From Arenicellales bacterium (GTDB taxonomy: Bacteria; Pseudomonadota; Gammaproteobacteria; BMS3Bbin11), in assembly GCA_029287915.1 (NCBI GenBank), contig JARFQE010000055.1, forward strand, positions 1 to 64,000: a stretch of DNA of 64,000 nucleotides. The letters are read 5' to 3'. Positions 1 through 64,000 of the stretch are shown here, piece after piece. How positions within the stretch are numbered: position 1 is the stretch's first letter; every line of letters starts with the position of its first letter. The translations under genes and the position numbers were made by a program. The notes under the pieces are model-generated. The model was given only the letters and a program-made list of their open reading frames with translations. It searched no databases and had not been told where the DNA came from.

Positions 1-579
1 GTTCCTCAACTGTCTGAATCAAAGAGCAGTCTTGCTAGCCACCCGCTGATACAGGCCAGGGATGCTGAAATCGGTGCTGGATCGGAGAGTGTCGAGCTGA
101 CGCGACAATCTTACAAACCCGGTGTTGCTCTGGATGTCACGTATGGTGATCGCAGCGGCCAGAATTCTGATGGCAGTGACCGTGCAAATTTCCTGTCCGC
201 CATGGTTCTGCTCGATGTCCCTCTGTTTACCGATAAGCGACAGGATAAAAAACTTGCAGCTTCACAGCAGAATCTGGAAGCAGCCAGACTGGACCGGGAA
301 ACCGAAGTACGCAAGCTATCCAGCCAGTTGCTGCGTGCCCAGTCATCGCTACGGATACTTGATCGGCAGATTGGTCTTTATCGTGACCGGCTGATTCCAC
401 AGTCCCATAGCCACTCCGAACTGTCGCTGAAAGCCTATGAAAACAACCGGGTTGAGTTCAATTCGGTGGTGCGTGCGCGGGTGGCGGAACTCGATACCCG
501 CATCAAGGAGATACGTCTTCAAGTAGACCGTGCACAAACCATTGCCACGCTAAATTACCTTGCTGGAGAAGCAAAATGA
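1..579 (+). CDS. Outer membrane efflux protein, TolC/CusC family (3' end only)
   Basis: The reading frame is open from base 1, so the N-terminal part lies outside the window. The visible 192 residues are rich in Ala, Gln, Glu and Arg and look like the long alpha-helical hairpins of TolC-type channels. One stretch reads NFLSAMVLLDVPLFTDKRQD, typical of the 'VPLF' region before the second coiled-coil hairpin. The stop codon overlaps the start of the next gene (ATGA at 576-579), which implies translational coupling with the CusB-like adaptor. With the two downstream genes it would form a tripartite Cus/Czc-type metal efflux pump, this part spanning the outer membrane. Family is supported by context and helix pattern; the exact metal cannot be told from this fragment. 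Confidence 0.85.
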   Translation, partial: VPQLSESKSSLASHPLIQARDAEIGAGSESVELTRQSYKPGVALDVTYGDRSGQNSDGSDRANFLSAMVLLDVPLFTDKRQDKKLAASQQNLEAARLDRETEVRKLSSQLLRAQSSLRILDRQIGLYRDRLIPQSHSHSELSLKAYENNRVEFNSVVRARVAELDTRIKEIRLQVDRAQTIATLNYLAGEAK

Positions 580-1769
580 GAAATAATTATTTCATTATAT
601 GCCTGTTATTGACAGGGCTATTAGCCGGCTGCAGCGAAAACGGAGAAATGAGTTCCGAAAGCATGGATGCAGAATCAGGAAAGGAAATTGATTACTGGGT
701 GGCGCCGATGGATGCCAACTATCGCCGTGACAAGCCGGGCAAGTCACCGATGGGTATGGACCTGGTGCCGGTGTATGAAGATTCTGACGTTGACTCGGGT
801 GCAGTGACTATATCTCCTGCAATTGTACAGAACCTCGGTGTACGCACTGCAGCGGTCGAAAGAGGACGACTCGGTCGTATGATCGACACGGTTGGCTATG
901 TTTCCTTTGACGAATCATTGATTGGTCATATACATCTTCGCGTTGAAGGCTGGGTCGAAAAAGTATTTGTCAGTTATGAAGGCGAAAGAGTAAAGAAGGG
1001 TGATCCGCTGTTCGAGCTTTATTCGCCGACACTGGTAAACGCACAGGAAGAATATCTGGAGTCACTAAAGAGCAACAACCAGAGATTAATACGTTCATCA
1101 CGGGACCGTCTGTTATCACTTGATATCTCTGCTGATCAGATCGACAGCCTGAAGAAAACCAGAAAAGTAAAACAACATATCACTTTTCGCGCAGCACAGG
1201 ATGGTATCGTTACATCACTTAATGCTCCGGTAGGGATGTATGTAAAACCGGCTACTCGCGTGATGTCTCTAGTTGACCTGTCAAAAGTGTGGGTGCAGGT
1301 AGAGGTGTTTGAGCGTCAGGTGGAATGGGTCAAGGAAGGTCAGCCAGCAGAAATGACACTTTCTTTTATTCCAGGCAAGGTGTGGGATGGCAATGTTGTT
1401 TATGTCTATCCTGAACTGGATAAAAAGACCCGAACACTGCGCGTCAGGCTGCAATTTGATAATCCTGATGAAAGCCTGAAGCCGAATATGTATGCCAATG
1501 TAAAACTGTACACCGGCATCAAGACGGATGTATTGAGTGTGCCGAGTGAAGCGGTTATCAACAGCGGCAGGATGACCAGGGTCCTGATCGCCAAAGGTGA
1601 CGGTAAATTCATTCCCCGCCAGGTCACCACGGGAATCGAATCTGGCGACTACACAGAAATCCTGTCTGGACTCACGGAAGGTGACAGGGTCGTCGTGTCA
1701 GGTCAGTTTCTGATCGATTCTGAGGCAAGCCTGAAAGGCAGTCTGACTCGTATGGGTGACGGAGAATAA
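576..1769 (+). CDS. cusB: CusB-type RND efflux periplasmic adaptor (lipoprotein)
   Basis: 397 residues. The N-terminus is a lipoprotein signal with lipobox LAGC (Cys19). Next comes a heavy-metal-binding domain (about residues 40-67) reading YWVAPMDANYRRDKPGKSPM, followed by GMDLVPVYED, the form usual in CusB proteins. A barrel-sandwich and beta-barrel adaptor body follows; the segment VFVSYEGERVKKGDPLFELY is the lipoyl-like half motif. The protein would bridge the inner-membrane CusA-like pump and the outer-membrane channel and may pass Cu(I)/Ag(I) to the pump. The start overlaps the upstream stop by 4 bases and the gene ends 4 bases before the likely cusA start, so the three genes form one operon. 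No CusF gene is visible in this window. Confidence 0.92.
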   Translation: MRNNYFIICLLLTGLLAGCSENGEMSSESMDAESGKEIDYWVAPMDANYRRDKPGKSPMGMDLVPVYEDSDVDSGAVTISPAIVQNLGVRTAAVERGRLGRMIDTVGYVSFDESLIGHIHLRVEGWVEKVFVSYEGERVKKGDPLFELYSPTLVNAQEEYLESLKSNNQRLIRSSRDRLLSLDISADQIDSLKKTRKVKQHITFRAAQDGIVTSLNAPVGMYVKPATRVMSLVDLSKVWVQVEVFERQVEWVKEGQPAEMTLSFIPGKVWDGNVVYVYPELDKKTRTLRVRLQFDNPDESLKPNMYANVKLYTGIKTDVLSVPSEAVINSGRMTRVLIAKGDGKFIPRQVTTGIESGDYTEILSGLTEGDRVVVSGQFLIDSEASLKGSLTRMGDGE

Positions 1770-1773
1770 CAAC

Positions 1774-4700
1774 ATGATAGAACATGTCATAAATTGGTCA
1801 CTGAAAAACCGTTTCCTTGTCCTGGTTTTGACCGCAGTGCTCGTTGGTTGGGGAATAAATGCGGTTCGCAACATTCCTCTTGATGCGATACCGGATCTGT
1901 CAGATGTGCAGGTGATTGTGAAGACATCCTACCCTGGTCAGGCACCGCAGGTTGTTGAAGACCAGGTTACCTACCCGATGACAACTGCAATGTTGTCCGT
2001 GCCGAAGGCGACTACGGTACGCGGTTATTCGTTTTTTGGCGACTCCTACGTCTATGTCATCTTCGAAGACGGTACAGACCCGTACTGGGCACGGTCAAGG
2101 GTACTCGAATATATTAATCAGGCTGCAGCTATATTACCGCCGCAGGCGACTCCTGCACTGGGGCCAGATGCGACAGGTGTCGGCTGGGTTTATGAATATG
2201 CACTCGTTGACCGTAGCGGCAGCAAGGATCTTGCCGAACTGCGCAGCCTGCAGGACTGGTTTCTCAAGTTCGAGTTGCAGACTGTTGAAGGTGTCTCAGA
2301 AGTGGCAACGGTTGGAGGCATGGTAAAGCAGTACCAGGTTGTTATCGATCCTAACAAGCTGCGAGCCTATAACCTCCCGTTAAACAGGATAAAAAGTGCG
2401 ATACAAAGTGCCAACCAGGAGGTCGGCGGCTCGGTCATTGAAATGGCTGAAGCTGAGTATATGGTGCGAGCAACAGGTTATATAACCAAGAAGCGTGACC
2501 TTGCCAGTATCGTGGTCGCGATGAGTGAGGAAGGTACGCCGATACAGCTGGCAGATATCGCAAAAATAGGTACCGGACCGCAGATGCGCAGAGGTATAGC
2601 TGAGCTGGATGGAGAGGGCGAGGTCGTCGGCGGTATTGTCGTCATGCGTTATGGCGAAAATGCGCTGACTACGATCGAGGCGGTAAAGAAAAAACTTGAA
2701 GAATTGAGCCGAGGGTTACCTGCTGGTGTCGAGATCGTCGAGACCTACAATCGTTCAAGCCTGATCAAGCGGGCCGTGGAAACATTGAATGGTAAGCTGC
2801 TTGAAGAGTTTATTGTCGTAATCCTGGTCTGCCTGGTGTTCCTGTTTCATCTTCGTTCAGCACTGGTCATTGTGTTGTCATTGCCTGTCGGTATACTGGC
2901 CGCATTTATCGTTATGCAGTCTCAGGGCATCAATGCCAACATCATGTCTCTCGGGGGCATTGCCATCGCTATCGGTGCCATGGTCGATGCAGCGATCGTG
3001 ATGATTGAGAATGTGCACAAGCATATCGAACGGCAGGGCGATAGGAATTTCGATCGATGGGAGCTGATTAGATCGGCGTCGATTGAGGTCGGGCCGCCGC
3101 TATTTTTCTCTTTGCTGATTATTACCCTGTCTTTTCTACCGGTTTTCACGCTGCAGGCCCAGGAAGGTAAATTGTTTGCACCACTTGCTTATACCAAGAC
3201 CTATGCGATGGCCGCTGCGGCATTCCTGTCCATCACCCTGGTGCCGGTGCTGATGGGGTACTTCATACGTGGCAAGATCACACCGGAGCATAAAAACCCG
3301 ATAAACCGTCTATTGATCACTGTCTACAGGCCAGTGATAAATATGATATTAAATAAACCAAGAGTCGCCATTGCATTAGCAGTCATCCTTGCACTAACTA
3401 TGGTGCTGCCTGTCTCTGGTGTTGGGTCTTTAATCTCGCCAATCAAATGGCCAGCACAAATTGCATTGTCACTTAAAAATGATCCAGGCAGCGAGCAACC
3501 TATTAACAGCTATATCTCTACGATTGAAGGTTGGCAGGATGAACTGAGAGAGAGCTGGAGAAGCATGTTCAGCTGGAGTGAAACGATGGCGGGGTTGGCT
3601 GATGGGATAGGTGCAGAGTTCATGCCTGATCTCGACGAGGGCGATATTATGTATATGCCAACGACCTTTCCGGGCATATCAATTGGTAAGGCTCAGCAGC
3701 TGCTACAGCAGACTGACAAGCTGTTAAAAACGATACCGGAGGTCAGGTCTGTCTTTGGCAAGATAGGTCGTGCGGAGACAGCTACCGATCCCGCACCGTT
3801 GACGATGATTGAAACAACTATTCAGCTCAAGCCGCGCAGAGAATGGCGCGAGGGCGTGACATCTGAGTCTTTACGACGTGAAATGGATGCACTGATCAAG
3901 TTTCCTGGTCTGACCAATGCTTTTGTTATGCCGATCAAGACCCGTATCGATATGCTGGCGACAGGTATCAAGACGCCAGTGGGTATCAAGGTGGCAGGCC
4001 CGGATCTTGACGTTATCCAGGATATCGGTAAGGAGGTTGAAAAAGTGGTCAAAACAGTACCGGGTACCGTATCGGCCTATTCAGAGCGTGTTGCAGGCGG
4101 TCGCTATGTCACGGTTGATATTCGGCGTCGGGATGCAGGCAGGCTTGGATTGAATGTAGATGATATCCAGTCTGTCATTATGGCTGCAGTTGGCGGCATG
4201 AACGTTTCTCAAAGTGTAGAGGGACTCGAGCGTTATCCGATCAATATCAGGTATCCGCGTGACATCCGAAACTCTGTAGAAAAGTTACGAAATTTACCAA
4301 TCGTAACACCAAGTGGTGCAAATATATCTCTTGGTGAGGTCGCAGATATCCGCATTGAGTCCGGCCCCGCTATGATCAAGTCAGAGGATGCGCGGCTTAA
4401 TGGATGGACCTTCGTCGATATCGAAGGGCGTGATCTCGGTTCCTATGTCGCAGAAGCACAGCGTGTCGTTTCTGAAAAAGTACAATTGCCGGCCGGTTAT
4501 TCGATATCCTGGTCGGGTCAGTACGAGTATCTTGTCCGTGCCAAACAGCGATTGTCCCAGGTCGTTCCTATCACACTGGCAATAATCCTGTTACTTCTTT
4601 ACCTGAACTTTAGAAATATTACAGAAGTTCTGATCATTATGGGGACACTACCCCTCGCGCTTACCGGTGGCTTCTGGCTATTACATATTCTACAGTACAA

Positions 4701-5073
4701 TATGTCAGTCGCGGTTGGTGTCGGTTTTATCGCACTGGCCGGTGTTGCCGTTGAGATTGGTGTCGTCATGCTGGTTTATCTGAACCAGGCCTGGCAAAAG
4801 ATGAATGAAAAATGCCATGACCAGCCAGATTTCGACGACCTGAAGGAAGCCGTTATCAATGGCGCACTATTAAGAGTGCGCCCGGTTATGATGACAGTAG
4901 CATCCATTATTGCCGGTCTGATGCCAATAATGCTGGGTAGCGGCACAGGATCTGAGGTCATGCGAAGGATTGCAGCGCCGATGGTAGGGGGGATGATCAG
5001 TGCCACTTTGCTGACACTGATCATACTCCCAGCTGTATTCATGTTGTGGAAGAAAAAAGAAACGAGTGGATAA
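1774..5073 (+). CDS. cusA: CusA/CzcA-family heavy-metal RND efflux pump
   Basis: About 1099 residues. I chose ATG 1774 (MIEHVINWSLKNRFLVL), which matches the usual CusA N-terminus and has GGAG nine bases upstream; an in-frame GTG at 1756 lies inside cusB. HME-RND signatures include the first transmembrane helix, SYPGQAPQVVEDQVTYP, and the proton-relay helix GGIAIAIGAMVDAAIVMIEN with its Asp and Glu. The later periplasmic motifs LDEGDIMYMPTTFPGIS and IDMLATGIKTPVGIKVAG fit Cu(I)/Ag(I) pumps, the Met in IDML being close to a known metal-site Met of CusA. The protein is about 50 residues longer than E. coli CusA: an extra segment (about residues 546-612) precedes GAEFMPDLDEG. Proton-driven export of monovalent copper or silver is the likely role. 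Confidence 0.93.
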   Translation: MIEHVINWSLKNRFLVLVLTAVLVGWGINAVRNIPLDAIPDLSDVQVIVKTSYPGQAPQVVEDQVTYPMTTAMLSVPKATTVRGYSFFGDSYVYVIFEDGTDPYWARSRVLEYINQAAAILPPQATPALGPDATGVGWVYEYALVDRSGSKDLAELRSLQDWFLKFELQTVEGVSEVATVGGMVKQYQVVIDPNKLRAYNLPLNRIKSAIQSANQEVGGSVIEMAEAEYMVRATGYITKKRDLASIVVAMSEEGTPIQLADIAKIGTGPQMRRGIAELDGEGEVVGGIVVMRYGENALTTIEAVKKKLEELSRGLPAGVEIVETYNRSSLIKRAVETLNGKLLEEFIVVILVCLVFLFHLRSALVIVLSLPVGILAAFIVMQSQGINANIMSLGGIAIAIGAMVDAAIVMIENVHKHIERQGDRNFDRWELIRSASIEVGPPLFFSLLIITLSFLPVFTLQAQEGKLFAPLAYTKTYAMAAAAFLSITLVPVLMGYFIRGKITPEHKNPINRLLITVYRPVINMILNKPRVAIALAVILALTMVLPVSGVGSLISPIKWPAQIALSLKNDPGSEQPINSYISTIEGWQDELRESWRSMFSWSETMAGLADGIGAEFMPDLDEGDIMYMPTTFPGISIGKAQQLLQQTDKLLKTIPEVRSVFGKIGRAETATDPAPLTMIETTIQLKPRREWREGVTSESLRREMDALIKFPGLTNAFVMPIKTRIDMLATGIKTPVGIKVAGPDLDVIQDIGKEVEKVVKTVPGTVSAYSERVAGGRYVTVDIRRRDAGRLGLNVDDIQSVIMAAVGGMNVSQSVEGLERYPINIRYPRDIRNSVEKLRNLPIVTPSGANISLGEVADIRIESGPAMIKSEDARLNGWTFVDIEGRDLGSYVAEAQRVVSEKVQLPAGYSISWSGQYEYLVRAKQRLSQVVPITLAIILLLLYLNFRNITEVLIIMGTLPLALTGGFWLLHILQYNMSVAVGVGFIALAGVAVEIGVVMLVYLNQAWQKMNEKCHDQPDFDDLKEAVINGALLRVRPVMMTVASIIAGLMPIMLGSGTGSEVMRRIAAPMVGGMISATLLTLIILPAVFMLWKKKETSG

Positions 5074-5086
5074 ACATGAGTTTCTG

Positions 5087-5187
5087 AGTTCAAGTTTCAA
5101 TAAAAAGGTTTTGCGTTTTACGTTTCTGATTTAACTAAGCTAATATTTACTTTCGTCTTGACACTTGAAACCTGACACTTGAAACTT
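5087..5187. repeat. Heptanucleotide tandem repeats in inverted arms
   Basis: In the spacer between cusA and the next gene, the left arm has two heptads (agttcaa, gtttcaa; 5087-5100). The right arm has four (gacactt, gaaacct, gacactt, gaaactt; 5160-5187). The right arm is partly the reverse complement of the left, so the transcript could fold into a long imperfect stem around an AT-rich centre. It resembles the spacer element at 32614-32702. Function unknown. Confidence 0.6.
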
Positions 5188-5193
5188 CTTCCC

Positions 5194-6246
5194 ATGAACA
5201 CCCTTCATGAAAACGGCAGTGCATTACGAATAGCACTGGGCCTGGCAAGCTTTATTATCATTGTCGCCGGCATGAAGGCTGCAGCCTCAATAATAGTACC
5301 CTTCCTGCTTTCGGCCTTTATAGCGATCCTTTGCGCGCCACTGATCAACTCGCTGAAAAGCTGGGGTATGCCCATGTGGCTGGCATTGGCTACGGTAGTT
5401 ATCCTCGTTGCTCTTGCCGGTAGTGTGATCATTTCTATTGTTGGCAGCTCAATTCATAATTTTTCTAGCCAGTTGCCTGAATACCAGAGCAGGCTTCAGG
5501 AACAAATTAATAACCTGTCAAGCTGGTTAAGTGCCCGTGGCATCGACTGGTATGATGCTGAACTTCAGCAGTACATCAATCCGGGTGTTGCACTTAGATT
5601 TGTCGGCAGGGTCTTCAATGGACTTGGCGCCCTGCTGGCAAATGGTTTTTTAATCTTCCTGACGGTGATGTTTTTACTTTTTGAGGGTGTTGCCCTGAAG
5701 GACAAAATGAAAACAATCACCGGCGAGTTAGATGACAATCAGACGCAGCAAACAACGGAGTTTCTTGCTAGCGTCAATAAATATATGGCGATCAAAAGCT
5801 TAACCAGCCTCGGTACCGGTCTACTGATCAGTATCTGGATGTGGATACTGGGCATTGACTATGCATTATTATGGGGGCTGCTGGCCTTCCTGCTCAATTA
5901 TATTCCCAATATCGGATCGATTATCGCAGCTATACCCGCTGTATTGCTGGCAGTGGTAACCGGTGGTCCTTTTATTGCACTATGGGTAGTAGCTGGATAT
6001 TTACTGGTGAATACCCTGGTTGGAAATATTATTGAGCCGAAATTCCTCGGCGATCGGCTGGGTCTCTCCACTCTTGTAGTGTTTCTTTCCCTGGTCTTCT
6101 GGGGCTGGGTGCTGGGTACAACAGGCATGTTCCTGTCCGTGCCTCTGACGATGGTGCTAAAGCTGGCGCTGGAAGCGCGACCGGAGACACAGTGGATTGC
6201 TATTCTGTTAGGTACCGGTGGCTTATCGGAAAAGACTGAAAGCTGA
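5194..6246 (+). CDS. AI-2E/PerM-family (UPF0118) membrane transporter
   Basis: 350 residues with about eight hydrophobic segments: two or three helices near the N-terminus (residues about 8-85), a soluble segment (about 90-140: SSQLPEYQSRLQEQINNLSS), then five helices. Family motifs are LLNYIPNIGSIIAAIPAVLLA and NTLVGNIIEPKFLGDRLGLS, diagnostic of the AI-2E transporter/PerM family. Members are inner-membrane proteins proposed to export small molecules or to act in ion or quorum-signal transport; the substrate here is not known. ATG 5194 is the best start, but no Shine-Dalgarno sequence precedes it, because the heptad repeat runs to six bases before the ATG. A TTG at 5179 is in frame and looks worse. 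The gene is probably transcribed separately from cusA. Confidence 0.88.
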   Translation: MNTLHENGSALRIALGLASFIIIVAGMKAAASIIVPFLLSAFIAILCAPLINSLKSWGMPMWLALATVVILVALAGSVIISIVGSSIHNFSSQLPEYQSRLQEQINNLSSWLSARGIDWYDAELQQYINPGVALRFVGRVFNGLGALLANGFLIFLTVMFLLFEGVALKDKMKTITGELDDNQTQQTTEFLASVNKYMAIKSLTSLGTGLLISIWMWILGIDYALLWGLLAFLLNYIPNIGSIIAAIPAVLLAVVTGGPFIALWVVAGYLLVNTLVGNIIEPKFLGDRLGLSTLVVFLSLVFWGWVLGTTGMFLSVPLTMVLKLALEARPETQWIAILLGTGGLSEKTES

Positions 6247-6579
6247 TCAGCACGAAACACAGACCGCGCTGACCTTCTTTCAGGCGACACAGACGAGACA
6301 TAAGTCGCACTGCACGCGACCATCTTCCAATTTATGCCAGTAGTGAGTTGGATGCCGACTGCTGGTGATGGTCTTTGTATCACTGATAAAAGTTCACGCA
6401 TGTTTAATATCAATACCGATGGTGCTGAATTTAATTATATTCAGCGAAATGATTTACTATGAGAAAGTCATTTTCGTTTTATCATTAACTTAACAAATAT
6501 CGCGTTGCTGCATCGTTGCTAGGGTATCATTATGCAAAATAGAGTAAGATAAGGTGATGTATTTTACGGGGAAATAATA
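6247..6579. other. Intergenic spacer, no convincing feature
   Basis: 333 bases between the PerM-family gene and the Memo-AMMECR1 gene. It is AT-rich in its second half, where a promoter for the downstream gene must lie. A 42-codon open frame at 6334-6462 has no ribosome binding site and no recognisable relatives, so I do not call it. Confidence 0.5.
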
Positions 6580-7953
6580 ATGCTACATACAAGAGAACCA
6601 GCTGTTGCCGGCGCATTCTACCCCGCTGATTCGGAGGTATTGCATCAGCAGCTAACAGACATGCTGGACAGGGCGCCTTTTCAGGGAACTCACCCCAAGG
6701 CCATCATTGTGCCGCATGCTGGTTATATTTATTCTGGACAGCTGGCTGCCAAGGCCTACGCATCTTTGCAAGCACAGCGCGAGAAAATCAAAACTGTCGT
6801 GTTATTAGGGCCCGCACACACGGTCTATTTTAGTGGAATTGCGGCACCAGCAGATGATGAATTCAGAACCCCGCTTGGCACCATACCGATCGATCAGCAA
6901 GCCATTGAGGGTTTGGTTGAAAAATTAGAATTTGTACAGCGTTTGCCACAGCCTCATCGGGACGAACACTGTCTTGAGGTGCAGCTGCCGTTCCTGCAGG
7001 AGGTGCTGGAAAACTTTAAGCTGATTCCATTAGTGGTTGGTGATGCCAGTCCAGATCAGGTTGAAAAGGTGATTGATAATCTATGGGGTGATGAAAGCAC
7101 ATTGATTGTCATCAGTTCAGATCTTAGTCATTTCCATGATTATGAGACGGCGCAAGCTTTGGACAGCCAGACAGCGTCAGCTATAGAAGGTCTGCAGCCA
7201 CAGGAGTTGAATGGACAGCGAGCATGTGGGTATTTGCCGGTTACCGGTCTGCTACTGGCCGCACAAAGGAGGCAGATAAAGCCCGAGCGAGTAGGCTTAT
7301 GCAATTCGGGGGATACTGCTGGAGATAAAGTCAGGGTGGTCGGTTATGGCGCATGGCTTTTGCCCGACCATGAAACCAAGCAGCGAGGATTGTCAGATGC
7401 GCAAAAAAGTAGCCTAAAAAAACTGGCTCTGGCGTCAATAAGGCATGGGCTGGAAACAGGAAGACCAATTTCCGTGGATGCTTTTATCGATGAAGACGAA
7501 GACGGGACAAGTTTGCCTGACTATGACGGTGCAGCTTTTGTCACTCTCAAGAAGGATGGTGAGTTACGCGGTTGTATCGGTAGTCTGTCGGCAAATCGGC
7601 CGCTGCATGAAGATATTGCGGAGAATGCGTTTGCCGCGGCATTCCGAGACCATCGCTTTAGTGCAGTAACAGAATCAGAGCTGGATGATATAGAAATCTC
7701 TGTTTCGGTATTGACTCCACCAGAATCGATGACTTTTAGTTCTGAGCAGGATTTGATAGCACAATTACGACCGGGCATAGATGGTTTGATCATAAGCGAA
7801 GGCGATAAGAGGGGAACATTTCTGCCATCTGTGTGGAAAAATTATCCTCAAGCTGATTCATTTTTGGCTCATCTTAAAATGAAAGCAGGCTTGCCTGCAG
7901 ATTACTGGTCAGGCACCATTAAGGTTGAGCGCTATGAAACCGTATCCTGGTAG
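6580..7953 (+). CDS. Memo-AMMECR1 fusion (AmmeMemoRadiSam system B and A)
   Basis: 457 residues combining two families that are often separate genes. The N-terminal part (about 1-268) is a Memo-like domain related to class III extradiol dioxygenases. It has EPAVAGAFYPAD, VPHAGYIYSG, GPAHTVYF, HCLEVQLPFLQ and SSDLSHFHDY; the His residues in these motifs would line the metal or active site. The C-terminal part (about 280-457) is an AMMECR1 domain with its hallmark LRGCIGSL. The family name comes from the frequent co-occurrence of Memo, AMMECR1 and a radical-SAM protein; the radical-SAM partner is not in this window. Biochemical function is unknown, though a small-molecule or RNA modification role has been suggested. 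A purine-rich GGGGAAATAATA stretch stands before the ATG. The gene appears monocistronic. Confidence 0.93.
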   Translation: MLHTREPAVAGAFYPADSEVLHQQLTDMLDRAPFQGTHPKAIIVPHAGYIYSGQLAAKAYASLQAQREKIKTVVLLGPAHTVYFSGIAAPADDEFRTPLGTIPIDQQAIEGLVEKLEFVQRLPQPHRDEHCLEVQLPFLQEVLENFKLIPLVVGDASPDQVEKVIDNLWGDESTLIVISSDLSHFHDYETAQALDSQTASAIEGLQPQELNGQRACGYLPVTGLLLAAQRRQIKPERVGLCNSGDTAGDKVRVVGYGAWLLPDHETKQRGLSDAQKSSLKKLALASIRHGLETGRPISVDAFIDEDEDGTSLPDYDGAAFVTLKKDGELRGCIGSLSANRPLHEDIAENAFAAAFRDHRFSAVTESELDDIEISVSVLTPPESMTFSSEQDLIAQLRPGIDGLIISEGDKRGTFLPSVWKNYPQADSFLAHLKMKAGLPADYWSGTIKVERYETVSW

Positions 7954-7980
7954 GTGCGGAAAACTAAAAAGTAGAAGACT

Positions 7981-8715
7981 ATGAGCCTAACAAAAAAAAT
8001 ATCGCAGCGTGTTATACCAATTAAGGATTTCTCATCCTGTGCCTACTGTTCCGTAAGACGTCTTTGTTTGCCTGTTTCAGTCGACAGGGAGGAAATAAAT
8101 ATTATTGATGATTTAGTTGCGAACAGACCTAGCCTCAACAAGAGTGATTATCTTTTTCATGCTGGCGATAAATTTAATTCGCTTTATGCCATAAAATCAG
8201 GTGCAGTAAAGACTTATGGCAGCACGAAGGGTGGCAGGGAACAGATAACAGGTTTTCATTTTTCAGGGGAGCTGATCGGTCTTGACGCGATAGGAAACAA
8301 TATGCACAACTGTAGTGCTGTGGCGCTGGAAAAAACGGTCATTTGTGCAATTCCATACAAAAGTATTGAAGAGGTGAGCCTTCATGTGCCTGCCATACAG
8401 CAGGAAATCACCCGCCTGATGAGCCGTGAAATCCGTAACGATGAAGAAATGTTAATGGCCATGGGCAGTATGCGTGCTGAACAGCGCGTTGCCTGTTTCC
8501 TTTTCAGCCTGTACAGGCGACTGCTTTTGCGAAGTAAAGAAAAATACACATTCAGGCTGCCGATGACACGAGAAGAAATCGGTAATTATCTGGGTCTGTC
8601 ACTTGAAACTGTGAGTCGTCGTATGAGTAGCTTACATGAAGACGGTATTATCGATGTGGAAAATCGGTTAATTACGCTTCGGGACATTGATGCCCTGCAG
8701 GCAATTTGCCACTAA
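7981..8715 (+). CDS. fnr: Fnr-type oxygen-sensing transcription regulator
   Basis: 244 residues. The N-terminal cysteines are C20, C23 and C29 (SSCAYCSVRRLCLP), with a fourth at C122 (VICAIP). These are the same positions as the [4Fe-4S] ligands of E. coli FNR, so oxygen sensing by cluster loss is very likely. A cyclic-nucleotide-type beta-roll (about 45-130) and a dimer helix with MSREIRNDEEMLMAMGSM follow. The helix-turn-helix has MTREEIGNYLGLSLETVSRR; the E..SR recognition residues match FNR, which reads TTGAT-N4-ATCAA. It would control anaerobic and microaerobic respiration genes. It is followed by another Crp/Fnr gene, a DUF2892 gene and copper genes, a context reminiscent of cbb3 oxidase maturation loci. 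Confidence 0.93.
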   Translation: MSLTKKISQRVIPIKDFSSCAYCSVRRLCLPVSVDREEINIIDDLVANRPSLNKSDYLFHAGDKFNSLYAIKSGAVKTYGSTKGGREQITGFHFSGELIGLDAIGNNMHNCSAVALEKTVICAIPYKSIEEVSLHVPAIQQEITRLMSREIRNDEEMLMAMGSMRAEQRVACFLFSLYRRLLLRSKEKYTFRLPMTREEIGNYLGLSLETVSRRMSSLHEDGIIDVENRLITLRDIDALQAICH

Positions 8716-8767
8716 CACGCCCATTGCCGTCTTGATGGACATGAGCAGACGGAACAGGTAAGTGAAT

Positions 8768-9490
8768 ATGCAGAACAAAAACAATGAATTTGTCGTCCCT
8801 AAAGCACCACGTCTGGACCGCGCCGTCATTGATGAGTGGCTATCGCATTTTCCAGAGTTAAGCGGTCTGGATGACCCGGTCTGGCAGAAAATACTGGACT
8901 CAGCTCGCCCTGTTGAGCTGCCGGCAGGAACCACGGTCTTCCGTGATGGAGACGGCTGCCAGAATTACATGTTCGTGATTGAAGGTGCAGTCAGGGTACA
9001 GAAAATGGCCGAGAATGGGCGTGAAATTGTGCTCTACCGGGTCAATGCCGGTGAAGCATGCATCCTGACAACATCCTGCCTGCTTAGTCATCAGCGTTAT
9101 CCTGCGGAAGGTATAACAGAGAACAGTCTTCGCGCTATTAGTATTCCTGTAAAGTTGTTCGATGACGGCATCGCAGGCTCCGCAGGATTCCGTTCCTTTG
9201 TGTTTTCAAGCTATGGTCGACGTATCGCTGACTTGATTCTATTGGTGGAAGATGTTGCATTCGGACGTATGGATATCCGCCTCGGTCAGTATCTTCTCGA
9301 TTCAGCTAATGATGATGGTGATATAGCCCTGACCCATCAGGCAATGGCAGCAGAGCTTGGTACCGCAAGGGAAGTTGTCAGTCGACAGCTGAAAGAGTTC
9401 GAACGACGAGGCTGGCTAAAGCTCGGGCGAGGAGTAATAAGCATCTCTGATTTACCTGCCCTGAAGGACCATTTGTCAACGCCTATTTAG
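8768..9490 (+). CDS. Crp/Fnr-family regulator with CxxxxxC effector loop
   Basis: 240 residues. ATG 8768 is preferred because AGGT lies eight bases before it; a GTG at 8762 is in frame. The N-terminal two thirds is a cyclic-nucleotide-type beta-roll (VFRDGDGCQNYMFVIEGAVR), the C-terminal third a winged helix (LTHQAMAAELGTAREVVSRQ). At the place where CRP holds its cAMP-binding GELGL and RxA residues, this protein has GEACILTTSCLLSHQRYPAEG. cAMP binding is therefore unlikely, and the Cys pair C-x6-C is a candidate redox or metal sensor. It lacks the FNR N-terminal cysteines. It starts 52 bases after fnr, so the two may be co-transcribed. A near-perfect TGTGA/TCACA palindrome lies 17 bases after its stop, before the DUF2892 gene, and could be its target. 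Confidence 0.88.
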   Translation: MQNKNNEFVVPKAPRLDRAVIDEWLSHFPELSGLDDPVWQKILDSARPVELPAGTTVFRDGDGCQNYMFVIEGAVRVQKMAENGREIVLYRVNAGEACILTTSCLLSHQRYPAEGITENSLRAISIPVKLFDDGIAGSAGFRSFVFSSYGRRIADLILLVEDVAFGRMDIRLGQYLLDSANDDGDIALTHQAMAAELGTAREVVSRQLKEFERRGWLKLGRGVISISDLPALKDHLSTPI

Positions 9491-9506
9491 TTCTGTTTTC
9501 TGCTTG

Positions 9507-9521
9507 TGTGATCTTGTCACA
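9507..9521. promoter_or_regulatory. Candidate Crp/Fnr-type operator (TGTGA-N5-TCACA)
   Basis: The sequence tgtga-tcttg-tcaca is an inverted repeat with five-base arms and a five-base spacer, about 130 bases upstream of the DUF2892 start. It resembles CRP/FNR-family half-sites, but the spacer is one base short of the CRP consensus (N6) and one longer than FNR (N4). Binding by either neighbouring regulator is inference. Confidence 0.4.
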
Positions 9522-9650
9522 TACCAGCAAGTTCAAATCTGCAATAATCCGCTCTGATATTTTAAATGTATTCTTCATCTTCAATTGTACGTGATTATTT
9601 TCATTGAAGCAGAAGCAAACATTGATTCAAAGGCTATAAGGAGAGATAGA

Positions 9651-9851
9651 ATGAATGTAGAGAGAATAGTTTTTGCCTTCGCAGGCGTGGTAATTCTTAT
9701 TAGTGTATTATTAACCCAATATCACAACCCAAACTGGATGTGGTTGACAGTGTTTGTAGGCGCTAACCTGTTGCAATCTGCATTTACCCGTTTTTGCCCG
9801 TTGGCTACAATGCTTAAAAAAATCGGTGCGAAACCTGGCCAGGCATTCTGA
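9651..9851 (+). CDS. DUF2892 (YgaP-like) small inner-membrane protein
   Basis: 66 residues with two transmembrane helices, about 5-24 and 29-46. ATG 9651 is chosen because AAGGAGAG lies directly upstream; longer in-frame readings start without a good site. The end, [20 protein letters not shown], is the DUF2892 signature (x-Q-S-x-F-[TS]-x-[FW]-C-P). In E. coli YgaP this module follows a rhodanese domain and stands in sulfur trafficking; here there is no rhodanese. In sulfur bacteria free-standing DUF2892 proteins often accompany Crp/Fnr regulators or sulfur-transfer genes. The conserved Cys-Pro at the membrane face may matter for a redox or persulfide role (inference). A strong terminator follows. 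Confidence 0.9.
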
Positions 9852-9881
9852 AACAGGAAACTTAAGATTTGATTGAGAAAA

Positions 9882-9906
9882 GGTGCTGCTGGTCAGCACC
9901 TTTTTT
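9882..9906 (+). terminator. Rho-independent terminator after DUF2892 gene
   Basis: A seven-base stem, ggtgctg (9882-9888) with cagcacc (9894-9900), encloses a five-base loop and is followed at once by six T. It should end the fnr/Crp/DUF2892 transcripts. The copZ-copA genes therefore need a promoter of their own in the next 30 bases, or depend on read-through. Confidence 0.85.
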
Positions 9907-9938
9907 ATTTCTGTTTCACAGATCAGAGGAGCGTGAGA

Positions 9939-10139
9939 ATGACGACGATAAATATCAGAAACATGAAATGTGATGGTTGCGTTGCTAATGCACAGAAAGC
10001 GCTGCAGGGATTGCCAGGTCTTGAGCGCGCCGAAATTGATCTACAACATGCCAATGCTGTGCTGATCGGCAATTTTGACCTTGATGAAGCAATCAGGCGT
10101 CTGACAGATGCCGGCTACCCAGCGCAAAAAGCCGATTAA
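9939..10139 (+). CDS. copZ: CopZ-like copper chaperone (HMA domain)
   Basis: 66 residues, a single ferredoxin-like heavy-metal-associated domain. The metal motif is MKCDGC (Cys11 and Cys14), where M-x-C-x-x-C binds Cu(I). The start ATG 9939 has AGAGGAGCG upstream. The C-terminus, [11 protein letters not shown], fits the alpha2/beta4 end of these domains. It would deliver Cu(I) to the adjacent CopA ATPase. The stop overlaps the copA start by one base (TAATG at 10137-10141), so the two are translationally coupled. Confidence 0.92.
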
Positions 10140-12361
10140 TGTCTGAACAAAGACATCGTCTCTCTGTTACCGGCATGTCATGTGCCGGCTGTGTCAGCGC
10201 TGTTGAAGACGCGATATCTTCTGTACCTGGCGTCGACAGTGCAGTGGTCAATTTTGCCGAGCATACTGCCACCTTTAGCGGAGAGGCTATGGTGGATGAC
10301 GTTGTGGAAGCAATCAAGAAAGCAGGTTATGGCGCTGCTATCATGCGCGGGATTGCCGATGAACAGGAAAAAGAGGCAGCCGAACTACTATTTTATCGTC
10401 AGCTACTGAAGAAAACGGTGGTTGCCGGGGTAGTGGCATTGCCATTGTTCCTAACGGGCATGTTGGGATGGTTGCCAACAGTCACTGCGCCAGCAGGACA
10501 GTTTTTCTGGTTATTAACTGGCATTGTGACGCTGGCTGTAATGGCCTATTCGGGCGGTCATTTTTACACCGGAGCAATCAATACACTGCGCCACCACAGT
10601 GCCAATATGGATACGCTTATCGCACTTGGAACCGGATCTGCGTGGTTATTTTCCATGTCTGTAGTGCTGTTCCCCGAGCTGGTTCCCAGCCTTGCACAAC
10701 ATGCTTATTTTGAAGCAGCACTGGTGATAATCACACTGGTAAATCTTGGTAGTGCGCTGGAGATGAGGGCCAGGGGAAAGACCTCGGAAGCAATTAAACG
10801 GTTGATCGGTATGCAGCCACGCACTGCACGGGTAGTCAGGGATGGCAAGGAAGAAGATGTCCAGATTGCCGATGTCGGGCTTGATGAAACTGTTCGTGTT
10901 CGCCCAGGTGAAAAAATTCCAGTTGACGGCGAAATCATAGAAGGTAGTTCCACCATAGATGAATCAATGCTGACAGGAGAGCCAATGCCTGTTGTTCGCC
11001 AACTGGGCGATACGGTAATTGGTGGAACATTGAACAAAAGCGGCAGCTTCCTGTTCAGGGCAAGCCGAATAGGCCGTGAAACTGTGCTGGCACGGATCAT
11101 CGAACTGGTCAGGGATGCGCAGAATGCAAAACCAGCCATAGGACGACTGGTTGACCGTATTGCTTCAGTCTTTGTCCCGACGGTGCTCATAATAGCGATC
11201 CTTACTTTTCTCACCTGGTTCAACTTTGGCCCCGACCCAAAGTCAGCTTATGCCCTGGTAACCATGATGACAGTACTTATCATCGCCTGTCCCTGTGCCC
11301 TCGGCCTGGCCACGCCGATATCAATTATGGCAGGTATAGGCAAGGCAGCAGAGCAGGGCATACTGATAAGGAATGGTGACGCTTTACAAATGGCAGGCAA
11401 GCTCACAGTCGTTGTGCTGGACAAAACAGGGACGATCACCGAAGGAAGGCCGAAAGTCAGTCAAATACTCGCTCACGCTGACAGCGATGAAGAGCTGCTG
11501 GCTCTGGCTGCCGGGCTGGAAAAGAGCTCTGAGCACCCACTCGCCGAAGCCGTATTGGAGGCAGCCAGGGAGAGAAATATCCCGGCAGTTGATATCGAGC
11601 ATTTTGAGGCCGTGTCTGGCCAGGGTGTTATTGCAGAATATGACGGTGAAAAAGTCCTGTTCGGTAATGAGCGCCTGTTACAGGAACGTGGTGTAAACCT
11701 TGATAGCTTAAATGAATTGATGGCAAAGGTTAGAACCTCAATAGCAACACCTGTATTACTGGCCAGAGCGGGGACATTGTCAGGTATCCTATTGATTGAA
11801 GATCAGATCAAGCACGATTCCGCAGAGACCATTCTGGCACTGAAGAAGCTCAATATCAGAACTGTCATGCTCAGTGGTGATCGACAGGCATCGGCAGAGG
11901 CGGTTGCCAGCATGGTTGGTATTGATGAAGTTGTCGCTGAAGTACTGCCGCAAGAAAAGGAACAGGTCATACGTAAGCTGCAGTCTGCCGGTGAAAAAGT
12001 AGCGATGGTCGGTGATGGTCTGAATGATGCTCCGTCACTGGCGCGTGCCGATGTTGGCTTTGCCATCGGCAATGGCACGGATGTGGCAATTGAAAGTGCA
12101 GATGTCACATTGATGGGCGCATCAATACGGGGAGTTCCTGTCGCGATAGAGCTTTCTCGCGCAACGGTAAAGAATATCTGGCAGAACTTGTTTGGTGCCT
12201 TTATTTACAACAGTATCGGTATTCCTGTGGCGGCAGGAATATTTTACCCGGTAAGTGGTTTGTTGCTTAACCCCATGGTTGCCGGTGCTGCAATGGCGAT
12301 GTCTTCTGTTACTGTTGTAAGCAACGCTAATCGACTGCGTCTATGGAAGCCAGGAAGGTAG
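10139..12361 (+). CDS. copA: Cu(I)-translocating P1B-type ATPase
   Basis: 740 residues. One N-terminal HMA domain has GMSCAGC (residues 12-18), followed by eight transmembrane helices. P-type motifs are in order: TGEPMP (actuator), [10 protein letters not shown] (metal site in helix 6), DKTGTITEG (phosphorylated Asp), SEHPLAEA (nucleotide-binding His-Pro) and [16 protein letters not shown]. Helix 7 has YNSIG and helix 8 [16 protein letters not shown], the P1B-1 pattern for Cu(I). It pumps Cu(I) out of the cytoplasm, either for tolerance or, if it is the CcoI/CopA2 type, for loading cbb3 oxidase; the neighbouring fnr makes the second possible. It is coupled to copZ upstream, and a tiny membrane ORF begins two bases after its stop. 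Confidence 0.95.
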
Positions 12362-12362
12362 A

Positions 12363-12443
12363 ATGATATTACTGGTCAATAGTGTTGGTCTGCTATTAAT
12401 TGGTTTGATCATCTGGTGGTTCTGGTTTAGTAAGTCTCGGTGA
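12363..12443 (+). CDS. 26-residue membrane peptide after copA
   Basis: The ATG lies one base after the copA stop, with the purine-rich end of copA (AGGAAGG) as ribosome binding site. It encodes one hydrophobic helix with a Trp/Phe-rich end (IIWWFWFSKSR) and a basic tail, then stops. In position it matches CcoS, the small cbb3-assembly protein that often follows the copper ATPase. In sequence it is closer to the N-terminal anchor of membrane cupredoxin proteins that often sit after copA, in which case the cupredoxin domain is missing. It may be a true small protein or the remnant of such a gene. Confidence 0.5.
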   Translation: MILLVNSVGLLLIGLIIWWFWFSKSR

Positions 12444-12489
12444 AAACAAGCGTGATTGATTACAGTATCTATATGCATGAGGTAATGAA

Positions 12490-13263
12490 ATGAGCTGGTG
12501 GGGAAAGCTGGTCGGTGGTGCTTTTGGTTTTATGCTCGGTGGGCCGCTTGGCGCGCTGATTGGCGCGGCGATCGGCCATAATTTCGATACCGGAATGAAG
12601 ATGCAGACTGACTGGGCGCCAGGCGACCAGGAGCGAGTGCAAACGGCATTCTTTACCGCGACATTTTCCGTTATGGGGCATATAGCCAAGGCGGATGGCC
12701 GTGTTTCCAGCGATGAAATAGCAAACGCTAAACAGGTAATGTCCTCAATGGAACTGGATGCGGATATGCAAAAAGTTGCCATCAAACTTTTTCAGCAGGG
12801 CAAGGCCAGTGATTTTCCACTGGATAATATCCTTGAACAATTCAGGCGCGAATGCCACCGGCGACAAAATCTGATCCGACTGTTTATCGAAATTCAGCTG
12901 CAGGCTGCTTTTGCCGATGGCAAGATGCATCCGAAAGAAAGGAAGCTACTGCTCCATATCTGTCGTCAGCTGGGGATTTCACCTGATGAGTTTGATGTGC
13001 TGGCAGGAGCTGCCGGTGCAGAGAGAAATTATGGCGGCGCTGCAGGCCGCAACCGCATGAGCCTGGAAGATGCCTATGCCGTACTAGAGATAAGCCGTGA
13101 TAGCAATGACCGAGAAATCAAAAAGGCCTATCGCAGGATGATGTCGCGCCATCATCCGGACAAGCTCGTTGCCAGGGGACTGCCAGAAGAAATGATGAAA
13201 CTGGCGACAGAAAAAACCCAGGAAATCCAGACAGCCTACGAGTTGATCAAAAAATCACGATAG
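12490..13263 (+). CDS. djlA: DjlA-like co-chaperone (TerB and J domains)
   Basis: 257 residues. The N-terminus has a Gly-rich membrane-inserting segment (about 5-30, GGAFGFMLGGPLGALIGAA). A TerB/tellurite-resistance-like helical domain follows (about 50-175, with HIAKADGRVSSDEI and AAFADGKMHPKERKLL). A C-terminal J domain (about 190-257) carries the HPD tripeptide in SRHHPDKL. This is the order found in DjlA, a membrane-anchored DnaK co-chaperone linked to envelope stress signalling. The J domain stimulates DnaK ATPase. The gene stands alone, 46 bases after the small copA-linked ORF, with GAGGTAATGAA before the ATG. Confidence 0.92.
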   Translation: MSWWGKLVGGAFGFMLGGPLGALIGAAIGHNFDTGMKMQTDWAPGDQERVQTAFFTATFSVMGHIAKADGRVSSDEIANAKQVMSSMELDADMQKVAIKLFQQGKASDFPLDNILEQFRRECHRRQNLIRLFIEIQLQAAFADGKMHPKERKLLLHICRQLGISPDEFDVLAGAAGAERNYGGAAGRNRMSLEDAYAVLEISRDSNDREIKKAYRRMMSRHHPDKLVARGLPEEMMKLATEKTQEIQTAYELIKKSR

Positions 13264-13332
13264 CCAATTTAAGCTAAATCTCCCAGTACTGACCTACTAC
13301 GCGGTGGCAGAAATAGCCACAAGAGAATTACT

Positions 13333-13539
13333 ATGACAATTGCCGAATTTGAAAGCTATGCAATGAACATCACCCTGACCATCTTCATGCTGTGGATGGC
13401 TGCTATTATCTGGAAACTTGGAAAGGAATCAGGTGGTGGTAAATGGGCCTATATTTCCCTGTCTTTAGCTCTAGGTATGGGGTTTGTTGGTTTTGTTGCG
13501 AAAATAGTATTGGTCGAGTTCGTGCTGGATGTAGGGTGA
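13333..13539 (+). CDS. DUF2788 small membrane protein
   Basis: 68 residues with two transmembrane helices (about 12-28 and 38-62). The pattern is an acidic N-terminus, a helix ending IIWKLGKESGGGKWA, and a second helix LGMGFVGFVAKIVLVEFV. This fits the DUF2788 family of small gammaproteobacterial inner-membrane proteins, whose function is unknown. ATG 13333 has a moderate ribosome site (AAGAGAA). No operon partner is close. Confidence 0.75.
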   Translation: MTIAEFESYAMNITLTIFMLWMAAIIWKLGKESGGGKWAYISLSLALGMGFVGFVAKIVLVEFVLDVG

Positions 13540-13680
13540 ATAGATTAAGTTTTATGTGAGAGGTTTCGTGTTTCAAGACGGCACAATGGTGGCAGCGAAT
13601 ATTGTCTTTTTTCATGCGCGAAAAATCCATTTGAGCTGACGAAAAGCGGTTACTTCATCCTGATTGAAACTTTTCTTGCA

Positions 13681-14469
13681 TTACAAACCACCTAACCAGG
13701 TGAGCACTTCTTTGACCAGCACCTCATTCTGGCCATCAAAAAAATGATCCGCTCCTGGTACCATGATTTGCATAGAGCGCTTACTGGAAGCAGGAATTTT
13801 TCTGCTCTCGATAGATTGCCTTCTTTGATTGGCGCTAGACAAAACACTGTCCAGGTCAATTTCACCATAGAGATCCAGTACCGGCACATGGATAGATTTT
13901 AATAACATCACATTATCCATCACCGTGGATTTTCCACCACCACTCATGCCGATAGCAACAAAACCTTTAACAGGATCTGGCTGATTGTTAGCGAGATAAT
14001 AGGCACCCATTGCAGCCCCGAGAGAATGGCTGATGATTACAACGCGCTTTGTACCATGATCTTGAAGATACTTTATTCCCGCTTCGATTCTGCCTGGTAC
14101 TTCTTTGAATAGTGGTGCATATTCCTCATAGCCAATACCGTTAGCCAGGATCGGCATTTGTAGTGACAACGTGGCCCAGCCGTTTTCTGGCAGGCCTGTA
14201 CGCAATGGTCTGACCACCTGGTCCCAGTCAGGGTGGACACCCAGTCCATGCAGAATAATGGCCGCATCGGCACTGTTGCTGGTAGACGATGGAGTAAAGA
14301 TAGCAAGAAAACCCAGCTCACCATCTTTCAACGTAACCGGTTCGCCGTCGAAGATGGTATCTACGACCTGTTCGGCCCAGCGTTTTTCCTTGGCTAAATC
14401 AGAGGCCTGTGTAATGGAAGTGCTTAAAAGTAGAATGATGGTGAAAATTATGCGGTTGTGAAAAAACAT
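13681..14469 (-). CDS. DUF3530-type secreted alpha/beta hydrolase
   Basis: 262 residues with a signal peptide (about 1-22, ending TQASD). The fold markers are ILHGLGVHPDW (oxyanion strand), the nucleophile elbow SHSLGAAMG, an acidic turn LDLYGEID and the late His in PGADHFFDGQ. Together they give a plausible Ser-Asp-His triad. The length and signal fit DUF3530 proteins, predicted periplasmic esterases or peptidases of unknown substrate. It is transcribed away from nadA, with which it shares a 140-base divergent spacer. No partner gene suggests a substrate. Confidence 0.8.
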   Translation of the reverse strand: MFFHNRIIFTIILLLSTSITQASDLAKEKRWAEQVVDTIFDGEPVTLKDGELGFLAIFTPSSTSNSADAAIILHGLGVHPDWDQVVRPLRTGLPENGWATLSLQMPILANGIGYEEYAPLFKEVPGRIEAGIKYLQDHGTKRVVIISHSLGAAMGAYYLANNQPDPVKGFVAIGMSGGGKSTVMDNVMLLKSIHVPVLDLYGEIDLDSVLSSANQRRQSIESRKIPASSKRSMQIMVPGADHFFDGQNEVLVKEVLTWLGGL

Positions 14470-14609
14470 ATTTGTCCCTTTTATAGAGATACACGATAAA
14501 TATTATTTGTTTATAAAACATCATGGTTTTGCTATCTTTCCAGTTATCTTAAGCAGACTTTACTGCATACCGATCAAACAACATACCAGAACAAGCGATA
14601 CATTTCCTC

Positions 14610-15713
14610 ATGTCAGATAATCCCACCCCAGGACGCATCAGCACTACCATTAGTGAAGAAGAACTGCATCGCATAGAAGAGATGGCAGCAGGGGTCCCAC
14701 ACCCGCTACCTATTAGCGATGATGAAAAAGCGCCGTTGATGAAAGAGATCGGTCGCCTGTTGGTACAACAGGATGCTGTGCTAGTCGCACATTATTATGT
14801 TGACGATGATCTGCAGGAGCTGGCACTGAAAACGGGGGGGCACGTTGCTGACTCACTGGAAATGGCACGTTTCGGTCATGATCACCCGGCGCAGACACTG
14901 ATAGTGGCAGGTGTGCGTTTCATGGGAGAAACAGCCAAGATACTGAATCCTGAAAAACGTGTACTTATGGTTGAGAATGATGCCACCTGTTCACTCGACC
15001 TGTCCTGCCCAATTGATCGGTTCAGCCAGTACTGTGATGCACATCCCGATCGCAAGGTGGTGGTCTACGCCAATACCAGCGCTGAGGTCAAAGCACGTTC
15101 TGACTGGGTGGTTACATCCGGGATTGCGCTCGATATTGTTCGTCATCTGCACAATCAGGGAGAAAAAATAATATGGGCACCTGATCGCCACCTGGGTGAT
15201 TATATACAACATCAGACCGGTGCGGATATGTTGTTGTGGGGAGGGGTCTGTGTAGTGCATGACGAATATCGCAGCAAGGAATTACAGCAAATGATTAAGC
15301 AGTATCCGGATGCCATGGTGCTGGTGCACCCGGAATCGCCCCGTTCGATTATTCAGCTGGCAGATGTTGTCGGTTCCACGACGACGTTGATCAATGCAGT
15401 CCAGCAAAGTGAAGCGAAACGTTTCATCGTCGCGACAGACCGTGGAATTTTCTACAAGATGCATGCAGTTGCCGGTGAAAAGGAACTGTTCGAAGCGCCG
15501 ACCTCCGGCAAAGGCGCGAGTTGTGTGTCCTGTGGACATTGCCCATGGATGGCCATTAATACTCTACAAAAGTTACGCGATATTCTTGTGAATGGTGGCA
15601 AAACCATAGAAATTGACAACAAAATCATCGAAAAAGCCGTTGTTCCGATAAGACGAATGCTTGATTTCGCGCAGCAGCGTGAAGTAGATATGAAAGTCAG
15701 GGGAGACGCCTGA
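14610..15713 (+). CDS. nadA: Quinolinate synthase A
   Basis: 367 residues. NadA condenses iminoaspartate (from NadB) with dihydroxyacetone phosphate to give quinolinate, the first ring of NAD. The three [4Fe-4S] ligands are visible as C127 (DATCSLD), C214 (WGGVCVVH) and C311 (GHCPWM). Each is offset by exactly 14 from E. coli C113, C200 and C297. Other family motifs are [18 protein letters not shown] and VHPESP. An extra Cys pair (C305, C308) next to C311 forms CVSCGHC; in E. coli the corresponding pair has been discussed as a redox disulfide. nadB is not in the window. The gene appears to be a single unit between the divergent hydrolase and gltA. Confidence 0.96.
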
Positions 15714-15755
15714 CTGGCCTGAAAGTGCCCCTGCAACCGGTGATAGCCGGCGTTC

Positions 15756-15764
15756 TGTTATAAT
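15756..15764 (+). promoter_or_regulatory. Extended -10 promoter before gltA
   Basis: TG-t-TATAAT is a perfect extended -10 element, about 85 bases upstream of the citrate synthase start. No good -35 hexamer stands at the usual distance, which extended -10 promoters tolerate. A short ccgg/ccgg palindrome lies just upstream (15738-15751). Confidence 0.5.
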
Positions 15765-15848
15765 TCGCGATTGTCTTATACATCACGACGCATTTCTTGC
15801 TCAAAATACAGGAAAAAAACCCGTCAGAAGACGAAAGAGGGTATCAGC

Positions 15849-17162
15849 ATGGCTGGGAAGAAAAATGTAAATAAAACGGTAACTATTACTGATAATCGAA
15901 ACGGTAATAAGGTTGATCTGCCTGTTATGACTGGAATACATGGACCGGATGTCTTTGATGTCCGTTCGATGTATTCAAGTCTAGGTATGTTTACCTATGA
16001 TCCGGGTTTTGTTTCTACTGCCACCTGCAGCAGTTTCATCACCTATATCGATGGAGATAATGGCGTCCTTTTATATCGCGGCTACCCGATAGAACAACTG
16101 GCCGAGAAGAGCAGCTATATCGAGGTTTGTTACCTGCTGCTGAACGGTGAACTGCCGTCTACAGCACAACTCGAAACCTTTCGTTGTAATATTACCCGTC
16201 ACACAATAGTTCATGAAGGCATGCGCCGTTTCTATGAGGGTTTTCGGCATGATGCTCATCCCATGGCTTTCATGCTCGGCTGTGTGGGGGCGATGTCATC
16301 TTTCTATCATGACTCAACTGATGTCACGAACCCGCGCCACCGGGAAATCTCTGCACATCGGCTGATCGCAAAAATGCCCACTATTGCAGCAGACAGTTAC
16401 AGGTATTCCATCGGTCTGCCTTTTAATTTTCCACAGAATAATCTGGAGTATTCGGAAAACTTCCTGCATATGATGTTTGCTTTGCCGACCGAAGAATATG
16501 TCGTTAATCCTATCCATGCCAGGGCGCTTAACCTGATACTGATCCTGCACGCAGACCATGAACAAAATGCAAGTACCTCATCTGTCAGGCTGGCAAGTTC
16601 ATCCGGAGCGAATCCGTTTGCCAGTGTCTGTGCCGGTATCGCCTCATTGTGGGGACCTGCACATGGTGGTGCCAATGAGGCTGTAATTAAAACACTTGAA
16701 GAAATAGGTGATCCAAAAAACATCCCGAAATTCGTTGCTCGAGCAAAGGACAAGGACGATGATTATCGGCTGATGGGATTTGGACATAGAATCTATAAAA
16801 ACTTTGATCCCAGGGCGACTCTAATTCGAAATGCCTGTCACGAGCTCCTGGATGACATGGGGGATTATGATGATCCCTTGTTCGAAATTGCACTGGAGCT
16901 AGAACGTATAGCCCTCGAAGATGACTATTTTAAGGAGCGCAAGCTCTATCCGAATGTCGATTTTTACTCAGGCATTATCATGCGGGCAATGGGAATTCCA
17001 ATAAATATGTTCACTGTGATTTTTGCTATGGCGCGCACTGTCGGCTGGATCGCACAATGGATGGAAATGATGGATGATCCTGAACAGCGCATCGGGCGTC
17101 CAAGACAGCTCTATACAGGAAAAGCCTGGCGAGATTACGTGCCGATCGATGAGCGTGACTGA
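15849..17162 (+). CDS. gltA: Citrate synthase, type II
   Basis: 437 residues from ATG 15849, chosen for GAGGG upstream and because a longer frame adds only a Lys/Arg-rich run. It condenses acetyl-CoA and oxaloacetate at the head of the TCA cycle. The N-terminal domain (about 10-70) is of the larger Gram-negative, NADH-sensitive hexameric type. Motifs are [44 protein letters not shown] and [13 protein letters not shown], which together supply the active-site His residues. The catalytic Asp lies in NVDFYSGI. An HPP-family membrane gene follows 25 bases later and may be co-transcribed. Confidence 0.96.
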
Positions 17163-17187
17163 TGCAGCTGATTGATATTCTCGCCAG

Positions 17188-18096
17188 ATGAAAAAACTGC
17201 AGGCAATCCTCGCTATAGAAAAGGCGTCTGTAAGTCATAGCGAGAGAATTATTTCTGCTGTAGGCGGATTCTCAGGAATTCTCGCTATATTTGTTATTTC
17301 CAGCGCTTTACTTACAAAAGACTCGGCTGTCCTGATTGTAGCCTCGATGGGTGCTTCTGCGGTGCTGTTATTTGCAGTCCCTCATGGTCCATTGTCTCAG
17401 CCCTGGGCAGTTTTTACTGGCCATATCATCTCCGCTGTTATTGGAGTGAGCTGTGCAAAGTGGATACCTGACCTGTTTCTTGCATCAGCTATGGCCGTTG
17501 GCCTTGCTATTGGAGCCATGCACTATTTTAGCGCCATTCACCCTCCTGGTGGAGCGACTGCTCTGACGGCAGTTGCTGGGGGTGCTGAAATACATGCCCT
17601 GGGCTATCAGTTTGTGCTAACGCCAGTGCTAGTCAATGTTCTGGCAATTCTTATCATTGCTGTCGCGTTTAATGCATTTTTTCAATGGCGGCGATATCCG
17701 AGTTATTTTAAAAGGTCTGATGAAAAGGATCCCTATGACCAGATATCACACGCCGACCTGGTGTATGCGTTATCAGAGATCGATTCCTATATCGATATCT
17801 CGGAACAGGATCTACTGGAAATCTATAAGATCGCAACTCGACGGGCAATTGAAGCCGATCACCTTCATCAATCGCTGATTAAACTATGGCACTTTTTCAG
17901 TAATGGCGCCGACGATGATAAGCGGATAGTAAGACAGCTTGTCGATGAAGATGATGACGGATCAACAATTATTTATAAAACCGTTGCCGGTCCCGGATTG
18001 CGCAGTACCGGGCACATCACACGCCAGGAATTTGCGAACTGGGCAAAATACGAAGTCGAGTTAGTCGATGGGCAATGGCAGCGCGTAGTACGATAG
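17188..18096 (+). CDS. HPP-family membrane protein with C-terminal extension
   Basis: 302 residues. The first half (about 20-165) has four or five transmembrane helices and the family signature FSAIHPPGGATALTA. HPP proteins are inner-membrane proteins; some cyanobacterial and plant relatives act in nitrite transport. The second half (about 170-302) is soluble and acidic, predicted cytoplasmic, with YALSEIDSYIDISEQDLLEI and a region ending ANWAKYEVELVDGQWQRVVR. It is not a CBS pair as in some HPP proteins, and I do not recognise it. It follows gltA closely. Its substrate is unknown. Confidence 0.85.
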   Translation: MKKLQAILAIEKASVSHSERIISAVGGFSGILAIFVISSALLTKDSAVLIVASMGASAVLLFAVPHGPLSQPWAVFTGHIISAVIGVSCAKWIPDLFLASAMAVGLAIGAMHYFSAIHPPGGATALTAVAGGAEIHALGYQFVLTPVLVNVLAILIIAVAFNAFFQWRRYPSYFKRSDEKDPYDQISHADLVYALSEIDSYIDISEQDLLEIYKIATRRAIEADHLHQSLIKLWHFFSNGADDDKRIVRQLVDEDDDGSTIIYKTVAGPGLRSTGHITRQEFANWAKYEVELVDGQWQRVVR

Positions 18097-18130
18097 TTGC
18101 AAGTTCGTAGATATAGACTTTTAGATCTAT

Positions 18131-18148
18131 CCTTAGTCCTTAGTCCCC
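18131..18148 (+). repeat. Short heptad tandem repeat
   Basis: Two exact copies of the heptamer ccttagt are followed by cccc, in the spacer between the HPP gene and the TetR gene. The seven-base period is shared with the larger elements at 5087-5187 and 32614-32702. Confidence 0.5.
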
Positions 18149-18159
18149 TGGCTCTGTAC

Positions 18160-18195
18160 TGAATTATGAATATTAAATTGATTATTCATCATTCA
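18160..18195. promoter_or_regulatory. Inverted repeat before tetR operon (candidate operator)
   Basis: Two 12-base arms, tgaattatgaat (18160-18171) and attcatcattca (18184-18195), match as an inverted repeat at 11 of 12 positions across a 12-base AT-rich spacer. It lies 45 bases before the TetR start, where an autoregulatory operator would be expected. Each arm is itself a seven-base-spaced repeat of tgaat/attca, so it could instead belong to the heptad repeats nearby. Confidence 0.5.
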
Positions 18196-18239
18196 GGAGA
18201 TATTCTATCAATCTGTTTAATTATGTCTCTGGAGAAGGA

Positions 18240-18842
18240 ATGATCGAGCAAGAGCAGGAAGCCGAAATGATTAGGGACGAGATCCTGAACGCAGCGCATC
18301 AGCGTTTTCGGACCTTTGGTTACGGCAAAACTACCATGGCGGAGATTGCTGAAGATGTGAATATGTCAGCAGCCAATCTGTACCGGTATTTTCATAACAA
18401 GCAGGACATTGCTGCTGCATGTGCAGATCAGTGCATGGCAGATCTGCACACATTGCTTAAAAATGTCATAAACCTGCCAGATCTAAATGCGACCCAGAGA
18501 CTCCACATGTTCGTTCAGACCGCAATGCGCTACTACTATGAGATGAGTCATGACACACCCCGACTCAATGAACTGGTGGAAAGTATTGCGCACAATCATC
18601 CTCGCATTATCCATCAGAGAAACCAGAAGATCGAGAGTCTGATGGCTGCAATCCTTAAGCAGGGAATTGAGGAAGATGAATTTCAGGTTGATGATGTCTC
18701 TACAACGGCAAGGGCTGTCACAAAGGCTATAGTGATGTTCTCGACGCCAATTTTTATGCCGCTGTACACACTCGAGCAATTCGAAAAAATGGCTGTTGAT
18801 GTTGTCGCGCTGATTATCAAAGGTCTCAGAAAAACAAACTAA
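18240..18842 (+). CDS. TetR/AcrR-family transcription regulator
   Basis: 200 residues. The N-terminal helix-turn-helix (about 12-58) reads ILNAAHQRFRTFGYGKTTMA, then AEDVNMSAANLYRYFHNKQD, the classical TetR pattern. The remainder is an all-helical ligand-binding and dimer domain with no recognised ligand. ATG 18240 has CTGGAGAAGG upstream. It is the first gene of a run with an MMPL transporter, a LolA-like protein and a barrel, 18 bases before the transporter. It is therefore probably their local repressor, responding to a substrate or related lipid. Confidence 0.93.
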   Translation: MIEQEQEAEMIRDEILNAAHQRFRTFGYGKTTMAEIAEDVNMSAANLYRYFHNKQDIAAACADQCMADLHTLLKNVINLPDLNATQRLHMFVQTAMRYYYEMSHDTPRLNELVESIAHNHPRIIHQRNQKIESLMAAILKQGIEEDEFQVDDVSTTARAVTKAIVMFSTPIFMPLYTLEQFEKMAVDVVALIIKGLRKTN

Positions 18843-18860
18843 CAACACGGGGCATTACTA

Positions 18861-21188
18861 ATGCACGAATTTGAGAGGAGATTTGGAGAACTGGTTATCC
18901 AGTATCGCTGGCTGGTTATCATCGCTTGTCTGCTGCTAGTGGGTTTCATGGCCAGCGGTGCAAAACATCTATCGATGACCACTAACTACAGGGTCTTTTT
19001 CAGTGAAGACAACCCACAGCGAATGGCTTTTGAAGCACTGGAAAATACCTATACGAAAAATGATAACGTGATGTTCGTTATTGCCCCTGAGGATGGAAAT
19101 GTATTTTCAAAAAAGGTTATGGAGGCGGTTTATGAACTCACTGAAAAGTCCTGGCAGGTACCCTACTCATCACGTGTCGACTCGCTGACTAATTACCAGC
19201 ATACCGAGGCAGAGGGTGATGATCTACTGGTCGAGGATCTCGTTGAAGACCCTGCCCTGTTGACTGAAGAGCGACTCGCCTATATCAGGCAGGTGGCCGT
19301 CAATGAGCCTCTGCTAAGACATCGTCTGGTCTCGGACCGCGCACATGTCACGGCGGTGAATGTCACTGTGCAATTACCCGGAATCAATGAAGCAACGGAA
19401 ACACCGGAAGTGGTGGCTTTTACGCGCAATCTCGCAGCAGAAATTGAAGCAAAATATCCTTTTATCAAAATATACATGACCGGCATGGTTATGATGAACA
19501 ACAGCTTCTCAGAAGCTTCCCAGAATGACATGAAAACACTGGTGCCATTAAGTTTTCTGATCATGATGGTGATGTTGCTGTTGATGCTACGGGGTTTTGC
19601 GGGAACTGCACTGACCATGGTTGTTATAATCCTGTCCGTTATTGCCGCGATGGGGGCGGGTGGTCATATCGGATATCCGATAACTCCACCAAGCGCGACA
19701 GCACCAACAATCATCCTGACGGTAGCAATCGCAAATTCCGTGCATGTGCTGGTGACTTTTTATCACTATATGCGCGAAGGCATGGACAAGATCGCAGCGA
19801 TGATAGAAAGCATGCGGGTAAATCTGCAGCCGGTATTCCTGACCAGCCTGACAACATCGATCGGATTCATGAGTATGAACTTTTCGGATGTGCCGCCCTT
19901 TAACCATCTTGGCAATATGGTGGCAATCGGTGTGATGATGTCATTTGTTCTGGCTGTAACTTTCCTGCCGGCAGTAATCAGCCTGTTACCGGTCAAAGTA
20001 CGTGTTCATCATGAAAAAGGTGACAGGCTGATGCTATCTATCGGCAATTTTGTCGTCAACAACAGACGTAAGCTGTTGCCTGGCATGACTCTGCTGGTAG
20101 TTGTGCTGGTATCATTCCTGCCGCGCAATGAACTCAATGACGTATTTCTAGAGTATTTCGATGAAACGATCCAGTTTCGCAACGACACGGATTTTACAGT
20201 CAAAAACCTGACTGGCATGTACCTGATCGATTTTTCAGTTGAGTCTGCAGAGCCAGGCGGTATCAGTAATCCGGAATTCCTGCAGGAGGTTGAGGACTTC
20301 GCTAACTGGTTCAGAGAACAGCCGGAAACTTTACATGTCAATGTGTTCACCGACATTATGAAGCGACTTAACAGGAACCTGCATGGTGATAACGATGCTA
20401 TGTATAAACTCCCTGATGAGAGAAACCTCTCTGCCCAGTACTTGTTGATGTACGAGATGTCGCTGCCGTATGGCCTTGATCTTAATAACCAGATCAATGT
20501 CGATAAATCGGCAACGCGCATGGTTGTTACCTTGCGCACCCTGTCAACAAACCAAATGATTGCACTCGAGAAGCGATCCAGCCAGTGGCTGCAAGAGAAT
20601 GCAGAATTCATCAAGGCAGCGGCAGCCAGCGGTCCGACAATGATGTTCGCACACATCGGCAAACGGAACATAATTAGTATGCTTGCTGGCACGACAATCG
20701 CTTTGATAATGATTTCAATGATCCTGATTATTGCCCTCAGGTCTTTCAAACTGGGTCTTACAAGTATGGTACCGAACCTGGTTCCCGCTGCGATGGGTTT
20801 TGGTATCTGGGGTATGCTGGTCGGTGAGGTCGGGCTTGCGTTATCGGTCGTTACCAGCATGACACTTGGGATCGTGGTTGATGATACAGTTCACTTTATG
20901 AGCAAGTATCAACGTGCACGAAGAGAAAGCGGCCTGAATTCCGAACAGGCTGTCCGCTATGCATTCACCAGTGTCGGCAGGGCACTGTTGACGACTTCGG
21001 TAGTGCTGATTGCCGGTTTCCTGGTGCTGGCACTGTCATCATTCAAACTGAATTCCGGTATGGGTCTGCTAACCGCACTGGTTATTGCACTGGCGCTTAT
21101 CGCAGACTTCCTGCTGTTACCACCGTTGCTAATGAAACTAGAGGAAAAATCCAATGAAAAAGACACCGCTGTTGCTCCTGCTTCTTAG
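18861..21188 (+). CDS. MMPL/RND-superfamily transporter
   Basis: 775 residues with the duplicated RND layout: helix 1 (about 17-36), a large periplasmic loop (about 40-220), five helices with a sterol-sensing-like domain (about 225-390), helix 7 (about 405-420), a second loop, and five helices (about 615-760). Family marks are IILTVAIANSVHVLVTFYHY in the first half and GIVVDDTVHFMSKYQRARRE in the second, which hold the proton-relay acidic residues. MMPL and HpnN-type proteins move lipids or other hydrophobic molecules to the outer membrane. The gene overlaps the next one by 35 bases. The cargo cannot be read from sequence. No adaptor of the AcrA type is present; the LolA-like protein probably replaces it. 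Confidence 0.93.
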   Translation: MHEFERRFGELVIQYRWLVIIACLLLVGFMASGAKHLSMTTNYRVFFSEDNPQRMAFEALENTYTKNDNVMFVIAPEDGNVFSKKVMEAVYELTEKSWQVPYSSRVDSLTNYQHTEAEGDDLLVEDLVEDPALLTEERLAYIRQVAVNEPLLRHRLVSDRAHVTAVNVTVQLPGINEATETPEVVAFTRNLAAEIEAKYPFIKIYMTGMVMMNNSFSEASQNDMKTLVPLSFLIMMVMLLLMLRGFAGTALTMVVIILSVIAAMGAGGHIGYPITPPSATAPTIILTVAIANSVHVLVTFYHYMREGMDKIAAMIESMRVNLQPVFLTSLTTSIGFMSMNFSDVPPFNHLGNMVAIGVMMSFVLAVTFLPAVISLLPVKVRVHHEKGDRLMLSIGNFVVNNRRKLLPGMTLLVVVLVSFLPRNELNDVFLEYFDETIQFRNDTDFTVKNLTGMYLIDFSVESAEPGGISNPEFLQEVEDFANWFREQPETLHVNVFTDIMKRLNRNLHGDNDAMYKLPDERNLSAQYLLMYEMSLPYGLDLNNQINVDKSATRMVVTLRTLSTNQMIALEKRSSQWLQENAEFIKAAAASGPTMMFAHIGKRNIISMLAGTTIALIMISMILIIALRSFKLGLTSMVPNLVPAAMGFGIWGMLVGEVGLALSVVTSMTLGIVVDDTVHFMSKYQRARRESGLNSEQAVRYAFTSVGRALLTTSVVLIAGFLVLALSSFKLNSGMGLLTALVIALALIADFLLLPPLLMKLEEKSNEKDTAVAPAS

Positions 21189-21936
21189 TATTACTACTTC
21201 ATATGCCTGGGCATTAACTGCAGAGGAAAAAGGCCTGCAAATAGCACAGAAGGCAGACAGGCTGGATAGCGGGTGGGGCGATCAGAAACAGTCCATGGAA
21301 ATGATACTTCGCAATAAACAGGGCCAGGAAAGTCGCCGGCAGATTCGCGGCAGATCACTGGAAGTTATTGGTGATGGCGATAAGGCGTTATCTATTTTCG
21401 ATTCCCCGGCTGATGTCAAAGGTACTGCCTTTCTAAGTTTTACCCATGTCAACGAACCCGATGACCAGTGGCTTTATCTTCCGGCTTTAAAGAGGGTAAA
21501 ACGAATTGCATCGAAGAATAAGTCAGGACCGTTTATGGGCAGTGAATTTGCATTTGAGGATATGTCATCCCAGGAGGTGGATAAATACACTTACAAATGG
21601 CTACGTGATGAACAGCTTGATGGTAAGGATGTTTATGTTATCGAGCGGGTACCGGTAGACAAGCATTCTGGCTATACCCGGCAGATTGTATGGGGTGACA
21701 GGGAAATATATCATCCATTGAAAGTCGAATTTTATGATCGCAAGAATGCACTGCTCAAAACTCTTGTATTGTTTGATTACAAGCAGTACCTGGGCAAATA
21801 CTGGCGGCCTGATCGGATGGAGATGACAAATCACCAGAACGGAAAAAGTACTACACTCTTATTTACTGATTACGTATTCAATAATGGTTTTAGTGACCGT
21901 GATTTTGACCGCAATTCACTTAAACGGGCCCGTTGA
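21154..21936 (+). CDS. LolA-like outer-membrane lipoprotein-sorting family protein
   Basis: 260 residues with a cleavable signal peptide (about 1-20, SYAWA-LTAEE). The body has the half-open beta-barrel pattern of the family annotated 'outer membrane lipoprotein-sorting protein': QSMEMILRNKQGQESRRQIR, SIFDSPADVKGTAFL, DDQWLYLPALKRVKRI and GPFMGSEFAFEDM. These proteins often pair with MMPL transporters. A periplasmic carrier for a hydrophobic cargo is the natural model. The gene begins inside the 3' end of the transporter gene (35-base overlap) and its stop overlaps the next start (TGATG at 21934), so all three are coupled. Confidence 0.9.
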   Translation: MKKTPLLLLLLSITTSYAWALTAEEKGLQIAQKADRLDSGWGDQKQSMEMILRNKQGQESRRQIRGRSLEVIGDGDKALSIFDSPADVKGTAFLSFTHVNEPDDQWLYLPALKRVKRIASKNKSGPFMGSEFAFEDMSSQEVDKYTYKWLRDEQLDGKDVYVIERVPVDKHSGYTRQIVWGDREIYHPLKVEFYDRKNALLKTLVLFDYKQYLGKYWRPDRMEMTNHQNGKSTTLLFTDYVFNNGFSDRDFDRNSLKRAR

Positions 21937-23123
21937 TGAGAAAAGGTCTGGTTGCATCGGCAGTATTTCTACTGGTGATTTCATCACCGCTACAGGCCGT
22001 TAGCTGGCGTGGCAATGTAACGGTACAGGAAAGATTATTCTTTCAGGATCCAGCAGACCCAAGGCAGCATGGAAATAATTTCTCAATTGCTGCACAGCCT
22101 GAGATGTATCACGAGTGGGATGAGGGTAAACAGACATTCACTTTCATTCCCTTCGCACGGCTAGACCAGGGTGATAATAAGCGGACTCATGCTGATATCA
22201 GGGAACTCGCGTGGTCCTATATCGCGCGAGACTATGAATGGACAGTAGGCATCAGCAAGGTCTACTGGGGCGTTACCGAAGCAAGACATATAGTCGATAT
22301 CATCAACCAGACTGATCTGGTCGAAGAGCTTGACCAGGAAGATAAGCTCGGCCAGCCTATGATCAATCTTACCCTGATACGCGACTGGGGAAACATCGAT
22401 CTTTTCGTCCTGCCCGGTTTTCGTGAACGAACATTCGCAGGTGTCAAAGGACGGCCGCGCATTATTCCTCGGGTTGAAAAAAACCTGACCAGCTATGAGT
22501 CATCGCAGGAAGACAAACATGTCGATGCTGCGGTCAGGTGGTCACATGTCGTTGGCGACATGGATATCGGACTGTCCTGGTTCCATGGAACGAGCAGGGA
22601 GCCGATTTTGTCGCCGGCTGAGTACAATGGTGAGATTGTCCTCGCACCTTTCTACCAGATCATCGATCAGGCTGGACTGGACCTGCAGCTGACAAAAGGG
22701 AACTGGCTATGGAAGCTCGAAGCCATAAACCTCGATGGCAATTATGTCAGTTATCGACAGGCAACCGGTGGCTTCGAGTATACGTTTTACGGCATTGCAG
22801 AAACTGCTACTGACATCGGCCTGGTGGTTGAATACCTATATGATTCACGGGGTGAGCTGGCAACAACGCCATTCGAGGATGATTTCCTTACCGGACTGAG
22901 ATTGACGCTGAATGATGAACAGAGCACGGATGCGCTGCTTGGCGTGATCAAGGACAAGCATGACGACAGTTACCTGATCAGCCTTGAAGGCAGCAGACGG
23001 ATAGGCGATAACTGGAAGCTGTCAATCCAGGGTAGTAAATTCCTTGTCGATGGACTGGACCAGTCACTGAAGTCTTTTGCGGAGGATGACTTTCTACAGG
23101 TTGAGCTGGGGTATTATTTCTGA
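21936..23123 (+). CDS. Outer-membrane beta-barrel protein of the MMPL operon
   Basis: 395 residues from ATG 21936 (a TTG codon precedes it in frame). It has a signal peptide (about 1-22, SSPLQAVSW), then alternating polar/hydrophobic strands rich in Trp, Tyr and Asp, and the C-terminal motif VELGYYF whose final Phe is the usual BAM recognition residue. Strand-like segments include WTVGISKVYWGVTEARHIVD and FEYTFYGIAETATDIGLVVE. It is a predicted 16- or 18-stranded barrel, in the manner of DUF1302-type proteins that accompany RND/LolA-like sets. It would be the outer-membrane exit or receptor of the system. I cannot assign a named family. Confidence 0.8.
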   Translation: MRKGLVASAVFLLVISSPLQAVSWRGNVTVQERLFFQDPADPRQHGNNFSIAAQPEMYHEWDEGKQTFTFIPFARLDQGDNKRTHADIRELAWSYIARDYEWTVGISKVYWGVTEARHIVDIINQTDLVEELDQEDKLGQPMINLTLIRDWGNIDLFVLPGFRERTFAGVKGRPRIIPRVEKNLTSYESSQEDKHVDAAVRWSHVVGDMDIGLSWFHGTSREPILSPAEYNGEIVLAPFYQIIDQAGLDLQLTKGNWLWKLEAINLDGNYVSYRQATGGFEYTFYGIAETATDIGLVVEYLYDSRGELATTPFEDDFLTGLRLTLNDEQSTDALLGVIKDKHDDSYLISLEGSRRIGDNWKLSIQGSKFLVDGLDQSLKSFAEDDFLQVELGYYF

Positions 23124-23240
23124 GTTCAAGGTACAACGAATAAAAATTTCACCTGTTACGTTTTATTATCCATTTAATGCGTATCCAGTTATTGTTTTAT
23201 TCTGGGTACCTGATTTTTTTAGACAAACACTTCATAAACA

Positions 23241-23275
23241 AAAAGGCCCGTGTGGATCTCCCACACGGGCCTTTT
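23241..23275. terminator. Bidirectional terminator between convergent genes
   Basis: A perfect 15-base stem (23241-23255 with 23261-23275) has a five-base loop. The arms are aaaaggcccgtgtgg and its complement, so either strand reads a GC-rich hairpin ending in four U. It serves both the barrel gene to the left and the sulfur-globule-like gene to the right. Confidence 0.9.
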
Positions 23276-23282
23276 CAGCAAT

Positions 23283-23301
23283 TAAGAATCGAGGATTCTT
23301 A
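23283..23301 (-). other. Hairpin over the stop codon of the sulfur-globule-like gene
   Basis: The arms taagaatc (23283-23290) and gattctta (23294-23301) are perfect inverted repeats around gag. On the minus strand the stem includes the TAA stop codon of the 23299-23808 gene. It may protect the 3' end of an abundant mRNA. Confidence 0.45.
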
Positions 23302-23808
23302 TTTCTTTTCTGCTGGTGCAGCAGGTGCAGCAGGTGCAACTGGGGCAACTGGTGCGCCGTAGCCGTAAGGTGCGCCGTAGCCGTAAGGTGCGCCGTAGCC
23401 ATAACCGTAAGGTGAGCCATAACGGTTGCCACCATAGTAGTTGCCACGGTAGTCGCCACGGTAGTCACTGTAGCCACGGCCATAAGCGTCACTATAACCA
23501 GAGCCATAACCAGAACCATAACCACGGCCACGTCCACGACCACGTCCACGACCTTTGCCTTTAAAGCTCATGTTGAATTCGCCATCGACGTCGCCGTCCA
23601 TGTCGCTGTCGAGGTCGCCAGTACCATATCCACGGCCTCTGCTATAGCCAGAGCCATAACCGGAACCGTCACCACGGCCATAACCGTCGCCATAGCCATA
23701 ACCAGAGCCAGAGCCATAACCATCATCATAACCTCTACCCCACTGTGCAGTAGAAGCTGCAGACATGCTCATCAGAGCAGCGATTGATACAATCTGTACG
23801 AGTTTCAT
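23299..23808 (-). CDS. Sulfur-globule-like Gly/Tyr-rich secreted protein
   Basis: 169 residues. A signal peptide (about 1-21, [11 protein letters not shown]) is followed by a low-complexity mature part: GYG/GRG repeats, an acidic segment [18 protein letters not shown] (about 67-84), a GRG run, then Tyr-rich GYGAPY repeats. The tail is Ala-Pro-Val-rich ([18 protein letters not shown]). This composition, with the D-rich / N-M-S-F / GRG order and the Pro-Ala tail, fits the 'sulfur globule family' envelope proteins of sulfur-oxidising Gammaproteobacteria, which coat periplasmic sulfur deposits. The start has GGAGATTTTCTT upstream. A perfect AT-rich palindrome about 100 bases upstream may be a control site. 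A generic Gly-rich cell-surface protein is the alternative. Confidence 0.68.
23351..23404 (-). repeat. Three 18-base tandem repeats inside the sulfur-globule-like gene
   Basis: Three copies of an 18-base unit (23351-23368, 23369-23386, 23387-23404) differ at one base in the last. They encode the GYGAPY repeat of the protein. Copy number may vary between strains through slippage. Confidence 0.85.
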
Positions 23809-23909
23809 AAGAAAATCTCCAAAAAACTAAGTTAATGTTGAGTACTGGGATCCCCATAGCAGATATTTTCCCAGTGAGTCTACTGTTACATTTTTGCCAT
23901 GTCCGATTT

Positions 23910-23935
23910 ACTATATTATAAGATTCTAATATAGT
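23910..23935. promoter_or_regulatory. Perfect AT-rich inverted repeat, candidate operator
   Basis: The arms actatatta (23910-23918) and taatatagt (23927-23935) are perfect inverted repeats, nine bases each, eight bases apart. They lie about 100 bases upstream of the sulfur-globule-like gene, in its divergent spacer with the zinc peptidase gene. A second smaller palindrome, gtgtg-N8-cacac (23944-23961), follows. Confidence 0.5.
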
Positions 23936-24083
23936 CAAGTCATGTGTGGTATATGGCACACTTTCTGTGATTGTGGTCAGATTAACGTTATTAATGCAGC
24001 ACAGTCACAGATACATAGACAAAGAAGCTATAATCCAATGCAATTGGTTTTAGCCAGAACCCACTAATATACAATAATTCATC

Positions 24084-24767
24084 ATGCATGTCTTAATTCT
24101 CGTTGTAATCCTGGTGTTATTGATCATCGGACCCCAATATTGGGTTCGTGCTGTGCTGAACAGGTACAATCGAAAATCAGAAGAAAACTTCACCGGCACT
24201 GGCGGCGAGCTGGCCAGACATCTGCTTGACCGATTTGCGCTGCAGCATGTCAAGGTGGAGGTGACAGGCAGTGGTGATCATTACGACCCACTGGCAAAGG
24301 TCGTACGTCTGGGGGAGGATAGATTTAATGGCCGTACCCTCACCGCTATTACTATAGCAGCACATGAGGTCGGTCATGCCATTCAGGATGCCAGCGGCGA
24401 GTCACTTTTTCGCTGGAGGACACGATTGGCAAAACTTACCGGTACTGCACAGCAACTGGGTTCGCTATTGCTGTTTCTAGTACCCCTGCTTTCTGTAATA
24501 ACACGTGCACCGGCGGTTGGCCTGATCTCTTTGCTGGCCGCATTCCTGGTCATGGGAATTGGACTGGCAGTTCAGCTGCTGACTCTTCCGGTGGAGCTGG
24601 ATGCCAGCTTCAATAAGGCGCTGCCGATGCTTGAATCGGGTTATTTGCAGCCACAGCAATTTAGACCGGCGAGAAAAATCCTGCGTGCTGCAGCTTTTAC
24701 CTATGTCTCTTCATCATTAGCAGGGCTGTTGAATTTCTGGCGTTGGATGACGGTGTTTAAAAGATAG
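24084..24767 (+). CDS. Membrane zinc metallopeptidase (YugP family)
   Basis: 227 residues. The N-terminal helix is residues 3-19. The zinc site is AAHEVGHAIQ (HExxH with His and Glu), in the middle of the chain. Two further helices (about 130-170) and a terminal amphipathic part (QLLTLPVELDASFNKALPML) follow. This is the neutral zinc metallopeptidase family 2 (YugP-like), which has membrane-embedded M48-like architecture. Substrates are unknown. It stands alone, convergent with the GTPase pair. The ribosome site is weak (CTAATATACAATAATTCATC before the ATG). Confidence 0.9.
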   Translation: MHVLILVVILVLLIIGPQYWVRAVLNRYNRKSEENFTGTGGELARHLLDRFALQHVKVEVTGSGDHYDPLAKVVRLGEDRFNGRTLTAITIAAHEVGHAIQDASGESLFRWRTRLAKLTGTAQQLGSLLLFLVPLLSVITRAPAVGLISLLAAFLVMGIGLAVQLLTLPVELDASFNKALPMLESGYLQPQQFRPARKILRAAAFTYVSSSLAGLLNFWRWMTVFKR

Positions 24768-24829
24768 GCTGATTTTGAGAATAGTTTTTCTAGAGAAAGC
24801 TCTATTTATCACATACCGTGTTTTTCTAT

Positions 24830-26227
24830 TCATGCCTTAATCCGTAACAGGATATCCTCTCTGGCGCTCTCGATTATCGAATCCTTGTCCATACCTGCCA
24901 GGATTTCCTCGGTAACACGTTTGGCACCACCTTCACCCCACGCTTTTCCCTGCTCCAGATAGCGTTCAGTTATTTGTCCAACCAGATAGGTGCTGTAATA
25001 GGCAATAGCGCCCTGACTGCTTGCAGTCAATATCGTGGACAAGCCAGCACTACCGAGTTTCAGCAGACTTGAGGCAAGGTGAACCGTCCATACTGCTCCC
25101 ATCATGGCAGCCAGCTGGGCAAAGATTGCTGCGACAAGTTTACCTGACTCACGTCGGCTCATGGGCAGGTCATAGACCCTGGACAGGTGATAGACCATTG
25201 CACTATCCAGTGCAGCAGCTGCAACGAGGTCAGCGACGGGAATAGGATTGGCTGCGACACTAACCCCCTTGGCGATGCAATAGTAGCGTATTACTTTTTC
25301 TGCCAGATCCCGGCGAGTTTCCAGTATCCGAGTTGAAATTTTATCCGTAACATGGGAGGCGAACAGGCTGGCATTGAGGGCAGCAAGACTGCGACCATCC
25401 TGTTCGATGATTTGCCACAGGCGACTGACCAGTTTTGTTATATCGGGCTCAACTTCACGAACTGTTTCAGTTTCATGTCCTGAATGATCAATCTCAATCA
25501 GGGTCTGTGCAGGTGGTGCAGCAGAGGCAGATAGAATGTTCTCCTGCTGCACGATGCCAGCAGTATGCCGGGCTAGAGATGACAACAGCTCATTTTGTTC
25601 TTGCCGTGTATACCGGTCAGTTTTGTTTAGTACCAGAAGCACGACGCTGGATTGCTTTTGCAGCGTCTTCAGGCTGTTGAGCTCGCTTTGCGTCAGGTCT
25701 CCATCGACAACAAAAAGGATCAGATCGGCCTGTGCAGCGGCTTCAATAGCGAGTTGTTCTCTCTGCTCGCCATCGGCCTCATCCAGGCCGGGAGTATCAA
25801 TCAGTAATACGCCTCCGCTGTCATAGGATTGCCATGTGCTGCGATCTACCACGCGCGTTTCACCGTGTAACGGACTGGTAGTGAAGACATTGCTGCCTAG
25901 TAGTGCATTTAGAAGTGAAGACTTACCAACACTGACCCTTCCCAAAGCGGCGATATGAATTTCATTGTTTTCAATCTTGTCCAGCAGGCTCTGTACGTTC
26001 TGATACTCCGCTGCCAGATCATCACGTACAGCTTGAGGAATATGCTCATCTTGCAGTAGCCGAGAAAGGCTGTCACGGGCGATAGCAAGGTGATGGTCAT
26101 CTGTTTGTCGGGTCTCTGCTACGTCATCATACTCTGTTGACACAACAGATTTATTTTTCCTGTTTTTCTTTGGCCTCCATGACCAGCCGGAGAATGTCGC
26201 CGGTACGTTTTTCCAGTTGATCACCAA
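24830..26227 (-). CDS. Dynamin/Era-like GTPase with DUF697 domain (second of pair)
   Basis: 465 residues as written. The GTPase domain has GRVSVGKSS (P-loop, about 96-104), DTPGLDEA (switch II) and NKTDRY (G4). After it (about 295-420) comes a DUF697-like helical domain with NPIPVADLVAAAALDSAM, thought to be membrane-associated. Relatives include the YcjX/YcjF-linked and Era-like GTPases of unknown cellular role. The ATG at 26227 lies 77 bases inside the upstream GTPase gene; an in-frame GTG at 26143, just after the upstream stop and with AGGA upstream, is a credible alternative start. The tandem arrangement suggests one hetero-oligomeric system. Confidence 0.88.
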   Translation of the reverse strand: MVINWKNVPATFSGWSWRPKKNRKNKSVVSTEYDDVAETRQTDDHHLAIARDSLSRLLQDEHIPQAVRDDLAAEYQNVQSLLDKIENNEIHIAALGRVSVGKSSLLNALLGSNVFTTSPLHGETRVVDRSTWQSYDSGGVLLIDTPGLDEADGEQREQLAIEAAAQADLILFVVDGDLTQSELNSLKTLQKQSSVVLLVLNKTDRYTRQEQNELLSSLARHTAGIVQQENILSASAAPPAQTLIEIDHSGHETETVREVEPDITKLVSRLWQIIEQDGRSLAALNASLFASHVTDKISTRILETRRDLAEKVIRYYCIAKGVSVAANPIPVADLVAAAALDSAMVYHLSRVYDLPMSRRESGKLVAAIFAQLAAMMGAVWTVHLASSLLKLGSAGLSTILTASSQGAIAYYSTYLVGQITERYLEQGKAWGEGGAKRVTEEILAGMDKDSIIESAREDILLRIKA

Positions 26228-27623
26228 GGTTCTCCGTGAAACGATTTATTGTCGGAAGAGTTGCCAGTTCACCGCGGCTGGAAAGGGTCTCATTGAGGCT
26301 GCGTCCCAGTGCGTCGAATATCATGCCATAGGTTACCGCATGCAGGGTACCACCGGCCAGTGTACCAATGCCGGGAAAGGCCTTCATCGCATTCCCGAGC
26401 ACGGCCATGATAAGAGCTAGATGGCGATTAAGGCGGGATTGACCGAGTTTAAGCAGGCGGTCAATTTCAAGTTGACTGACTGGAACCTCATATAATGAGC
26501 AGAGGCTTTTTACCAGGCTGATGCCAAGCGCACCCTGAATAAGAATATCAGTGCCGGGGCTAATTGCTGCCATTGCTCCAATCACGGCACTGCGAGTATG
26601 GTTGCGAACCAGTGACTGTCCTTGCTCTATTCGCTGACGCAGTTCAGCTTCATCGAGAGTGCGGGCAGCCAGGGTGAAGACAGCAGAGTCACGTAGTTGT
26701 TCCAATCTTTCAGGATCTCTATCAATGCGTCGTTGCAGGGCGCGGGCCAGCTCCCCGATATCCGGCGCTATGCTTCTAATTTCCGTGGTTTCAGTACCGT
26801 CTGGATGCTTTATCACAAGTTTTTTTTCAGCTTTGGTACTGATGGCAACTACTGCAATGTCCTTGATTTCCTTCGTGCGTTCACGAAGTTGATCAAGAAT
26901 TTGTCTGCGTTCCTCATTGCTGTACCAGTCAGTTTTATTCAGCGCCAAAATTAGCGGTTTATTAAGATCTGCAAGAAGCTTAAGTTCATTCAATTGCTGA
27001 CGTGTCAGATCCGCATTACAAAGATAAATGACCAAATGCGCCCGGATTGCCTCTGTGCGAGCAGCTTCACTGAGTCCATGATTGCCCGCATCCTGAAAGC
27101 CGGGCATATCGATAACAATGACTTCATCACCGGACGGTGTTATCCAGTGGTACTCGATAGTCTCTCTGGTTGTGCCACCAGTGACTTCGGATCGTGCCTG
27201 GGCATTGGGTAGCAGGCTATTGATCAGACTGCTTTTACCGGTACTGATGGTGCCGGCAAGCGCAATGTAGAGTTTGCCCGTTTGCCGTCTGAGCCCTAAT
27301 TTGCCTAATTCAACTTTTGCAGATTCAATATCAATTCCAGTTTCTTCAGCTTTCTCTATTCGCTGCTGTAGACTGGATTCATCTATGTTCTCTTTTTGTA
27401 TGCCCGATTTTTTTACAGGACGTAGTAGTTTCCAGAGTATGACCGCACTGGCGCTGCTAAAGACTAGCAATATAAATGCGAACAGGCTGCTGATATACCA
27501 TGGCGCTGTCTGCAGTCTGTCCCAGAGCGAGAGCAAGGTGTCACCCGCCATGCCTGTGATGACCAGCAGCAGCAGGAACAACAGGACAACAGCTGTGGCC
27601 AGTAGATAGCGAAGTGTTTTCAT
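26151..27623 (-). CDS. Membrane-anchored GTPase with DUF697 domain (first of pair)
   Basis: 490 residues. Two transmembrane helices (about 5-25 and 43-65) precede a short coiled coil (SLQQRIEKAEETGIDIESAK). The GTPase domain shows GTISTGKSS (about 124-132), DMPGFQDAG and LNKTDWY. A DUF697-like C-terminal domain (about 330-470) has AISPGTDILIQGALGISLVK and a Gly-rich segment. The architecture (membrane hairpin, GTPase, helical domain) resembles bacterial dynamin-like or stress-linked GTPases. It overlaps the second GTPase gene. The short spacer to the divergent DUF2333 gene (117 bases) must hold both promoters. Confidence 0.88.
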   Translation of the reverse strand: MKTLRYLLATAVVLLFLLLLVITGMAGDTLLSLWDRLQTAPWYISSLFAFILLVFSSASAVILWKLLRPVKKSGIQKENIDESSLQQRIEKAEETGIDIESAKVELGKLGLRRQTGKLYIALAGTISTGKSSLINSLLPNAQARSEVTGGTTRETIEYHWITPSGDEVIVIDMPGFQDAGNHGLSEAARTEAIRAHLVIYLCNADLTRQQLNELKLLADLNKPLILALNKTDWYSNEERRQILDQLRERTKEIKDIAVVAISTKAEKKLVIKHPDGTETTEIRSIAPDIGELARALQRRIDRDPERLEQLRDSAVFTLAARTLDEAELRQRIEQGQSLVRNHTRSAVIGAMAAISPGTDILIQGALGISLVKSLCSLYEVPVSQLEIDRLLKLGQSRLNRHLALIMAVLGNAMKAFPGIGTLAGGTLHAVTYGMIFDALGRSLNETLSSRGELATLPTINRFTENLGDQLEKRTGDILRLVMEAKEKQEK

Positions 27624-27740
27624 CTTATTGTGATTTTCAGGAATAGCAGTATATACATGATAGAGTACTGGCAGTCAGGGCAGAGTGTCAGATTCAGTAT
27701 TGACAGGTTTCGTTAAATTCCAACAATCGGACAAGCATAC

Positions 27741-28808
27741 ATGAATAAAAAACTCCAGCAACAGGCAATAGCAGCGAGCAGCGCAGTTGGTAATGTGTTG
27801 AAACCCGCTACATGGAAGGAAAAAGGCCTGCGTTGGTCAATTGGCATGGCTACATTCCTGTTATCTCTACTGATGTTGCTGCTATCCATATACTGGAGCA
27901 GAACACCAGATATGTTTGATGTCATCGAAAATACACAGATTGTTGCAGCTCGCTCTGAAGGCGAAAAGTTAGTCCCCGGCAGTGTCACTACGGCAGCATT
28001 GATTACAGTAAGCAATACCTTGCTGGATAAACCGGGAGGATTTCTCAGTAATGATATTATGCCCCCTTCAGTATTGCTGGATAATATGCCTAACTGGGAG
28101 TTCGGTGTGCTGGTACAGGTACGTGATCTGGCTCGTGCCCTGCGCAATGATTTGAGTCGATCACAGTCCCAGTCACTGGAAGACAGGGATTTGATGGTGT
28201 CAGAACCGCAGTTCAATATTAATAATGAATCATGGATGTTTCCTTCCGCAGAAGGCTCCTATCACAACGGGATAATAGCGCTTGAGTCCTATCTTGGACG
28301 GCTGGTAGATGCTGATGATACCAACGCCCAGTTTTTTGCCCGAGCTGATAATTTACGAAACTGGTTGCAGATAGTCGAGAAAAGACTGGGTGGACTGTCG
28401 CAACGCTTATCGGCCAGTGTCGGGCAGCTGCGTGTCAATACTGATCTTGCTGGCGATGCCGATGCGACCCAATCTACACCGACACAGGAAGATTTGGTTA
28501 TCGAGACACCGTGGACGAAAATTGATGATAATTTCTTTGAGGCTCGTGGAGCTGCCTGGGCTCTGTTACATTTCCTGAAAGCGGTGGAGATAGATTTTGA
28601 ACCTGTTTTACGCAAAAAGAATGCTGTCGTCAGCCTGCGCCAGATAGTACGAGAGCTGGAATCTACCCAGGATCCAATCTGGAGCCCTGTTATTCTAAAT
28701 GGTAGTGGTTTTGGCTTTGTTTCCAATCATTCGCTGGTAATGGCCTCCTATATCTCAAGAGCCAATGCGGCCATTATAGATTTACGCAATCTGTTGATGG
28801 ATGGTTGA
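27741..28808 (+). CDS. DUF2333 membrane protein
   Basis: 355 residues. One N-terminal transmembrane helix (about 32-52, GMATFLLSLLMLLLSIYW) precedes a large periplasmic part. The signature stretches are NTLLDKPGGFLSNDIMPPSV and LLDNMPNWEFGVLVQVRDLA, characteristic of DUF2333 in Gammaproteobacteria. No enzymatic motif is seen. It is transcribed away from the GTPase pair, which may be coincidence or shared envelope function. A 5-base ggcag/ctgcc hairpin follows the stop (28809-28826) without a T run. Confidence 0.88.
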   Translation: MNKKLQQQAIAASSAVGNVLKPATWKEKGLRWSIGMATFLLSLLMLLLSIYWSRTPDMFDVIENTQIVAARSEGEKLVPGSVTTAALITVSNTLLDKPGGFLSNDIMPPSVLLDNMPNWEFGVLVQVRDLARALRNDLSRSQSQSLEDRDLMVSEPQFNINNESWMFPSAEGSYHNGIIALESYLGRLVDADDTNAQFFARADNLRNWLQIVEKRLGGLSQRLSASVGQLRVNTDLAGDADATQSTPTQEDLVIETPWTKIDDNFFEARGAAWALLHFLKAVEIDFEPVLRKKNAVVSLRQIVRELESTQDPIWSPVILNGSGFGFVSNHSLVMASYISRANAAIIDLRNLLMDG

Positions 28809-29007
28809 GGCAGGTATTCAACTGCCAAGTTTCATTTATTACTATTAAATCTAGTGTAATTTAATTTCCTTCAGAATTTGCACGAAATACTGAAAATCCT
28901 GTCTGAATAAGGTAAAGTCGCGCCTCTATTTTCTCGGAATCAGCGACTGTGCTTCTGGTTCCACACTTTGAAAAGAATTACCAGATAATTTACCAGGGAG
29001 TTTCAAG

Positions 29008-29700
29008 ATGGCTAACGATTTCCTTATCGCCCCTTCAATCCTGTCCGCTGATTTCGCCAGACTCGGTGAAGAAGTGGATAATGTACTGGCATCCGGTGCC
29101 GATGTGGTTCATTTCGACGTCATGGATAATCACTATGTGCCAAACTTGACCATTGGGCCATTAGTATGCGAGGCATTACGCAAACACGGCGTTACTGCCG
29201 ATATAGATGTGCATCTAATGGTCAAGCCAGTAGATCGTATCATTCCAGATTTTGCCGCAGCGGGCGCCTCCTATATTACATTTCACCCTGAGGCTTCAGA
29301 GCACGTCGACCGGAGCCTACAATTGATTAAAAGTGAAGGATGCAAGGCCGGCCTGGTATTTAACCCGGCTACTCCACTGGATATACTTGAATATGTCATG
29401 GACAAAGTTGATCTGATTTTGCTTATGTCAGTAAACCCGGGCTTTGGCGGTCAGAGCTTCATCAATTCTGCTCTGGCAAAACTGCGCCAGTCTCGTAAAC
29501 TGATCGAGGCTTCCGGCAGAGATATACGTCTTGAAATTGATGGTGGCGTCAAAGTCGATAACATCCGTGAAATTGCCGAGGCCGGTGCGGATATGTTTGT
29601 TGCAGGATCAGCCATTTTTGGGGCAGCCAATGAGGCTGATCCTCACCACTATGAAACTGTGGTCTCTGCCATGCGTGCCGAGCTGGCCAAGACCAGTTAG
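29008..29700 (+). CDS. rpe: Ribulose-phosphate 3-epimerase
   Basis: 230 residues, TIM barrel. It interconverts ribulose 5-phosphate and xylulose 5-phosphate in the pentose phosphate and Calvin pathways. Motifs are [17 protein letters not shown] (N-terminal), [16 protein letters not shown] with the catalytic Asp and metal His, [18 protein letters not shown] (phosphate loop) and [10 protein letters not shown]. The ribosome site is CCAGGGAGTTTCAAG. It heads the conserved rpe-gph-trp run; gph begins three bases after its stop. Confidence 0.97.
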
Positions 29701-29703
29701 CAT

Positions 29704-30405
29704 GTGAAGATTGAATTGACTAGCGCACAAAAAATTAGTGTAAGCATGGTCATGATTGACCTCGATGGTACGCTCATCAATACTGCACCGGATCTGGCCG
29801 ACAGTGTTAATATTATGTTGCAGAAGATGGGTAGAGAGCCATGGCCGCTGGAGAAAGTGTCTGGCTGGATTGGTAATGGTGTTAGTAGACTGGTCAAACG
29901 CGCCCTGACAGACTCCATGGATGGTGAGCCTGATAGAGACGATTATGAAAAGGCTTATAACCTGTTTCTACAGGCCTATGGCGACAACGTCTCGGCAAAA
30001 AGCCGCCCTTACGACGGAGTAGTTTCAGGTCTGAATAAGCTCAAAGCAGCTGGTTTCCATTTGGCATGTGTAACCAACAAAGCAGAAGCCTTTACCTTGC
30101 CGTTGCTGGCTGATCTTAAACTAGACGGTTATTTCGAGCTGGTAGTTTCGGGTGATTCACTAGCACGAAAAAAACCCGATCCGTTGCCATTGATTTATGC
30201 CTGTGAATATTTCGGCATAACCCCTCAACAAGGCATACTAATAGGTGATTCGGCCAATGATGTAAAAGCTGCACTGGCAGCAGGTATGCATGTCATCTGT
30301 GTCAACTATGGTTACAATCAGGGCGTCGATCTAACTACCCTGCAGACTCAGGGTGTGATAGATTCACTGGACAAACTCGATCAGCAACTGTCATTGCTGA
30401 TTTAG
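29704..30405 (+). CDS. gph: Phosphoglycolate phosphatase
   Basis: 233 residues if read from GTG 29704; ATG 29746 (MVMIDLDGTL) is an in-frame alternative closer to the usual family start, with little ribosome-site support for either. HAD motifs are IDLDGTLINTAPDLAD (motif I), VTNKAE (motif II), KKPDPLPL (motif III) and GDSANDVKAALAAGM (motif IV). It dephosphorylates 2-phosphoglycolate, formed by Rubisco oxygenation or DNA repair. It begins three bases after rpe. The trp leader ORF starts 24 bases after its stop, so rpe-gph may read through into trp. Confidence 0.93.
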   Translation: MKIELTSAQKISVSMVMIDLDGTLINTAPDLADSVNIMLQKMGREPWPLEKVSGWIGNGVSRLVKRALTDSMDGEPDRDDYEKAYNLFLQAYGDNVSAKSRPYDGVVSGLNKLKAAGFHLACVTNKAEAFTLPLLADLKLDGYFELVVSGDSLARKKPDPLPLIYACEYFGITPQQGILIGDSANDVKAALAAGMHVICVNYGYNQGVDLTTLQTQGVIDSLDKLDQQLSLLI

Positions 30406-30429
30406 CAGTTATTTGGCGGAAACTAGTTT

Positions 30430-30477
30430 ATGGAAAACATGATCAAAAAACAGGAGGCATGGATCTGGCGATGGTGA
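30430..30477 (+). CDS. trpL: trp leader peptide with three Trp codons
   Basis: A 15-codon ORF reads MENMIKKQEAWIWRW and stops at TGA 30475-30477; ATG 30439 in the same frame gives the 12-residue form. Three TGG codons in the last five positions, alternating with Ile and Arg, are the mark of a ribosome-stalling attenuation leader. It lies 58 bases before trpE. GGCGGA, ten bases upstream of the first ATG, could be the ribosome site. Downstream sequence can pair in two ways: a 5-base hairpin over the stop (30477-30491), or aaacagga (30448-30455) with tcctgttt (30504-30511). No U-rich terminator is evident, so the exact mechanism is open. Confidence 0.75.
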   Translation: MENMIKKQEAWIWRW

Positions 30478-30511
30478 AGCGTTGAGCGCTTACGTCCGTT
30501 ATATCCTGTTT
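30477..30511 (+). promoter_or_regulatory. Possible trp attenuator secondary structures
   Basis: The sequence aagcg-ttgag-cgctt (30477-30491) forms a small hairpin that overlaps the leader stop. The stretch tcctgttt (30504-30511) is fully complementary to aaacagga in the leader coding part (30448-30455). A ribosome stalled at the Trp codons would cover the region between and change the balance. There is no strong poly-U tract before trpE. Confidence 0.4.
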
Positions 30512-30534
30512 ACAGTTTAAGGTGATGTTTTCCC

Positions 30535-32022
30535 ATGTTTTTGAAAAAATCTGAATTTGATTCCTATGCCGCTAGCGGCTATACACGCATACCTGTTGTG
30601 CGTGAAGTGCTGGCCGATCTCGATACTCCGTTAAGCACCTATATCAAACTCGCTGGCAGTGAGTATTCCTATTTATTTGAATCCGTCTCTGGCAGCGAGA
30701 AAGCAAGTCGTTACTCCATCATCGGCCTGTCAGCGAGACGACTATTTCGTGCTAGCGGTAATCAAGTAGAAATACTCGAGGATGGGGAGATTGTTGAATC
30801 CCTGACAGTCATTGATCCTCTAGAGGCAGTGCGTGAGTATCTGCAAAGATTCAAGGCTCCTGATATCGAAGATCTGCCTCGTTTCACTGGTGGTCTGGTC
30901 GGGTATTTCGCATACGATACCATTCGCTATATCGAGCCCAGCCTGGGCGAGAGCCGGCATCCAGATCCATTGCAGACACCTGATATTCTACTGATGGTGT
31001 CAGATGAAATTCTTATCTTTGACAAACTCAAAGGGCGTTTGTTTATAGTCATCAATGTCGATCCACGTGAGGAAAATGCGTGGGAGTCTGGTCAGCAGCG
31101 TATTGAAGAGCTGATAGGGCAGCTTGATAAGCCACTATCACATCAGCGTAAAGCCTCTACCTCCGTGGTAAGCGAAGATGATTTCCTTTCTGGTTTCACT
31201 CGGGAGGGCTATATGCAGGCTGTTGAGCGAGCGCGTGAATATATACGTGCTGGTGACATCATGCAGGTCGTATTATCGCAACGCATGAGCATTCCCTACC
31301 AGGCTAAAGCGCTGGATCTGTATCGAGCACTGCGTACGCTGAACCCTTCACCCTATATGTACTTCATGAACCTCGGTGATTTTCAGGTGGTCGGATCGTC
31401 ACCAGAAATTCTGGTGCAGGTGGATTCAGGTAAGGCCACAGTAAGGCCGATAGCTGGCACACGGCCTCGCGGTAAAACTGAGGCTGAGGATGTGGCAATG
31501 GAACAGGACCTGCTGGCTGATCCTAAAGAACTGGCTGAGCATCTTATGCTGGTTGATCTTGGACGAAATGACCTGGGCCGCATTGCTGAGATCGGTAGTG
31601 TAGAACTTACCGAACGCATGGTTATTGAACGTTACTCTCATGTTATGCATATTGTTTCCAATGTGGTCTGTGATATACGTAAAGAGTTTGATGCTATTGA
31701 TGTTCTAAGAGCCACTTTTCCGGCCGGTACAGTTAGTGGCGCGCCAAAAATCAGGGCGATGGAAATCATTGATGAACTGGAGCCGGTCAAAAGAGGCGTT
31801 TATTCCGGTGCAGTAGGTTATCTTGGCTGGAACGGAAACATGGATACAGCTATCGCTATTCGCACCTCGGTAATCAAGGATGGCATGCTCAATATACAGG
31901 TTGGTGCCGGCATAGTCGCTGACTCTCAACCCGATATGGAATGGGAAGAGACCCTGAATAAGGGTAGAGCAACATTCCGGGCTGTGGCAATGGCTGCAGG
32001 CGGTTTCAGGCAACTTAGCTAA
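30535..32022 (+). CDS. trpE: Anthranilate synthase component I
   Basis: 495 residues. It uses chorismate and ammonia (from TrpG) to make anthranilate, the first step of tryptophan synthesis. The N-terminal domain has the feedback-inhibition region SYLFESVSG (equivalent of the LLES Trp-binding motif). The C-terminal chorismate-binding domain shows [65 protein letters not shown] and [12 protein letters not shown] 30535 has AAGGTGATG upstream. It is followed by trpG after 11 bases, so component I and II are coupled. A leader peptide with Trp codons precedes it. Confidence 0.97.
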
Positions 32023-32033
32023 GGAGGCATAAC

Positions 32034-32612
32034 ATGTTGTTGATGATTGATAATTATGACTCCTTCACCTACAACCTGGTGCAGTACTTTGGGGAATTGG
32101 GTGCCGATGTTCACATACACCGGAATGATAAGATTAGCCTGGATGAAATAGAAGTGATGCAGCCGCAGAGAATCGTTATATCACCCGGCCCCTGTACACC
32201 AAATGAAGCAGGGATCTCTGTTGAAGTTATTAAACATTTCAGTGGCCGCGTGCCGATACTGGGCGTCTGCCTGGGTCACCAGAGTATCGGACAGGCCTTT
32301 GGTGGCAAAATCGTTCGTGCGAAAACCCTGATGCATGGCAAGATCTCGATGATCCATCATAATAACTCTGGTGTATTCAGGGGACTGCAAAACCCTTTGC
32401 AGGCGACTCGCTATCATTCACTGGTTATTGATCGTGAAACGCTTCCCGCATGCCTGGAAGTAACGGCCTGGACCGATGATGATGAGATTATGGGCGTGCG
32501 ACACCGGACACTGGATGTAGAAGGTGTACAATTTCATCCAGAATCTATTTTGACCCATCAGGGGCATGAACTACTGGCTAATTTTCTTGCAGAAAGAAAG
32601 GACGGAAGTTGA
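32034..32612 (+). CDS. trpG: Anthranilate synthase component II (glutamine amidotransferase)
   Basis: 192 residues. It supplies ammonia from glutamine to TrpE; many such proteins also serve PabB in folate synthesis. The type I amidotransferase triad is visible: nucleophile Cys in [15 protein letters not shown], and His and Glu in [11 protein letters not shown]. The N-terminal [20 protein letters not shown] is typical. The ribosome site is AAGGAGGC. It is followed by a 115-base spacer with inverted heptad repeats before trpD, so the trpEG and trpDC pairs may be expressed differently. Confidence 0.97.
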
Positions 32613-32613
32613 A

Positions 32614-32702
32614 AGTTCCAAGTTCCAAGCTCCAAGTTAAACCCGTATCGATTTTTTTGTCTTCTGTGTTTGCTTGGAACCTGGGACCTGGATCTTGGGG
32701 CT
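32614..32702. repeat. Inverted heptad-repeat element between trpG and trpD
   Basis: The left arm holds agttcca, agttcca, agctcca, agtt (32614-32638). The right arm holds gcttgga, acctggg, acctgga, tcttggg, gct (32672-32702). The arms are imperfectly complementary, so a long stem with an internal T-run is possible. The seven-base period matches the element at 5087-5187. Confidence 0.65.
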
Positions 32703-32727
32703 AAAAAACGACTAAAGGATTTAAGTT

Positions 32728-33744
32728 ATGGACATGCAAACCGCCATTCAATATGTAATCTCGGACAAAAACCTGGCCGCGAGCGAGATGCGTCATGTTA
32801 TGCAGTTGATTATGACTGGACAGGCCACGCCAGCTCAGGTCGGCGGATTCCTGATAGGCCTGCGCTGCAAAGGTGAAACCGTCGATGAGATCGCAGCTGC
32901 TGCACAGGTGATGCGTGAACTTGCCGATCACGTCAATGTTACGCCTGATTATCTAGTGGATACCTGTGGTACCGGGGGTGACTCCAGTAATACATTTAAT
33001 GTCTCTACCAGTTCTGCATTTGTTGTTGCAGCAGCCGGTGGCAGGGTTGCCAAGCATGGTAATCGTTCCATATCTAGCAACAGTGGCAGTGCAGACGTGC
33101 TGGAAGCTGCCGGTGTCAGGCTTGACCTGACAGCTGAGCAGGTGGCGGAGTGCGTCAATGAAATCGGCGTGGGTTTCATGTTCGCGCCTTTACATCACAG
33201 TGCTATGAAACATGCCATCGGTCCGCGCAAGGAGATGGCGGTTAGAACTATTTTCAATATCCTCGGCCCGTTAACAAATCCTGCAGGTGCACCAAACCAG
33301 GTGTTGGGCGTGTTCGCAAATGAGCTGCTGGAACCGTTGGCAGAAGTTTTGTCCAGGCTGGGCAGCCGTCATGTACTGGTAGTACATGGAGAAGACGGCA
33401 TGGATGAGATCAGCATCTCTGCACCCACTCATGTTGCCGAACTAAATGACTCAGCGATCAGCACCTATACCGTGACGCCTGAACAATTTGATATGGCAAC
33501 TCAGCCTATAGAAAAAATCAAAGTCAATGATATCGAAAGCAGTCTTCGAATGATGAATGATGTGCTGGCAAATGTAGATGGTGCGGCCAGGGATATCGTT
33601 GCCCTGAATGCCGGTGCTGCCATTTACGCCAGTGGGCTTACCGATGAGCTCGATACAGGTGTAAAACTAGCGCTGGAAGTGCTCTCATCTGGTGCTGCAG
33701 CCGATCGATTACAGCAACTCGTCAATATGACCAATCAGTTCTGA
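32728..33744 (+). CDS. trpD: Anthranilate phosphoribosyltransferase
   Basis: 338 residues. It joins anthranilate to PRPP. The phosphate-binding and active-site motifs are [37 protein letters not shown] and [19 protein letters not shown]. The late motif [10 protein letters not shown] holds the Mg-binding Asp and Glu. The single-domain form, without a fused TrpG, is usual here. The start is ATG 32728 with AAAGGATTTAAG upstream. Its stop overlaps the trpC start (TGATG), implying coupled translation. Confidence 0.97.
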
Positions 33745-34550
33745 TGAGCAAGGTCGCAGATATTCTATTAAAGATACTCGATACCAAGGCTCGAGAAGTC
33801 GAGCAGAGTAAACAACAAGTTTCGTTACAGCAGATCAAGTCCGAACTTGAAAGCATTGCACCCACCAGGGATTTTGTCGGTGCCATCAGGGAACGTGTCG
33901 AGGCAGGCAGGGTGGCAACCATTGCAGAAATCAAAAAAGCCTCTCCAAGCAAGGGCGTCATACGCGAGGACTTTAACCCGGCACAGATTGCACGCAGTTA
34001 TGAAAACGGCGGAGCTGCCTGTCTGTCGGTGTTGACCGATGTAGAGTATTTTCAGGGTGATGATGCCTATCTGCAGCAGGCTAAAGCGGCTTGTATGTTA
34101 CCGGTATTACGCAAGGAATTTATCATAGACCCCTACCAGGTCTATGAATCCCGTCTGATCGGTGCTGATTGCATCTTGTTGATTGTGGCTGCACTGGATG
34201 ATCTACAGCTACGGGAATTTACCAAACTGGCACATTCGCTTGATATGGGGGTACTGGTAGAAGTGCATGATGCAGAAGAGTTGTCGCGTGCGTTGATGCT
34301 TAACACAACCCTAATAGGTATCAACAATCGAAATCTGCGTACCTTTGAAACCACGCTGCAGACGACGATTTCACTGCTTGCTGGGATACCTGATGACCGG
34401 ATTGTCGTCACCGAGAGTGGTATACATGATCGTTCCGATGTAGAGAGTATGCTGGCACATAATGTGCGTGCTTTCCTGATTGGCGAAACCTTTATGCGTG
34501 CACAACAGCCGGGTGATAGACTGGCACAATTGTTCGAGGGGCAATTATGA
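33744..34550 (+). CDS. trpC: Indole-3-glycerol phosphate synthase
   Basis: 268 residues, single-domain TIM barrel without a fused TrpF. It closes the indole ring. Motifs are [19 protein letters not shown] with the catalytic Lys, [32 protein letters not shown] and [11 protein letters not shown]. It ends with the usual phosphate loop ([13 protein letters not shown]). It overlaps trpD by one base and the OsmC gene by four (ATGA). trpF, trpB and trpA are not in the window, as is usual when the trp genes are split. Confidence 0.97.
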
Positions 34551-34966
34551 AAGTAGAAGTCGAGTGGGTTGGTGGAAAGGCATTTGAGGCTGTTGCTGAC
34601 AGCGGGCACAAGGTGATAATGGATGCCAGTCCAGAAGTCGGTGGAGAAAACCGTGGCTCCAGGCCAATGGAAATGATCTTGATGGGGCTTGGTGGCTGTT
34701 CCTCAATCGACGTGGTGATGATGTTAGAAAAATCACGCCAGGATGTCACTGATTGCAGGGTGGTGATAGAGGCACAGCGTGCAGATGCTATTCCCGCTGT
34801 GTTTACACATATACATGTGCATTTTATTGTCACAGGCCGCGGATTGAATGCCAAACAGGTTGAGCGCGCGGTCAAGTTATCTGCTGAGAAGTATTGTTCG
34901 GTATCGATTATGCTGGCGCAGGCTGTAGTAATGAGTCATGATTTTGAAATCAGAGAAACAGAGTAA
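34547..34966 (+). CDS. OsmC/YhfA-family peroxide-reactive protein
   Basis: 139 residues. OsmC-family members reduce organic peroxides with a conserved Cys pair. Here one Cys is in [12 protein letters not shown] and the other in [11 protein letters not shown], the expected spacing. The N-terminus ([17 protein letters not shown]) and RPMEMILMG are typical of the YhfA branch. It overlaps trpC by four bases, so it is co-translated with the trp genes, a linkage common in related genomes. Whether it acts on tryptophan-derived peroxides is unknown. Confidence 0.93.
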
Positions 34967-35026
34967 AGAAAAGAGGGAACATGAAAACCTCAATAACAGA
35001 TAGTTAAAATCTAAAACGAATAATCT

Positions 35027-36709
35027 ATGCAGGATCCGCAACAAACAACCGAGCGTTTCGATACTATCCTTGATAGCTATTATAAAGCCTGGTTCCGTTA
35101 TCATCCTGAAACAGCAGTTGAGGTGGGTCGCGATGAGTATGCAGGGCTTTTAACGCCTTATGGTGATGATGATATTGGCGCATTGGTAACTCTTAATCGC
35201 GAATTGATGTTCAGTCTTGATGAACTGGATACCGAGGCGCTGGATGCCGACAGGCTAATCGATTATGAACTGGCCTGGAGTAGTGCAGCACTGGAGACAG
35301 AGGAAATACTTGAGGCAGACTGGCGCTATCGGGATCCGGAGCGTTATTTGCCGGTCAATGCGATCTATCAACTGCTAATGCGACCAGTAAGTGATTTTGA
35401 GCAGGCCCTTGCGACACGATTAACAGACATACCCCAATATCTCCGTGGTGCACGTCAGAAACTCAGTACAAAGGCGGACAGGATTGCTCCGCTGTGGCTG
35501 AAGTCTGCACTGCAGACAGCTCGTGAAGGTGCGCATTTCATTCGTTCTATTCCACAGCACCCCCGTTTATCAGAATGTAATCGGGCAATCGTGGACCTGA
35601 ACGGTATGATCAATAAGGCAGCAACAGCACTGGAGAACTTTGCCAGCTGTATTGAAAGCGATTTGTTGCCACAAGCGGCGGGAAATTTTGCCTGTGGCGA
35701 ACGTCATTTTAGTCACATTCTAGGTTTCCGGCACTTTCTAGATATCAATCCAGATCAACTGCATAAGCTAGGGAGTGAACTGTTTGATGAAACGGCATCA
35801 CGTTTGCGTGAAGCTTGTATGGTACTGAATGGCAATGATGATATAGCTGGCATGAGCGCAAAGCTGGCTGAAAACCACCCTGCGGCTGAACAGCTGCTGG
35901 ATAGCTATCGAAAGGCAATGCATGAGGCCCATCGATACCTGGTGAAGAATGATATTGTCAGCTTGCCTGCAGTTCAGAACCTGGCCATCATGAATACACC
36001 GGTTTTCCTGCGCCATGAAATCCCGATTGCTGCCTATCATGAGCCTGTGCCCAATGACAGTAAACAGCAGGCATGGTACTACGTCACACCAGTTAGTGAT
36101 GCTGAACAACTGGGCCAGCATGACTATGCATCGATAAAACAGACCAGTGTGCACGAGGCCTGGCCTGGACATCATCTGCAGTTTGTTACTGCCAATATGA
36201 ATCCCGTTGCCCGCAGTCTGCCTAGATTATTGAATCCTTCGGCCACAATGTATGAAGGATGGGCACTATACTGTGAACAGATGATGTATGAGCAGGGTTT
36301 TTCCCAGGCAGCAGAGCAAGAGTTCGTTATGTTGAAAGACAGGCTGTGGAGGGCCATGCGCATTATGATTGATGTCGAAATGCACTGTCGTGGACTGTCC
36401 ATAGAGGATGCCGCGAAGCGTATGGTTGATGAACTCGGCATGCATCACGAGCAGGCAATGGCCGATTTGTTATGGTATACACGTTCACCGGGCGTACCGA
36501 TGGGTTATGCGACTGGCTGGGTGCTAATTAACTGCTTGCGTAAGCAGCAGAAGCAACAGCAGGGAGAAAAATTTTCCCTCAAAGAGTTTCATGATGAATT
36601 GCTTTCAGGTGGTTCTATGGCATTGGCATTAGTGATTCGGCGTGTGTTCGGTGATGAAGTGTGGGCAGATATCGAGAGTGAAGTTTTTTCCATAGAAAAG
36701 GCAGATTGA
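35027..36709 (+). CDS. DUF885-family putative metallopeptidase
   Basis: 560 residues, mainly helical. The zinc-type signature is TSVHEAWPGHHLQF, followed by a Glu-containing helix (YEGWALYCEQMMYEQGF), the pattern of DUF885 proteins related to thermolysin-like and M32 peptidases. Another conserved patch is AYHEPVP with AWYYVTPVS. No signal peptide is seen, so it is probably cytoplasmic. Substrates are unknown. It is followed directly by a VOC gene (stop and start adjacent within a few bases), so the two may be co-transcribed. Confidence 0.9.
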   Translation: MQDPQQTTERFDTILDSYYKAWFRYHPETAVEVGRDEYAGLLTPYGDDDIGALVTLNRELMFSLDELDTEALDADRLIDYELAWSSAALETEEILEADWRYRDPERYLPVNAIYQLLMRPVSDFEQALATRLTDIPQYLRGARQKLSTKADRIAPLWLKSALQTAREGAHFIRSIPQHPRLSECNRAIVDLNGMINKAATALENFASCIESDLLPQAAGNFACGERHFSHILGFRHFLDINPDQLHKLGSELFDETASRLREACMVLNGNDDIAGMSAKLAENHPAAEQLLDSYRKAMHEAHRYLVKNDIVSLPAVQNLAIMNTPVFLRHEIPIAAYHEPVPNDSKQQAWYYVTPVSDAEQLGQHDYASIKQTSVHEAWPGHHLQFVTANMNPVARSLPRLLNPSATMYEGWALYCEQMMYEQGFSQAAEQEFVMLKDRLWRAMRIMIDVEMHCRGLSIEDAAKRMVDELGMHHEQAMADLLWYTRSPGVPMGYATGWVLINCLRKQQKQQQGEKFSLKEFHDELLSGGSMALALVIRRVFGDEVWADIESEVFSIEKAD

Positions 36710-36714
36710 AGGCT

Positions 36715-37107
36715 ATGAACAGCAAACGACCACCATCTACTATGGGCATGAGGCATATTGCATTAAATGTCGTCAATTTCACAGAAACTGAATATTTCTA
36801 TGTTGAGCTGCTGGGTATGCGGGTAGAGTGGCGACCTGACCCGGACAACGTTTATCTAACTTCTGGTAATGATAATCTTGCCCTGCACTATGTCGATAAA
36901 CAACCTGCTGGCCCACAGCATCTAGACCATATCGGTTTTATCATCGGCGAAATGGTGCAGGTAGATCTCTGGTATGAATTTTTGCTGCAGCATGATATTG
37001 AAATCTTCAAGCCACCAAAAACGCATCGTGACGGTGCGCGCAGTTTTTACTGCCGTGATCCAGACGGTAATGTGGTACAGATGATTTATCATCCTCCGCT
37101 GGTTTAG
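36715..37107 (+). CDS. VOC/glyoxalase-family protein
   Basis: 130 residues from ATG 36715; a TTG at 36706 overlaps the DUF885 stop and is an alternative start. Two beta-alpha-beta-beta-beta units of the vicinal oxygen chelate fold: MRHIALNVVNFTETEYFYVELLG and, later, YCRDPDGNVVQMIYHP. Metal-ligand-type residues are His in RHIA, His in LDHIGF and Glu/Gln in the final strand. Glyoxalase, dioxygenase and fosfomycin-type activities all use this fold; I cannot choose between them. Confidence 0.85.
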   Translation: MNSKRPPSTMGMRHIALNVVNFTETEYFYVELLGMRVEWRPDPDNVYLTSGNDNLALHYVDKQPAGPQHLDHIGFIIGEMVQVDLWYEFLLQHDIEIFKPPKTHRDGARSFYCRDPDGNVVQMIYHPPLV

Positions 37108-37271
37108 ATCTATTTTGTCCGCAGTGGCCCATGTAGAAACACGTAAACTCTCTTGCGGATGAAAAATCATGGACAAATCGAATGAAAAATCCTGACACCG
37201 AAAAAAACATATCTTGTAGGGTATGGAGAGTCATCCGTGGATGATTGATGGACCCATTATGTAAAAAAAAA

Positions 37272-39137
37272 CTAGTCATCTAGATCTTCCCATCGCTGAT
37301 AGGCCTGCTCAAGCTTGTTATCTATTTCGGCAAGTTTTTTCTGATCACTGGCAATTTCTTCTTTATCACGCTTGTAATAGTCCGCTTTAGCCATCTCGTC
37401 ATGCAGCAGCTGTTGCGCCAGTTCCAGCTGTTCAATCTTCTCAGGCAGTTCATCCAGTTCACGCTGAAGTTTATAGCTGAGCTTGGTCTGTTTTTTTGGG
37501 CTTGATCTGGTAGGGGCTGTTTTTTGTAGCGGCCGGGTTTTTAACGTGCCTGCTGCGCGCTGTCTCTCCCAGTCATCGTATCCACCAACATATTCGCGTA
37601 TCACGCCATTGCCCTCAAATGACAGTGTAGAGGTGACAACGTCATTGATAAAGCTGCGATCATGACTAATCAGTAACAGGGTGCCGGTATATTCGACTAA
37701 TAATTGTTCGAGCAGATCCAGGGTTTCGAAATCAAGATCATTGGTGGGTTCATCAAGAACCAGTACATTGGACGGGCGGCAAAACATGCGAGCCAGCAAT
37801 AGACGGTTTTTCTCCCCGCCTGACAGTGCATTAACCGGGCTGCGTGCCCTGTCGGGGCTGAAAAGGAAGTCCTGCAGGTAGCTGATAACGTGTTTTTCTC
37901 TGCCATTTAACGTTACAGTATCTTTGCCTAATGCAAGATTGTCGATTACCGTAGCATTTTCATCCAGCTGCGCACGTTGCTGATCAAAATAGCCAATATC
38001 GAGGCGCGTGCCGTGCTTTATGCTTCCTGACTTGGGTTGCAGTTCTCCTAATAACAAACGCAGCAGGGTAGTTTTACCAATACCATTTGGGCCAAGTAAG
38101 CCAATCTTGTCGCCACGCATAATAGTTATAGAAAAATTATCGACAATTACCTGCTTACCATAGGAATAGCTTACATTTACTGCTTCAATCACTATTTTGC
38201 CTGAACGATCACTCTGCTGGATGGCTATATTTACATTACCTACCCGCTCACGCCGAGCCTGACGCTGTCGTCGTAGCTCTTGCAGTGCCCTGACACGGCC
38301 TTCATTGCGAGTTCGCCTGGCTTTGATGCCCTGACGTATCCAGGCTTCTTCAGCGGCAAGTTTTTTATCCTGTTCAGATTCTTGCTTGAGTTCAGCGGCA
38401 AGCATCTGTTCACGGTTTTTTCGATAAGTATCGTAATCACCTGGCCAGGAAGTAAGTTGCCCTCGCTCAAGCTCGATAATGCGGGTCGCCAGGCGTCGTA
38501 CGAAGCGCCTGTCATGCGAGACAAATAACAGGGTGGTGTTTTGAGCAAGTAAAAAATCTTCCAGCCATTCGATCATGTCGATATCGAGATGATTGGTCGG
38601 TTCGTCCAGCAGCAGTATATCGGGTTCCTGTACCAGTGCACGGCCAAGCAGAACACGACGTGACTGCCCACCTGATAATGATTGAAAATCATCATCACCG
38701 TTAAGCAAAAGTTTTGACAGCACAGTTTCTATGCGTTGATGGTAATGCCAGCCATTGCCGGCATCAATCTGCTCCTGCAGCTTTTGCATGCGCTGCATGT
38801 CAGGGGGGTTATCTGTTTGATGAATGAGGCGATGATATTCATACAGCTGTTGACCGACCTCCCCCAGGCCGGATGCTATTACGGCATAGTTTGTCCCGGA
38901 AACATCATCTGCCACTTGCTGGCTCATGCGGGCGACCACCAGTCCTGTACGAAACTGAATTTCCCCGGCGTCAGGCAGGATTTCCTCTGTGAGCAGTTTG
39001 AGCAGGGTAGATTTACCGCAGCCGTTGCGACCAAGCAGGGCGATGCGTTCGCCTTCCTCTATTCTGAGGTTGACGTTTTCCATCAATGGCGGATGACCAA
39101 ATCCCAGTGAAATATCACGCAGGGTAACGAGACTCAT
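37272..39137 (-). CDS. uup: ABC-F ATPase Uup
   Basis: 621 residues with two ATP-binding cassettes and no membrane helices. Walker A sites are LLGRNGCGKSTLLKLL and LLGPNGIGKTTLLRLL. The signatures are SLSGGQSRRVLLGRAL and ALSGGEKNRLLLARMF, with LLDEPTNHLD and VLDEPTNDLD. The C-terminus (about 540-621) is a Lys/Glu-rich coiled coil, the DNA-binding tail of Uup. Uup acts on ribosomes and affects precise transposon excision. It is convergent with the VOC gene, with 164 bases between, and divergent from nothing close. The rubredoxin gene lies upstream on the same strand, 100 bases away. Confidence 0.94.
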   Translation of the reverse strand: MSLVTLRDISLGFGHPPLMENVNLRIEEGERIALLGRNGCGKSTLLKLLTEEILPDAGEIQFRTGLVVARMSQQVADDVSGTNYAVIASGLGEVGQQLYEYHRLIHQTDNPPDMQRMQKLQEQIDAGNGWHYHQRIETVLSKLLLNGDDDFQSLSGGQSRRVLLGRALVQEPDILLLDEPTNHLDIDMIEWLEDFLLAQNTTLLFVSHDRRFVRRLATRIIELERGQLTSWPGDYDTYRKNREQMLAAELKQESEQDKKLAAEEAWIRQGIKARRTRNEGRVRALQELRRQRQARRERVGNVNIAIQQSDRSGKIVIEAVNVSYSYGKQVIVDNFSITIMRGDKIGLLGPNGIGKTTLLRLLLGELQPKSGSIKHGTRLDIGYFDQQRAQLDENATVIDNLALGKDTVTLNGREKHVISYLQDFLFSPDRARSPVNALSGGEKNRLLLARMFCRPSNVLVLDEPTNDLDFETLDLLEQLLVEYTGTLLLISHDRSFINDVVTSTLSFEGNGVIREYVGGYDDWERQRAAGTLKTRPLQKTAPTRSSPKKQTKLSYKLQRELDELPEKIEQLELAQQLLHDEMAKADYYKRDKEEIASDQKKLAEIDNKLEQAYQRWEDLDD

Positions 39138-39237
39138 TTTGACAGAATATTGCGACTAAGGATTGCTTTTCAAAAAGCAGGAAGTTGTTTCAGGGTAGCG
39201 GGATTTGCTGGCCTGTCCATATTGCGGAGGCCTTAGT

Positions 39238-39411
39238 TCATTTGTCGTCCAGTTCAACCATATCAAACTCAGCTTTGGTGACACCGCAATCAGGGCATTG
39301 CCAGTTATCAGGTATATCATCCCAGCTGGTCCCCGGCGAAATGCCTTCATCAGGTAAGCCTCTTTCTTCTTCGTAGATAAAACCGCACACCGCACATTGC
39401 CATTTACGCAT
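39238..39411 (-). CDS. Rubredoxin
   Basis: 57 residues. Two Cys-x-x-Cys knuckles bind a single iron: WQCAVCGFIY near the N-terminus and WQCPDCGVTK near the C-terminus, separated by GLPDEGISPGTSWDDIPDN. It is a small cytoplasmic electron carrier, used for example with alkane hydroxylases or in oxygen and superoxide reduction. The short start (MRKWQCAVCG) has GGAGAAGCTAAT directly upstream; the frame is open further but without support. No partner reductase is adjacent. Confidence 0.96.
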   Translation of the reverse strand: MRKWQCAVCGFIYEEERGLPDEGISPGTSWDDIPDNWQCPDCGVTKAEFDMVELDDK

Positions 39412-39575
39412 ATTAGCTTCTCCAGTTTTGAGGGTTTCAGGGATGGCAGTTTGATGCCAAATAAGTGATAGTTTAACAGGAATAAGAAATAAGATGGGCT
39501 TGATATCAATAGGTGTTGGAATATAGTACGTCAGTGGTTCAAACTGTGTAGTACTAACTGTAAAGAGTATTTCGA

Positions 39576-39938
39576 ATGAGGTATGACGTGACACTAAATA
39601 ACAGACTGGTTTCGGTAACTGTCAGTGATGCAGCGCTTATGCGTCTGAGAAAAAAGACGAAACCTCTACTGATTGATATTGAGCTTTACTTCAGTTGTCT
39701 AATCAAGAAAGTCTGCCATTTCCGTGAAACAGATTGTATTGGTGATTACGTCAGGGTGACAGATGGTCTGTATATTCATTTCAGGGCGACCATGACCAAC
39801 CAGTGTTCTATTGATAGGTTTGATAAAGACAATGTTGCTGATTTCCCGATCGTGAATCAGAAAGCCTATATACCCAAATGGGTCTATCTTGATTTTTCCG
39901 CTAATAAGTGGAGCGGTGAGTTTGGATACGTGGAGTAA
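39576..39938 (+). CDS. Conserved hypothetical protein
   Basis: 120 residues, no signal peptide or membrane helix. It contains DAALMRLRKKTKPLLIDIEL, YFSCLIKKVCHFRE and later ADFPIVNQKAYIPKWVYLDF. Two Cys (in FSCLIKKVC) are close together; a third is in TNQCSID. The pattern is a compact beta-rich protein and may be a family restricted to sulfur-oxidising or related Gammaproteobacteria. I do not recognise a function. ATG 39576 has AAGAG upstream at good spacing. It is divergent from rubredoxin (165-base spacer), which may hint at a redox link but is not evidence. Confidence 0.7.
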   Translation: MRYDVTLNNRLVSVTVSDAALMRLRKKTKPLLIDIELYFSCLIKKVCHFRETDCIGDYVRVTDGLYIHFRATMTNQCSIDRFDKDNVADFPIVNQKAYIPKWVYLDFSANKWSGEFGYVE

Positions 39939-40068
39939 TCTGTGAGCACTTCTCGTATAGATTAATGCCTGCCAGCTTATACAGCAAGAGACTGTATTTC
40001 TACATGTAATCAACAGCTTTTGTGTGTTATAAACCTTAATATCCTTTTCGACGAGAACACATAAGGCC

Positions 40069-40890
40069 ATGCATCACGAGGGTAATCTCCGAAAACTCAA
40101 ATCACACCTTACAGATCCCGTAGAATACGGTCTGCCTCTGGGCAAGATTGTCGTTCCACTCAAGCCACTGATCGGAAAATACATCTCCCTGCAATACACG
40201 GGACTGATTAATTGTATCCATTGTGGCCGCAAGACCAGCAAGAGCTTTGTTCAGGGCTATTGCTTTCCCTGTATGCGTAGTCTGCCGGAATGTGACAGCT
40301 GTATAGTGCGACCGGAGACCTGTCATTTTGCCGCCGGTACCTGCCGCGATGAGGAGTGGGGGCGGGCTCATTGCATGCAGGATCATATTGTCTATCTTGC
40401 CAATTCATCAGGTGCCAAGGTCGGTATCACGCGGCTTACCCAGGTGCCCACGCGCTGGATAGATCAGGGGGCCTCACAGGCTTTGCCGATATTCCGCACC
40501 AATACACGACTACTTTCCGGCAAGCTGGAACATATCCTGAGACAAAATATTTCTGATCGTACTGACTGGCGTCGGATGCTGAAAGGTGAGCCGGAAGCTA
40601 TCGATCTGGCTGCTGTAAGGGACCATTTGTTCGAGGTGATGGCACTACCGATAGAAGAACTGATCAATGATGAAGAAGAGAATGCGATCGAAACACTGAC
40701 ATCGGCTGATTCGGTGGATGTCCATTATCCGGTGCTGGAATATCCTGACAAGGTAAAATCACTCAATTTTGACAAGACCCATGAAATTCACGGCATGTTG
40801 CTTGGCATCAAGGGGCAGTATCTGATTCTCGACAAGGGTGTTATCAACATCAGAAAATTCAGCGGTTATCATGTCAAATTAAGTTTTTGA
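40069..40890 (+). CDS. DUF2797 protein (zinc-ribbon and GIY-YIG-like)
   Basis: 273 residues. The Cys-rich N-terminal part holds CIHCGRK, CFPCMRS, CDSCIV and CHFAAGTC, a set of CxxC pairs that suggests one or two zinc ribbons (about 65-105). Then DHIVYLANSSGAKVGITRLT followed by VPTRWIDQGA resembles the opening of a GIY-YIG nuclease-like fold. This is the layout of DUF2797. Function is unknown; nucleic-acid binding is plausible but inferred. It is a single gene. Confidence 0.88.
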   Translation: MHHEGNLRKLKSHLTDPVEYGLPLGKIVVPLKPLIGKYISLQYTGLINCIHCGRKTSKSFVQGYCFPCMRSLPECDSCIVRPETCHFAAGTCRDEEWGRAHCMQDHIVYLANSSGAKVGITRLTQVPTRWIDQGASQALPIFRTNTRLLSGKLEHILRQNISDRTDWRRMLKGEPEAIDLAAVRDHLFEVMALPIEELINDEEENAIETLTSADSVDVHYPVLEYPDKVKSLNFDKTHEIHGMLLGIKGQYLILDKGVINIRKFSGYHVKLSF

Positions 40891-41111
40891 TTATTGCGCT
40901 GCTGAATTGGGCTGTAATTTGAGGCGAATTAACGAGTAAAGTAATTTTATCTATTTGCTATTCTCCGGGCGGTTTTCCTTCCGCTCGTCGCAACCATCGT
41001 TGTACAGTTTGTTTCTCTTTTGCCAGACACCTGCAGTACGATTCGACTGCGCCAGTGCAGCCATTTGCGGTATTTTATATCATTCCCCTGTCCGTTGAGG
41101 GTGAGGAATGG

Positions 41112-42074
41112 CTAAAATCTTCCCACACGGTTTACCACCTCGGCATTTAGAAAGGACCGGATATTATCAGCTATTTGATCGACCAGGCGCTGTCGTGACT
41201 GTCTACTGGCCCAGGCTGTATGAGGTGTCAGGATCAGGTTTGGAACATCCTTTTCAAGCAGCGGATTGCCCTCTGCGGGCGGTTCTATTGTCAGCACATC
41301 GAAACCTGCACCGGCAATCTGGTTTTGACGCAGGGCATCTGCCAGGGCAGACTCATTGACGAGACCACCGCGTCCCGTGTTGATCAACAGGGCATTATTT
41401 TTCATCAGTGAAATCTCACGTTTACCGATCAGGTTTGTGGTACTTTTGTTTAATGGCAGGTGCAGACTGATGATGTCAGCTGAGGAAAGTAGTTCATCGA
41501 GCTCGAGGCGGCCGGGTTCAGGCTCTCCATGAAGATGCTGGCAGATCAAGACATCCATGCCCAGTGCTGGTGCAACTTTCGCCACTGCACTTCCCAGAGT
41601 TCCATAACCAATGATGCCAAGTGTTTTACCATCAATTTCTTCGATTGGATAATCCAGCAAGCAGAAATTTTTACTGTGTTGCCAGTCACCATTTTGCACT
41701 GCGGAGCTGTAGTTCATCAGTTTCGTTGATAGCGCCAGGATCAGGGCGTAAACATGTTGCACAACTGATGGCGTGGCATAGTTACGAACATTGGAAACCG
41801 GAATGCCTTTCATATCGGCAGCGACAATGTCGATATGGTTAAAACCAGTCGCAGCAGCACAGATATATTTTAATTGAGATGCGTATGAGAGTGATTCACT
41901 ATTTAGTCTACACTTGTTGGTGACAATTATTTCAGCATCTTTTATACGATCTTTTAATTCAACTGGTGATGTGTACTCGTGGTACTCCCAGGTCAGAGGC
42001 AGATCATCCAGCGGTGCCAGTGAAAGTTCATTCGGACCAATGGTCGCGAGGTCTAGAAAAATAGCCTTTTTCAT
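41112..42074 (-). CDS. D-2-hydroxyacid dehydrogenase (glycerate dehydrogenase-like)
   Basis: 320 residues. The NAD-binding Rossmann motif is LGIIGYGTLGSAVAKVA. The catalytic residues of the family are in LINTGRGGLVNESALAD (Arg) and LTPHTAWASRQSR (His), with a Glu in DVLTIEPPAEGNPLL. It is closest to hydroxypyruvate/glycerate dehydrogenases and reduces an alpha-keto acid with NADH. A role in phosphoglycolate salvage fits the nearby gph only weakly. The promoter region is shared with rpfG and contains the 17-base palindrome at 42154-42170. Confidence 0.9.
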   Translation of the reverse strand: MKKAIFLDLATIGPNELSLAPLDDLPLTWEYHEYTSPVELKDRIKDAEIIVTNKCRLNSESLSYASQLKYICAAATGFNHIDIVAADMKGIPVSNVRNYATPSVVQHVYALILALSTKLMNYSSAVQNGDWQHSKNFCLLDYPIEEIDGKTLGIIGYGTLGSAVAKVAPALGMDVLICQHLHGEPEPGRLELDELLSSADIISLHLPLNKSTTNLIGKREISLMKNNALLINTGRGGLVNESALADALRQNQIAGAGFDVLTIEPPAEGNPLLEKDVPNLILTPHTAWASRQSRQRLVDQIADNIRSFLNAEVVNRVGRF

Positions 42075-42153
42075 ATTTTTTGAAGATAGAATGTAGCGTA
42101 ATGATGTTACTGATATATTGAGTATTTATAGTGTTTAGTATGCATCCTGTTCG

Positions 42154-42170
42154 TCCGCAATCATTGCGGA
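42154..42170. promoter_or_regulatory. Perfect 17-base palindrome, candidate operator
   Basis: The arms tccgcaat and attgcgga are perfect inverted repeats around a single c. It lies 80 bases upstream of the D-2-hydroxyacid dehydrogenase and upstream of rpfG, in their divergent spacer. The symmetric core and position fit a regulator binding site; the regulator is unknown. Confidence 0.55.
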
Positions 42171-42385
42171 AATCAAGTATTCCGGACTGCAGGGATATTC
42201 AGGCATGGTCCCATAGTAGTTCGGTTTGTATAGTCTTCGCCGGATAATTTGACCTGAGTCTGTATGGTAATATGGAAAAAGACTGGTGTGTGGCCTATTT
42301 TTATTGTATGAAATCCTATTATATGACACCAGCAAATAGCAATTATTCTGAAATTGCTAGTGAGCCCGCCTTAGTGAAGGATCCT

Positions 42386-43438
42386 ATGCCTGATAAAAAT
42401 TCTCTTGTTGTCATTGTTGATGATCAGAGCACTGGTCGAAAGATTCTTGAGCAGATTATTAGAGATATTGACTCGAATGTTGCTGTCGAGGCATTTGCCT
42501 CGCCAATCGATGCGCTTGAGTGTATTCATTCCCGCACACCAGACCTGATCCTGACGGACTACAAGATGCCGGTCATGGATGGTGTGCAATTTATTCGGGA
42601 GATCCGGGCGATCAGCGCCTGCCGCGATGTACCTGTGGTTGTCGTTACAGTCGTCGAGGACCGCTCCGTTCGTTACCAGGCACTGGATGCCGGAGCGACA
42701 GATTTCCTGACCAGACCGATTGACCAGTATGAGTGCCGGGCGCGCTGCAAGAACCTGCTGACGCTGCGTCGACAGCAGAAAATAATCAGCGATAGAGCAA
42801 AGTGGTTGGAAGAGCAGGTTGCTCATGGCACCCGTGAAATACAGGCACGTGAGCGCGAAACGTTGCTACGTCTCGCGAAAGCAGGTGAATACAGGGATGA
42901 GGGAACCGGCAATCATGTTCTTCGAATTGCACGTTACACTCGATTGCTTGCCGAAGCATTGCAGATGCCACAACGTGACTGTGAAGAACTAGAATTGGCT
43001 GCGCCGATGCATGACATTGGCAAAGTAGGAATCCCTGACAGCATTTTACTTAAGGAGGGGCCGCTAAATGATCAGGAGATGGAAATAATGAGAGAACATC
43101 CTGTCATCGGTCATGAAATTCTCAAGGATAGCCCATCCCGCTATATCAGCCTCGGTGCGGAGATTGCGCTAAGCCACCATGAAAAGTATGACGGCACGGG
43201 TTATCCGAAGGGATTGAAAGGCGATGCCATTCCGATCACCGGCCGTATAGTCGCTGTAGTCGATGTATTTGATGCCCTGACCACCCGGCGTCCATACAAA
43301 AAAGCATGGTCCTTAAAAGATGCTGTGAACTATATACGCAAGGCGTCAGGATCTCACATGGACCCTCATGTCGTCGAGGCATTCCTTGACAATGTCGAAA
43401 AGATCAGTCGAATCCAGGCTGAACTGAGTGATGATTAA
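42386..43438 (+). CDS. rpfG: RpfG: response regulator with HD-GYP phosphodiesterase
   Basis: 350 residues from ATG 42386, chosen for AAGGATC upstream; in-frame ATGs at 42272, 42308 and 42323 give longer forms with weaker sites. The receiver domain (about 8-125) has phospho-Asp D58 (LILTDYKMP). The HD-GYP domain (about 160-340) has HDIGKVGIPD (H209, D210), HHEKYDGTGYPKG and the GYP triad. HD-GYP enzymes degrade cyclic di-GMP. As in Xanthomonas RpfG, it would be switched on by phosphotransfer from the RpfC-type kinase encoded next, linking DSF perception to lower cyclic di-GMP. No rpfH gene intervenes. Confidence 0.92.
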   Translation: MPDKNSLVVIVDDQSTGRKILEQIIRDIDSNVAVEAFASPIDALECIHSRTPDLILTDYKMPVMDGVQFIREIRAISACRDVPVVVVTVVEDRSVRYQALDAGATDFLTRPIDQYECRARCKNLLTLRRQQKIISDRAKWLEEQVAHGTREIQARERETLLRLAKAGEYRDEGTGNHVLRIARYTRLLAEALQMPQRDCEELELAAPMHDIGKVGIPDSILLKEGPLNDQEMEIMREHPVIGHEILKDSPSRYISLGAEIALSHHEKYDGTGYPKGLKGDAIPITGRIVAVVDVFDALTTRRPYKKAWSLKDAVNYIRKASGSHMDPHVVEAFLDNVEKISRIQAELSDD

Positions 43439-43496
43439 CTTCGCTAGCAGCATGTTGGCGAGTGCACAAGGTAACAGGCATTAACACCTGGCACTT

Positions 43497-46037
43497 ATGA
43501 GCAATGAAGCGCCCAGCACGTTTGTTACACGCTATCTGAGAAAATTCAGTGAAGCCGAGCATGGCCCGGTGTTCAACCGGGCAACCATCGGTGTAGTAAT
43601 CTCCCTGTATCTGATATCCCCCTGGTTCACAGGCAGTGACCAGTATCACGAACAGATCCTTGCCATTGCCATCGCTTACATATCGATCGCCATACTGCTA
43701 TTAGGCTCCGTCCTGGTATACCCGGAAATCTCCAGGCTGCGTCGTATAGTGGGTGCCGTTGCAGACATCGCAGCGGTCTCGCTGATCCTGTACGTGACAG
43801 GTGAAGCAGCTATGCCTCTGGTTGCTGTTTATCTCTGGGTCATCGTTGGTTATGGCTTTCGCTATGGCCTGAAATATCTAATCCTGACAACTCTACTGAG
43901 CCTGACAGGATTCACACTTGTACTGTGGTATGGCGGTATGTGGCAGGTATCTATGAACTTCAGCATTACCATGTTGATTATGCTGACACTGATACCATTC
44001 TATCTGGGACTTCTGATCAAGCGACTTCAGAATGCCATAAATCAGGCCAGGGATGCCAGCAGGGCAAAAAGCCAGTTCCTGGCCAATATGAGCCATGAAC
44101 TGCGTACCCCACTAAATGGCGTTATCGGAATGAGCGACCTGTTGATGGACACCCAGCTTTCTCTCAAGCAGCGGGAACTGGCAAATAGCATCCAGGCATC
44201 TGCAGATGTTCTGCTTGGTGTGATTGAAAACATACTTGATTTCTCCCGTATCGAGGCTGGCAAGATTATCATCGAGCGGGTTGAATTTGATTTACATAGC
44301 CTGATTTCTGATACGGCCAACCTGTTTATCCACCAGGCCCGTACAAAAGGGCTGAAATTTTCTGTGCATATCGATCCCAGTGCTCCCTTCATGCTGAGAG
44401 GTGACTCCTTTCATTTGCGCCAGGTGCTCATTAACCTGATAGGCAATGCCATCAAGTTCACATCAGATGGCAGTGTAGAGCTGCGTGTGTTGCCAGTGAG
44501 CACTACAGATAAAAATGTCCGGCTGCGCTTTGAGATTAGAGATACCGGGATTGGTGTCGCTGAAGAGGATCAGGCAACTCTGTTCGAGAGCTTTCAGCAG
44601 GTCGATGCTTCAACAACAAGACGTTTTGGTGGAACGGGATTGGGTACGGCTATTGCGCGCCAGCTTGTAGAATTGATGGGTGGTACTATTGGAGTAGACA
44701 GCCAGCTGGGCAAAGGGGCCTGTTTCTGGGTAGAGGTGCCACTTGACGTACAGCAGGATAGCAAGAAAAGTCGCGAACAACGCATGCAAGGCACACGCGC
44801 TCTGCTGTTGGTATCTGAAGCGACGAAGCACGCATTAAGCCCTTCATTCAAACGCTGGAACATGGTTGTGGAGACGGAGCACACATCTGCCAGAGCCTTC
44901 GCCAGTTTAATATCTGCGACTGAGACGGGTCAGTCATTCAGCGTTGTTTTGATAGAACAGCTGACACTGGATGTCGCTGCCGAGCAATTTGCCCGTGTAG
45001 TGCGCGCGGAACCGTTGCTGGATAACATTTCACTGGTATTGCTGCAGCACCAGGACGAGTCCAACGATCTCTATTATCTGGGCGAAGGATATTCATCTGT
45101 ATTGCACGGTATTCCGGACAGTCGCCTGTTATATAACGCATTGCATGCAGCTCGCGCCGAGCATGCAATTCCGGATAATGTCATTTCACTCACTGAGCAC
45201 TATGAAAGCCAGCTGGACGGGCAGGTAAGCAAGTTGCATATACTGGTAGCGGAAGATAACGAAACCAACCAGCAGGTGTTGCGAGGGATCCTTGAAGGGG
45301 TGGGGCATGAGGTCACTATCGTGCCCAATGGTATGGCAGCGGTCGATGCGATAGAGGAATTTGAGCCTGGTTTTGATTTGATGCTGTTTGACATGAATAT
45401 GCCGGAAATGGGTGGACTGGATGCGATGAAAGTGGCACGTTTCATGGATATAGAACGACATGTACCAGTCATTATTCTGACTGCAGATGCAACCCAGCAA
45501 GCATTAAAGCGCTGCGAGGAAGAAGGTGCAGATGCTTATCTGACCAAGCCAGTAGAATCACGCAAGCTGCTGGAAACCATAGCCCGTCTGTCAAGCAGGG
45601 GCGTAACAGCAGTAGAATATGAATCATTGCCCTCAGATGCTGGCCAGCGTAACAGGGTGCCGATAAAAGAAGATATCCTGGTCGATGAAAAAGTACTCAG
45701 CGGGTTACTGCGACTAGGATCAGGTATCGAGTTTTTTGAAGAGCTGGTAGCAAGCTTCGGCCGCGATGCAGAACAACTGCTAAAAAAAATGCGTCGTGCA
45801 GTCAGTGAACACGATTATCCTGAATTGCAGGATTCAGCACATGCTCTGCGTGGCAGCGCCAGTGAATTCGGTGCCTATAAACTGGTCAACCTGTGTGTAG
45901 AGATTAAGCAACTGAAGCCATTTGAGATGTCTGCAGACAAACCCGTGGAGTTGCTCGCAGAAATTCAGCATACATTCGACATAAGTCGACTTATGCTGAT
46001 CGAGTTCGCACGCAGGCGTCGGGAGGCGAAAAGCTAG
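43497..46037 (+). CDS. rpfC: RpfC: hybrid sensor kinase for DSF
   Basis: 846 residues. The N-terminal sensor region has five predicted helices (about 28-175) and the stretch [22 protein letters not shown] broken across helices, which parallels Xanthomonas RpfC. Then come the dimerisation/phospho-acceptor His (H200 in [12 protein letters not shown]), the ATPase domain ([25 protein letters not shown]), a receiver with D632 ([11 protein letters not shown]) and a C-terminal Hpt domain with H782 ([12 protein letters not shown]). This order matches RpfC, which binds DSF and passes phosphate to RpfG. It lies 58 bases after rpfG and converges on rpfF, as in Xanthomonas. Confidence 0.92.
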
Positions 46038-46043
46038 GCTACA

Positions 46044-46076
46044 GTCAGAAAAGTCCTAACATTGAACTTTTCTGAC
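46044..46076. terminator. Hairpin between convergent rpfC and rpfF
   Basis: A perfect 11-base stem, gtcagaaaagt (46044-46054) with acttttctgac (46066-46076), has an 11-base loop. It sits between the stop of rpfC and that of rpfF. It is AT-rich without a flanking T tract, so it may act more as an mRNA end barrier than as a strong terminator. Confidence 0.55.
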
Positions 46077-46117
46077 ATGCCATGAACCTTGACTCAGTCA
46101 GTAAATGCCTTTTTCTG

Positions 46118-46996
46118 TCAGGCCGTTGTTTTAAGCACGCTTTTCGCCTGCCGCGCAACGAGCCTTTCCATCATGCGTAAATCCTTACGCTCAAGTTTTA
46201 GAGCAGCATCGACCCATATCTTGACGATGTCCACAAGTTCTTCATACGCCACCTGCTCAACACGTCGTGCAGCGGCCCGTAAGGCGGTGATACCGTTGCG
46301 GGAACGGTTTTCCTTTCGGATATAATCATATACGGCTCGCTGCCCTTCCCCTTTTTCGACCAGTACGTCAATTAGACCCATCTCGTAAAATTCCTCGGCA
46401 CGGTAGAGTTTACCACTGAGGATGATTTCTTGTGCCATGCGGCCATTCAGCTTCCTCGATACAAAACTGAAAGCGCCCATGCCTGGAAACAGGTTGAACA
46501 GGATTTCGGGAAAACCCATCTTGATGCCTTTTTCAGCAATAATTACGCTGCTGGATAGTGCCGCTTCAAGGCCGCCACCCAGTGCATCACCCTGCAGTAA
46601 GGTGATAGAAGTCAGGTCGCGTTCGAGCTCGATATGATGGGGGTACATGGTGTCAATACAGGCCTTACCGTACTCGAACAGTGCTTCGCGATTGCGCGTT
46701 TCGATCAGTTCTTTAAACAGTTTCAGGTCACCGCCAAGATTGAAAACATTTGGCGAGTTTGAGCCGAGTATCAGGTATTTGATGGCAGGGCCGCCAGGGT
46801 GATCAATGACGCTATATAGATCGCGGTGAAACTGCTTCAGATCATTGAGTAATTGCCAGGTAACACAGGGGCGAGGTTTCGGATCAAGATGATACCACAT
46901 TGCCTGGTACTTCTCGTCGTAATAGGTTTTCAGGTGCGCATACTCTTCGGCAGGCATCTGGGGGGAATGTAGTACTAGTGCATTCATTGCATTCAT
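46118..46996 (-). CDS. rpfF: RpfF: DSF synthase (crotonase family)
   Basis: 292 residues from ATG 46996, with AAGGAG seven bases upstream. Enoyl-CoA hydratase/isomerase fold. The two catalytic Glu of DSF synthase are E144 (GDALGGGLEAAL) and E164 (GFPEILF), 20 apart exactly as E141 and E161 of Xanthomonas RpfF. Other shared features are VFNLGGDLKLFKELI (oxyanion hole) and FPGMGAFSFVSRKL. It would make cis-2-unsaturated fatty-acid signals from acyl-ACP through dehydration and thioester cleavage. It is convergent with rpfC, which matches the Xanthomonas order. A plain crotonase is less likely given the neighbours. Confidence 0.93.
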   Translation of the reverse strand: MNAMNALVLHSPQMPAEEYAHLKTYYDEKYQAMWYHLDPKPRPCVTWQLLNDLKQFHRDLYSVIDHPGGPAIKYLILGSNSPNVFNLGGDLKLFKELIETRNREALFEYGKACIDTMYPHHIELERDLTSITLLQGDALGGGLEAALSSSVIIAEKGIKMGFPEILFNLFPGMGAFSFVSRKLNGRMAQEIILSGKLYRAEEFYEMGLIDVLVEKGEGQRAVYDYIRKENRSRNGITALRAAARRVEQVAYEELVDIVKIWVDAALKLERKDLRMMERLVARQAKSVLKTTA

Positions 46997-47429
46997 GGCG
47001 TGCTCCTTATGTAGGTATAACTTGAGTCGTTTTGATCTCACATTGCTCAATAGACAAGTAGTGGACCCTAGTGTTAATGAGAAGTTATCGCTAATGCAAG
47101 TGTGATTTGATAAATTGCCGCCTCATGCTGATAAAGGGAAGTCTGATTCAACGTTGTGAAAAACGCATATAAAATGACACGCAAGGCGATGCATGCTTGG
47201 CGCCATCAAATAACTACTTCTAGGTAATAGAAGTTTCCACATCAACAATGTAGAAATATTATTACAATCGACCTGGAGCCGAAGACCAATAATGGTGAGC
47301 TAAGGAAGTCTACTTTCTTGCTTTTTTGTAATTTTATTTAATTGTGCCTGAAATAGGATTGTTTAATCCCTCTGTGTAAAATCTGTGTAAAATCGATCAT
47401 TCTTAATTAATTTAGCGGAAATATCACTC
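46997..47429. other. Long divergent spacer between rpfF and hemH
   Basis: 433 bases, AT-rich. No gene is supported. It must hold promoters for rpfF and hemH. Near hemH are a ggatt-N4-aatcc palindrome and two tandem 11-base repeats (annotated separately). Confidence 0.6.
47356..47393 (+). promoter_or_regulatory. Palindrome and 11-base tandem repeat before hemH
   Basis: The sequence ggatt-gttt-aatcc (47356-47369) is a palindrome with the 5-N4-5 geometry of FNR/CRP-type sites but a different core. Next come two exact copies of ctgtgtaaaat (47372-47393), each ending in a taaaat that could serve as a -10. They lie 37-74 bases before the hemH start. Confidence 0.4.
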
Positions 47430-48533
47430 ATGACACATTTTGCCGGTGCAAAAGATTTTAAACATGATAAGCATACTCGAATCGGCGTTATGCTGGTCAA
47501 TCTTGGTACTCCGGATGATACATCTGTTGCTGCTGTGCGCCGCTTTCTTAACGAGTTCCTGTCAGATCCTCGCGTAGTGGAGTTTCCTCGTCTGCTATGG
47601 TGGCTGGTGCTGCATATATTTATTCTTCGATTTCGCCCTCGCAAGGTGGCAAAGGCCTATTCCACCATCTGGCAGAAGGGCGGTTCACCGCTATTGCTAA
47701 ACTCTCTTGAACAGGCTGCAGCATTGCAAGTGGAGCTCGATAGCCATTTTCCTGAACGATTCAGGGTTGCACTTGCAATGCGTTATGGTAATCCTTCAAT
47801 TGCTGAAGTGATGGAAAAATTTCGCCAGCAGCATTGCCGTTATTTGTTGGTAGTGCCTATGTTCCCACAATATTCTGCCACGACGACAGGTTCTGTGTTT
47901 GATGAAGTTACACGAATATTACAATCATGGCGATTGGTACCACAGTTGCGCATGCCTATGCATTATCATGACCATCCACCGTATATTGATGCACTGGCAA
48001 GAAGTATCGAGACTAGCTGGCAGGAAAATGGACGAGGGCAGCAGCTGCTGATGTCATTTCATGGATTACCACAACGCTATCTGCGCGCTGGTGACCCTTA
48101 TTACTGTGAATGTATGAAGACCGCGCGACTGCTGGCAGACAGGCTTGGCCTGGAAGAATCTGAATGGCAGGCGGTATTTCAATCACGTTTCGGGCGTGAG
48201 CCGTGGTTGCAGCCTTATCTGGATAAAACGCTAATTAGCTTACCAGAATCCGGTGTCCATTCTGTCGATGTCATTTGCCCTGGATTTGCGGCGGATTGTC
48301 TGGAGACTCTGGAAGAAGTGGCTAAAGAGAACAAATCAATGTTTATTAAAGCTGGCGGTGACCGATACCACTACATACCTGCACTCAATGATCAGGCCGA
48401 GCATGTGAGAATGTTAGCTAATATTGTAGATATCGAGACTCGAAACTGGATGGCCGAAGTGGAAATGTATAATGAGCCGGAACAGGCGAGTAATAGACAG
48501 CAACTGGCTGTCCAGCAGGGTGCAGATGCCTAG
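47430..48533 (+). CDS. hemH: Ferrochelatase
   Basis: 367 residues. It inserts Fe(II) into protoporphyrin IX to make haem. The catalytic His is in LLMSFHGLPQRYL and the acidic metal ligand region in CPGFAADCLETLEEV. The N-terminal IGVMLVNLGTPDD and QYSATTTGSVFDEV are the usual family motifs. The C-terminus is longer than in E. coli, with a short Gln-rich tail after the last helix; this tail shows no known domain. A possible MBL-fold gene follows after 21 bases. Confidence 0.96.
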   Translation: MTHFAGAKDFKHDKHTRIGVMLVNLGTPDDTSVAAVRRFLNEFLSDPRVVEFPRLLWWLVLHIFILRFRPRKVAKAYSTIWQKGGSPLLLNSLEQAAALQVELDSHFPERFRVALAMRYGNPSIAEVMEKFRQQHCRYLLVVPMFPQYSATTTGSVFDEVTRILQSWRLVPQLRMPMHYHDHPPYIDALARSIETSWQENGRGQQLLMSFHGLPQRYLRAGDPYYCECMKTARLLADRLGLEESEWQAVFQSRFGREPWLQPYLDKTLISLPESGVHSVDVICPGFAADCLETLEEVAKENKSMFIKAGGDRYHYIPALNDQAEHVRMLANIVDIETRNWMAEVEMYNEPEQASNRQQLAVQQGADA

Positions 48534-48554
48534 ATCACAGGAGTGCAAGTTTAT

Positions 48555-49502
48555 ATGTACAAAATAAAACTTCTTGTATTGCTATCAGTATTTGTTTCGC
48601 TTAAATCTGCGGCAGGTACACCTGTGCCAGATTTCGAGGCAACGCAGATCTCTGAGCATATCTATGTGATATTTGGTCCGACAGATAGACCTAATCCCGA
48701 AAACCTGGGGTTCATCAACAACCCGGCCATTATTATTGGTGCAGACAGCGCGATAATTATAGATCCCGGCTCCAGCCTGGAGTCTGGCCGCATGGTTTTG
48801 CGTCAGCTGAAGAAGCTGACCGATAAACCAGTAACTGATGTTTTTATCAGCCATATTCACGGTGATCACTGGCTTGGAAGCCAGGCCATTCGGGAGCAGT
48901 ACCCGAATGCAAAACTGTATGCACATCCGGAAATGATCAGAAAGGCTAGGGAATCGGAAGCTCAGTTCTGGGTAGAAATATTGAACACCCTGACAAAAGG
49001 TGCAACAGACGGCACCGAGGCTGTAATTCCGGAAATCCCGGTATCGAATGGGGATAGCTACAAAATAGCTGGCTTGACAATACGTGTCCACATCATGCCA
49101 GCAGTGCATAGCTTTACCGATGCGATGTATGAAATAGTAGAAGATTCAGTCATGATAACAGGTGATAATGTCACCTATAAACGAATGCCCAGGTTTGATG
49201 AAGGGACATTTCGCGGCACTATTAAAATGGCAGATAAGCTGTTGACGCAGAATTTCACAAGCTTTGTTCCTGGACATGGGCCGAGTGGTGATAAAAAAAT
49301 AGTCGAAAGCTTCAGGAAGTATGTCGTTACTCTTTACGAAACCGTGTCGCAACTGTACGAGGAAGGGATGTCAGACTTTGAGATGAAAGATAAGGTTGTC
49401 GCTAAGCTGGCTGATTACCAGCAGTGGACTGGTTTTCAGGAGCAGATTGGCAAGCACATTAGCCTTGCTATACTGGAAGCAGAAAAGGCCGCTTTTGAAT
49501 AG
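48555..49502 (+). CDS. Secreted MBL-fold metallo-hydrolase
   Basis: 315 residues from ATG 48555 (GTG 48543 is in frame but lies in the likely AGGAG ribosome site). It has a signal peptide (about 1-20, SLKSAAG). The metallo-beta-lactamase motif is SHIHGDHWLGS (HxHxDH), with later His in MPAVHSFTDA and FVPGHGPSG. It is a quinoprotein-relay or generic 'SoxH-like' MBL family member; the secreted form with the FGPTDRPNPENLGFINN stretch is found in sulfur oxidisers. The substrate cannot be assigned. It is probably translated with hemH. Confidence 0.85.
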   Translation: MYKIKLLVLLSVFVSLKSAAGTPVPDFEATQISEHIYVIFGPTDRPNPENLGFINNPAIIIGADSAIIIDPGSSLESGRMVLRQLKKLTDKPVTDVFISHIHGDHWLGSQAIREQYPNAKLYAHPEMIRKARESEAQFWVEILNTLTKGATDGTEAVIPEIPVSNGDSYKIAGLTIRVHIMPAVHSFTDAMYEIVEDSVMITGDNVTYKRMPRFDEGTFRGTIKMADKLLTQNFTSFVPGHGPSGDKKIVESFRKYVVTLYETVSQLYEEGMSDFEMKDKVVAKLADYQQWTGFQEQIGKHISLAILEAEKAAFE

Positions 49503-49509
49503 CGGCACC

Positions 49510-49529
49510 ACACCGGCCGAGGCCGGTGT
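49510..49529. terminator. GC-rich hairpin after the MBL-fold gene
   Basis: The sequence acaccggcc-ga-ggccggtgt is a 9-base perfect stem with a two-base centre, eight bases after the stop. No T tract follows, so termination strength is uncertain. It lies between convergent genes. Confidence 0.5.
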
Positions 49530-49608
49530 CCAGAATCTAGTCAATGGGTTCAGCTATGCAACGGAATGATGCCATTGATTACATTGAAGTAATTTAAATT
49601 CGATGAAA

Positions 49609-50217
49609 TCAGTATAGTGCTTCCAGTCCACCCTGTCTTGCACGCTGGTTAAACATCCTGCGGTAGTAATTAATGGCACTGACACCATTGGTGCTGACAT
49701 CAAATATTTTCCATCCCTGCGGTGACTTGTGGAATGAGAACCTGACGTCAATTGGATAGTTATTAATTCGAATGATGCGGGCTGTTACATCAACTTCATC
49801 CTGATTTATACGGCGAGGTGGCATAAACCTTACTTCTGGTATCTTGCCCGCATAGCCGCCAACGATATCTGCCAGTGAGGAAAAAAATGACTTGGCCAGT
49901 TTTGTTGTAAAGGCCTTTCGCTGCTCCGGGTTCATCTGCTCATACCAATAGCCACCGGACCAGCGTGCCAGTGTATTAATATCAAACTGTGGTGCAATTC
50001 GCGCGCGTATCAAGCCGACCAGTGCCACTTCATTGGCTGCCTGATCACTGTTGAGAAATGTTTGCAGGTCCTCAATACCCATCCTTAAAATAGTATCTGG
50101 TGCAGGGCGGGATGAGGGTGCCCTGGCACTGGATTGCGTATAAGAGGCAGATTGCTGAGCAAAGCTGAATCCAGGAGCCAGTAGCAGTGCAAGCAGGACA
50201 GGGAACAGTTTTTTCAT
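49609..50217 (-). CDS. MlaC/Ttg2D-family periplasmic lipid-binding protein
   Basis: 202 residues with signal peptide (about 1-20, GFSFA-QQSAS). Family signatures are LIRARIAPQFDINTLARWSG, QMNPEQRKAFTTKLAKSFFS, and later INNYPIDVRFSFHKSPQGWK with IFDVSTNGVSAINYYR. MlaC carries phospholipids between the outer and inner membrane for the MlaFEDB complex. Here it stands alone, without mlaA, mlaD, mlaE or mlaF, so it may be a paralogue serving a distant complex. It is preceded by a 20-odd-residue Ser/Ala/Pro linker. Confidence 0.9.
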   Translation of the reverse strand: MKKLFPVLLALLLAPGFSFAQQSASYTQSSARAPSSRPAPDTILRMGIEDLQTFLNSDQAANEVALVGLIRARIAPQFDINTLARWSGGYWYEQMNPEQRKAFTTKLAKSFFSSLADIVGGYAGKIPEVRFMPPRRINQDEVDVTARIIRINNYPIDVRFSFHKSPQGWKIFDVSTNGVSAINYYRRMFNQRARQGGLEALY

Positions 50218-50421
50218 GGTTTTCGATCCTTTGTTGATGGTTTGTCAGGTTGATAGTGGATTACGATAGTTATTAAATAATATTTTGTCTCATTTTTATT
50301 TATTCGTGAACTGAACTGCTAGTCTAACTACAATGAATTAGTAGTTCACTTAAAATATAAGATTTTTTTTGATAGCTTGTGAACATTGCCAGGTAAAAGA
50401 AAGATAGACAGGTGGGGAACT

Positions 50422-50859
50422 TTGACAGAATTCTGGAAAACTAAAACACTAGCTGAGATGACTACTCAGGAGTGGGAGTCGTTATGCGATGGATGTGGGC
50501 AATGTTGCCTGGTTAAACTAGAGGACACTGAAAGCAGCGAGATTTACTACACAGATGTCGTTTGCTATTTGCTGGATCATGAGAGCTGTCAATGTGGCGA
50601 TTATCAAAACCGTTGCATACGTGTGCCGGATTGCATCAAATTGACGGCTAAGAATCTCGATGGTCTTGGCTGGATGCCGGATGAGTGTGCATACCGAAGA
50701 CTAGCTGAGGGACGTGGCCTGGACTGGTGGCATCCACTGGTTTCGGGATCATATGACACAGTGCACCTGTCTGGAGCTTCCATACGCGGCAAGGTTATTA
50801 GTGAGACAGAGATAGATGTTGAGGAACTAGAACAACACATCGTAGACTGGGTCCGTTAG
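50422..50859 (+). CDS. YcgN-family Cys-cluster protein (UPF0260)
   Basis: 145 residues from TTG 50422, chosen because AGGTGGGG precedes it and the reading begins [20 protein letters not shown], the family's usual start; a TTG at 50386 would add 12 unlike residues. The Cys cluster is CDGCGQCC, followed by [10 protein letters not shown] and CIKL, the set of conserved Cys that may bind zinc or an iron-sulfur group. [17 protein letters not shown] is also typical. Function unknown. Confidence 0.9.
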
Positions 50860-50916
50860 AGAGGAGTCGCTGCACAGGTACTATTTTTAAGGAATCAAAT
50901 ATAACAGCATCAGTTC

Positions 50917-52368
50917 TTAGCGTTTCCAGAATTCTGGTGTCAAAACTACCAGCAGAGAGAATAACTCGAGCCTGCCGAGTAGCATTGCAAAGCTCAGGAT
51001 CCACTTACCAGAATCACTTATTGAACGGTAATTGTCAGCGACATCACCAAGGCCTGGACCGAGGTTATTGAGACAGGCTGCAGTGGCAGAGAATGCCGTA
51101 ACGATATCTGAGCCACTCATCATCATAAGCAGGCCGAGGGAGGTGAAACTGATTACGTAAAGCGCAAAAAAACCCCATACGGCATTAATGACATTATCCG
51201 TCACTGGACGTTTATTCAGTTTTATTGGCAGCACAGCATTGGGATGTAGAAGACTATCAATTTCACGCCGGCCCTGACGAATCAACAGTTCGACTCGAAT
51301 GACCTTCATACCTCCTGCTGTGGAGCCCGCGCAACCACCGACAAAACTGCCGATGATCAGCAATACGGGAAGAAGTCCTGGCCAGTAACTGAAACTACTG
51401 GTTGTGAAACCAGTGGTGGTTGAGATTGATATGACCTGAAAAAGGCCGAGGCGTATTGCATCTACTGTTTCTTCAAATGTACCCTCGATAAGTAACAGGC
51501 TAATAGTAATGACAGAAAGTACAGCCAGTATTAAAAAAAAGGCCTTGACCTCTGAGTCAGCAATATAATGTCGCAGGCTGCGATGGCGTAGTGCTAGATA
51601 GTGCAGAGAAAAATTGATGCCCGCGATCACCATAAACAGCATAACGATAACGTCTATCAGGGGATTATTGAAATAAGCAATGCTTGCATCATGGGTGGAG
51701 AACCCACCTATTGCCAGAGTAGAGAAGCTGTGTCCAATGGCATCGAACAGGCTCATGCCGGCTAAAAAATAGAGTGCTGCGCAGAGTACGGTAAGACCAA
51801 AATATATATACCATAGGGCCTTGGCAGTTTCGGTGATACGTGGTGTCAGTTTGTTGTTTGTCATCGGGCCTGTTGCTTCAGCGCGGAATAACTGCATTCC
51901 ACCAACACCAAGGATAGGTGCAATGGCGACTGCCAGTACGATGATGCCCATGCCACCGAGCCATTGTAATTGCTGGCGGTAATAGAGAATAGAGCGTGGT
52001 AGATGATCGAGGCCTGTCAGCACCGTGGCACCAGTTGTTGTCAGTCCAGACATGGATTCAAAAACCGCATCTACAACATTCATATCAGGGTTTTCGACCA
52101 GTAAGAAGGGCAGGGCGCCAGACAGGGCGAGCACCAACCAGAACAATACAACTATAAGAAAGCCATCACGTATTCGCAGGTCATCTATAATGTTACGGTT
52201 CGGTAGCCACATCAGTGTGCCAAGTAGAAGTAGTACACCCCAGGATTGCATGAAAACCAAATGCGTACCATCATTGTCAAACCAGCCTATTATAAGAGGT
52301 GGCAGCAGGCTGGCGCTGAATATGAATAGTAAAAAACCAAGAACTTTGAGGATGAGACGAGTTTGCAT
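50917..52368 (-). CDS. trkH: Potassium uptake channel subunit TrkH
   Basis: 483 residues, about ten helices in four M1-P-M2 repeats, K+-selective pore. Segments such as SMSGLTTTGATVLTGLD, GGFSTHDASIAYF, STTTGFTTSSFSYWPG and CAGSTAGGMKVIRVELL are the pore loops, each with the expected Gly. The inner-membrane channel works with TrkA. It is the last gene of the run, 17 bases after trkA. The final Arg/Lys-rich tail is as in family members. Confidence 0.96.
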   Translation of the reverse strand: MQTRLILKVLGFLLFIFSASLLPPLIIGWFDNDGTHLVFMQSWGVLLLLGTLMWLPNRNIIDDLRIRDGFLIVVLFWLVLALSGALPFLLVENPDMNVVDAVFESMSGLTTTGATVLTGLDHLPRSILYYRQQLQWLGGMGIIVLAVAIAPILGVGGMQLFRAEATGPMTNNKLTPRITETAKALWYIYFGLTVLCAALYFLAGMSLFDAIGHSFSTLAIGGFSTHDASIAYFNNPLIDVIVMLFMVIAGINFSLHYLALRHRSLRHYIADSEVKAFFLILAVLSVITISLLLIEGTFEETVDAIRLGLFQVISISTTTGFTTSSFSYWPGLLPVLLIIGSFVGGCAGSTAGGMKVIRVELLIRQGRREIDSLLHPNAVLPIKLNKRPVTDNVINAVWGFFALYVISFTSLGLLMMMSGSDIVTAFSATAACLNNLGPGLGDVADNYRSISDSGKWILSFAMLLGRLELFSLLVVLTPEFWKR

Positions 52369-52385
52369 GTAAATTTTGAAGAATT

Positions 52386-53762
52386 TTAAATAAAGAAGGC
52401 GCTGACCTGAAACAGGGCTACCACTTCATCTATATGCTTTTTCTCCTGCACGAACAGAATGACATGGTCCTCGTTAACGATAACCGTATCATGATGCGGA
52501 ATAATAACTTCATCGCTGCGCAGGATAGCGCCGATAATTGTTCCCTTCGGTAACGGAATCTCATCTATTCGTCGACCGACCACCTTGCTTGACTGGTCAT
52601 CCAGAGCGATGGCCTCAATTGCTTCTGCTGTGCCCAGGCGCAGCGAATGTACAGCTTCGAGGGCTCCTGTACGGAATTTTGGTAACACACTGCCGATTGT
52701 TGCCTGCTTCGGAGAATAGGCAATGTCGATCATGGTACGTTCAATTAGGTCGGCGTAAGCAGTACGGTTTACGATTGACATGACCCTGCGTGCACCGAGC
52801 TGTTTCGCCAGCATGGCAGACAGGATGTTGGCTTCATCGTCATTGGTAATAGCACAGAACACATCCATTTTATCGATGTTTTCCATTTTCAGTAATTCTT
52901 CATCGGCAGAATCACCAATCAGAACAATAGTACGTTTGAGATGTTTCGAAACTTCATTAGCCCGCTCAGGGCTACGTTCAATCAGTTTGACCTTATAGTT
53001 TTTCTGTTCCAGCGCTTCCGCCAGACGGAAACCAATATTTCCTGCACCAGCAAGCATGATTGTACGGACTGGTTTGTCCAGCTTACGCATTTCACTCATC
53101 ACGGCTCGGATATGTTCCGTCGCGGCAATGAAGAAGACTTCATCATTGACTTCAATTACTGTTTCTCCATCAGGCATGATTGCCTGGCCCTGTCTATAGA
53201 TGGCGACAACACGAGTATCTATATTGGACAAATGATTTTTTAGCTCACGTAAATGATGGCCGACTAGAGGGCCATCATGATAGGCCTTGATGGCGACCAG
53301 CTGAACTCGACCATCTGCAAAATCAAGCACTTGCAGGGCACCGGGTCGTTCAATCAGTCTTTGCAACTCGGTGGTAACAATCTGCTCAGGACTGATGATG
53401 TAATCAACACCGAGTCCCCCTTCAGCAAAGAGCCTGTCCTCATGGACGTATTGCGTCGCGCGTATGCGAGCAATTTTTTTTGGAGTATTAAACAGGATTG
53501 CTGCGATTTGACAGGCAGCAATATTGGTTTCATCGCTGTTGGTAACGGCCAGGACAAGTTCAGCATCATCACCACCAGCCTCACGTAGAATGTCGGGATG
53601 TGAGGCATGACCATGTACGGTACGGATATCGAACCTGTTTTGCAGCAAACTCAGGCGTTCATCGTCCATGTCAACGAGAGTTATATCTCCTCCAGCCTCA
53701 CGTGACAGGATTTCGGTGATTGATGTGCCTACCTGTCCGGCACCGAGTATGATAATTTTCAT
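52386..53762 (-). CDS. trkA: Trk potassium transport regulator TrkA
   Basis: 458 residues. Two RCK (Rossmann plus TrkA_C) modules: the first begins MKIIILGAGQVGTSITEIL, the second near residue 233 with MLAGAGNIGFRLAEALE. Both Gly-rich motifs bind NAD(H) or ATP. It is a cytoplasmic ring protein that gates TrkH. It lies just before trkH and starts 11 bases after the ntrX stop, so it belongs to the def-to-trkH transcript. Confidence 0.96.
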   Translation of the reverse strand: MKIIILGAGQVGTSITEILSREAGGDITLVDMDDERLSLLQNRFDIRTVHGHASHPDILREAGGDDAELVLAVTNSDETNIAACQIAAILFNTPKKIARIRATQYVHEDRLFAEGGLGVDYIISPEQIVTTELQRLIERPGALQVLDFADGRVQLVAIKAYHDGPLVGHHLRELKNHLSNIDTRVVAIYRQGQAIMPDGETVIEVNDEVFFIAATEHIRAVMSEMRKLDKPVRTIMLAGAGNIGFRLAEALEQKNYKVKLIERSPERANEVSKHLKRTIVLIGDSADEELLKMENIDKMDVFCAITNDDEANILSAMLAKQLGARRVMSIVNRTAYADLIERTMIDIAYSPKQATIGSVLPKFRTGALEAVHSLRLGTAEAIEAIALDDQSSKVVGRRIDEIPLPKGTIIGAILRSDEVIIPHHDTVIVNEDHVILFVQEKKHIDEVVALFQVSAFFI

Positions 53763-53773
53763 GGCACTACACT

Positions 53774-55144
53774 TTAATGTTTACGGCTATTCTTTGGATT
53801 GATATCAAGCGCTTTTAGCTTGCGATAGAGATGTGTTCTTTCCATACCTACTATCTTTGCAAGTTCACTGACATTGCCGCCTACCTGTTTCAGGTGATGC
53901 AGTAAGTAAGTGCGTTCGAAATCATCACGTGCATCCCGTAATGACTGATCATAATGTGGTGTATACTCTGGCGAAACGACTGTGGCAGTGCGACTCCCCA
54001 GCGCTGCTTGTACTTCCTCAACGCTAACTTCTTCTCCACGATTTAATATCAGCAAACGCTGAACCAGGTTTTTTAATTCACGTACATTCCCTGGCCAGCT
54101 GTACTGCCGGAGGATGTTCAAAGAAGCAGTTGAGAAACGCCGTCCTGGCAGGTGCTCGACGTTGACCATATAGTCTATAAAATACTCAATCAACATTTCG
54201 ACATCCTCAGAATGCTCACGCAGAGGAGGGATGTTGATGGGGATGACATTCAGTCGGTAGTAAAGGTCTTCGCGAAATCGGCCTGCGGTCACCTCTTCTT
54301 CAAGCTTATGTGAAGTGGCTGCAATTACACGCACATCGAGTGTAACCACTGAGTTGCCGCCGACACGCAGGAACTGGTTTTCTCTCAGGGCACCAATCAG
54401 TTTGGCCTGGGTATCGAGGTCCATATCGGCTATCTCATCAAGCAGCAGAGTGCCACCCCGGGCCTGCTCAAACGAACCGGTTGTAACAACCCCGTCTTTT
54501 TCCGAGCCAAACATTTGTACCGCAATGTTTTCAACCGGGATAGCGGCAAGGTTAATTGTTACCAGTTCAGCATCAGCCCGTGGACTTAATTTATGAATCA
54601 TGCGAGCAGCAACTTCTTTGCCACTGCCTGGTTCTCCACTGATTAGAACCCAGCTCTCTGTATTAGCGACAAGCTTTATCTTTTCTCGTAGCTGTTGCAT
54701 GCTTTGGCTGTCACCGATCAGTTCGTTAACCGGTTGCAATTGCCTGCGCAACTGAACATTTTCATTACGCAGCTGCATATTTTGCAGAGCACGCTGTACG
54801 GTGACTGTAAGTTTAGCCATCGACAGTGGCTTCTCAAGAAAATCATAAGCACCATAACGTATTGCATCGACAGCTGTTTCAACACTACCATGCCCTGACA
54901 TCATTACGATTGAGGGTGGTGTTTCTTCAGTATCTATCCACTCCTTAAGTAGTGTTATGCCATCGGTGCCGGGCATCCAGATATCAAGTAATACAAGGTC
55001 AGGATTAAACTCTTTAAGTGCGATGCGGGCTTCTTCAGCATTGCCGGCGGTTGTTACTATGTAACCTTCATCTTCGAGAATTTCCTGCACCAGGCGGCAG
55101 ATTTCTGGTTCATCATCAGTGATCAGAATGCGGTTATTTTTCAT
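53774..55144 (-). CDS. ntrX: NtrX-type response regulator (AAA+, sigma-54 family-like)
   Basis: 456 residues. The receiver domain (about 1-120) has phospho-Asp in LVLLDIWMPGTDG. The AAA+ domain has Walker A GEPGSGKEVAARMI, Walker B GGTLLLDEIADM, and an arginine-finger region PLREHSEDVEML. The C-terminal Fis-type helix-turn-helix is SELAKIVGMERTHLYRKLKA. Where sigma-54 activators carry GAFTGA, this has MFGSEKDGVVTTGSFEQA, as in other NtrX proteins. It is the partner of NtrY; start and NtrY end overlap by 11 bases. It likely controls nitrogen or envelope and respiratory genes. Confidence 0.92.
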   Translation of the reverse strand: MKNNRILITDDEPEICRLVQEILEDEGYIVTTAGNAEEARIALKEFNPDLVLLDIWMPGTDGITLLKEWIDTEETPPSIVMMSGHGSVETAVDAIRYGAYDFLEKPLSMAKLTVTVQRALQNMQLRNENVQLRRQLQPVNELIGDSQSMQQLREKIKLVANTESWVLISGEPGSGKEVAARMIHKLSPRADAELVTINLAAIPVENIAVQMFGSEKDGVVTTGSFEQARGGTLLLDEIADMDLDTQAKLIGALRENQFLRVGGNSVVTLDVRVIAATSHKLEEEVTAGRFREDLYYRLNVIPINIPPLREHSEDVEMLIEYFIDYMVNVEHLPGRRFSTASLNILRQYSWPGNVRELKNLVQRLLILNRGEEVSVEEVQAALGSRTATVVSPEYTPHYDQSLRDARDDFERTYLLHHLKQVGGNVSELAKIVGMERTHLYRKLKALDINPKNSRKH

Positions 55145-57386
55145 CGTTACTTGTTATGAATTGTTCTTGTTTATTCAATATGGTCATTTTAACTGGCAAT
55201 TGTATGGTAAAGCAGGTGCCGCTATTTTTCATATTTTTCGCCCAGATAGTCCCTCCATGTTCATCAATAATCTTCTTGACGATAGCCAGCCCAAGGCCGC
55301 TGCCTTTTTTCTTGCTTGTGACATAAGGCTCAAATAGTTTATCCATCAGCTCATTCTGAATACCAGGTCCATTGTCTTCAACACGTATAGTGACTATCTT
55401 TTCTTCTTTGCCTGTACCTGATTTAGTGCTGATATACAGGGTTGCTTTATCAGTATCCTGAAGTGCCTGCAGAGCGTTGACGATTAGATTGTTAAATACC
55501 TGACGCATGCGTCCAGAATCCAGCATCATTGGAGGAATAGAGTCATCCAGAGATAACCTGATATCAACCTGTCCGGAATGACCTTTATGCAGTTCTACCA
55601 CATCAGCAAGCAGCTGATTAAGGTCTACATCATTGATATTCATGCTGACGGGTTGAGCATAGCTGGAAAAGGCATTGACCATCTCCTTCATGGATTCTAC
55701 CTGCTCTGATATGGTGCGAGTAGCCCGATCCAGAGTTTGTTTCTCAGCTTCATCCAGGGTATGCAGATACTTATGCCGTATCCGTTCAGCAGATAACTGA
55801 ATTGGTGTCAGTGGGTTTTTGATTTCGTGTGCCAGCCGGCGTGCCACTTCACCCCACGCTGCATCGCGCTGCGCCTGTAACATTGCAGTGATATCGTCGA
55901 AGACAAAAACATAACCTGAGCCTTCTGGCTGGTTACCGGGTAGTCGTGTGCCGCGGCAAAGTAAAACCTGTTTACCGCGTGAGCTGAACAATGTTATTTC
56001 TTCATTCCACTCAGGACGGTTTGCAGATATAGTATTATTAAGGATGGTAAAAAATTTTTTATGTGGTGCCAGTTTCTTTGTCAGAGACAGTATGTCCTGA
56101 TCATATAGGTCATCCAGATTATCTATATCAAGTATCTCGCATGCCCGATTATTATGTGTGCGTAACCTGCGATTGGCATCAAAAGAGAGCACGCCAGAAG
56201 ACAGGTGGCTAAGCACCGTTTCCAGATAGGTATGCTGTTCTACCAGCTTCATCTTGCTCTGTTCGGCATTTTCACGTGCCCGGGCAATTTGCTGGGTCAT
56301 GCGATTGAATGATTCGATTAATATGCCCAGTTCGTCATGACTAGTTACAGGCAGATGAGTATTGTAATTGCCGTCGGCGACAGCCTGCGTGCCCACGGCT
56401 AGTTCACGTAACGGGGAGGCCAGGCGACGGGCAGAAAAAGTGGCCGTCCATACCGCCAGCAACAGGGTCATCAGGCTGACCAGACTCAGGGTCATAATAA
56501 AGCCGAATTTAATCGGGCCGCGCAAATAAAGAAGCCGGTCATACTCGCTGATAGCCGCATTAATACTTGATTCCAGATTTGCAAAACGAAGAGGAATGGG
56601 TTTGATTGCCTGGAGGATATGAGGGGGCATACCCAAAGTTGAAGGAGGCACGATAACAGCAATTCTAAGTATACGGCTACCATCAACCCCTATTTCCTGG
56701 TTTGCATAGACTGGACTGGTGTCGAGTGCAGTGAAGACTCGTTCGTCAGGCTGAGAGGGCAGTAATGTTGCTGGTTGCATGGAGCTGGAAGCAAGAATTT
56801 GTCCACTCTGGGTAAACATGGCTGTTTCACTGTATTCCTCTTCACGCCGAATTTTGTCTAGCAGGCTGATCAATTCGAGGCTGTCCACTGCTTCCTCTAC
56901 CTCTGCAACATACCGAACGAGTGTCTCAACCTGGTTTTCTTTTAGCGATTTCAGCGATACCTGGCCGAGTAAAGTGGCATCAGACATGGCCTGTTCAATA
57001 CGCACATCAAACCAGCTATCAATGCCATGATTAAGAAATTGTATCGATATGTAATAGACCACTGATAATGGAAGAAAGGCAAGCAGCGTGAATATTCCGA
57101 CCATCCGTAATGTCAGCCGGGAGCCAATGACTTTAGCCTGCACCTGCCTGATCAGCTTGTAGATACTGCCCAGGTTAAGCAAAAGCAGAATAAATATGCC
57201 TAGTAGATTAATCACTAGCAGTGGGGCATAGAGATCAGCCAGCTTCGCTGTATTTTGTGCCGCAAAGCTTAATAGCAAAAGAGCTGCAAGCAGCAATAAT
57301 GACAGAATAAGTGCCGGCACAGGACCGGCAAAGACGTTTTTCAGTATATGAGAGGCCACTCTGTCCACTTGCTGTTGAGGTGCCAT
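55134..57386 (-). CDS. ntrY: NtrY-type sensor histidine kinase
   Basis: 750 residues. Helices near the N-terminus (about 18-110), a periplasmic sensor region, another helix (about 300-320), a HAMP domain (RLASPLRELAVGTQAVADGN), a PAS domain (about 390-490) and the kinase core. The phospho-His is in RRLAHEIKNPLTPIQLSAER; the ATPase domain has NLIVNALQAL, DNGPGI and GSGLGLAIVKKIIDEHGG. It senses a redox or nitrogen cue in relatives. It overlaps ntrX, and starts within the end of the DUF4390 gene. Confidence 0.94.
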   Translation of the reverse strand: MAPQQQVDRVASHILKNVFAGPVPALILSLLLLAALLLLSFAAQNTAKLADLYAPLLVINLLGIFILLLLNLGSIYKLIRQVQAKVIGSRLTLRMVGIFTLLAFLPLSVVYYISIQFLNHGIDSWFDVRIEQAMSDATLLGQVSLKSLKENQVETLVRYVAEVEEAVDSLELISLLDKIRREEEYSETAMFTQSGQILASSSMQPATLLPSQPDERVFTALDTSPVYANQEIGVDGSRILRIAVIVPPSTLGMPPHILQAIKPIPLRFANLESSINAAISEYDRLLYLRGPIKFGFIMTLSLVSLMTLLLAVWTATFSARRLASPLRELAVGTQAVADGNYNTHLPVTSHDELGILIESFNRMTQQIARARENAEQSKMKLVEQHTYLETVLSHLSSGVLSFDANRRLRTHNNRACEILDIDNLDDLYDQDILSLTKKLAPHKKFFTILNNTISANRPEWNEEITLFSSRGKQVLLCRGTRLPGNQPEGSGYVFVFDDITAMLQAQRDAAWGEVARRLAHEIKNPLTPIQLSAERIRHKYLHTLDEAEKQTLDRATRTISEQVESMKEMVNAFSSYAQPVSMNINDVDLNQLLADVVELHKGHSGQVDIRLSLDDSIPPMMLDSGRMRQVFNNLIVNALQALQDTDKATLYISTKSGTGKEEKIVTIRVEDNGPGIQNELMDKLFEPYVTSKKKGSGLGLAIVKKIIDEHGGTIWAKNMKNSGTCFTIQLPVKMTILNKQEQFITSNDEK

Positions 57387-57916
57387 GATGATGAGAAATA
57401 GGCCAGAGGTCTCATCATAGCGGGTAATTGACCCAGATCGAGTTTGACGCGTGCTTCGAGTATATATTTTTTGTCATCTCGCAAGGTTTGCGGTAATGGC
57501 AAGCTTAAATCGTTGAATACACCTAATCGCTCCAGTGCCGCATGCTCGTTATCGAAGGCCTCCTCCTGGTTAAGCAGATCCGGTCTACTGACCACATATT
57601 CACCTGATACCGGTTTGTACGAGATAGCGATGGGAACAGTCCAAACGGCAAGTTCTTTATCCCAGATATAATTGCGAACACGACGCAGCACAAACTCCAG
57701 GTTCAACTGTAGAGGGATACTTTTACTCAGCGCTTTTTTAACATCATCAGTCAGTTTCAGGGTGAGGTTTCCGTCAACCTGTATAGACTGACCATCCAGG
57801 CGAGCCTTAATCTGATCTATGGAAAAGCCCCCACTAATTGCTGCACTGGACCACAAAGTGATCAACAGGGACAGGCATGCTAGGAAGAGTTTGTTAGTTT
57901 TTTTGCAGGCAAGCAT
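57341..57916 (-). CDS. DUF4390 protein
   Basis: About 191 residues from ATG 57916 (MLACKKTNKLFLACLSLL), chosen because a signal peptide then forms (about 1-25, SAAISG); an upstream ATG at 57928 is also possible. No catalytic motif is seen; beta-rich, with LKLTDDVKKALSKSIPLQLN and TLRDDKKYILEARVKLDLGQ. DUF4390 genes commonly stand between rsmB and ntrY in Gammaproteobacteria. It overlaps both neighbours (rsmB by 23 and ntrY by 46 bases), so the cluster is translationally linked. Probably periplasmic. Confidence 0.85.
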   Translation of the reverse strand: MLACKKTNKLFLACLSLLITLWSSAAISGGFSIDQIKARLDGQSIQVDGNLTLKLTDDVKKALSKSIPLQLNLEFVLRRVRNYIWDKELAVWTVPIAISYKPVSGEYVVSRPDLLNQEEAFDNEHAALERLGVFNDLSLPLPQTLRDDKKYILEARVKLDLGQLPAMMRPLAYFSSSWHLNSKWTEWPLIY

Positions 57917-59213
57917 AAAAGAAGCCATCCATCTGGTGTTCGCCGGGTAGAATTTGCAATCCATGTTGACGTGACTGACCATAGTTTACATCTAACTCAC
58001 GCTCCTTTGCAGTCTCTTCTTCAGACAGGAAGCAATGAATAACATTTTCATTCTCCTGTGGCAGTATAGAGCATGTGGCGTAGAGTAATTTCCCATTATC
58101 TTTGAGTAGTGGCCACAGCGCATGCAGAAATCTTAGCTGCTGATCTGCGAGTTGTTTGATATCACTGGCTCTACGAAGCAGCTTGATATCCGGATGTCGT
58201 CGTATTACACCGCTACCTGAGCACGGTGCATCGAGCAGAATGCGGTCGTATTTCTGACCTGAGGACCAGCTTTCCGGGCTACTGGCATCCCCCTCTATAA
58301 TCTCGACTTTATGTCCCAGTCTTTGCATATTGTCGGTGATGCGTAGCAGTCGTTGAGGATCTAATTCCAATGCTGTAAGTTTCACCTTGCCAGCAGAGGC
58401 CTCCATAATATGAGCTGCTTTACCACCGGGTGCAGCACAGGCATCAAGTACATGCTGATTATTCTGCAGATCAAGAAAGCCAGCGGCGAGCTGAGGTGCA
58501 ACATCCTGAATCGACACCAGACCTTTGTCAAAGCCTGGTAACTTATCTATCGAACAGGGAGATTTTAAAATAATAGCGGATGCACTTATGGGGCTACAAC
58601 TGGCATCAATATTTACAGACCCCAGCATGTCGAGGTATTCATCCCTGCTTGTTCGCAGAGTGTTGACTCTGAGTGACATGGGCGCCTGTTTATTGTTTTC
58701 TTCTGTTATGTCGCGCCATTGATAAGGCCACGCTGTCTGCAATAATTTTAACAGCCAGTCCGGGTGAGAGGTGTCTGCAACAGGAGATTTTTTGAGTTTG
58801 ATTTCGAGTGCAGCGGCTTGTCTCAGGTAACTCCTTAGAACACCATTGACCAGTCCCTTTGCCCATTTTTTCTTTAGTGCATGAACGAGATTGACTGTCT
58901 CAGATACAACCCCGTGTCGGGCGATATCTGTTTTTGAAAGCTGAAACAAAGCGGTTAACAAAAGAAAATGTAAGTCCCTGTTTTTATTTTGTAATGGTTT
59001 GTCCAGTAGCAGGGATAGCAGCACTTCCTGCTGATGATACCAGCGCAATGTGCCAAGGCATACTGACCTGGCAAATGAAATATCGCGCACATCATTGAGA
59101 TTATTAATTCCCGCTACAGTCAGTGCACGTTCACTATTTAATCCTTTGTCTGCTACAAATTGTACAGCCCTGCATGCAACAAGTCTGGGCGAGGTAGTAC
59201 TGGATTTAGTCAT
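57894..59213 (-). CDS. rsmB: 16S rRNA m5C967 methyltransferase
   Basis: 439 residues. The N-terminal NusB-like RNA-binding domain (about 1-140) includes LHFLLLTALFQLSKTDIARH. The methyltransferase domain has the SAM motif DACAAPGGKAAHIMEA, ALELDPQRLLRI and RILLDAPCSGSGVIRR. The catalytic pair are the Cys in APCSGSG and the Cys in YATCSILPQENE. It methylates C967 of 16S rRNA with S-adenosylmethionine. It overlaps fmt by 8 bases and the DUF4390 gene by 23. Confidence 0.96.
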   Translation of the reverse strand: MTKSSTTSPRLVACRAVQFVADKGLNSERALTVAGINNLNDVRDISFARSVCLGTLRWYHQQEVLLSLLLDKPLQNKNRDLHFLLLTALFQLSKTDIARHGVVSETVNLVHALKKKWAKGLVNGVLRSYLRQAAALEIKLKKSPVADTSHPDWLLKLLQTAWPYQWRDITEENNKQAPMSLRVNTLRTSRDEYLDMLGSVNIDASCSPISASAIILKSPCSIDKLPGFDKGLVSIQDVAPQLAAGFLDLQNNQHVLDACAAPGGKAAHIMEASAGKVKLTALELDPQRLLRITDNMQRLGHKVEIIEGDASSPESWSSGQKYDRILLDAPCSGSGVIRRHPDIKLLRRASDIKQLADQQLRFLHALWPLLKDNGKLLYATCSILPQENENVIHCFLSEEETAKERELDVNYGQSRQHGLQILPGEHQMDGFFYACLQKN

Positions 59214-60144
59214 CAGCCGTGGACTTCAGTGTTGTCCCAGTGTCCAGTGGCATGCCATTGAGGAAATCAGCAGCGCGCAAAGGTTTACCGCCAGGGCGTT
59301 GTAGCTGTTGGATCTGTAGAACACCACTTCCACAGGCAATTCTAATGCCTGATCTATCAGCAGACAGTATGACTCCCGGCTCGGACTGATGCCCTTCATT
59401 ACAACATTCAGCCTGCCAGATCTGTAGTTTTATACCCTTATACCAGGTCTGTGATCCTGGCCAGGGATTAAAGGCACGGATTCGCCGTGCCAGCAGATCA
59501 CAATTTTCAGTCCAGTCGATATTGGCTTCATCTCTGCAGATTTTTTTTGCATATGTTGCAAGTTCTGTCTGCTGTGGGGTACTGTTTTCCTGATATTGAC
59601 TGAGGTTTGCCAGAACATCAGTGATAGCAAAAGCCCCGGTAAGCGAGAGGCGGTCATGCAGGGCCTCTGCAGTGTCTGATGGCTTGATGTCGACCGGGTA
59701 ACTGGCAAGTATTTCGCCAGTATCCAGGCCGGCATCCATCTGCATGATGGTGATACCCGATTCGGTATCGCCAGCTTCTATTGCGCGCTGTATGGGAGCA
59801 GCACCGCGCCAGCGGGGCAGCAGGGAAGCATGAATATTCAGGCATCCATACCTGGGTATCTGCAATATATCAGCTGGCAGAATAACCCCATAGGCAACCA
59901 CCACCATGACATCTGCTGAAAACTCTTTCATTCTTTCCGCACCCCCTTTCATGGTGGTTGGTTGTTCAACCACAAGACCATGATTTTGCGCATATAGTTT
60001 TACAGGGGAAGGTCGTTTCTTTCGTCCTCGACCGGATTGGCGATCAGGCTGGGTATAGACAGCGACAACATCATGACCAGCATCTATCAGTGCCTCCAGT
60101 GCAGGGACTGAAAATTCTGGTGTACCGGCAAAAATGACTCTCAT
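59206..60144 (-). CDS. fmt: Methionyl-tRNA formyltransferase
   Basis: 312 residues. It formylates initiator Met-tRNA with 10-formyl-THF. The Rossmann start is VIFAGTPEFSVPALEAL. The catalytic core NIHASLLPRWRGAAPIQRAI includes the Asn-His pair and is followed by the Asp in MDAGLDTG. The C-terminal OB-like domain begins near residue 205. It lies 45 bases after def. Its end overlaps rsmB by eight bases. Confidence 0.97.
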   Translation of the reverse strand: MRVIFAGTPEFSVPALEALIDAGHDVVAVYTQPDRQSGRGRKKRPSPVKLYAQNHGLVVEQPTTMKGGAERMKEFSADVMVVVAYGVILPADILQIPRYGCLNIHASLLPRWRGAAPIQRAIEAGDTESGITIMQMDAGLDTGEILASYPVDIKPSDTAEALHDRLSLTGAFAITDVLANLSQYQENSTPQQTELATYAKKICRDEANIDWTENCDLLARRIRAFNPWPGSQTWYKGIKLQIWQAECCNEGHQSEPGVILSADRSGIRIACGSGVLQIQQLQRPGGKPLRAADFLNGMPLDTGTTLKSTADD

Positions 60145-60189
60145 GAGTTAGTATCTACGTTTTATTTTATTTTTGGTTGGAGGCGAATA

Positions 60190-60690
60190 TCAGGTAATAC
60201 GCAGTGTTTTCTTCATTTTCTTTCTAATACGTTCCTGTTTCAGGCGTGATAGATAGTCGACAAAAACTTTGCCATCAAGATGGTCTATTTCGTGCTGTAT
60301 ACAAATGCTCAGCAGTCCTTCGGCCTCCAGTTCGAACGATTCACCTTTTTTATCCTGCGCACGTACCTGGATTTTCTCGTAACGGTTGACCGGTGCATAG
60401 ATGCCAGGAACAGACAGGCATCCTTCTTCAGTCTCTGCCTGGCCTTCGGAATCAATTATTTCTGGATTGACCATTGCCAGAAGTGAGTCTTTACTTTCAC
60501 TGATATCGACAACAATTATACGCTCCAGCACGTTAACCTGAGGAGCAGCCAGACCAATGCCGGGTGCAGAATACATAGTTTCACTCATGTTATCGATTAG
60601 TTGCTGGATGCGGCTGTCGACCTGGTCAACAGGCTTTGCTTTTGCATGCAGCCGCTGATCCGGATAGATTAGTATGTCAAGTAAGGCCAT
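60190..60690 (-). CDS. def: Peptide deformylase
   Basis: 166 residues. It removes the N-formyl group from new proteins with a metal (Fe2+ or Zn2+). The three family motifs are GIGLAAPQ, EGCLSVPG (the Cys ligand) and QHEIDHLDGKVF (HExxH). It heads the def-fmt-rsmB-ntrYX-trkAH run. A TATAAT-type -10 lies 39 bases upstream on the minus strand (60729-60734). Confidence 0.97.
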   Translation of the reverse strand: MALLDILIYPDQRLHAKAKPVDQVDSRIQQLIDNMSETMYSAPGIGLAAPQVNVLERIIVVDISESKDSLLAMVNPEIIDSEGQAETEEGCLSVPGIYAPVNRYEKIQVRAQDKKGESFELEAEGLLSICIQHEIDHLDGKVFVDYLSRLKQERIRKKMKKTLRIT

Positions 60691-60728
60691 ATTGGGTTTT
60701 GAAATTGTCAGTGAATATAGTTTTTACA

Positions 60729-60734
60729 ATTATA
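60729..60734 (-). promoter_or_regulatory. -10 element of the def cluster
   Basis: On the minus strand the sequence reads TATAAT, a perfect -10 hexamer, about 40 bases before the def start. A clear -35 is not seen at 17 bases. It would start transcription of the whole def-to-trkH cluster. Confidence 0.45.
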
Positions 60735-60979
60735 CCCTGTGACAATGAATGTGGGCTTCTTTTTAATCGTTTTTCGCAAGCATTCGATGAATAAAGATCA
60801 GGAATATTTGCTCTGAAACTGAATTGCGTTGTAAGTTTAGAGTGAAATATGAAGAAATTACTTTAACTTGGTGCTATGATTCTTTGAAAACCCGATGGAA
60901 GTACGCCTTTTGTGGATAGCCGACATGGCTACAATCGGTGTATTCATCTAGACTGCCATAAAAAGACGGGATAGACCAC

Positions 60980-62029
60980 ATGAAGATTCTTAACTCACTA
61001 AAAATTGTTCTTCTCCTGGCGGCGATAGCTGTCTCGGCAGCAGTGAGTGCTGCCACAGTTGAACTGGCTGACAATCACCCGGTTGATTATACCGTGGTAA
61101 AAGGAGATACCCTGTGGGATATTGCAGGGAAATTTCTTAAAGATCCCTGGCGTTGGCCGGAGATATGGCGCCAGAACAGCTATATCCAGAATCCCGATCT
61201 GATTTACCCGGGTGACAGGCTGGTGTTGAGATACAGTGAAGGAGAACCATACCTTGAGCATCTCAGCGGTCGCGAACGAGCTGCTCGCAAGGTTGTTAAA
61301 ATGGGGCCGGCCGTTTATGTTGAAAAACTGGATGACGCTATCCCGTCAATCCCACCGCAGATTATTATGGCATTTTTGTCAGATCGCCAGGTTGTAGAAT
61401 CTCGAAATCTCGACAACCTTGCTTATGTAACAGAAGGCATAAATCACGAAGTTATACTTGGCACATTGAGTGATATGTATGTACGTAAGATTGATGGTGC
61501 GCCTGGCTCAAGATTCAAAATCATCAGGATGCGAGGTGAGCTAGTCGATCCTGAAACTAAAAAAGTAATCGCTTATGAGACTGAAACGCTGGGTGAAGCG
61601 GAAATGATCCGACCCGGTGATCCAGCGAAGCTCAGAATCATCAAATCCAGTAAAGAAATCAATCAGGGCGACCGACTGGTGCCTGCTGTAAGTAAGTTGA
61701 GTCTGCCTTATTATCACCCCCAGGCCTTCAGGGAGAATATTTCCGTTAGTATCCTTGGTGCAGTTTCAGATCAGGCAACATATGGGCCTGGAGATGTAAT
61801 TTCGCTATCTGCCGGTTCAGATCAGGGTCTGGAGCCTGGACACGTGCTACAGATAATGCGCGATCAGGGGGTCCAAAAAGATCCGGTCACGAAAAAGAAG
61901 TACAGATTACCCATTGAGCGAAGTGGCATCGTTATGATTTTCAAGACCTATGATAAAGTGAGCTATGGACTCATTATGCGTGCCTCTCAGGGTATTCGTG
62001 TCTACGACAAGGTTACAAATATAGAGTGA
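60980..62029 (+). CDS. LysM-domain cell-wall protein
   Basis: 349 residues with a signal peptide (about 1-25, SAAVSAA). A LysM domain (about 35-85) reads YTVVKGDTLWDIAGKFLKDP followed by WRWPEIWRQN and YPGDRLVL, which binds peptidoglycan. The rest (about 90-349) is of unknown function, common to the LysM protein found upstream of dprA in Gammaproteobacteria. A TGcTATGAT extended -10 (60872-60880) lies about 100 bases before it. The gene precedes dprA with a 66-base gap and may be co-transcribed. Confidence 0.9.
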   Translation: MKILNSLKIVLLLAAIAVSAAVSAATVELADNHPVDYTVVKGDTLWDIAGKFLKDPWRWPEIWRQNSYIQNPDLIYPGDRLVLRYSEGEPYLEHLSGRERAARKVVKMGPAVYVEKLDDAIPSIPPQIIMAFLSDRQVVESRNLDNLAYVTEGINHEVILGTLSDMYVRKIDGAPGSRFKIIRMRGELVDPETKKVIAYETETLGEAEMIRPGDPAKLRIIKSSKEINQGDRLVPAVSKLSLPYYHPQAFRENISVSILGAVSDQATYGPGDVISLSAGSDQGLEPGHVLQIMRDQGVQKDPVTKKKYRLPIERSGIVMIFKTYDKVSYGLIMRASQGIRVYDKVTNIE

Positions 62030-62095
62030 GCGGGTAATTCCTTTTGCCGATATAGGCAATTTTTCCTCAACGAAGGCCAGGGACAGGGATAGTCT

Positions 62096-63256
62096 GTGGA
62101 AACTCCAATTGATGAAGAACTAATAGCGCAGCTGGCTCTGAACAGGGTTTCCGGCGTTGGTTCACTCGCCTATTCAAATCTTCTCCAGTATTTTGGCACG
62201 GCGAGTGACGTTTTCTGTGCCAACCGCCAACAATTATTACGTGTTCCCGATATTACCCAGGATGTAGTAGAACACCTTGTAAAAGGGATTGATGCGACGA
62301 ATGTCGAGCAGGATATTCTGTGGCTGAAAGAAGACCCGGGACACCGGGCCATAAGTCTTTCTCAGGCAGACTATCCTGCCCTGCTGGCTCAGATTCACCG
62401 TCCACCTCCTGTATTATTTCTGAAAGGTAATGCATCACTATTAAATACAGTGCAGCTATCTATTGTAGGCAGTCGCAATCCTACTCCAGGTGGAATAGAA
62501 AATGCCCGGGCATTTGCACGTAATCTGGCGACAACAGGCTTGACGATTACTTCAGGTCTGGCTACAGGCATCGATGGTGCAGCACATCAGGGAGCGCTGG
62601 ATGCAAAAGCCAGTGCCAATGGTATGATTCAAAAAGGCAGAACAATCGCCGTTGCGGCTACAGGTTTGGACAGGATATATCCTTCACGCCACAGAGATCT
62701 AGCATATGATATCGCTGATAAGGGCTTGCTGGTATCGGAGTTTCCTGTGGGAATGGGGCCACTAAGAGAAAACTTCCCACGCAGAAATAGACTGATAAGT
62801 GGCTTGTCTGTGGGAACATTAGTTATTGAGGCAGCGGTCAAAAGTGGTTCTTTAATTACTGCCCGGTTTGCTATGGAGCAAGGACGAGAAGTATTTGCTA
62901 TACCAGGCTCGATTCACTCTCCTCAGTCAAGGGGTTGTCACTGGTTGATCAGGCAAGGAGCTAAACTGGTCGAGACTGCTGAAGATATCGCAGAAGAAAT
63001 ACTGCCGATACTGCCAACATTTCAGGGCGGTAGCGAGAACCTGCAGCAGATTGAAGCAGCTTCCGACCTGTCAATGGCTGAACAGACTTTGCTGGATGCA
63101 ATTGGGTTCGAGCCAGTGAACCTGGATACCCTAATATCCCGTACAGGTAAAATGATTGATGAGCTCTCAGTTACTCTCAGCCAGCTTGAATTACAGGGAT
63201 TGATCGACACCCTGCCTGGTGGCATGTACAACCGGAGTGTGAAAAGCCATAGATAG
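62096..63256 (+). CDS. dprA: DNA processing protein DprA
   Basis: 386 residues from GTG 62096. The N-terminal SAM-like region (about 1-80) leads to an extended Rossmann domain with LSIVGSRNPTPGGIENARAF, SGLATGIDGAAHQGAL, VSEFPVGMGPLRENFPRRNR and GTLVIEAAVKSGSLITARFA. The C-terminus (about 320-386) is a winged helix (LLDAIGFEPVNLDTLISRTG). DprA loads RecA on incoming single-stranded DNA in natural transformation. It follows the LysM gene and precedes smg. Confidence 0.96.
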   Translation: METPIDEELIAQLALNRVSGVGSLAYSNLLQYFGTASDVFCANRQQLLRVPDITQDVVEHLVKGIDATNVEQDILWLKEDPGHRAISLSQADYPALLAQIHRPPPVLFLKGNASLLNTVQLSIVGSRNPTPGGIENARAFARNLATTGLTITSGLATGIDGAAHQGALDAKASANGMIQKGRTIAVAATGLDRIYPSRHRDLAYDIADKGLLVSEFPVGMGPLRENFPRRNRLISGLSVGTLVIEAAVKSGSLITARFAMEQGREVFAIPGSIHSPQSRGCHWLIRQGAKLVETAEDIAEEILPILPTFQGGSENLQQIEAASDLSMAEQTLLDAIGFEPVNLDTLISRTGKMIDELSVTLSQLELQGLIDTLPGGMYNRSVKSHR

Positions 63257-63280
63257 CCATTACCTGAATGTCTATTGTTC

Positions 63281-63289
63281 TGCTATAAT
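63281..63289 (+). promoter_or_regulatory. Extended -10 promoter before smg
   Basis: TG-c-TATAAT is an extended -10 motif 25 bases after the dprA stop and about 140 bases before the smg start. It could give smg an independent transcript. No strong -35 is seen. Confidence 0.5.
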
Positions 63290-63429
63290 ATTAACCAGTC
63301 GAAGGTTTTGTTTTGATAGACAGATGCTATTTACAAGTGTTGCTATAGTTGCATCTATTTGAACATACCGCCGACACGACAGGCATACAGCCTGGACGTA
63401 ATCCTTTTTTACAGGGATCTGACGCTGCC

Positions 63430-63921
63430 ATGAAAGACAATATGCTCGATGTGTTGATGTACATATTCGAAAATTTCATTGATGATGACCAAAATAAGAG
63501 CAGTGAACCAGATGTTGTAGCGTTAACAAACGAACTGGGTCATGCAGGTTTCAGGCAGGGAGAGATAACAAAAGCGTTTGAATGGCTGGAAGATCTGTCT
63601 GTTTTATGTGAAGAGGATGATTATCCTAATTCAATAAACAACGTTGCATCTGGTACTAGAATTTTTTCTGATCACGAAAAACAGAAGATATCCATATCCG
63701 CCATCGGTTTTCTTACTCGACTTGAATTTTATAACATTATCACACCTTCAGTTCGTGAAGTGATACTTGATCGTGCCATGGCGCTGGAGTCAGAAATTAT
63801 TGATATGGATCAAATGAAATGGGTTGCCATGATGGTCCTCTACAATCAACCGGGACGAGAGACAAATTATCTCTGGCTCGAAAATCTCCTGTTTGACCTT
63901 GAGCAAGATGTGCTGCATTGA
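63430..63921 (+). CDS. smg: Smg-family protein (DUF494)
   Basis: 163 residues from ATG 63430 (MKDNMLDVLMYIFENFI), which aligns with the usual Smg start; a longer in-frame reading lacks support. The pattern is acidic and helical, with ELGHAGFRQGEITKAFEWLE and a C-terminal WLENLLFDLEQD. DUF494/Smg genes stand beside dprA (and topA) in Gammaproteobacteria. Function is unknown. The last 79 bases of the window show no callable gene. Confidence 0.93.
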   Translation: MKDNMLDVLMYIFENFIDDDQNKSSEPDVVALTNELGHAGFRQGEITKAFEWLEDLSVLCEEDDYPNSINNVASGTRIFSDHEKQKISISAIGFLTRLEFYNIITPSVREVILDRAMALESEIIDMDQMKWVAMMVLYNQPGRETNYLWLENLLFDLEQDVLH

Positions 63922-64000
63922 TCACATTATTGCTGCTTTTCCACTGTATTTTTCATAGATAATTTGGCTACCATGCCTGTCGCCACACTGATGGCGTTTG

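Follow-up and report, generated by a model that had tools for sequence, protein, structure and literature searches.

Could an RND-type pump, a LolA-like periplasmic protein and an outer-membrane barrel encoded in one operon form a single path across the envelope, and in which direction would that path run? The question is raised by four genes from a marine bacterium (Arenicellales bacterium, contig JARFQE010000055.1), which lie at 18240-23123 on the forward strand of the 64-kb stretch of DNA analyzed here (the window). The arrangement is of a known kind: a pump, a LolA-superfamily carrier and a barrel are found together in print (AmeABCD, TOL_3187/TOL_3188), and the window operon is a variant. 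We propose that it encodes a relay of three components, repressed by TetR, by which a hydrophobic molecule leaves the inner membrane and reaches, or crosses, the outer one, and we put the probability of this reading at roughly two in three.

Results

Organization and control of the operon

The first gene (18240-18842) encodes a TetR-family regulator of 200 aa with TetR_N (PF00440, E = 7.2e-13) and TetR_C_27 (PF17935, E = 1.9e-14) domains. It is followed by genes for an MMPL/HAE3-like RND pump of 775 aa (18861-21188), a LolA-like periplasmic carrier of 260 aa (21154-21936) and an outer-membrane beta-barrel of 395 aa (21936-23123), for which we took the ATG at 21936 as the start, where the list of open reading frames has a TTG at 21933. 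The pump and carrier genes overlap by 35 bases (21154-21188) and the carrier and barrel genes by a single base (21936). A sequence-only reading had already described these overlaps and named the products as an MMPL pump, a LolA-like carrier and a barrel ending in Phe; the reading-frame coordinates, Pfam matches, structural model and C-terminal ELGYYF motif all agree with it. The operon's Pfam matches include neither a membrane-fusion adaptor nor a TolC-type channel, the components by which tripartite HAE1 systems of the AcrAB-TolC type are recognized. Scans for promoters (10 versus 8.3) and terminators (4 versus 3.7) gave counts at the chance level.

A near-perfect palindrome, TGAATATTAAATTGATTATTCA, lies 5' of tetR on the forward strand (18167-18188), with a chance expectation of 0.01 in the window. 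The palindrome is kept 5' of tetR in four related loci (L007, L009, L010 and L013) and persists in degenerate form in a fifth (L015). It occurs at one place per genome in four of eight family genomes, where the reversed-pattern control found none, and it is missing from a genome with a decayed tetR (G001) and from one without tetR (G002). This single-copy conservation and joint loss support the earlier view that the operon is TetR-controlled, and suggest that TetR binds the palindrome as its operator. In many relatives, other TetR-type genes occupy the same position.

The genome search with the palindrome found no second site, and therefore no regulon that points to the cargo. Nor did the operon's neighbors or the related loci tie any cargo, lipid or biosynthesis gene to it; both observations sit less easily with the relay. 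Genes for citrate synthase, quinolinate synthase, an HPP protein and a sulphur-globule protein were weighed as cargo clues and set aside because relatives outside the genus have different neighbors. An AMP-binding enzyme is encoded close by in 9 of 70 loci, seven of them from Pelagibacteraceae and on the opposite strand, but this was too weak a clue.

Conservation of gene order and natural fusions

The sequence-only reading had suggested looking for the three-gene set elsewhere, and the order proved to be kept. Using tblastn, we found the LolA-like gene directly 5' of the barrel gene in 70 of 70 related loci, including records from Pelagibacteraceae, Electrothrix, Desulfocapsa and Opitutaceae, and an MMPL gene 5' of both in 64. 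Four of the other six are contig ends whose sequence starts within the LolA-like gene or immediately ahead of it (L016, L040, L047 and L062), leaving L012 and L035 as the only loci with upstream sequence yet no MMPL match. The carrier was masked by overlap in the neighbor lists of L037, L044 and L075, and these cases were settled by tblastn. Moreover, among LolA-like matches listed across 244 genomes there are 11 long frames (ten of 1050-1110 aa and one of 736 aa at a contig edge), all of which join MMPL and LolA in one polypeptide, with a related barrel directly after. The fusion joint contains a hydrophobic stretch resembling a signal peptide, and thus the LolA domain would be periplasmic.

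The pump and the carrier

The pump matches PF03176 (E = 9.2e-39) at 133.7 bits, well above the cut-off of 20.5. Its score against the NCBIfam HAE3 model TIGR00921 is 173.6 bits, below the cut-off of 351.9, which makes it a relative of HAE3 outside that model. Simple hydropathy gave 10 segments, compared with the 12 transmembrane helices of the MMPL/HAE3 RND type. Residues D674 and H678 in the TM10 region and H295 in the TM4 region are present in 59 of 59 aligned sequences. Position 292 is Asp in 37 of the 59 and Asn in the window protein, an observation that does not favor the relay.

The carrier has a hydrophobic, signal-like N-terminus and matches PF17131 (E = 4.8e-68) at 228.9 bits against a cut-off of 30; it also passes the cut-off for DUF1329 (43.8 versus 23.1 bits). 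Canonical LolA (PF03548) is not among its Pfam matches, and the lone PF03548 match in the genome at an E threshold of 0.001, on contig C37, is a separate canonical LolA. The closest solved carrier is 3bk5 from V. parahaemolyticus (E = 1.4e-96). The predicted structure (pLDDT 88.4) aligns with 3bk5 at Z = 34.2, indicating a LolA-type fold, with LolA3 of P. gingivalis, a solved relative, at Z = 30.1, and with most LolA and LolB structures at Z = 11-14. The cited part of the LolA3 report describes a hydrophobic groove (PMC13103446). Another carrier, from an MMPL-LolA-barrel locus (L136), matches 3bk5 even more strongly (E = 4.6e-128). Mean column identity in the carrier alignment (A2) is 63% over 65 rows, comprising the window protein and 64 of 68 detected carrier frames.

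The outer-membrane barrel

The barrel was said to fit no nameable family, which holds for direct searches: it has no Pfam match even at E = 10, and searches of NCBIfam, PHROGs and PDB sequences returned nothing. DUF1302 (PF06980) does not match the barrel at E = 10, and the 15 families that matched at least one of 68 members do not include it. The Pfam scan of these 68 relatives gave scattered weak matches, the best (0.0029) to the PelB barrel. A profile route leads further, since the window family aligns with a bridging barrel family (hhalign probability 99.7%, E = 6.6e-26), and the bridging family aligns with DUF1302 (97.3%, 1.9e-11). Aligned directly with DUF1302, the window family scores weakly (10.6%), and the bridging family reached 86.9% over 110 columns with the Porin_4 control; neither value helps the case for the relay.

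The AlphaFold2 model is confident (pLDDT 91.2, pTM 0.86), and its DSSP string reads as about 18 strands. The predicted fold is equally near the Occ channels for small polar solutes (OccD3: Z = 23.2, rmsd 3.2, 297 residues aligned) and the alginate exporter AlgE (Z = 22.8, rmsd 3.2, 299 aligned). Comparison with PDB folds groups it with barrels of 18 strands and leaves the function undecided, and this equal nearness to uptake channels and an exporter is again a point against the relay. The last Phe of the C-terminal ELGYYF is at least 90% conserved in the 68 rows of the barrel alignment (A1), from which L065 and L016 (partial or broken) and L067 were left out. Of the long elements, loop 108-139 is the best conserved (0.80, compared with a strand mean of 0.60).

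Other motors and exits beside the carrier family

Two further cassettes lie in the same genome. One, on contig C78, encodes a LolA-like protein, two MacB/FtsX permeases, an ABC ATPase and a related barrel; the other, on C77, has the AmeABCD family order and includes a YCF48 protein. It had been supposed that no ABC component is needed, which is true of the window operon, but in the C78 sister cassette an ABC transporter replaces the pump.

We sampled 80 loci by taking the listed PF17131 matches from the strongest to about 82 bits, without those of the window genome and two more. A same-strand MMPL gene lies within five genes in 44 and a same-strand ABC permease in 25; none of the 80 has both motors. 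Eight loci have a larger MMPL protein of about 900 aa, and all eight carry PqiABC, a putative phospholipid transport system according to the part of the source cited (PMC10897342). In six of these eight, PqiA, PqiB, PqiC, LolA and MMPL form one same-strand row. The PqiABC set L202, with its pump on the other strand, was counted as having neither motor, and L146 as lacking a barrel, its barrel frame overlapping another frame. Nine of the 80 have neither motor nor barrel on the same strand within five places, which is a point against the relay.

These variants lead us to a broader and more tentative view, to which we give slightly less than even odds: PF17131 LolA-like proteins may serve as the hub carriers in a general class of routes, as yet without a name, by which hydrophobic molecules cross the envelope. 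They would be loaded by a proton-driven MMPL or an ATP-driven MacB/FtsX-type transporter and unloaded into a dedicated barrel (distant kin of DUF1302) or a PqiABC (MCE) tunnel, with several routes per genome, each with its own cargo, and the window operon would be the barrel-and-MMPL form. We did not find this view in the one open-licence library searched.

Discussion

We infer a single path through the three proteins, with outward flux and a hydrophobic cargo. The proton-gradient-driven MMPL pump would lift the molecule from the inner membrane, and the LolA-like protein would accept it in its cleft and ferry it through the periplasm to the barrel of about 18 strands, which would then take the molecule and release it within the outer membrane or on its far side. 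TetR, bound to the single palindrome before its own gene, would respond to a ligand, most simply the cargo, and the operon would then be made. That a pump, a carrier and a barrel might pass a hydrophobic molecule outward was also the original suggestion for this locus. The conserved order, the pump-carrier fusions followed by a barrel, and the carrier relatives paired with ABC transporters or PqiABC all strengthen it.

Among known systems, AmeABCD of Castellaniella defragrans is similar in that, as described in the part of the source cited, an HAE3-type RND pump, a LolA-superfamily (DUF1329) periplasmic protein and a DUF1302 barrel share one operon (PMC6394551). The window operon contains the same three elements, with a distant barrel kinship. 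It differs in gene order, in its shorter, PF17131-type carrier and in the absence of the YCF48-like fourth protein AmeC, its three overlapping genes leaving no room for another; its barrel has 395 aa and no direct DUF1302 match, whereas that of AmeABCD has 605 aa.

The relay could be a general efflux system for any toxic hydrophobic compound, solvent or drug, rather than a route for a specific lipid. We regard this sub-case of export as a real possibility, albeit somewhat against the odds; its likelihood overlaps with that of the relay, a reading in which no particular cargo is specified. Deleting AmeABCD reduces monoterpene tolerance, and the system affects Nile Red accumulation (PMC6394551, in the part cited). 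The AmeABCD-order cassette in the same genome points the same way, and a TetR with a single candidate self-operator is typical of inducible efflux. However, the high conservation of the carrier and of barrel loop 108-139 suggests a defined ligand, and occurrence in streamlined Pelagibacteraceae would be odd for an accessory efflux pump.

A reversed, uptake or retrograde route is unlikely. Here the barrel would admit a hydrophobic compound (an alkane, porphyrin or fatty acid), the LolA-like protein would ferry it, and the pump would clear the surplus or drive the cycle. Known systems use RND and MacB/FtsX-type motors for export or extraction, and neither the open reading frames nor the Pfam matches place a substrate-binding protein or importer with the set. 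The AmeABCD tolerance defect is likewise what export predicts. The predicted nearness of the barrel to Occ channels would suit uptake, as would the published expression data, so far as the cited parts go. In Thalassolituus oleivorans, the alkane n-C28 induces the genes for TOL_3187, which joins MMPL and LolA-like domains, and for the porin TOL_3188, and the authors propose alkane uptake and barrel delivery rather than export (PMC6304351). The induction by an alkane also counts in favor of the relay. TOL_3187/TOL_3188 share the plan of our 11 fusions: an MMPL and a LolA-like domain, and after them a barrel that has no conserved domain; compared by description, pump and carrier are one protein in TOL_3187 and two overlapping genes in the window. 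In Porphyromonas gingivalis, PG1178-PG1181 are strongly induced by hemin or iron limitation (PMC10434189, PMC10470040), the way uptake systems are. This set and those of Prevotella bring together a TetR, an MMPL, a lipoprotein-sorting protein and a hypothetical protein (PG1178, a possible barrel), but differ from the window operon in their Bacteroidota hosts and hemin/iron regulation (PMC10434189, PMC10470040, PMC13227078). That response has no obvious fit with hydrocarbon or lipid export.

It is highly improbable that the role of the LolA-like protein is that of a dedicated chaperone for lipoprotein delivery or assembly of the neighboring barrel, with the barrel as sole transporter to the outside, as the PF17131 name (outer membrane lipoprotein-sorting protein) and the predicted fold kinship with LolA and LolB might suggest: BAM normally assembles outer-membrane barrels without a LolA-like partner, the genome has its separate canonical LolA, and the pump fusions and PqiABC rows would go unexplained. 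This role too was put forward for TOL_3187/TOL_3188 (PMC6304351, in the part cited).

If the relay works as proposed, it is small and widespread, occurring in streamlined ocean bacteria and, by published description, in a bacterium that degrades hydrocarbons and in oral species whose most hemin-responsive operons include it. The most interesting aspect is how motors and exits interchange around a common carrier. With one carrier family beside motors and exits of two kinds each, and the solved structure 3bk5 already in hand, the hand-over of lipids from pump to pore by a LolA-like shuttle becomes directly testable. The Borrelia set BBJ23-BBJ29, as described in the part of the source cited, has a MacB-like ABC motor and an Omp85-family barrel, a plan nearer to the sister ABC cassette of the window genome than to the window operon (PMC13078400).

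The operon and its conservation

The operon comprises four open reading frames on the forward strand: tetR (18240-18842), the MMPL pump gene (18861-21188), the gene for the LolA-like periplasmic carrier (21154-21936) and the barrel gene (21936-23123). The first three products scored far above the Pfam cut-offs for TetR_N, MMPL and LolA_like, respectively. The sequence-only reading had reported gene overlaps of 35 bases (MMPL/LolA-like) and 1 base (LolA-like/barrel), which the coordinates confirm, and had found no nameable family for the barrel, which indeed had no Pfam match even at E 10.

A single scan of named genomes returned 70 related loci, including records from Arenicellales, Neptuniibacter, Neptunomonas, Electrothrix, Desulfocapsa, Opitutaceae and Pelagibacteraceae. 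By tblastn, the LolA-like gene lies just upstream of the barrel in all 70, and MMPL precedes it in 64. For four of the six loci lacking MMPL, the contig starts within the LolA-like gene or immediately ahead of it; L012 and L035 either truly deviate or are misassembled. The L012 contig, whose LolA-barrel pair has no upstream pump, carries a fragment of an MMPL N-terminus at its distant end (7818-7991), so that this absence may be an assembly fault. The barrel is present in six of eight genomes from the window's family, and the other two genomes are 60% and 75% complete.

Barrel fold and a probable link to DUF1302

An AlphaFold2 model of the barrel, based on a 68-row alignment, had a pLDDT of 91.2 and a pTM of 0.86, with approximately 18 strands by our reading of its DSSP string. 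The model aligned equally well (VIA-align) with OccD3 (Z 23.2, rmsd 3.2, 297 aligned) and the alginate exporter AlgE (Z 22.8, rmsd 3.2, 299 aligned), and therefore the fold does not discriminate uptake from export. Among the long elements, conservation peaks in loop 108-139 (consensus KVFWGVTESQHLVDVINQTD...), at 0.80 versus 0.60 for strands, and we take this loop to resemble the DUF1302 signature. Counting strands from a periplasmic N-terminus, this loop is predicted to lie on the outer side, and such conservation is unusual for an outer loop.

In profile comparisons, the window's barrel family aligned over its full length (99.7%, E 6.6e-26, 363 columns) with 22 other barrels, most of them 420-480 aa long. 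This bridging family in turn matched DUF1302 (97.3%, 1.9e-11) and the barrels of ABC cassettes (99.5% and 98.5%). The DUF1302 Pfam cut-off of 23.2 was passed by a single bridging barrel, at 53.9 bits, and by an ABC-cassette barrel, at 26.1 bits; the window genome's own ABC-cassette barrel fell below it at 16.6 bits. By these profiles the window's barrel family is probably related to DUF1302, although direct comparison gave 10.6%, and Porin_4 controls scored up to 49% against the window's family (51 N-terminal columns) and 86.9% against the bridging family (110 columns).

Carrier, pump and pump-carrier fusions

The carrier model (pLDDT 88.4) most resembled 3bk5 from V. parahaemolyticus (Z 34.2, rmsd 1.3, 235 aligned), P. 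gingivalis LolA3 (9tp6; Z 30.1, rmsd 1.9, 234 aligned) and the DUF1329 protein 4z48 (Z 29.9), compared to Z 11 to 14 for most LolA or LolB structures. The nearest protein to 3bk5 itself is the L136 carrier (E 4.6e-128), which belongs to an MMPL-LolA-barrel set. A hydrophobic groove is described for P. gingivalis LolA3 (PMC13103446); in contrast, Flavobacterium johnsoniae LolA3, which may or may not belong to PF17131, is reported to have a more polar site and to give no phenotype when deleted (PMC11885536). The carrier is not the Lol shuttle, because the window genome encodes a separate, canonical LolA on contig C37. In the pump, D674 and H678 (TM10 region) and H295 (TM4 region; TM numbers are our assignment) are invariant among 59 aligned pumps, and position 292 is Asp in 37 of them and Asn in the window.

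Of the LolA-like matches listed for another order (244 genomes), 10 lie within frames of 1050-1110 aa and one within a 736 aa frame at a contig edge. All 11 proteins are MMPL followed by LolA, with a bridging-type barrel as the next gene. A hydrophobic, signal-peptide-like stretch is retained by eye at most joints, and would place the fused LolA domain in the periplasm; the strongest hydropathy segment (19-residue window) falls in the joint in 5/11, and the other 6/11 have it in the final helix of the pump. No other observation points as strongly to joint action of pump and carrier as this fusion. Thalassolituus oleivorans TOL_3187/TOL_3188, compared by description, have the same plan as fusion plus barrel, and both genes are reported to be up on the n-C28 alkane (PMC6304351).

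Other motors and exits of the carrier family

The window genome carries two sister cassettes. L086 (C77:10000-22000) has the order DUF1302-DUF1329-YCF48-MMPL, as in AmeABCD of Castellaniella defragrans, and L102 (C78:11000-24000) encodes LolA_like, two MacB/FtsX permeases, an ABC ATPase and a related DUF1302-like barrel. We tallied same-strand genes at 80 of the listed PF17131 loci: MMPL occurred with a barrel at 34 and without a detected barrel at 10, ABC with a barrel at 19 and without one at 6, a barrel only at 2, and neither motor nor barrel at 9. No locus of the 80 had both motors.

PqiA, PqiB and PqiC, described as a putative phospholipid transport system (PMC10897342), are encoded near all eight loci with a pump of ~900 aa. 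Identification used our own profiles on all eight sets and Pfam on three of these. Six (L201, L206, L209-L212) have PqiA-PqiB-PqiC-LolA_like-MMPL in one same-strand row; in L200 and L202 the orientation is mixed. Separately, L196-L198 encode LolA_like, one FtsX-type permease and an ATPase adjoining a 420-475 aa protein with a terminal Phe. This protein matched none of our barrel profiles and is possibly a further barrel type.

A proposed relay and its direction

The sequence-only reading proposed a lipid exporter. Its pump-carrier-pore architecture is well founded, given the set order (64/70) and the barrel beside every fusion (11/11), and the function remains plausible. In the simplest account of the operon, the pump would load the LolA-like shuttle, which would in turn load the barrel. 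Both of the interchangeable motors, MMPL and MacB/FtsX-type, are export or extraction types, and from this we infer an outward direction. The cargo is likely hydrophobic, based on the LolA fold, AmeABCD (whose deletion is reported to lower monoterpene tolerance; PMC6394551), the alkane response and the PqiABC link. Against this account stand the fold tie with Occ channels, the uptake favored by the T. oleivorans authors (PMC6304351), and the hemin/iron response of the P. gingivalis set, for which log2 changes between -7.4 and -8.1 are reported when hemin is in excess (PMC10470040), and induction by 13- to 136-fold when iron is lacking (PMC10434189).

The operon is a three-protein variant close to AmeABCD and not a member, since AmeC is absent and the window barrel does not match DUF1302 directly. 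Specialists would be surprised by the carrier family as a common part for differing motors and exits; some pieces of this view are in print, and the whole was not found in the open-licence literature searched.

Regulation and neighboring genes

The palindrome TGAATATTAAATTGATTATTCA (18167-18188), a candidate operator upstream of tetR, is conserved ahead of tetR in related loci, and the remaining spacer drifts. It occurs at a single place in each of four of the eight family genomes (0.01 expected by chance in the window; 0 matches for the reversed control). It was not found in G002, which lacks tetR, in G001, which has only a decayed tetR remnant, or in the incomplete genomes G004 and G005. A single conserved palindrome that is lost with tetR makes TetR look like a local, self-regulating switch, and the operator search in family genomes yielded no regulon that names the cargo. 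In relatives elsewhere, other TetR-type genes occupy this place.

An HPP-family membrane protein (PF04982; 17188-18096, +) is encoded upstream of tetR; the two genes are retained together in L007 and L010 and both gone in G002. Also upstream are genes that, from their translations, we take to encode quinolinate synthase and citrate synthase. On the minus strand, 24830-27623 presumably encodes a tandem pair of GTPase-like membrane proteins (465 and 490 aa), again from translations. Directly after the barrel, 23299-23808 (-) matches the sulphur globule protein family PF17228 (44.6 bits; cut-off 26.7). Its product is Gly/Tyr-rich and looks secreted, and L007, L008 and L010 have a gene of like size and place. 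This sulphur-globule-type gene suggests a sulphur-oxidizing host.

Follow-up and report, generated by a model that had tools for sequence, protein, structure and literature searches.

The window (the whole stretch of 64,000 nucleotides that was analysed, from an Arenicellales bacterium) carries rpe and gph followed by trpE, trpG, trpD and trpC, all on the plus strand; the last three are likely the downstream part of an operon with trpE. A sequence-only reading of this DNA had proposed a Trp leader with three Trp codons just before trpE, starting 24 bases after gph. Both points hold: gph ends at 30405, and an open reading frame is found at 30430-30477 with TGG codons at 30460, 30466 and 30472. 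The features of the region are listed here.

29008-29700, plus strand: rpe (TIGR01163), preceding gph
29704-30405, plus strand: gph (phosphoglycolate phosphatase; NCBIfam NF009695 and TIGR01449, above cut-off)
30430-30477, plus strand: trp leader reading frame, MENMIKKQEAWIWRW*, ending W-I-W-R-W (from sequence and conservation in order relatives)
30432-30444, plus strand: 5' arm of the clamp in the leader initiation region, consisting of GGAAAACAU (30432-30440) and AUC (30442-30444) (MFE)
30448-30455, plus strand: 5' arm of the 8-bp helix, AAACAGGA (predicted partner 30504-30511)
30456-30470, plus strand: 5' arm of the Trp hairpin, built of the Trp codons (pairs with 30497-30510 in the predicted fold)
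30460-30474, plus strand: Trp codons, TGG at 30460, 30466 and 30472 (Trp-Ile-Trp-Arg-Trp; from sequence, W-R-W in all order relatives)
30474-30493, plus strand: small hairpin over the leader stop codon (30474-30482 with 30486-30493; MFE)
30497-30510, plus strand: 3' arm of the Trp hairpin (predicted fold)
30504-30511, plus strand: 3' arm of the 8-bp helix, TCCTGTTT, shared with the Trp hairpin
30519-30524, plus strand: putative trpE Shine-Dalgarno sequence AAGGUG, 10 nt before the ATG (from sequence)
30521-30533, plus strand: 3' arm of the clamp, consisting of GGU (30521-30523, the end of the Shine-Dalgarno) and AUGUUUUCC (30525-30533, just before the trpE ATG) (MFE)
30535-32022, plus strand: trpE (anthranilate synthase component I; TIGR00564, 579.6 bits, above cut-off), the proposed regulated gene
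32034-32612, plus strand: trpG
32728-33744, plus strand: trpD
33744-34550, plus strand: trpC

The 24-nt gap after gph leaves little room for a promoter, and gph shows no excess of promoter-like matches over chance (10 over the region against 6.6 +/- 3.0 expected). A search of the genome (G000, 95.7% complete) yielded no match to TrpR or TRAP (genes trpR and mtrB), with the E. coli and B. subtilis controls detected; the leader is thus the visible Trp sensor that is left. Further downstream, the trpG-trpD gap (32613-32727) contains an inverted repeat (CCAAGTTCCAAGCTCCAAG ... CTTGGAACCTGGGACCTGGATCTTGG), likely a repeat element inserted inside the trp operon.

The leader reading frame and its relatives

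The leader reads ATG GAA AAC ATG ATC AAA AAA CAG GAG GCA TGG ATC TGG CGA TGG TGA and ends 57 nt before trpE. Conservation of the TGG codons had been set beforehand as the refutation test, and the leader peptide is kept with its Trp codons in all five of the other order-level relatives that have the region. The peptide is identical to that of the window in L003 (MENMIKKQEAWIWRW), MESMIKKQEAWIWRW in L004 and L006, MEDMIEKQEAWIWRW in L005 and MIYKQEIKTWRW in L007, the most distant relative. Because the first ATG (30430, present in 5/6 sequences) is absent from L007 and the second (30439) is present in 6/6, the leader may be a 12-residue peptide, MIKKQEAWIWRW, starting at 30439.

Two side observations concern the leader DNA. 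The stretch between leader and trpE in L003 (L003:1330-1490) holds an inserted dispersed repeat, about 155 nt long. It has inverted ends (AGGTCACCTGTATTAATT ... AATTAAAACAGGTGGCC) and copies in G006, G001 and G003; three genomes give 25 to 40 or more matches to it, G000 and G005 just 3. The repeat resembles a MITE whose copies multiplied in part of the genus; in L003 it lies within a regulatory leader. Secondly, a DNA match to the leader at G000:C10:709-730 (L098) falls on a pcm-like methyltransferase gene, at its beginning (ENMIKQQVRTW against ENMIKKQEAWIW, 95% over 22 nt). We took this match as chance, but it might be a clue to how the leader arose.

Across Gammaproteobacteria, a Trp-rich (W-R-rich) leader end precedes trpE in 40 of 74 loci, against 2.0 expected from shuffled upstream regions, and in 39 of the 102 loci of a class-wide sample. 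The usual end is Trp-Arg(-Trp)-stop. In most trpE leaders an Arg codon directly follows a Trp codon (W-R), including leaders with a single Trp codon that end TGG CGA TAG.

Predicted fold of the leader RNA

The predicted MFE fold turns the whole leader RNA into one long hairpin: 30430-30540 folds at -36.8 kcal/mol (z = -4.15), which none of 200 shuffles equals, and the five order sequences give folding z between -3.0 and -4.8. At its base the clamp pairs 30432-30440 with 30525-30533 and 30442-30444 with 30521-30523 (MFE). The 9-bp part of this clamp lies over the trpE start region and had been overlooked by the sequence-only reading. A further predicted helix joins 30448-30451 to 30515-30518, and the Trp hairpin has a stability of about -20 kcal/mol. 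The clamp helix is 98% paired over five sequences; AUGUUUUCC is invariant in all six sequences and retained even after the L003 insertion.

Two other elements had been named before. The small hairpin over the leader stop is indeed present in the MFE structure, and the 8-base complement between 30448-30455 and 30504-30511 is exact. An 8-bp inverted repeat alone is unsurprising, as about 11% of shuffles have one as long or longer. The helix is kept in the genus and not in L007, where AAACAG pairs with another CTGTTT.

Standard pairs fill 92% of the pair cells of the order alignment, against 45-50% once partners are slid. Covariation within the order is weak: two pairs, both in the Trp hairpin of L007, are changed on both sides, which 26 of 500 shuffles match, and permuting the L007 differences gives P of about 0.09. 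Conservation inside the order does not settle the structure alone; the covariation and permutation tests lend it weak support, and our reading does not depend on them. Across loci the post-stop hairpin by itself has little excess stability (mean z -0.9), and the excess signal appeared only with leader start and trpE start both included.

The absence of a U-rich terminator was borne out as well. No intrinsic terminator is found within 30406-30535 by a scan that finds the one of E. coli (-13.4 kcal/mol, 7 U), and the idea of one in the window leader was rejected; there is no U-tract after the hairpin. Canonical terminators are present elsewhere in the window, e.g. at 9876-9906. Of the earlier proposal of an unusual attenuator, the leader with its stalling logic is supported, and the framing as control of transcription is revised: the stronger signal comes from base pairing between the leader start and the trpE initiation region and points to control of translation.

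Predicted sequestration of the trpE start across Gammaproteobacteria

We expressed sequestration as the cost of opening positions -18 to +11 around the start codon, compared with dinucleotide shuffles of the upstream part. By this measure trpE ranks first of the 49 gene starts in the window (z 2.4, against an average of -0.26 for the other 48). The five order sequences tested have z of 2.4-4.2, and masking of the first Trp codon relieves 4.1-7.1 kcal/mol in these (0.1-0.4 in shuffles). Other short-spacer gammaproteobacteria, taken as a first set, average z 1.9 (P<0.1 in 16/27), against 0.12 for leaderless trpE (n=17).

A class-wide sample, mostly of one genome per family and with leaders called from the peptide alone, gave similar tendencies. 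It is largely, though not wholly, independent, as a few genomes recur from the earlier set (L157 and L153 resemble L039 and L035), and the spacer limit (-100 to -40) was picked after the first set and then used on the second. Leader loci with a short spacer (n=37) have a mean z of 2.84, with P<0.1 reached in 27 and not in 10, against 0.46 for leaderless trpE (n=52), a mixed group that includes loci with gph coding sequence abutting trpE (Mann-Whitney p=3e-7). Relief is 3.4 kcal/mol for leader loci, 0.2 when shuffled and 0.65 for leaderless loci (Mann-Whitney p=9e-7). Complementary runs, counted with no energy model, point the same way (7.68 against 6.38 in shuffles, p=1.4e-5).

Leaders that end more than 100 nt from trpE show no sequestration (mean z -0.11, P<0.1 in 0/17), and neither do E. 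coli trp (z -0.2, relief 0) and L053, the single Pseudomonadaceae locus here. A separate group of Cellvibrio-type loci (L047, L050, L052, L055, L056, L057, L078 and L085) has leaders that end R-W-R-R with one Trp codon, 150-200 nt from trpE and without trpE sequestration; possibly a different mechanism serves the same leader.

For most leader loci the predicted partner of the trpE start lies at about -60 to -33 relative to the leader stop, in the leader's own start region, and the spacer is the partner of the Trp codons. The clamp sequences differ between families: in L176 CCATCACCTGGC pairs with GCCAGGTGATGG, in L137 CTCACCGT with ACGGTGAG. The best evidence of function here is that complementarity is retained although the sequences are not alike. 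We would give even odds to the wider reading that in a large part of Gammaproteobacteria trpE is under a translational start-to-start clamp, sensed via a Trp-Arg-Trp leader, instead of transcription attenuation, with the complementarity re-formed in dozens of families that have little common sequence. The same reading would explain why the element is missing from RNA family libraries, given how little sequence the families share.

Ribosome position, alternatives and known systems

A stalled ribosome was modelled by masking 30 nt. In the window the free RNA needs 17.5 kcal/mol for opening of the trpE start, which falls to 8.3, 9.6 and 12.8 kcal/mol with Trp codon 1, 2 or 3 in the A site and to 14.0 with the ribosome at the leader stop; a second ribosome at the leader start lowers it to 4.4-7.8. 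The 8-bp helix was earlier suggested to swap, and the predicted folds agree: it is complete with the ribosome at the stop, keeps 7/8 pairs when Trp 3 occupies the A site and is absent with the ribosome at Trp 1 or 2, where its arm AAACAGGA is masked. In this model the helix can act as a lock of the Trp-replete state.

The most probable reading (about 0.6 by our estimate) is that the locus is a translational trp attenuator, in which the leader hairpin would clamp the trpE start and the leader ribosome would sense the Trp supply. What is generally expected of a translational attenuator is found in the predictions: the downstream start is sequestered in the unoccupied RNA, and a stall at the sensing codons lowers this sequestration. 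The hairpin base would join the leader start region to the trpE start region, and its upper part the Trp codons to the spacer. With ample Trp-tRNA the ribosome would reach the leader stop, leaving AAACAGGA free to hold TCCTGTTT; on its release from the stop the hairpin would zip closed over the trpE Shine-Dalgarno. With scarce Trp-tRNA it would stall at Trp 1 or 2, covering the Trp codons and AAACAGGA, and further ribosomes would queue on the leader start, so that the hairpin could not close and trpE would be translated. Leader conservation, the lack of a terminator, sequestration and the cheaper opening under a masked ribosome come from the computations; from them we infer stalling, queueing, zippering and a Trp response.

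Some observations speak against control of translation. The clamp covers the leader's own start too, and the model does not account for its reopening after closure. A stalled ribosome by itself leaves most of the clamp arm uncovered, and full modelled opening needs a ribosome at or near the leader start. Across 46 loci, too, the greatest relief (about 8 kcal/mol) comes from a footprint on the leader start, with about 3-4 kcal/mol from a footprint on the Trp codons. A stall therefore probably acts either jointly with ribosomes in a queue or by keeping the hairpin from zipping up. The weak covariation within the order, the L003 insertion and the 10 of 37 leader loci short of P<0.1 also count against this reading. 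Moreover, L007 has a terminator-like hairpin followed by a U-run.

This last observation bears on the alternative that fares best, transcription attenuation, in which the Trp-codon hairpin would be a weak intrinsic terminator blocked by the stalled ribosome, so that trpE mRNA and not its translation is controlled. The hairpin is stable enough to suit this role, weaker tails than the U-run of L007 follow it in L004-L006, and terminator-like sites occur in 8 of 31 loci (2.1 expected). Attenuation is also what regulates E. coli trp and, as cited in PMC8297930, P. putida trpE and trpGDC (Olekhnovich and Gussin 2001). Nonetheless, we judge this unlikely: the window hairpin is without a U-tract, scanning of the kind that detects the E. 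coli terminator gives terminator-like sites in 5/37 leader loci of the class sample and none in 32/37, and the pairing with the trpE start is left unexplained.

Somewhat less likely again is Rho-dependent attenuation, in which the unoccupied spacer or untranslated trpE start would let Rho end transcription when Trp is present, and the clamp would matter by stopping trpE translation. Untranslated RNA is a natural Rho target, an intrinsic terminator is absent, and leader peptides that act through Rho are known, as in E. coli tna. On the other hand, a spacer of 57 nt, short and folded, is a poor loading site, no sequence feature singles out Rho, and such termination may be a mere consequence of the translational mechanism. 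A constitutive structure that lowers trpE translation or couples trpE to the leader without Trp sensing is very improbable. Trp codons show a strong excess at one fixed position ahead of a gene for Trp synthesis, and in the window the stalling positions relieve more than the stop position, even though any ribosome close to the leader start, and not just a Trp stall, gives the biggest predicted opening.

Trp-codon leader peptides before trpE are textbook knowledge, with the trp attenuator as the case of transcription attenuation. Like the E. coli type (RF00513, Trp_leader), the proposed translational attenuator has a short leader with clustered Trp codons before trpE, and ribosome position would select between RNA folds. 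It differs in that the window lacks a terminator with U-run, in its spacer (57 nt against about 90 in E. coli) and in a fold that covers the trpE start, unlike that of the E. coli leader. Rfam searches, run at the gathering thresholds and at relaxed ones, returned chance matches only and no Trp_leader match (E. coli control 93.1 bits). In B. subtilis rtpLP-rtpA (anti-TRAP), too, three Trp codons in a short leader frame govern translation of the next gene. There the leader stop adjoins the downstream Shine-Dalgarno, which the terminating ribosome blocks; in the window the stop is 57 nt away and blocking would be by RNA pairing.

In P. putida, attenuation of trpE and trpGDC (known here from the citing paper alone) likewise involves a gammaproteobacterial trpE regulated through a leader, and in Actinobacteria missing attenuator parts have been noted (PMC1262725). 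We found no description of a translational trp attenuator at trpE in Gammaproteobacteria in the literature searched, which covered few subscription papers; it is likely, though not proven, to be new. If this form is common at trpE in many gammaproteobacteria, the textbook mechanism would be one lineage's solution among several, and searches for terminators or conserved RNA sequence will have missed such attenuators. The prediction is precise enough to be checked with a simple reporter. Leaders that bring about translational attenuation by freeing a Shine-Dalgarno are known for other signals (PMC13236596). In translational attenuators of the erm kind and mycobacterial cysteine leaders (PMC11264731, PMC13236596) a stalled leader ribosome frees a sequestered Shine-Dalgarno, as it would here; their signal is an antibiotic or cysteine, whereas in the window it would be Trp, acting on one continuous hairpin that joins both start regions.
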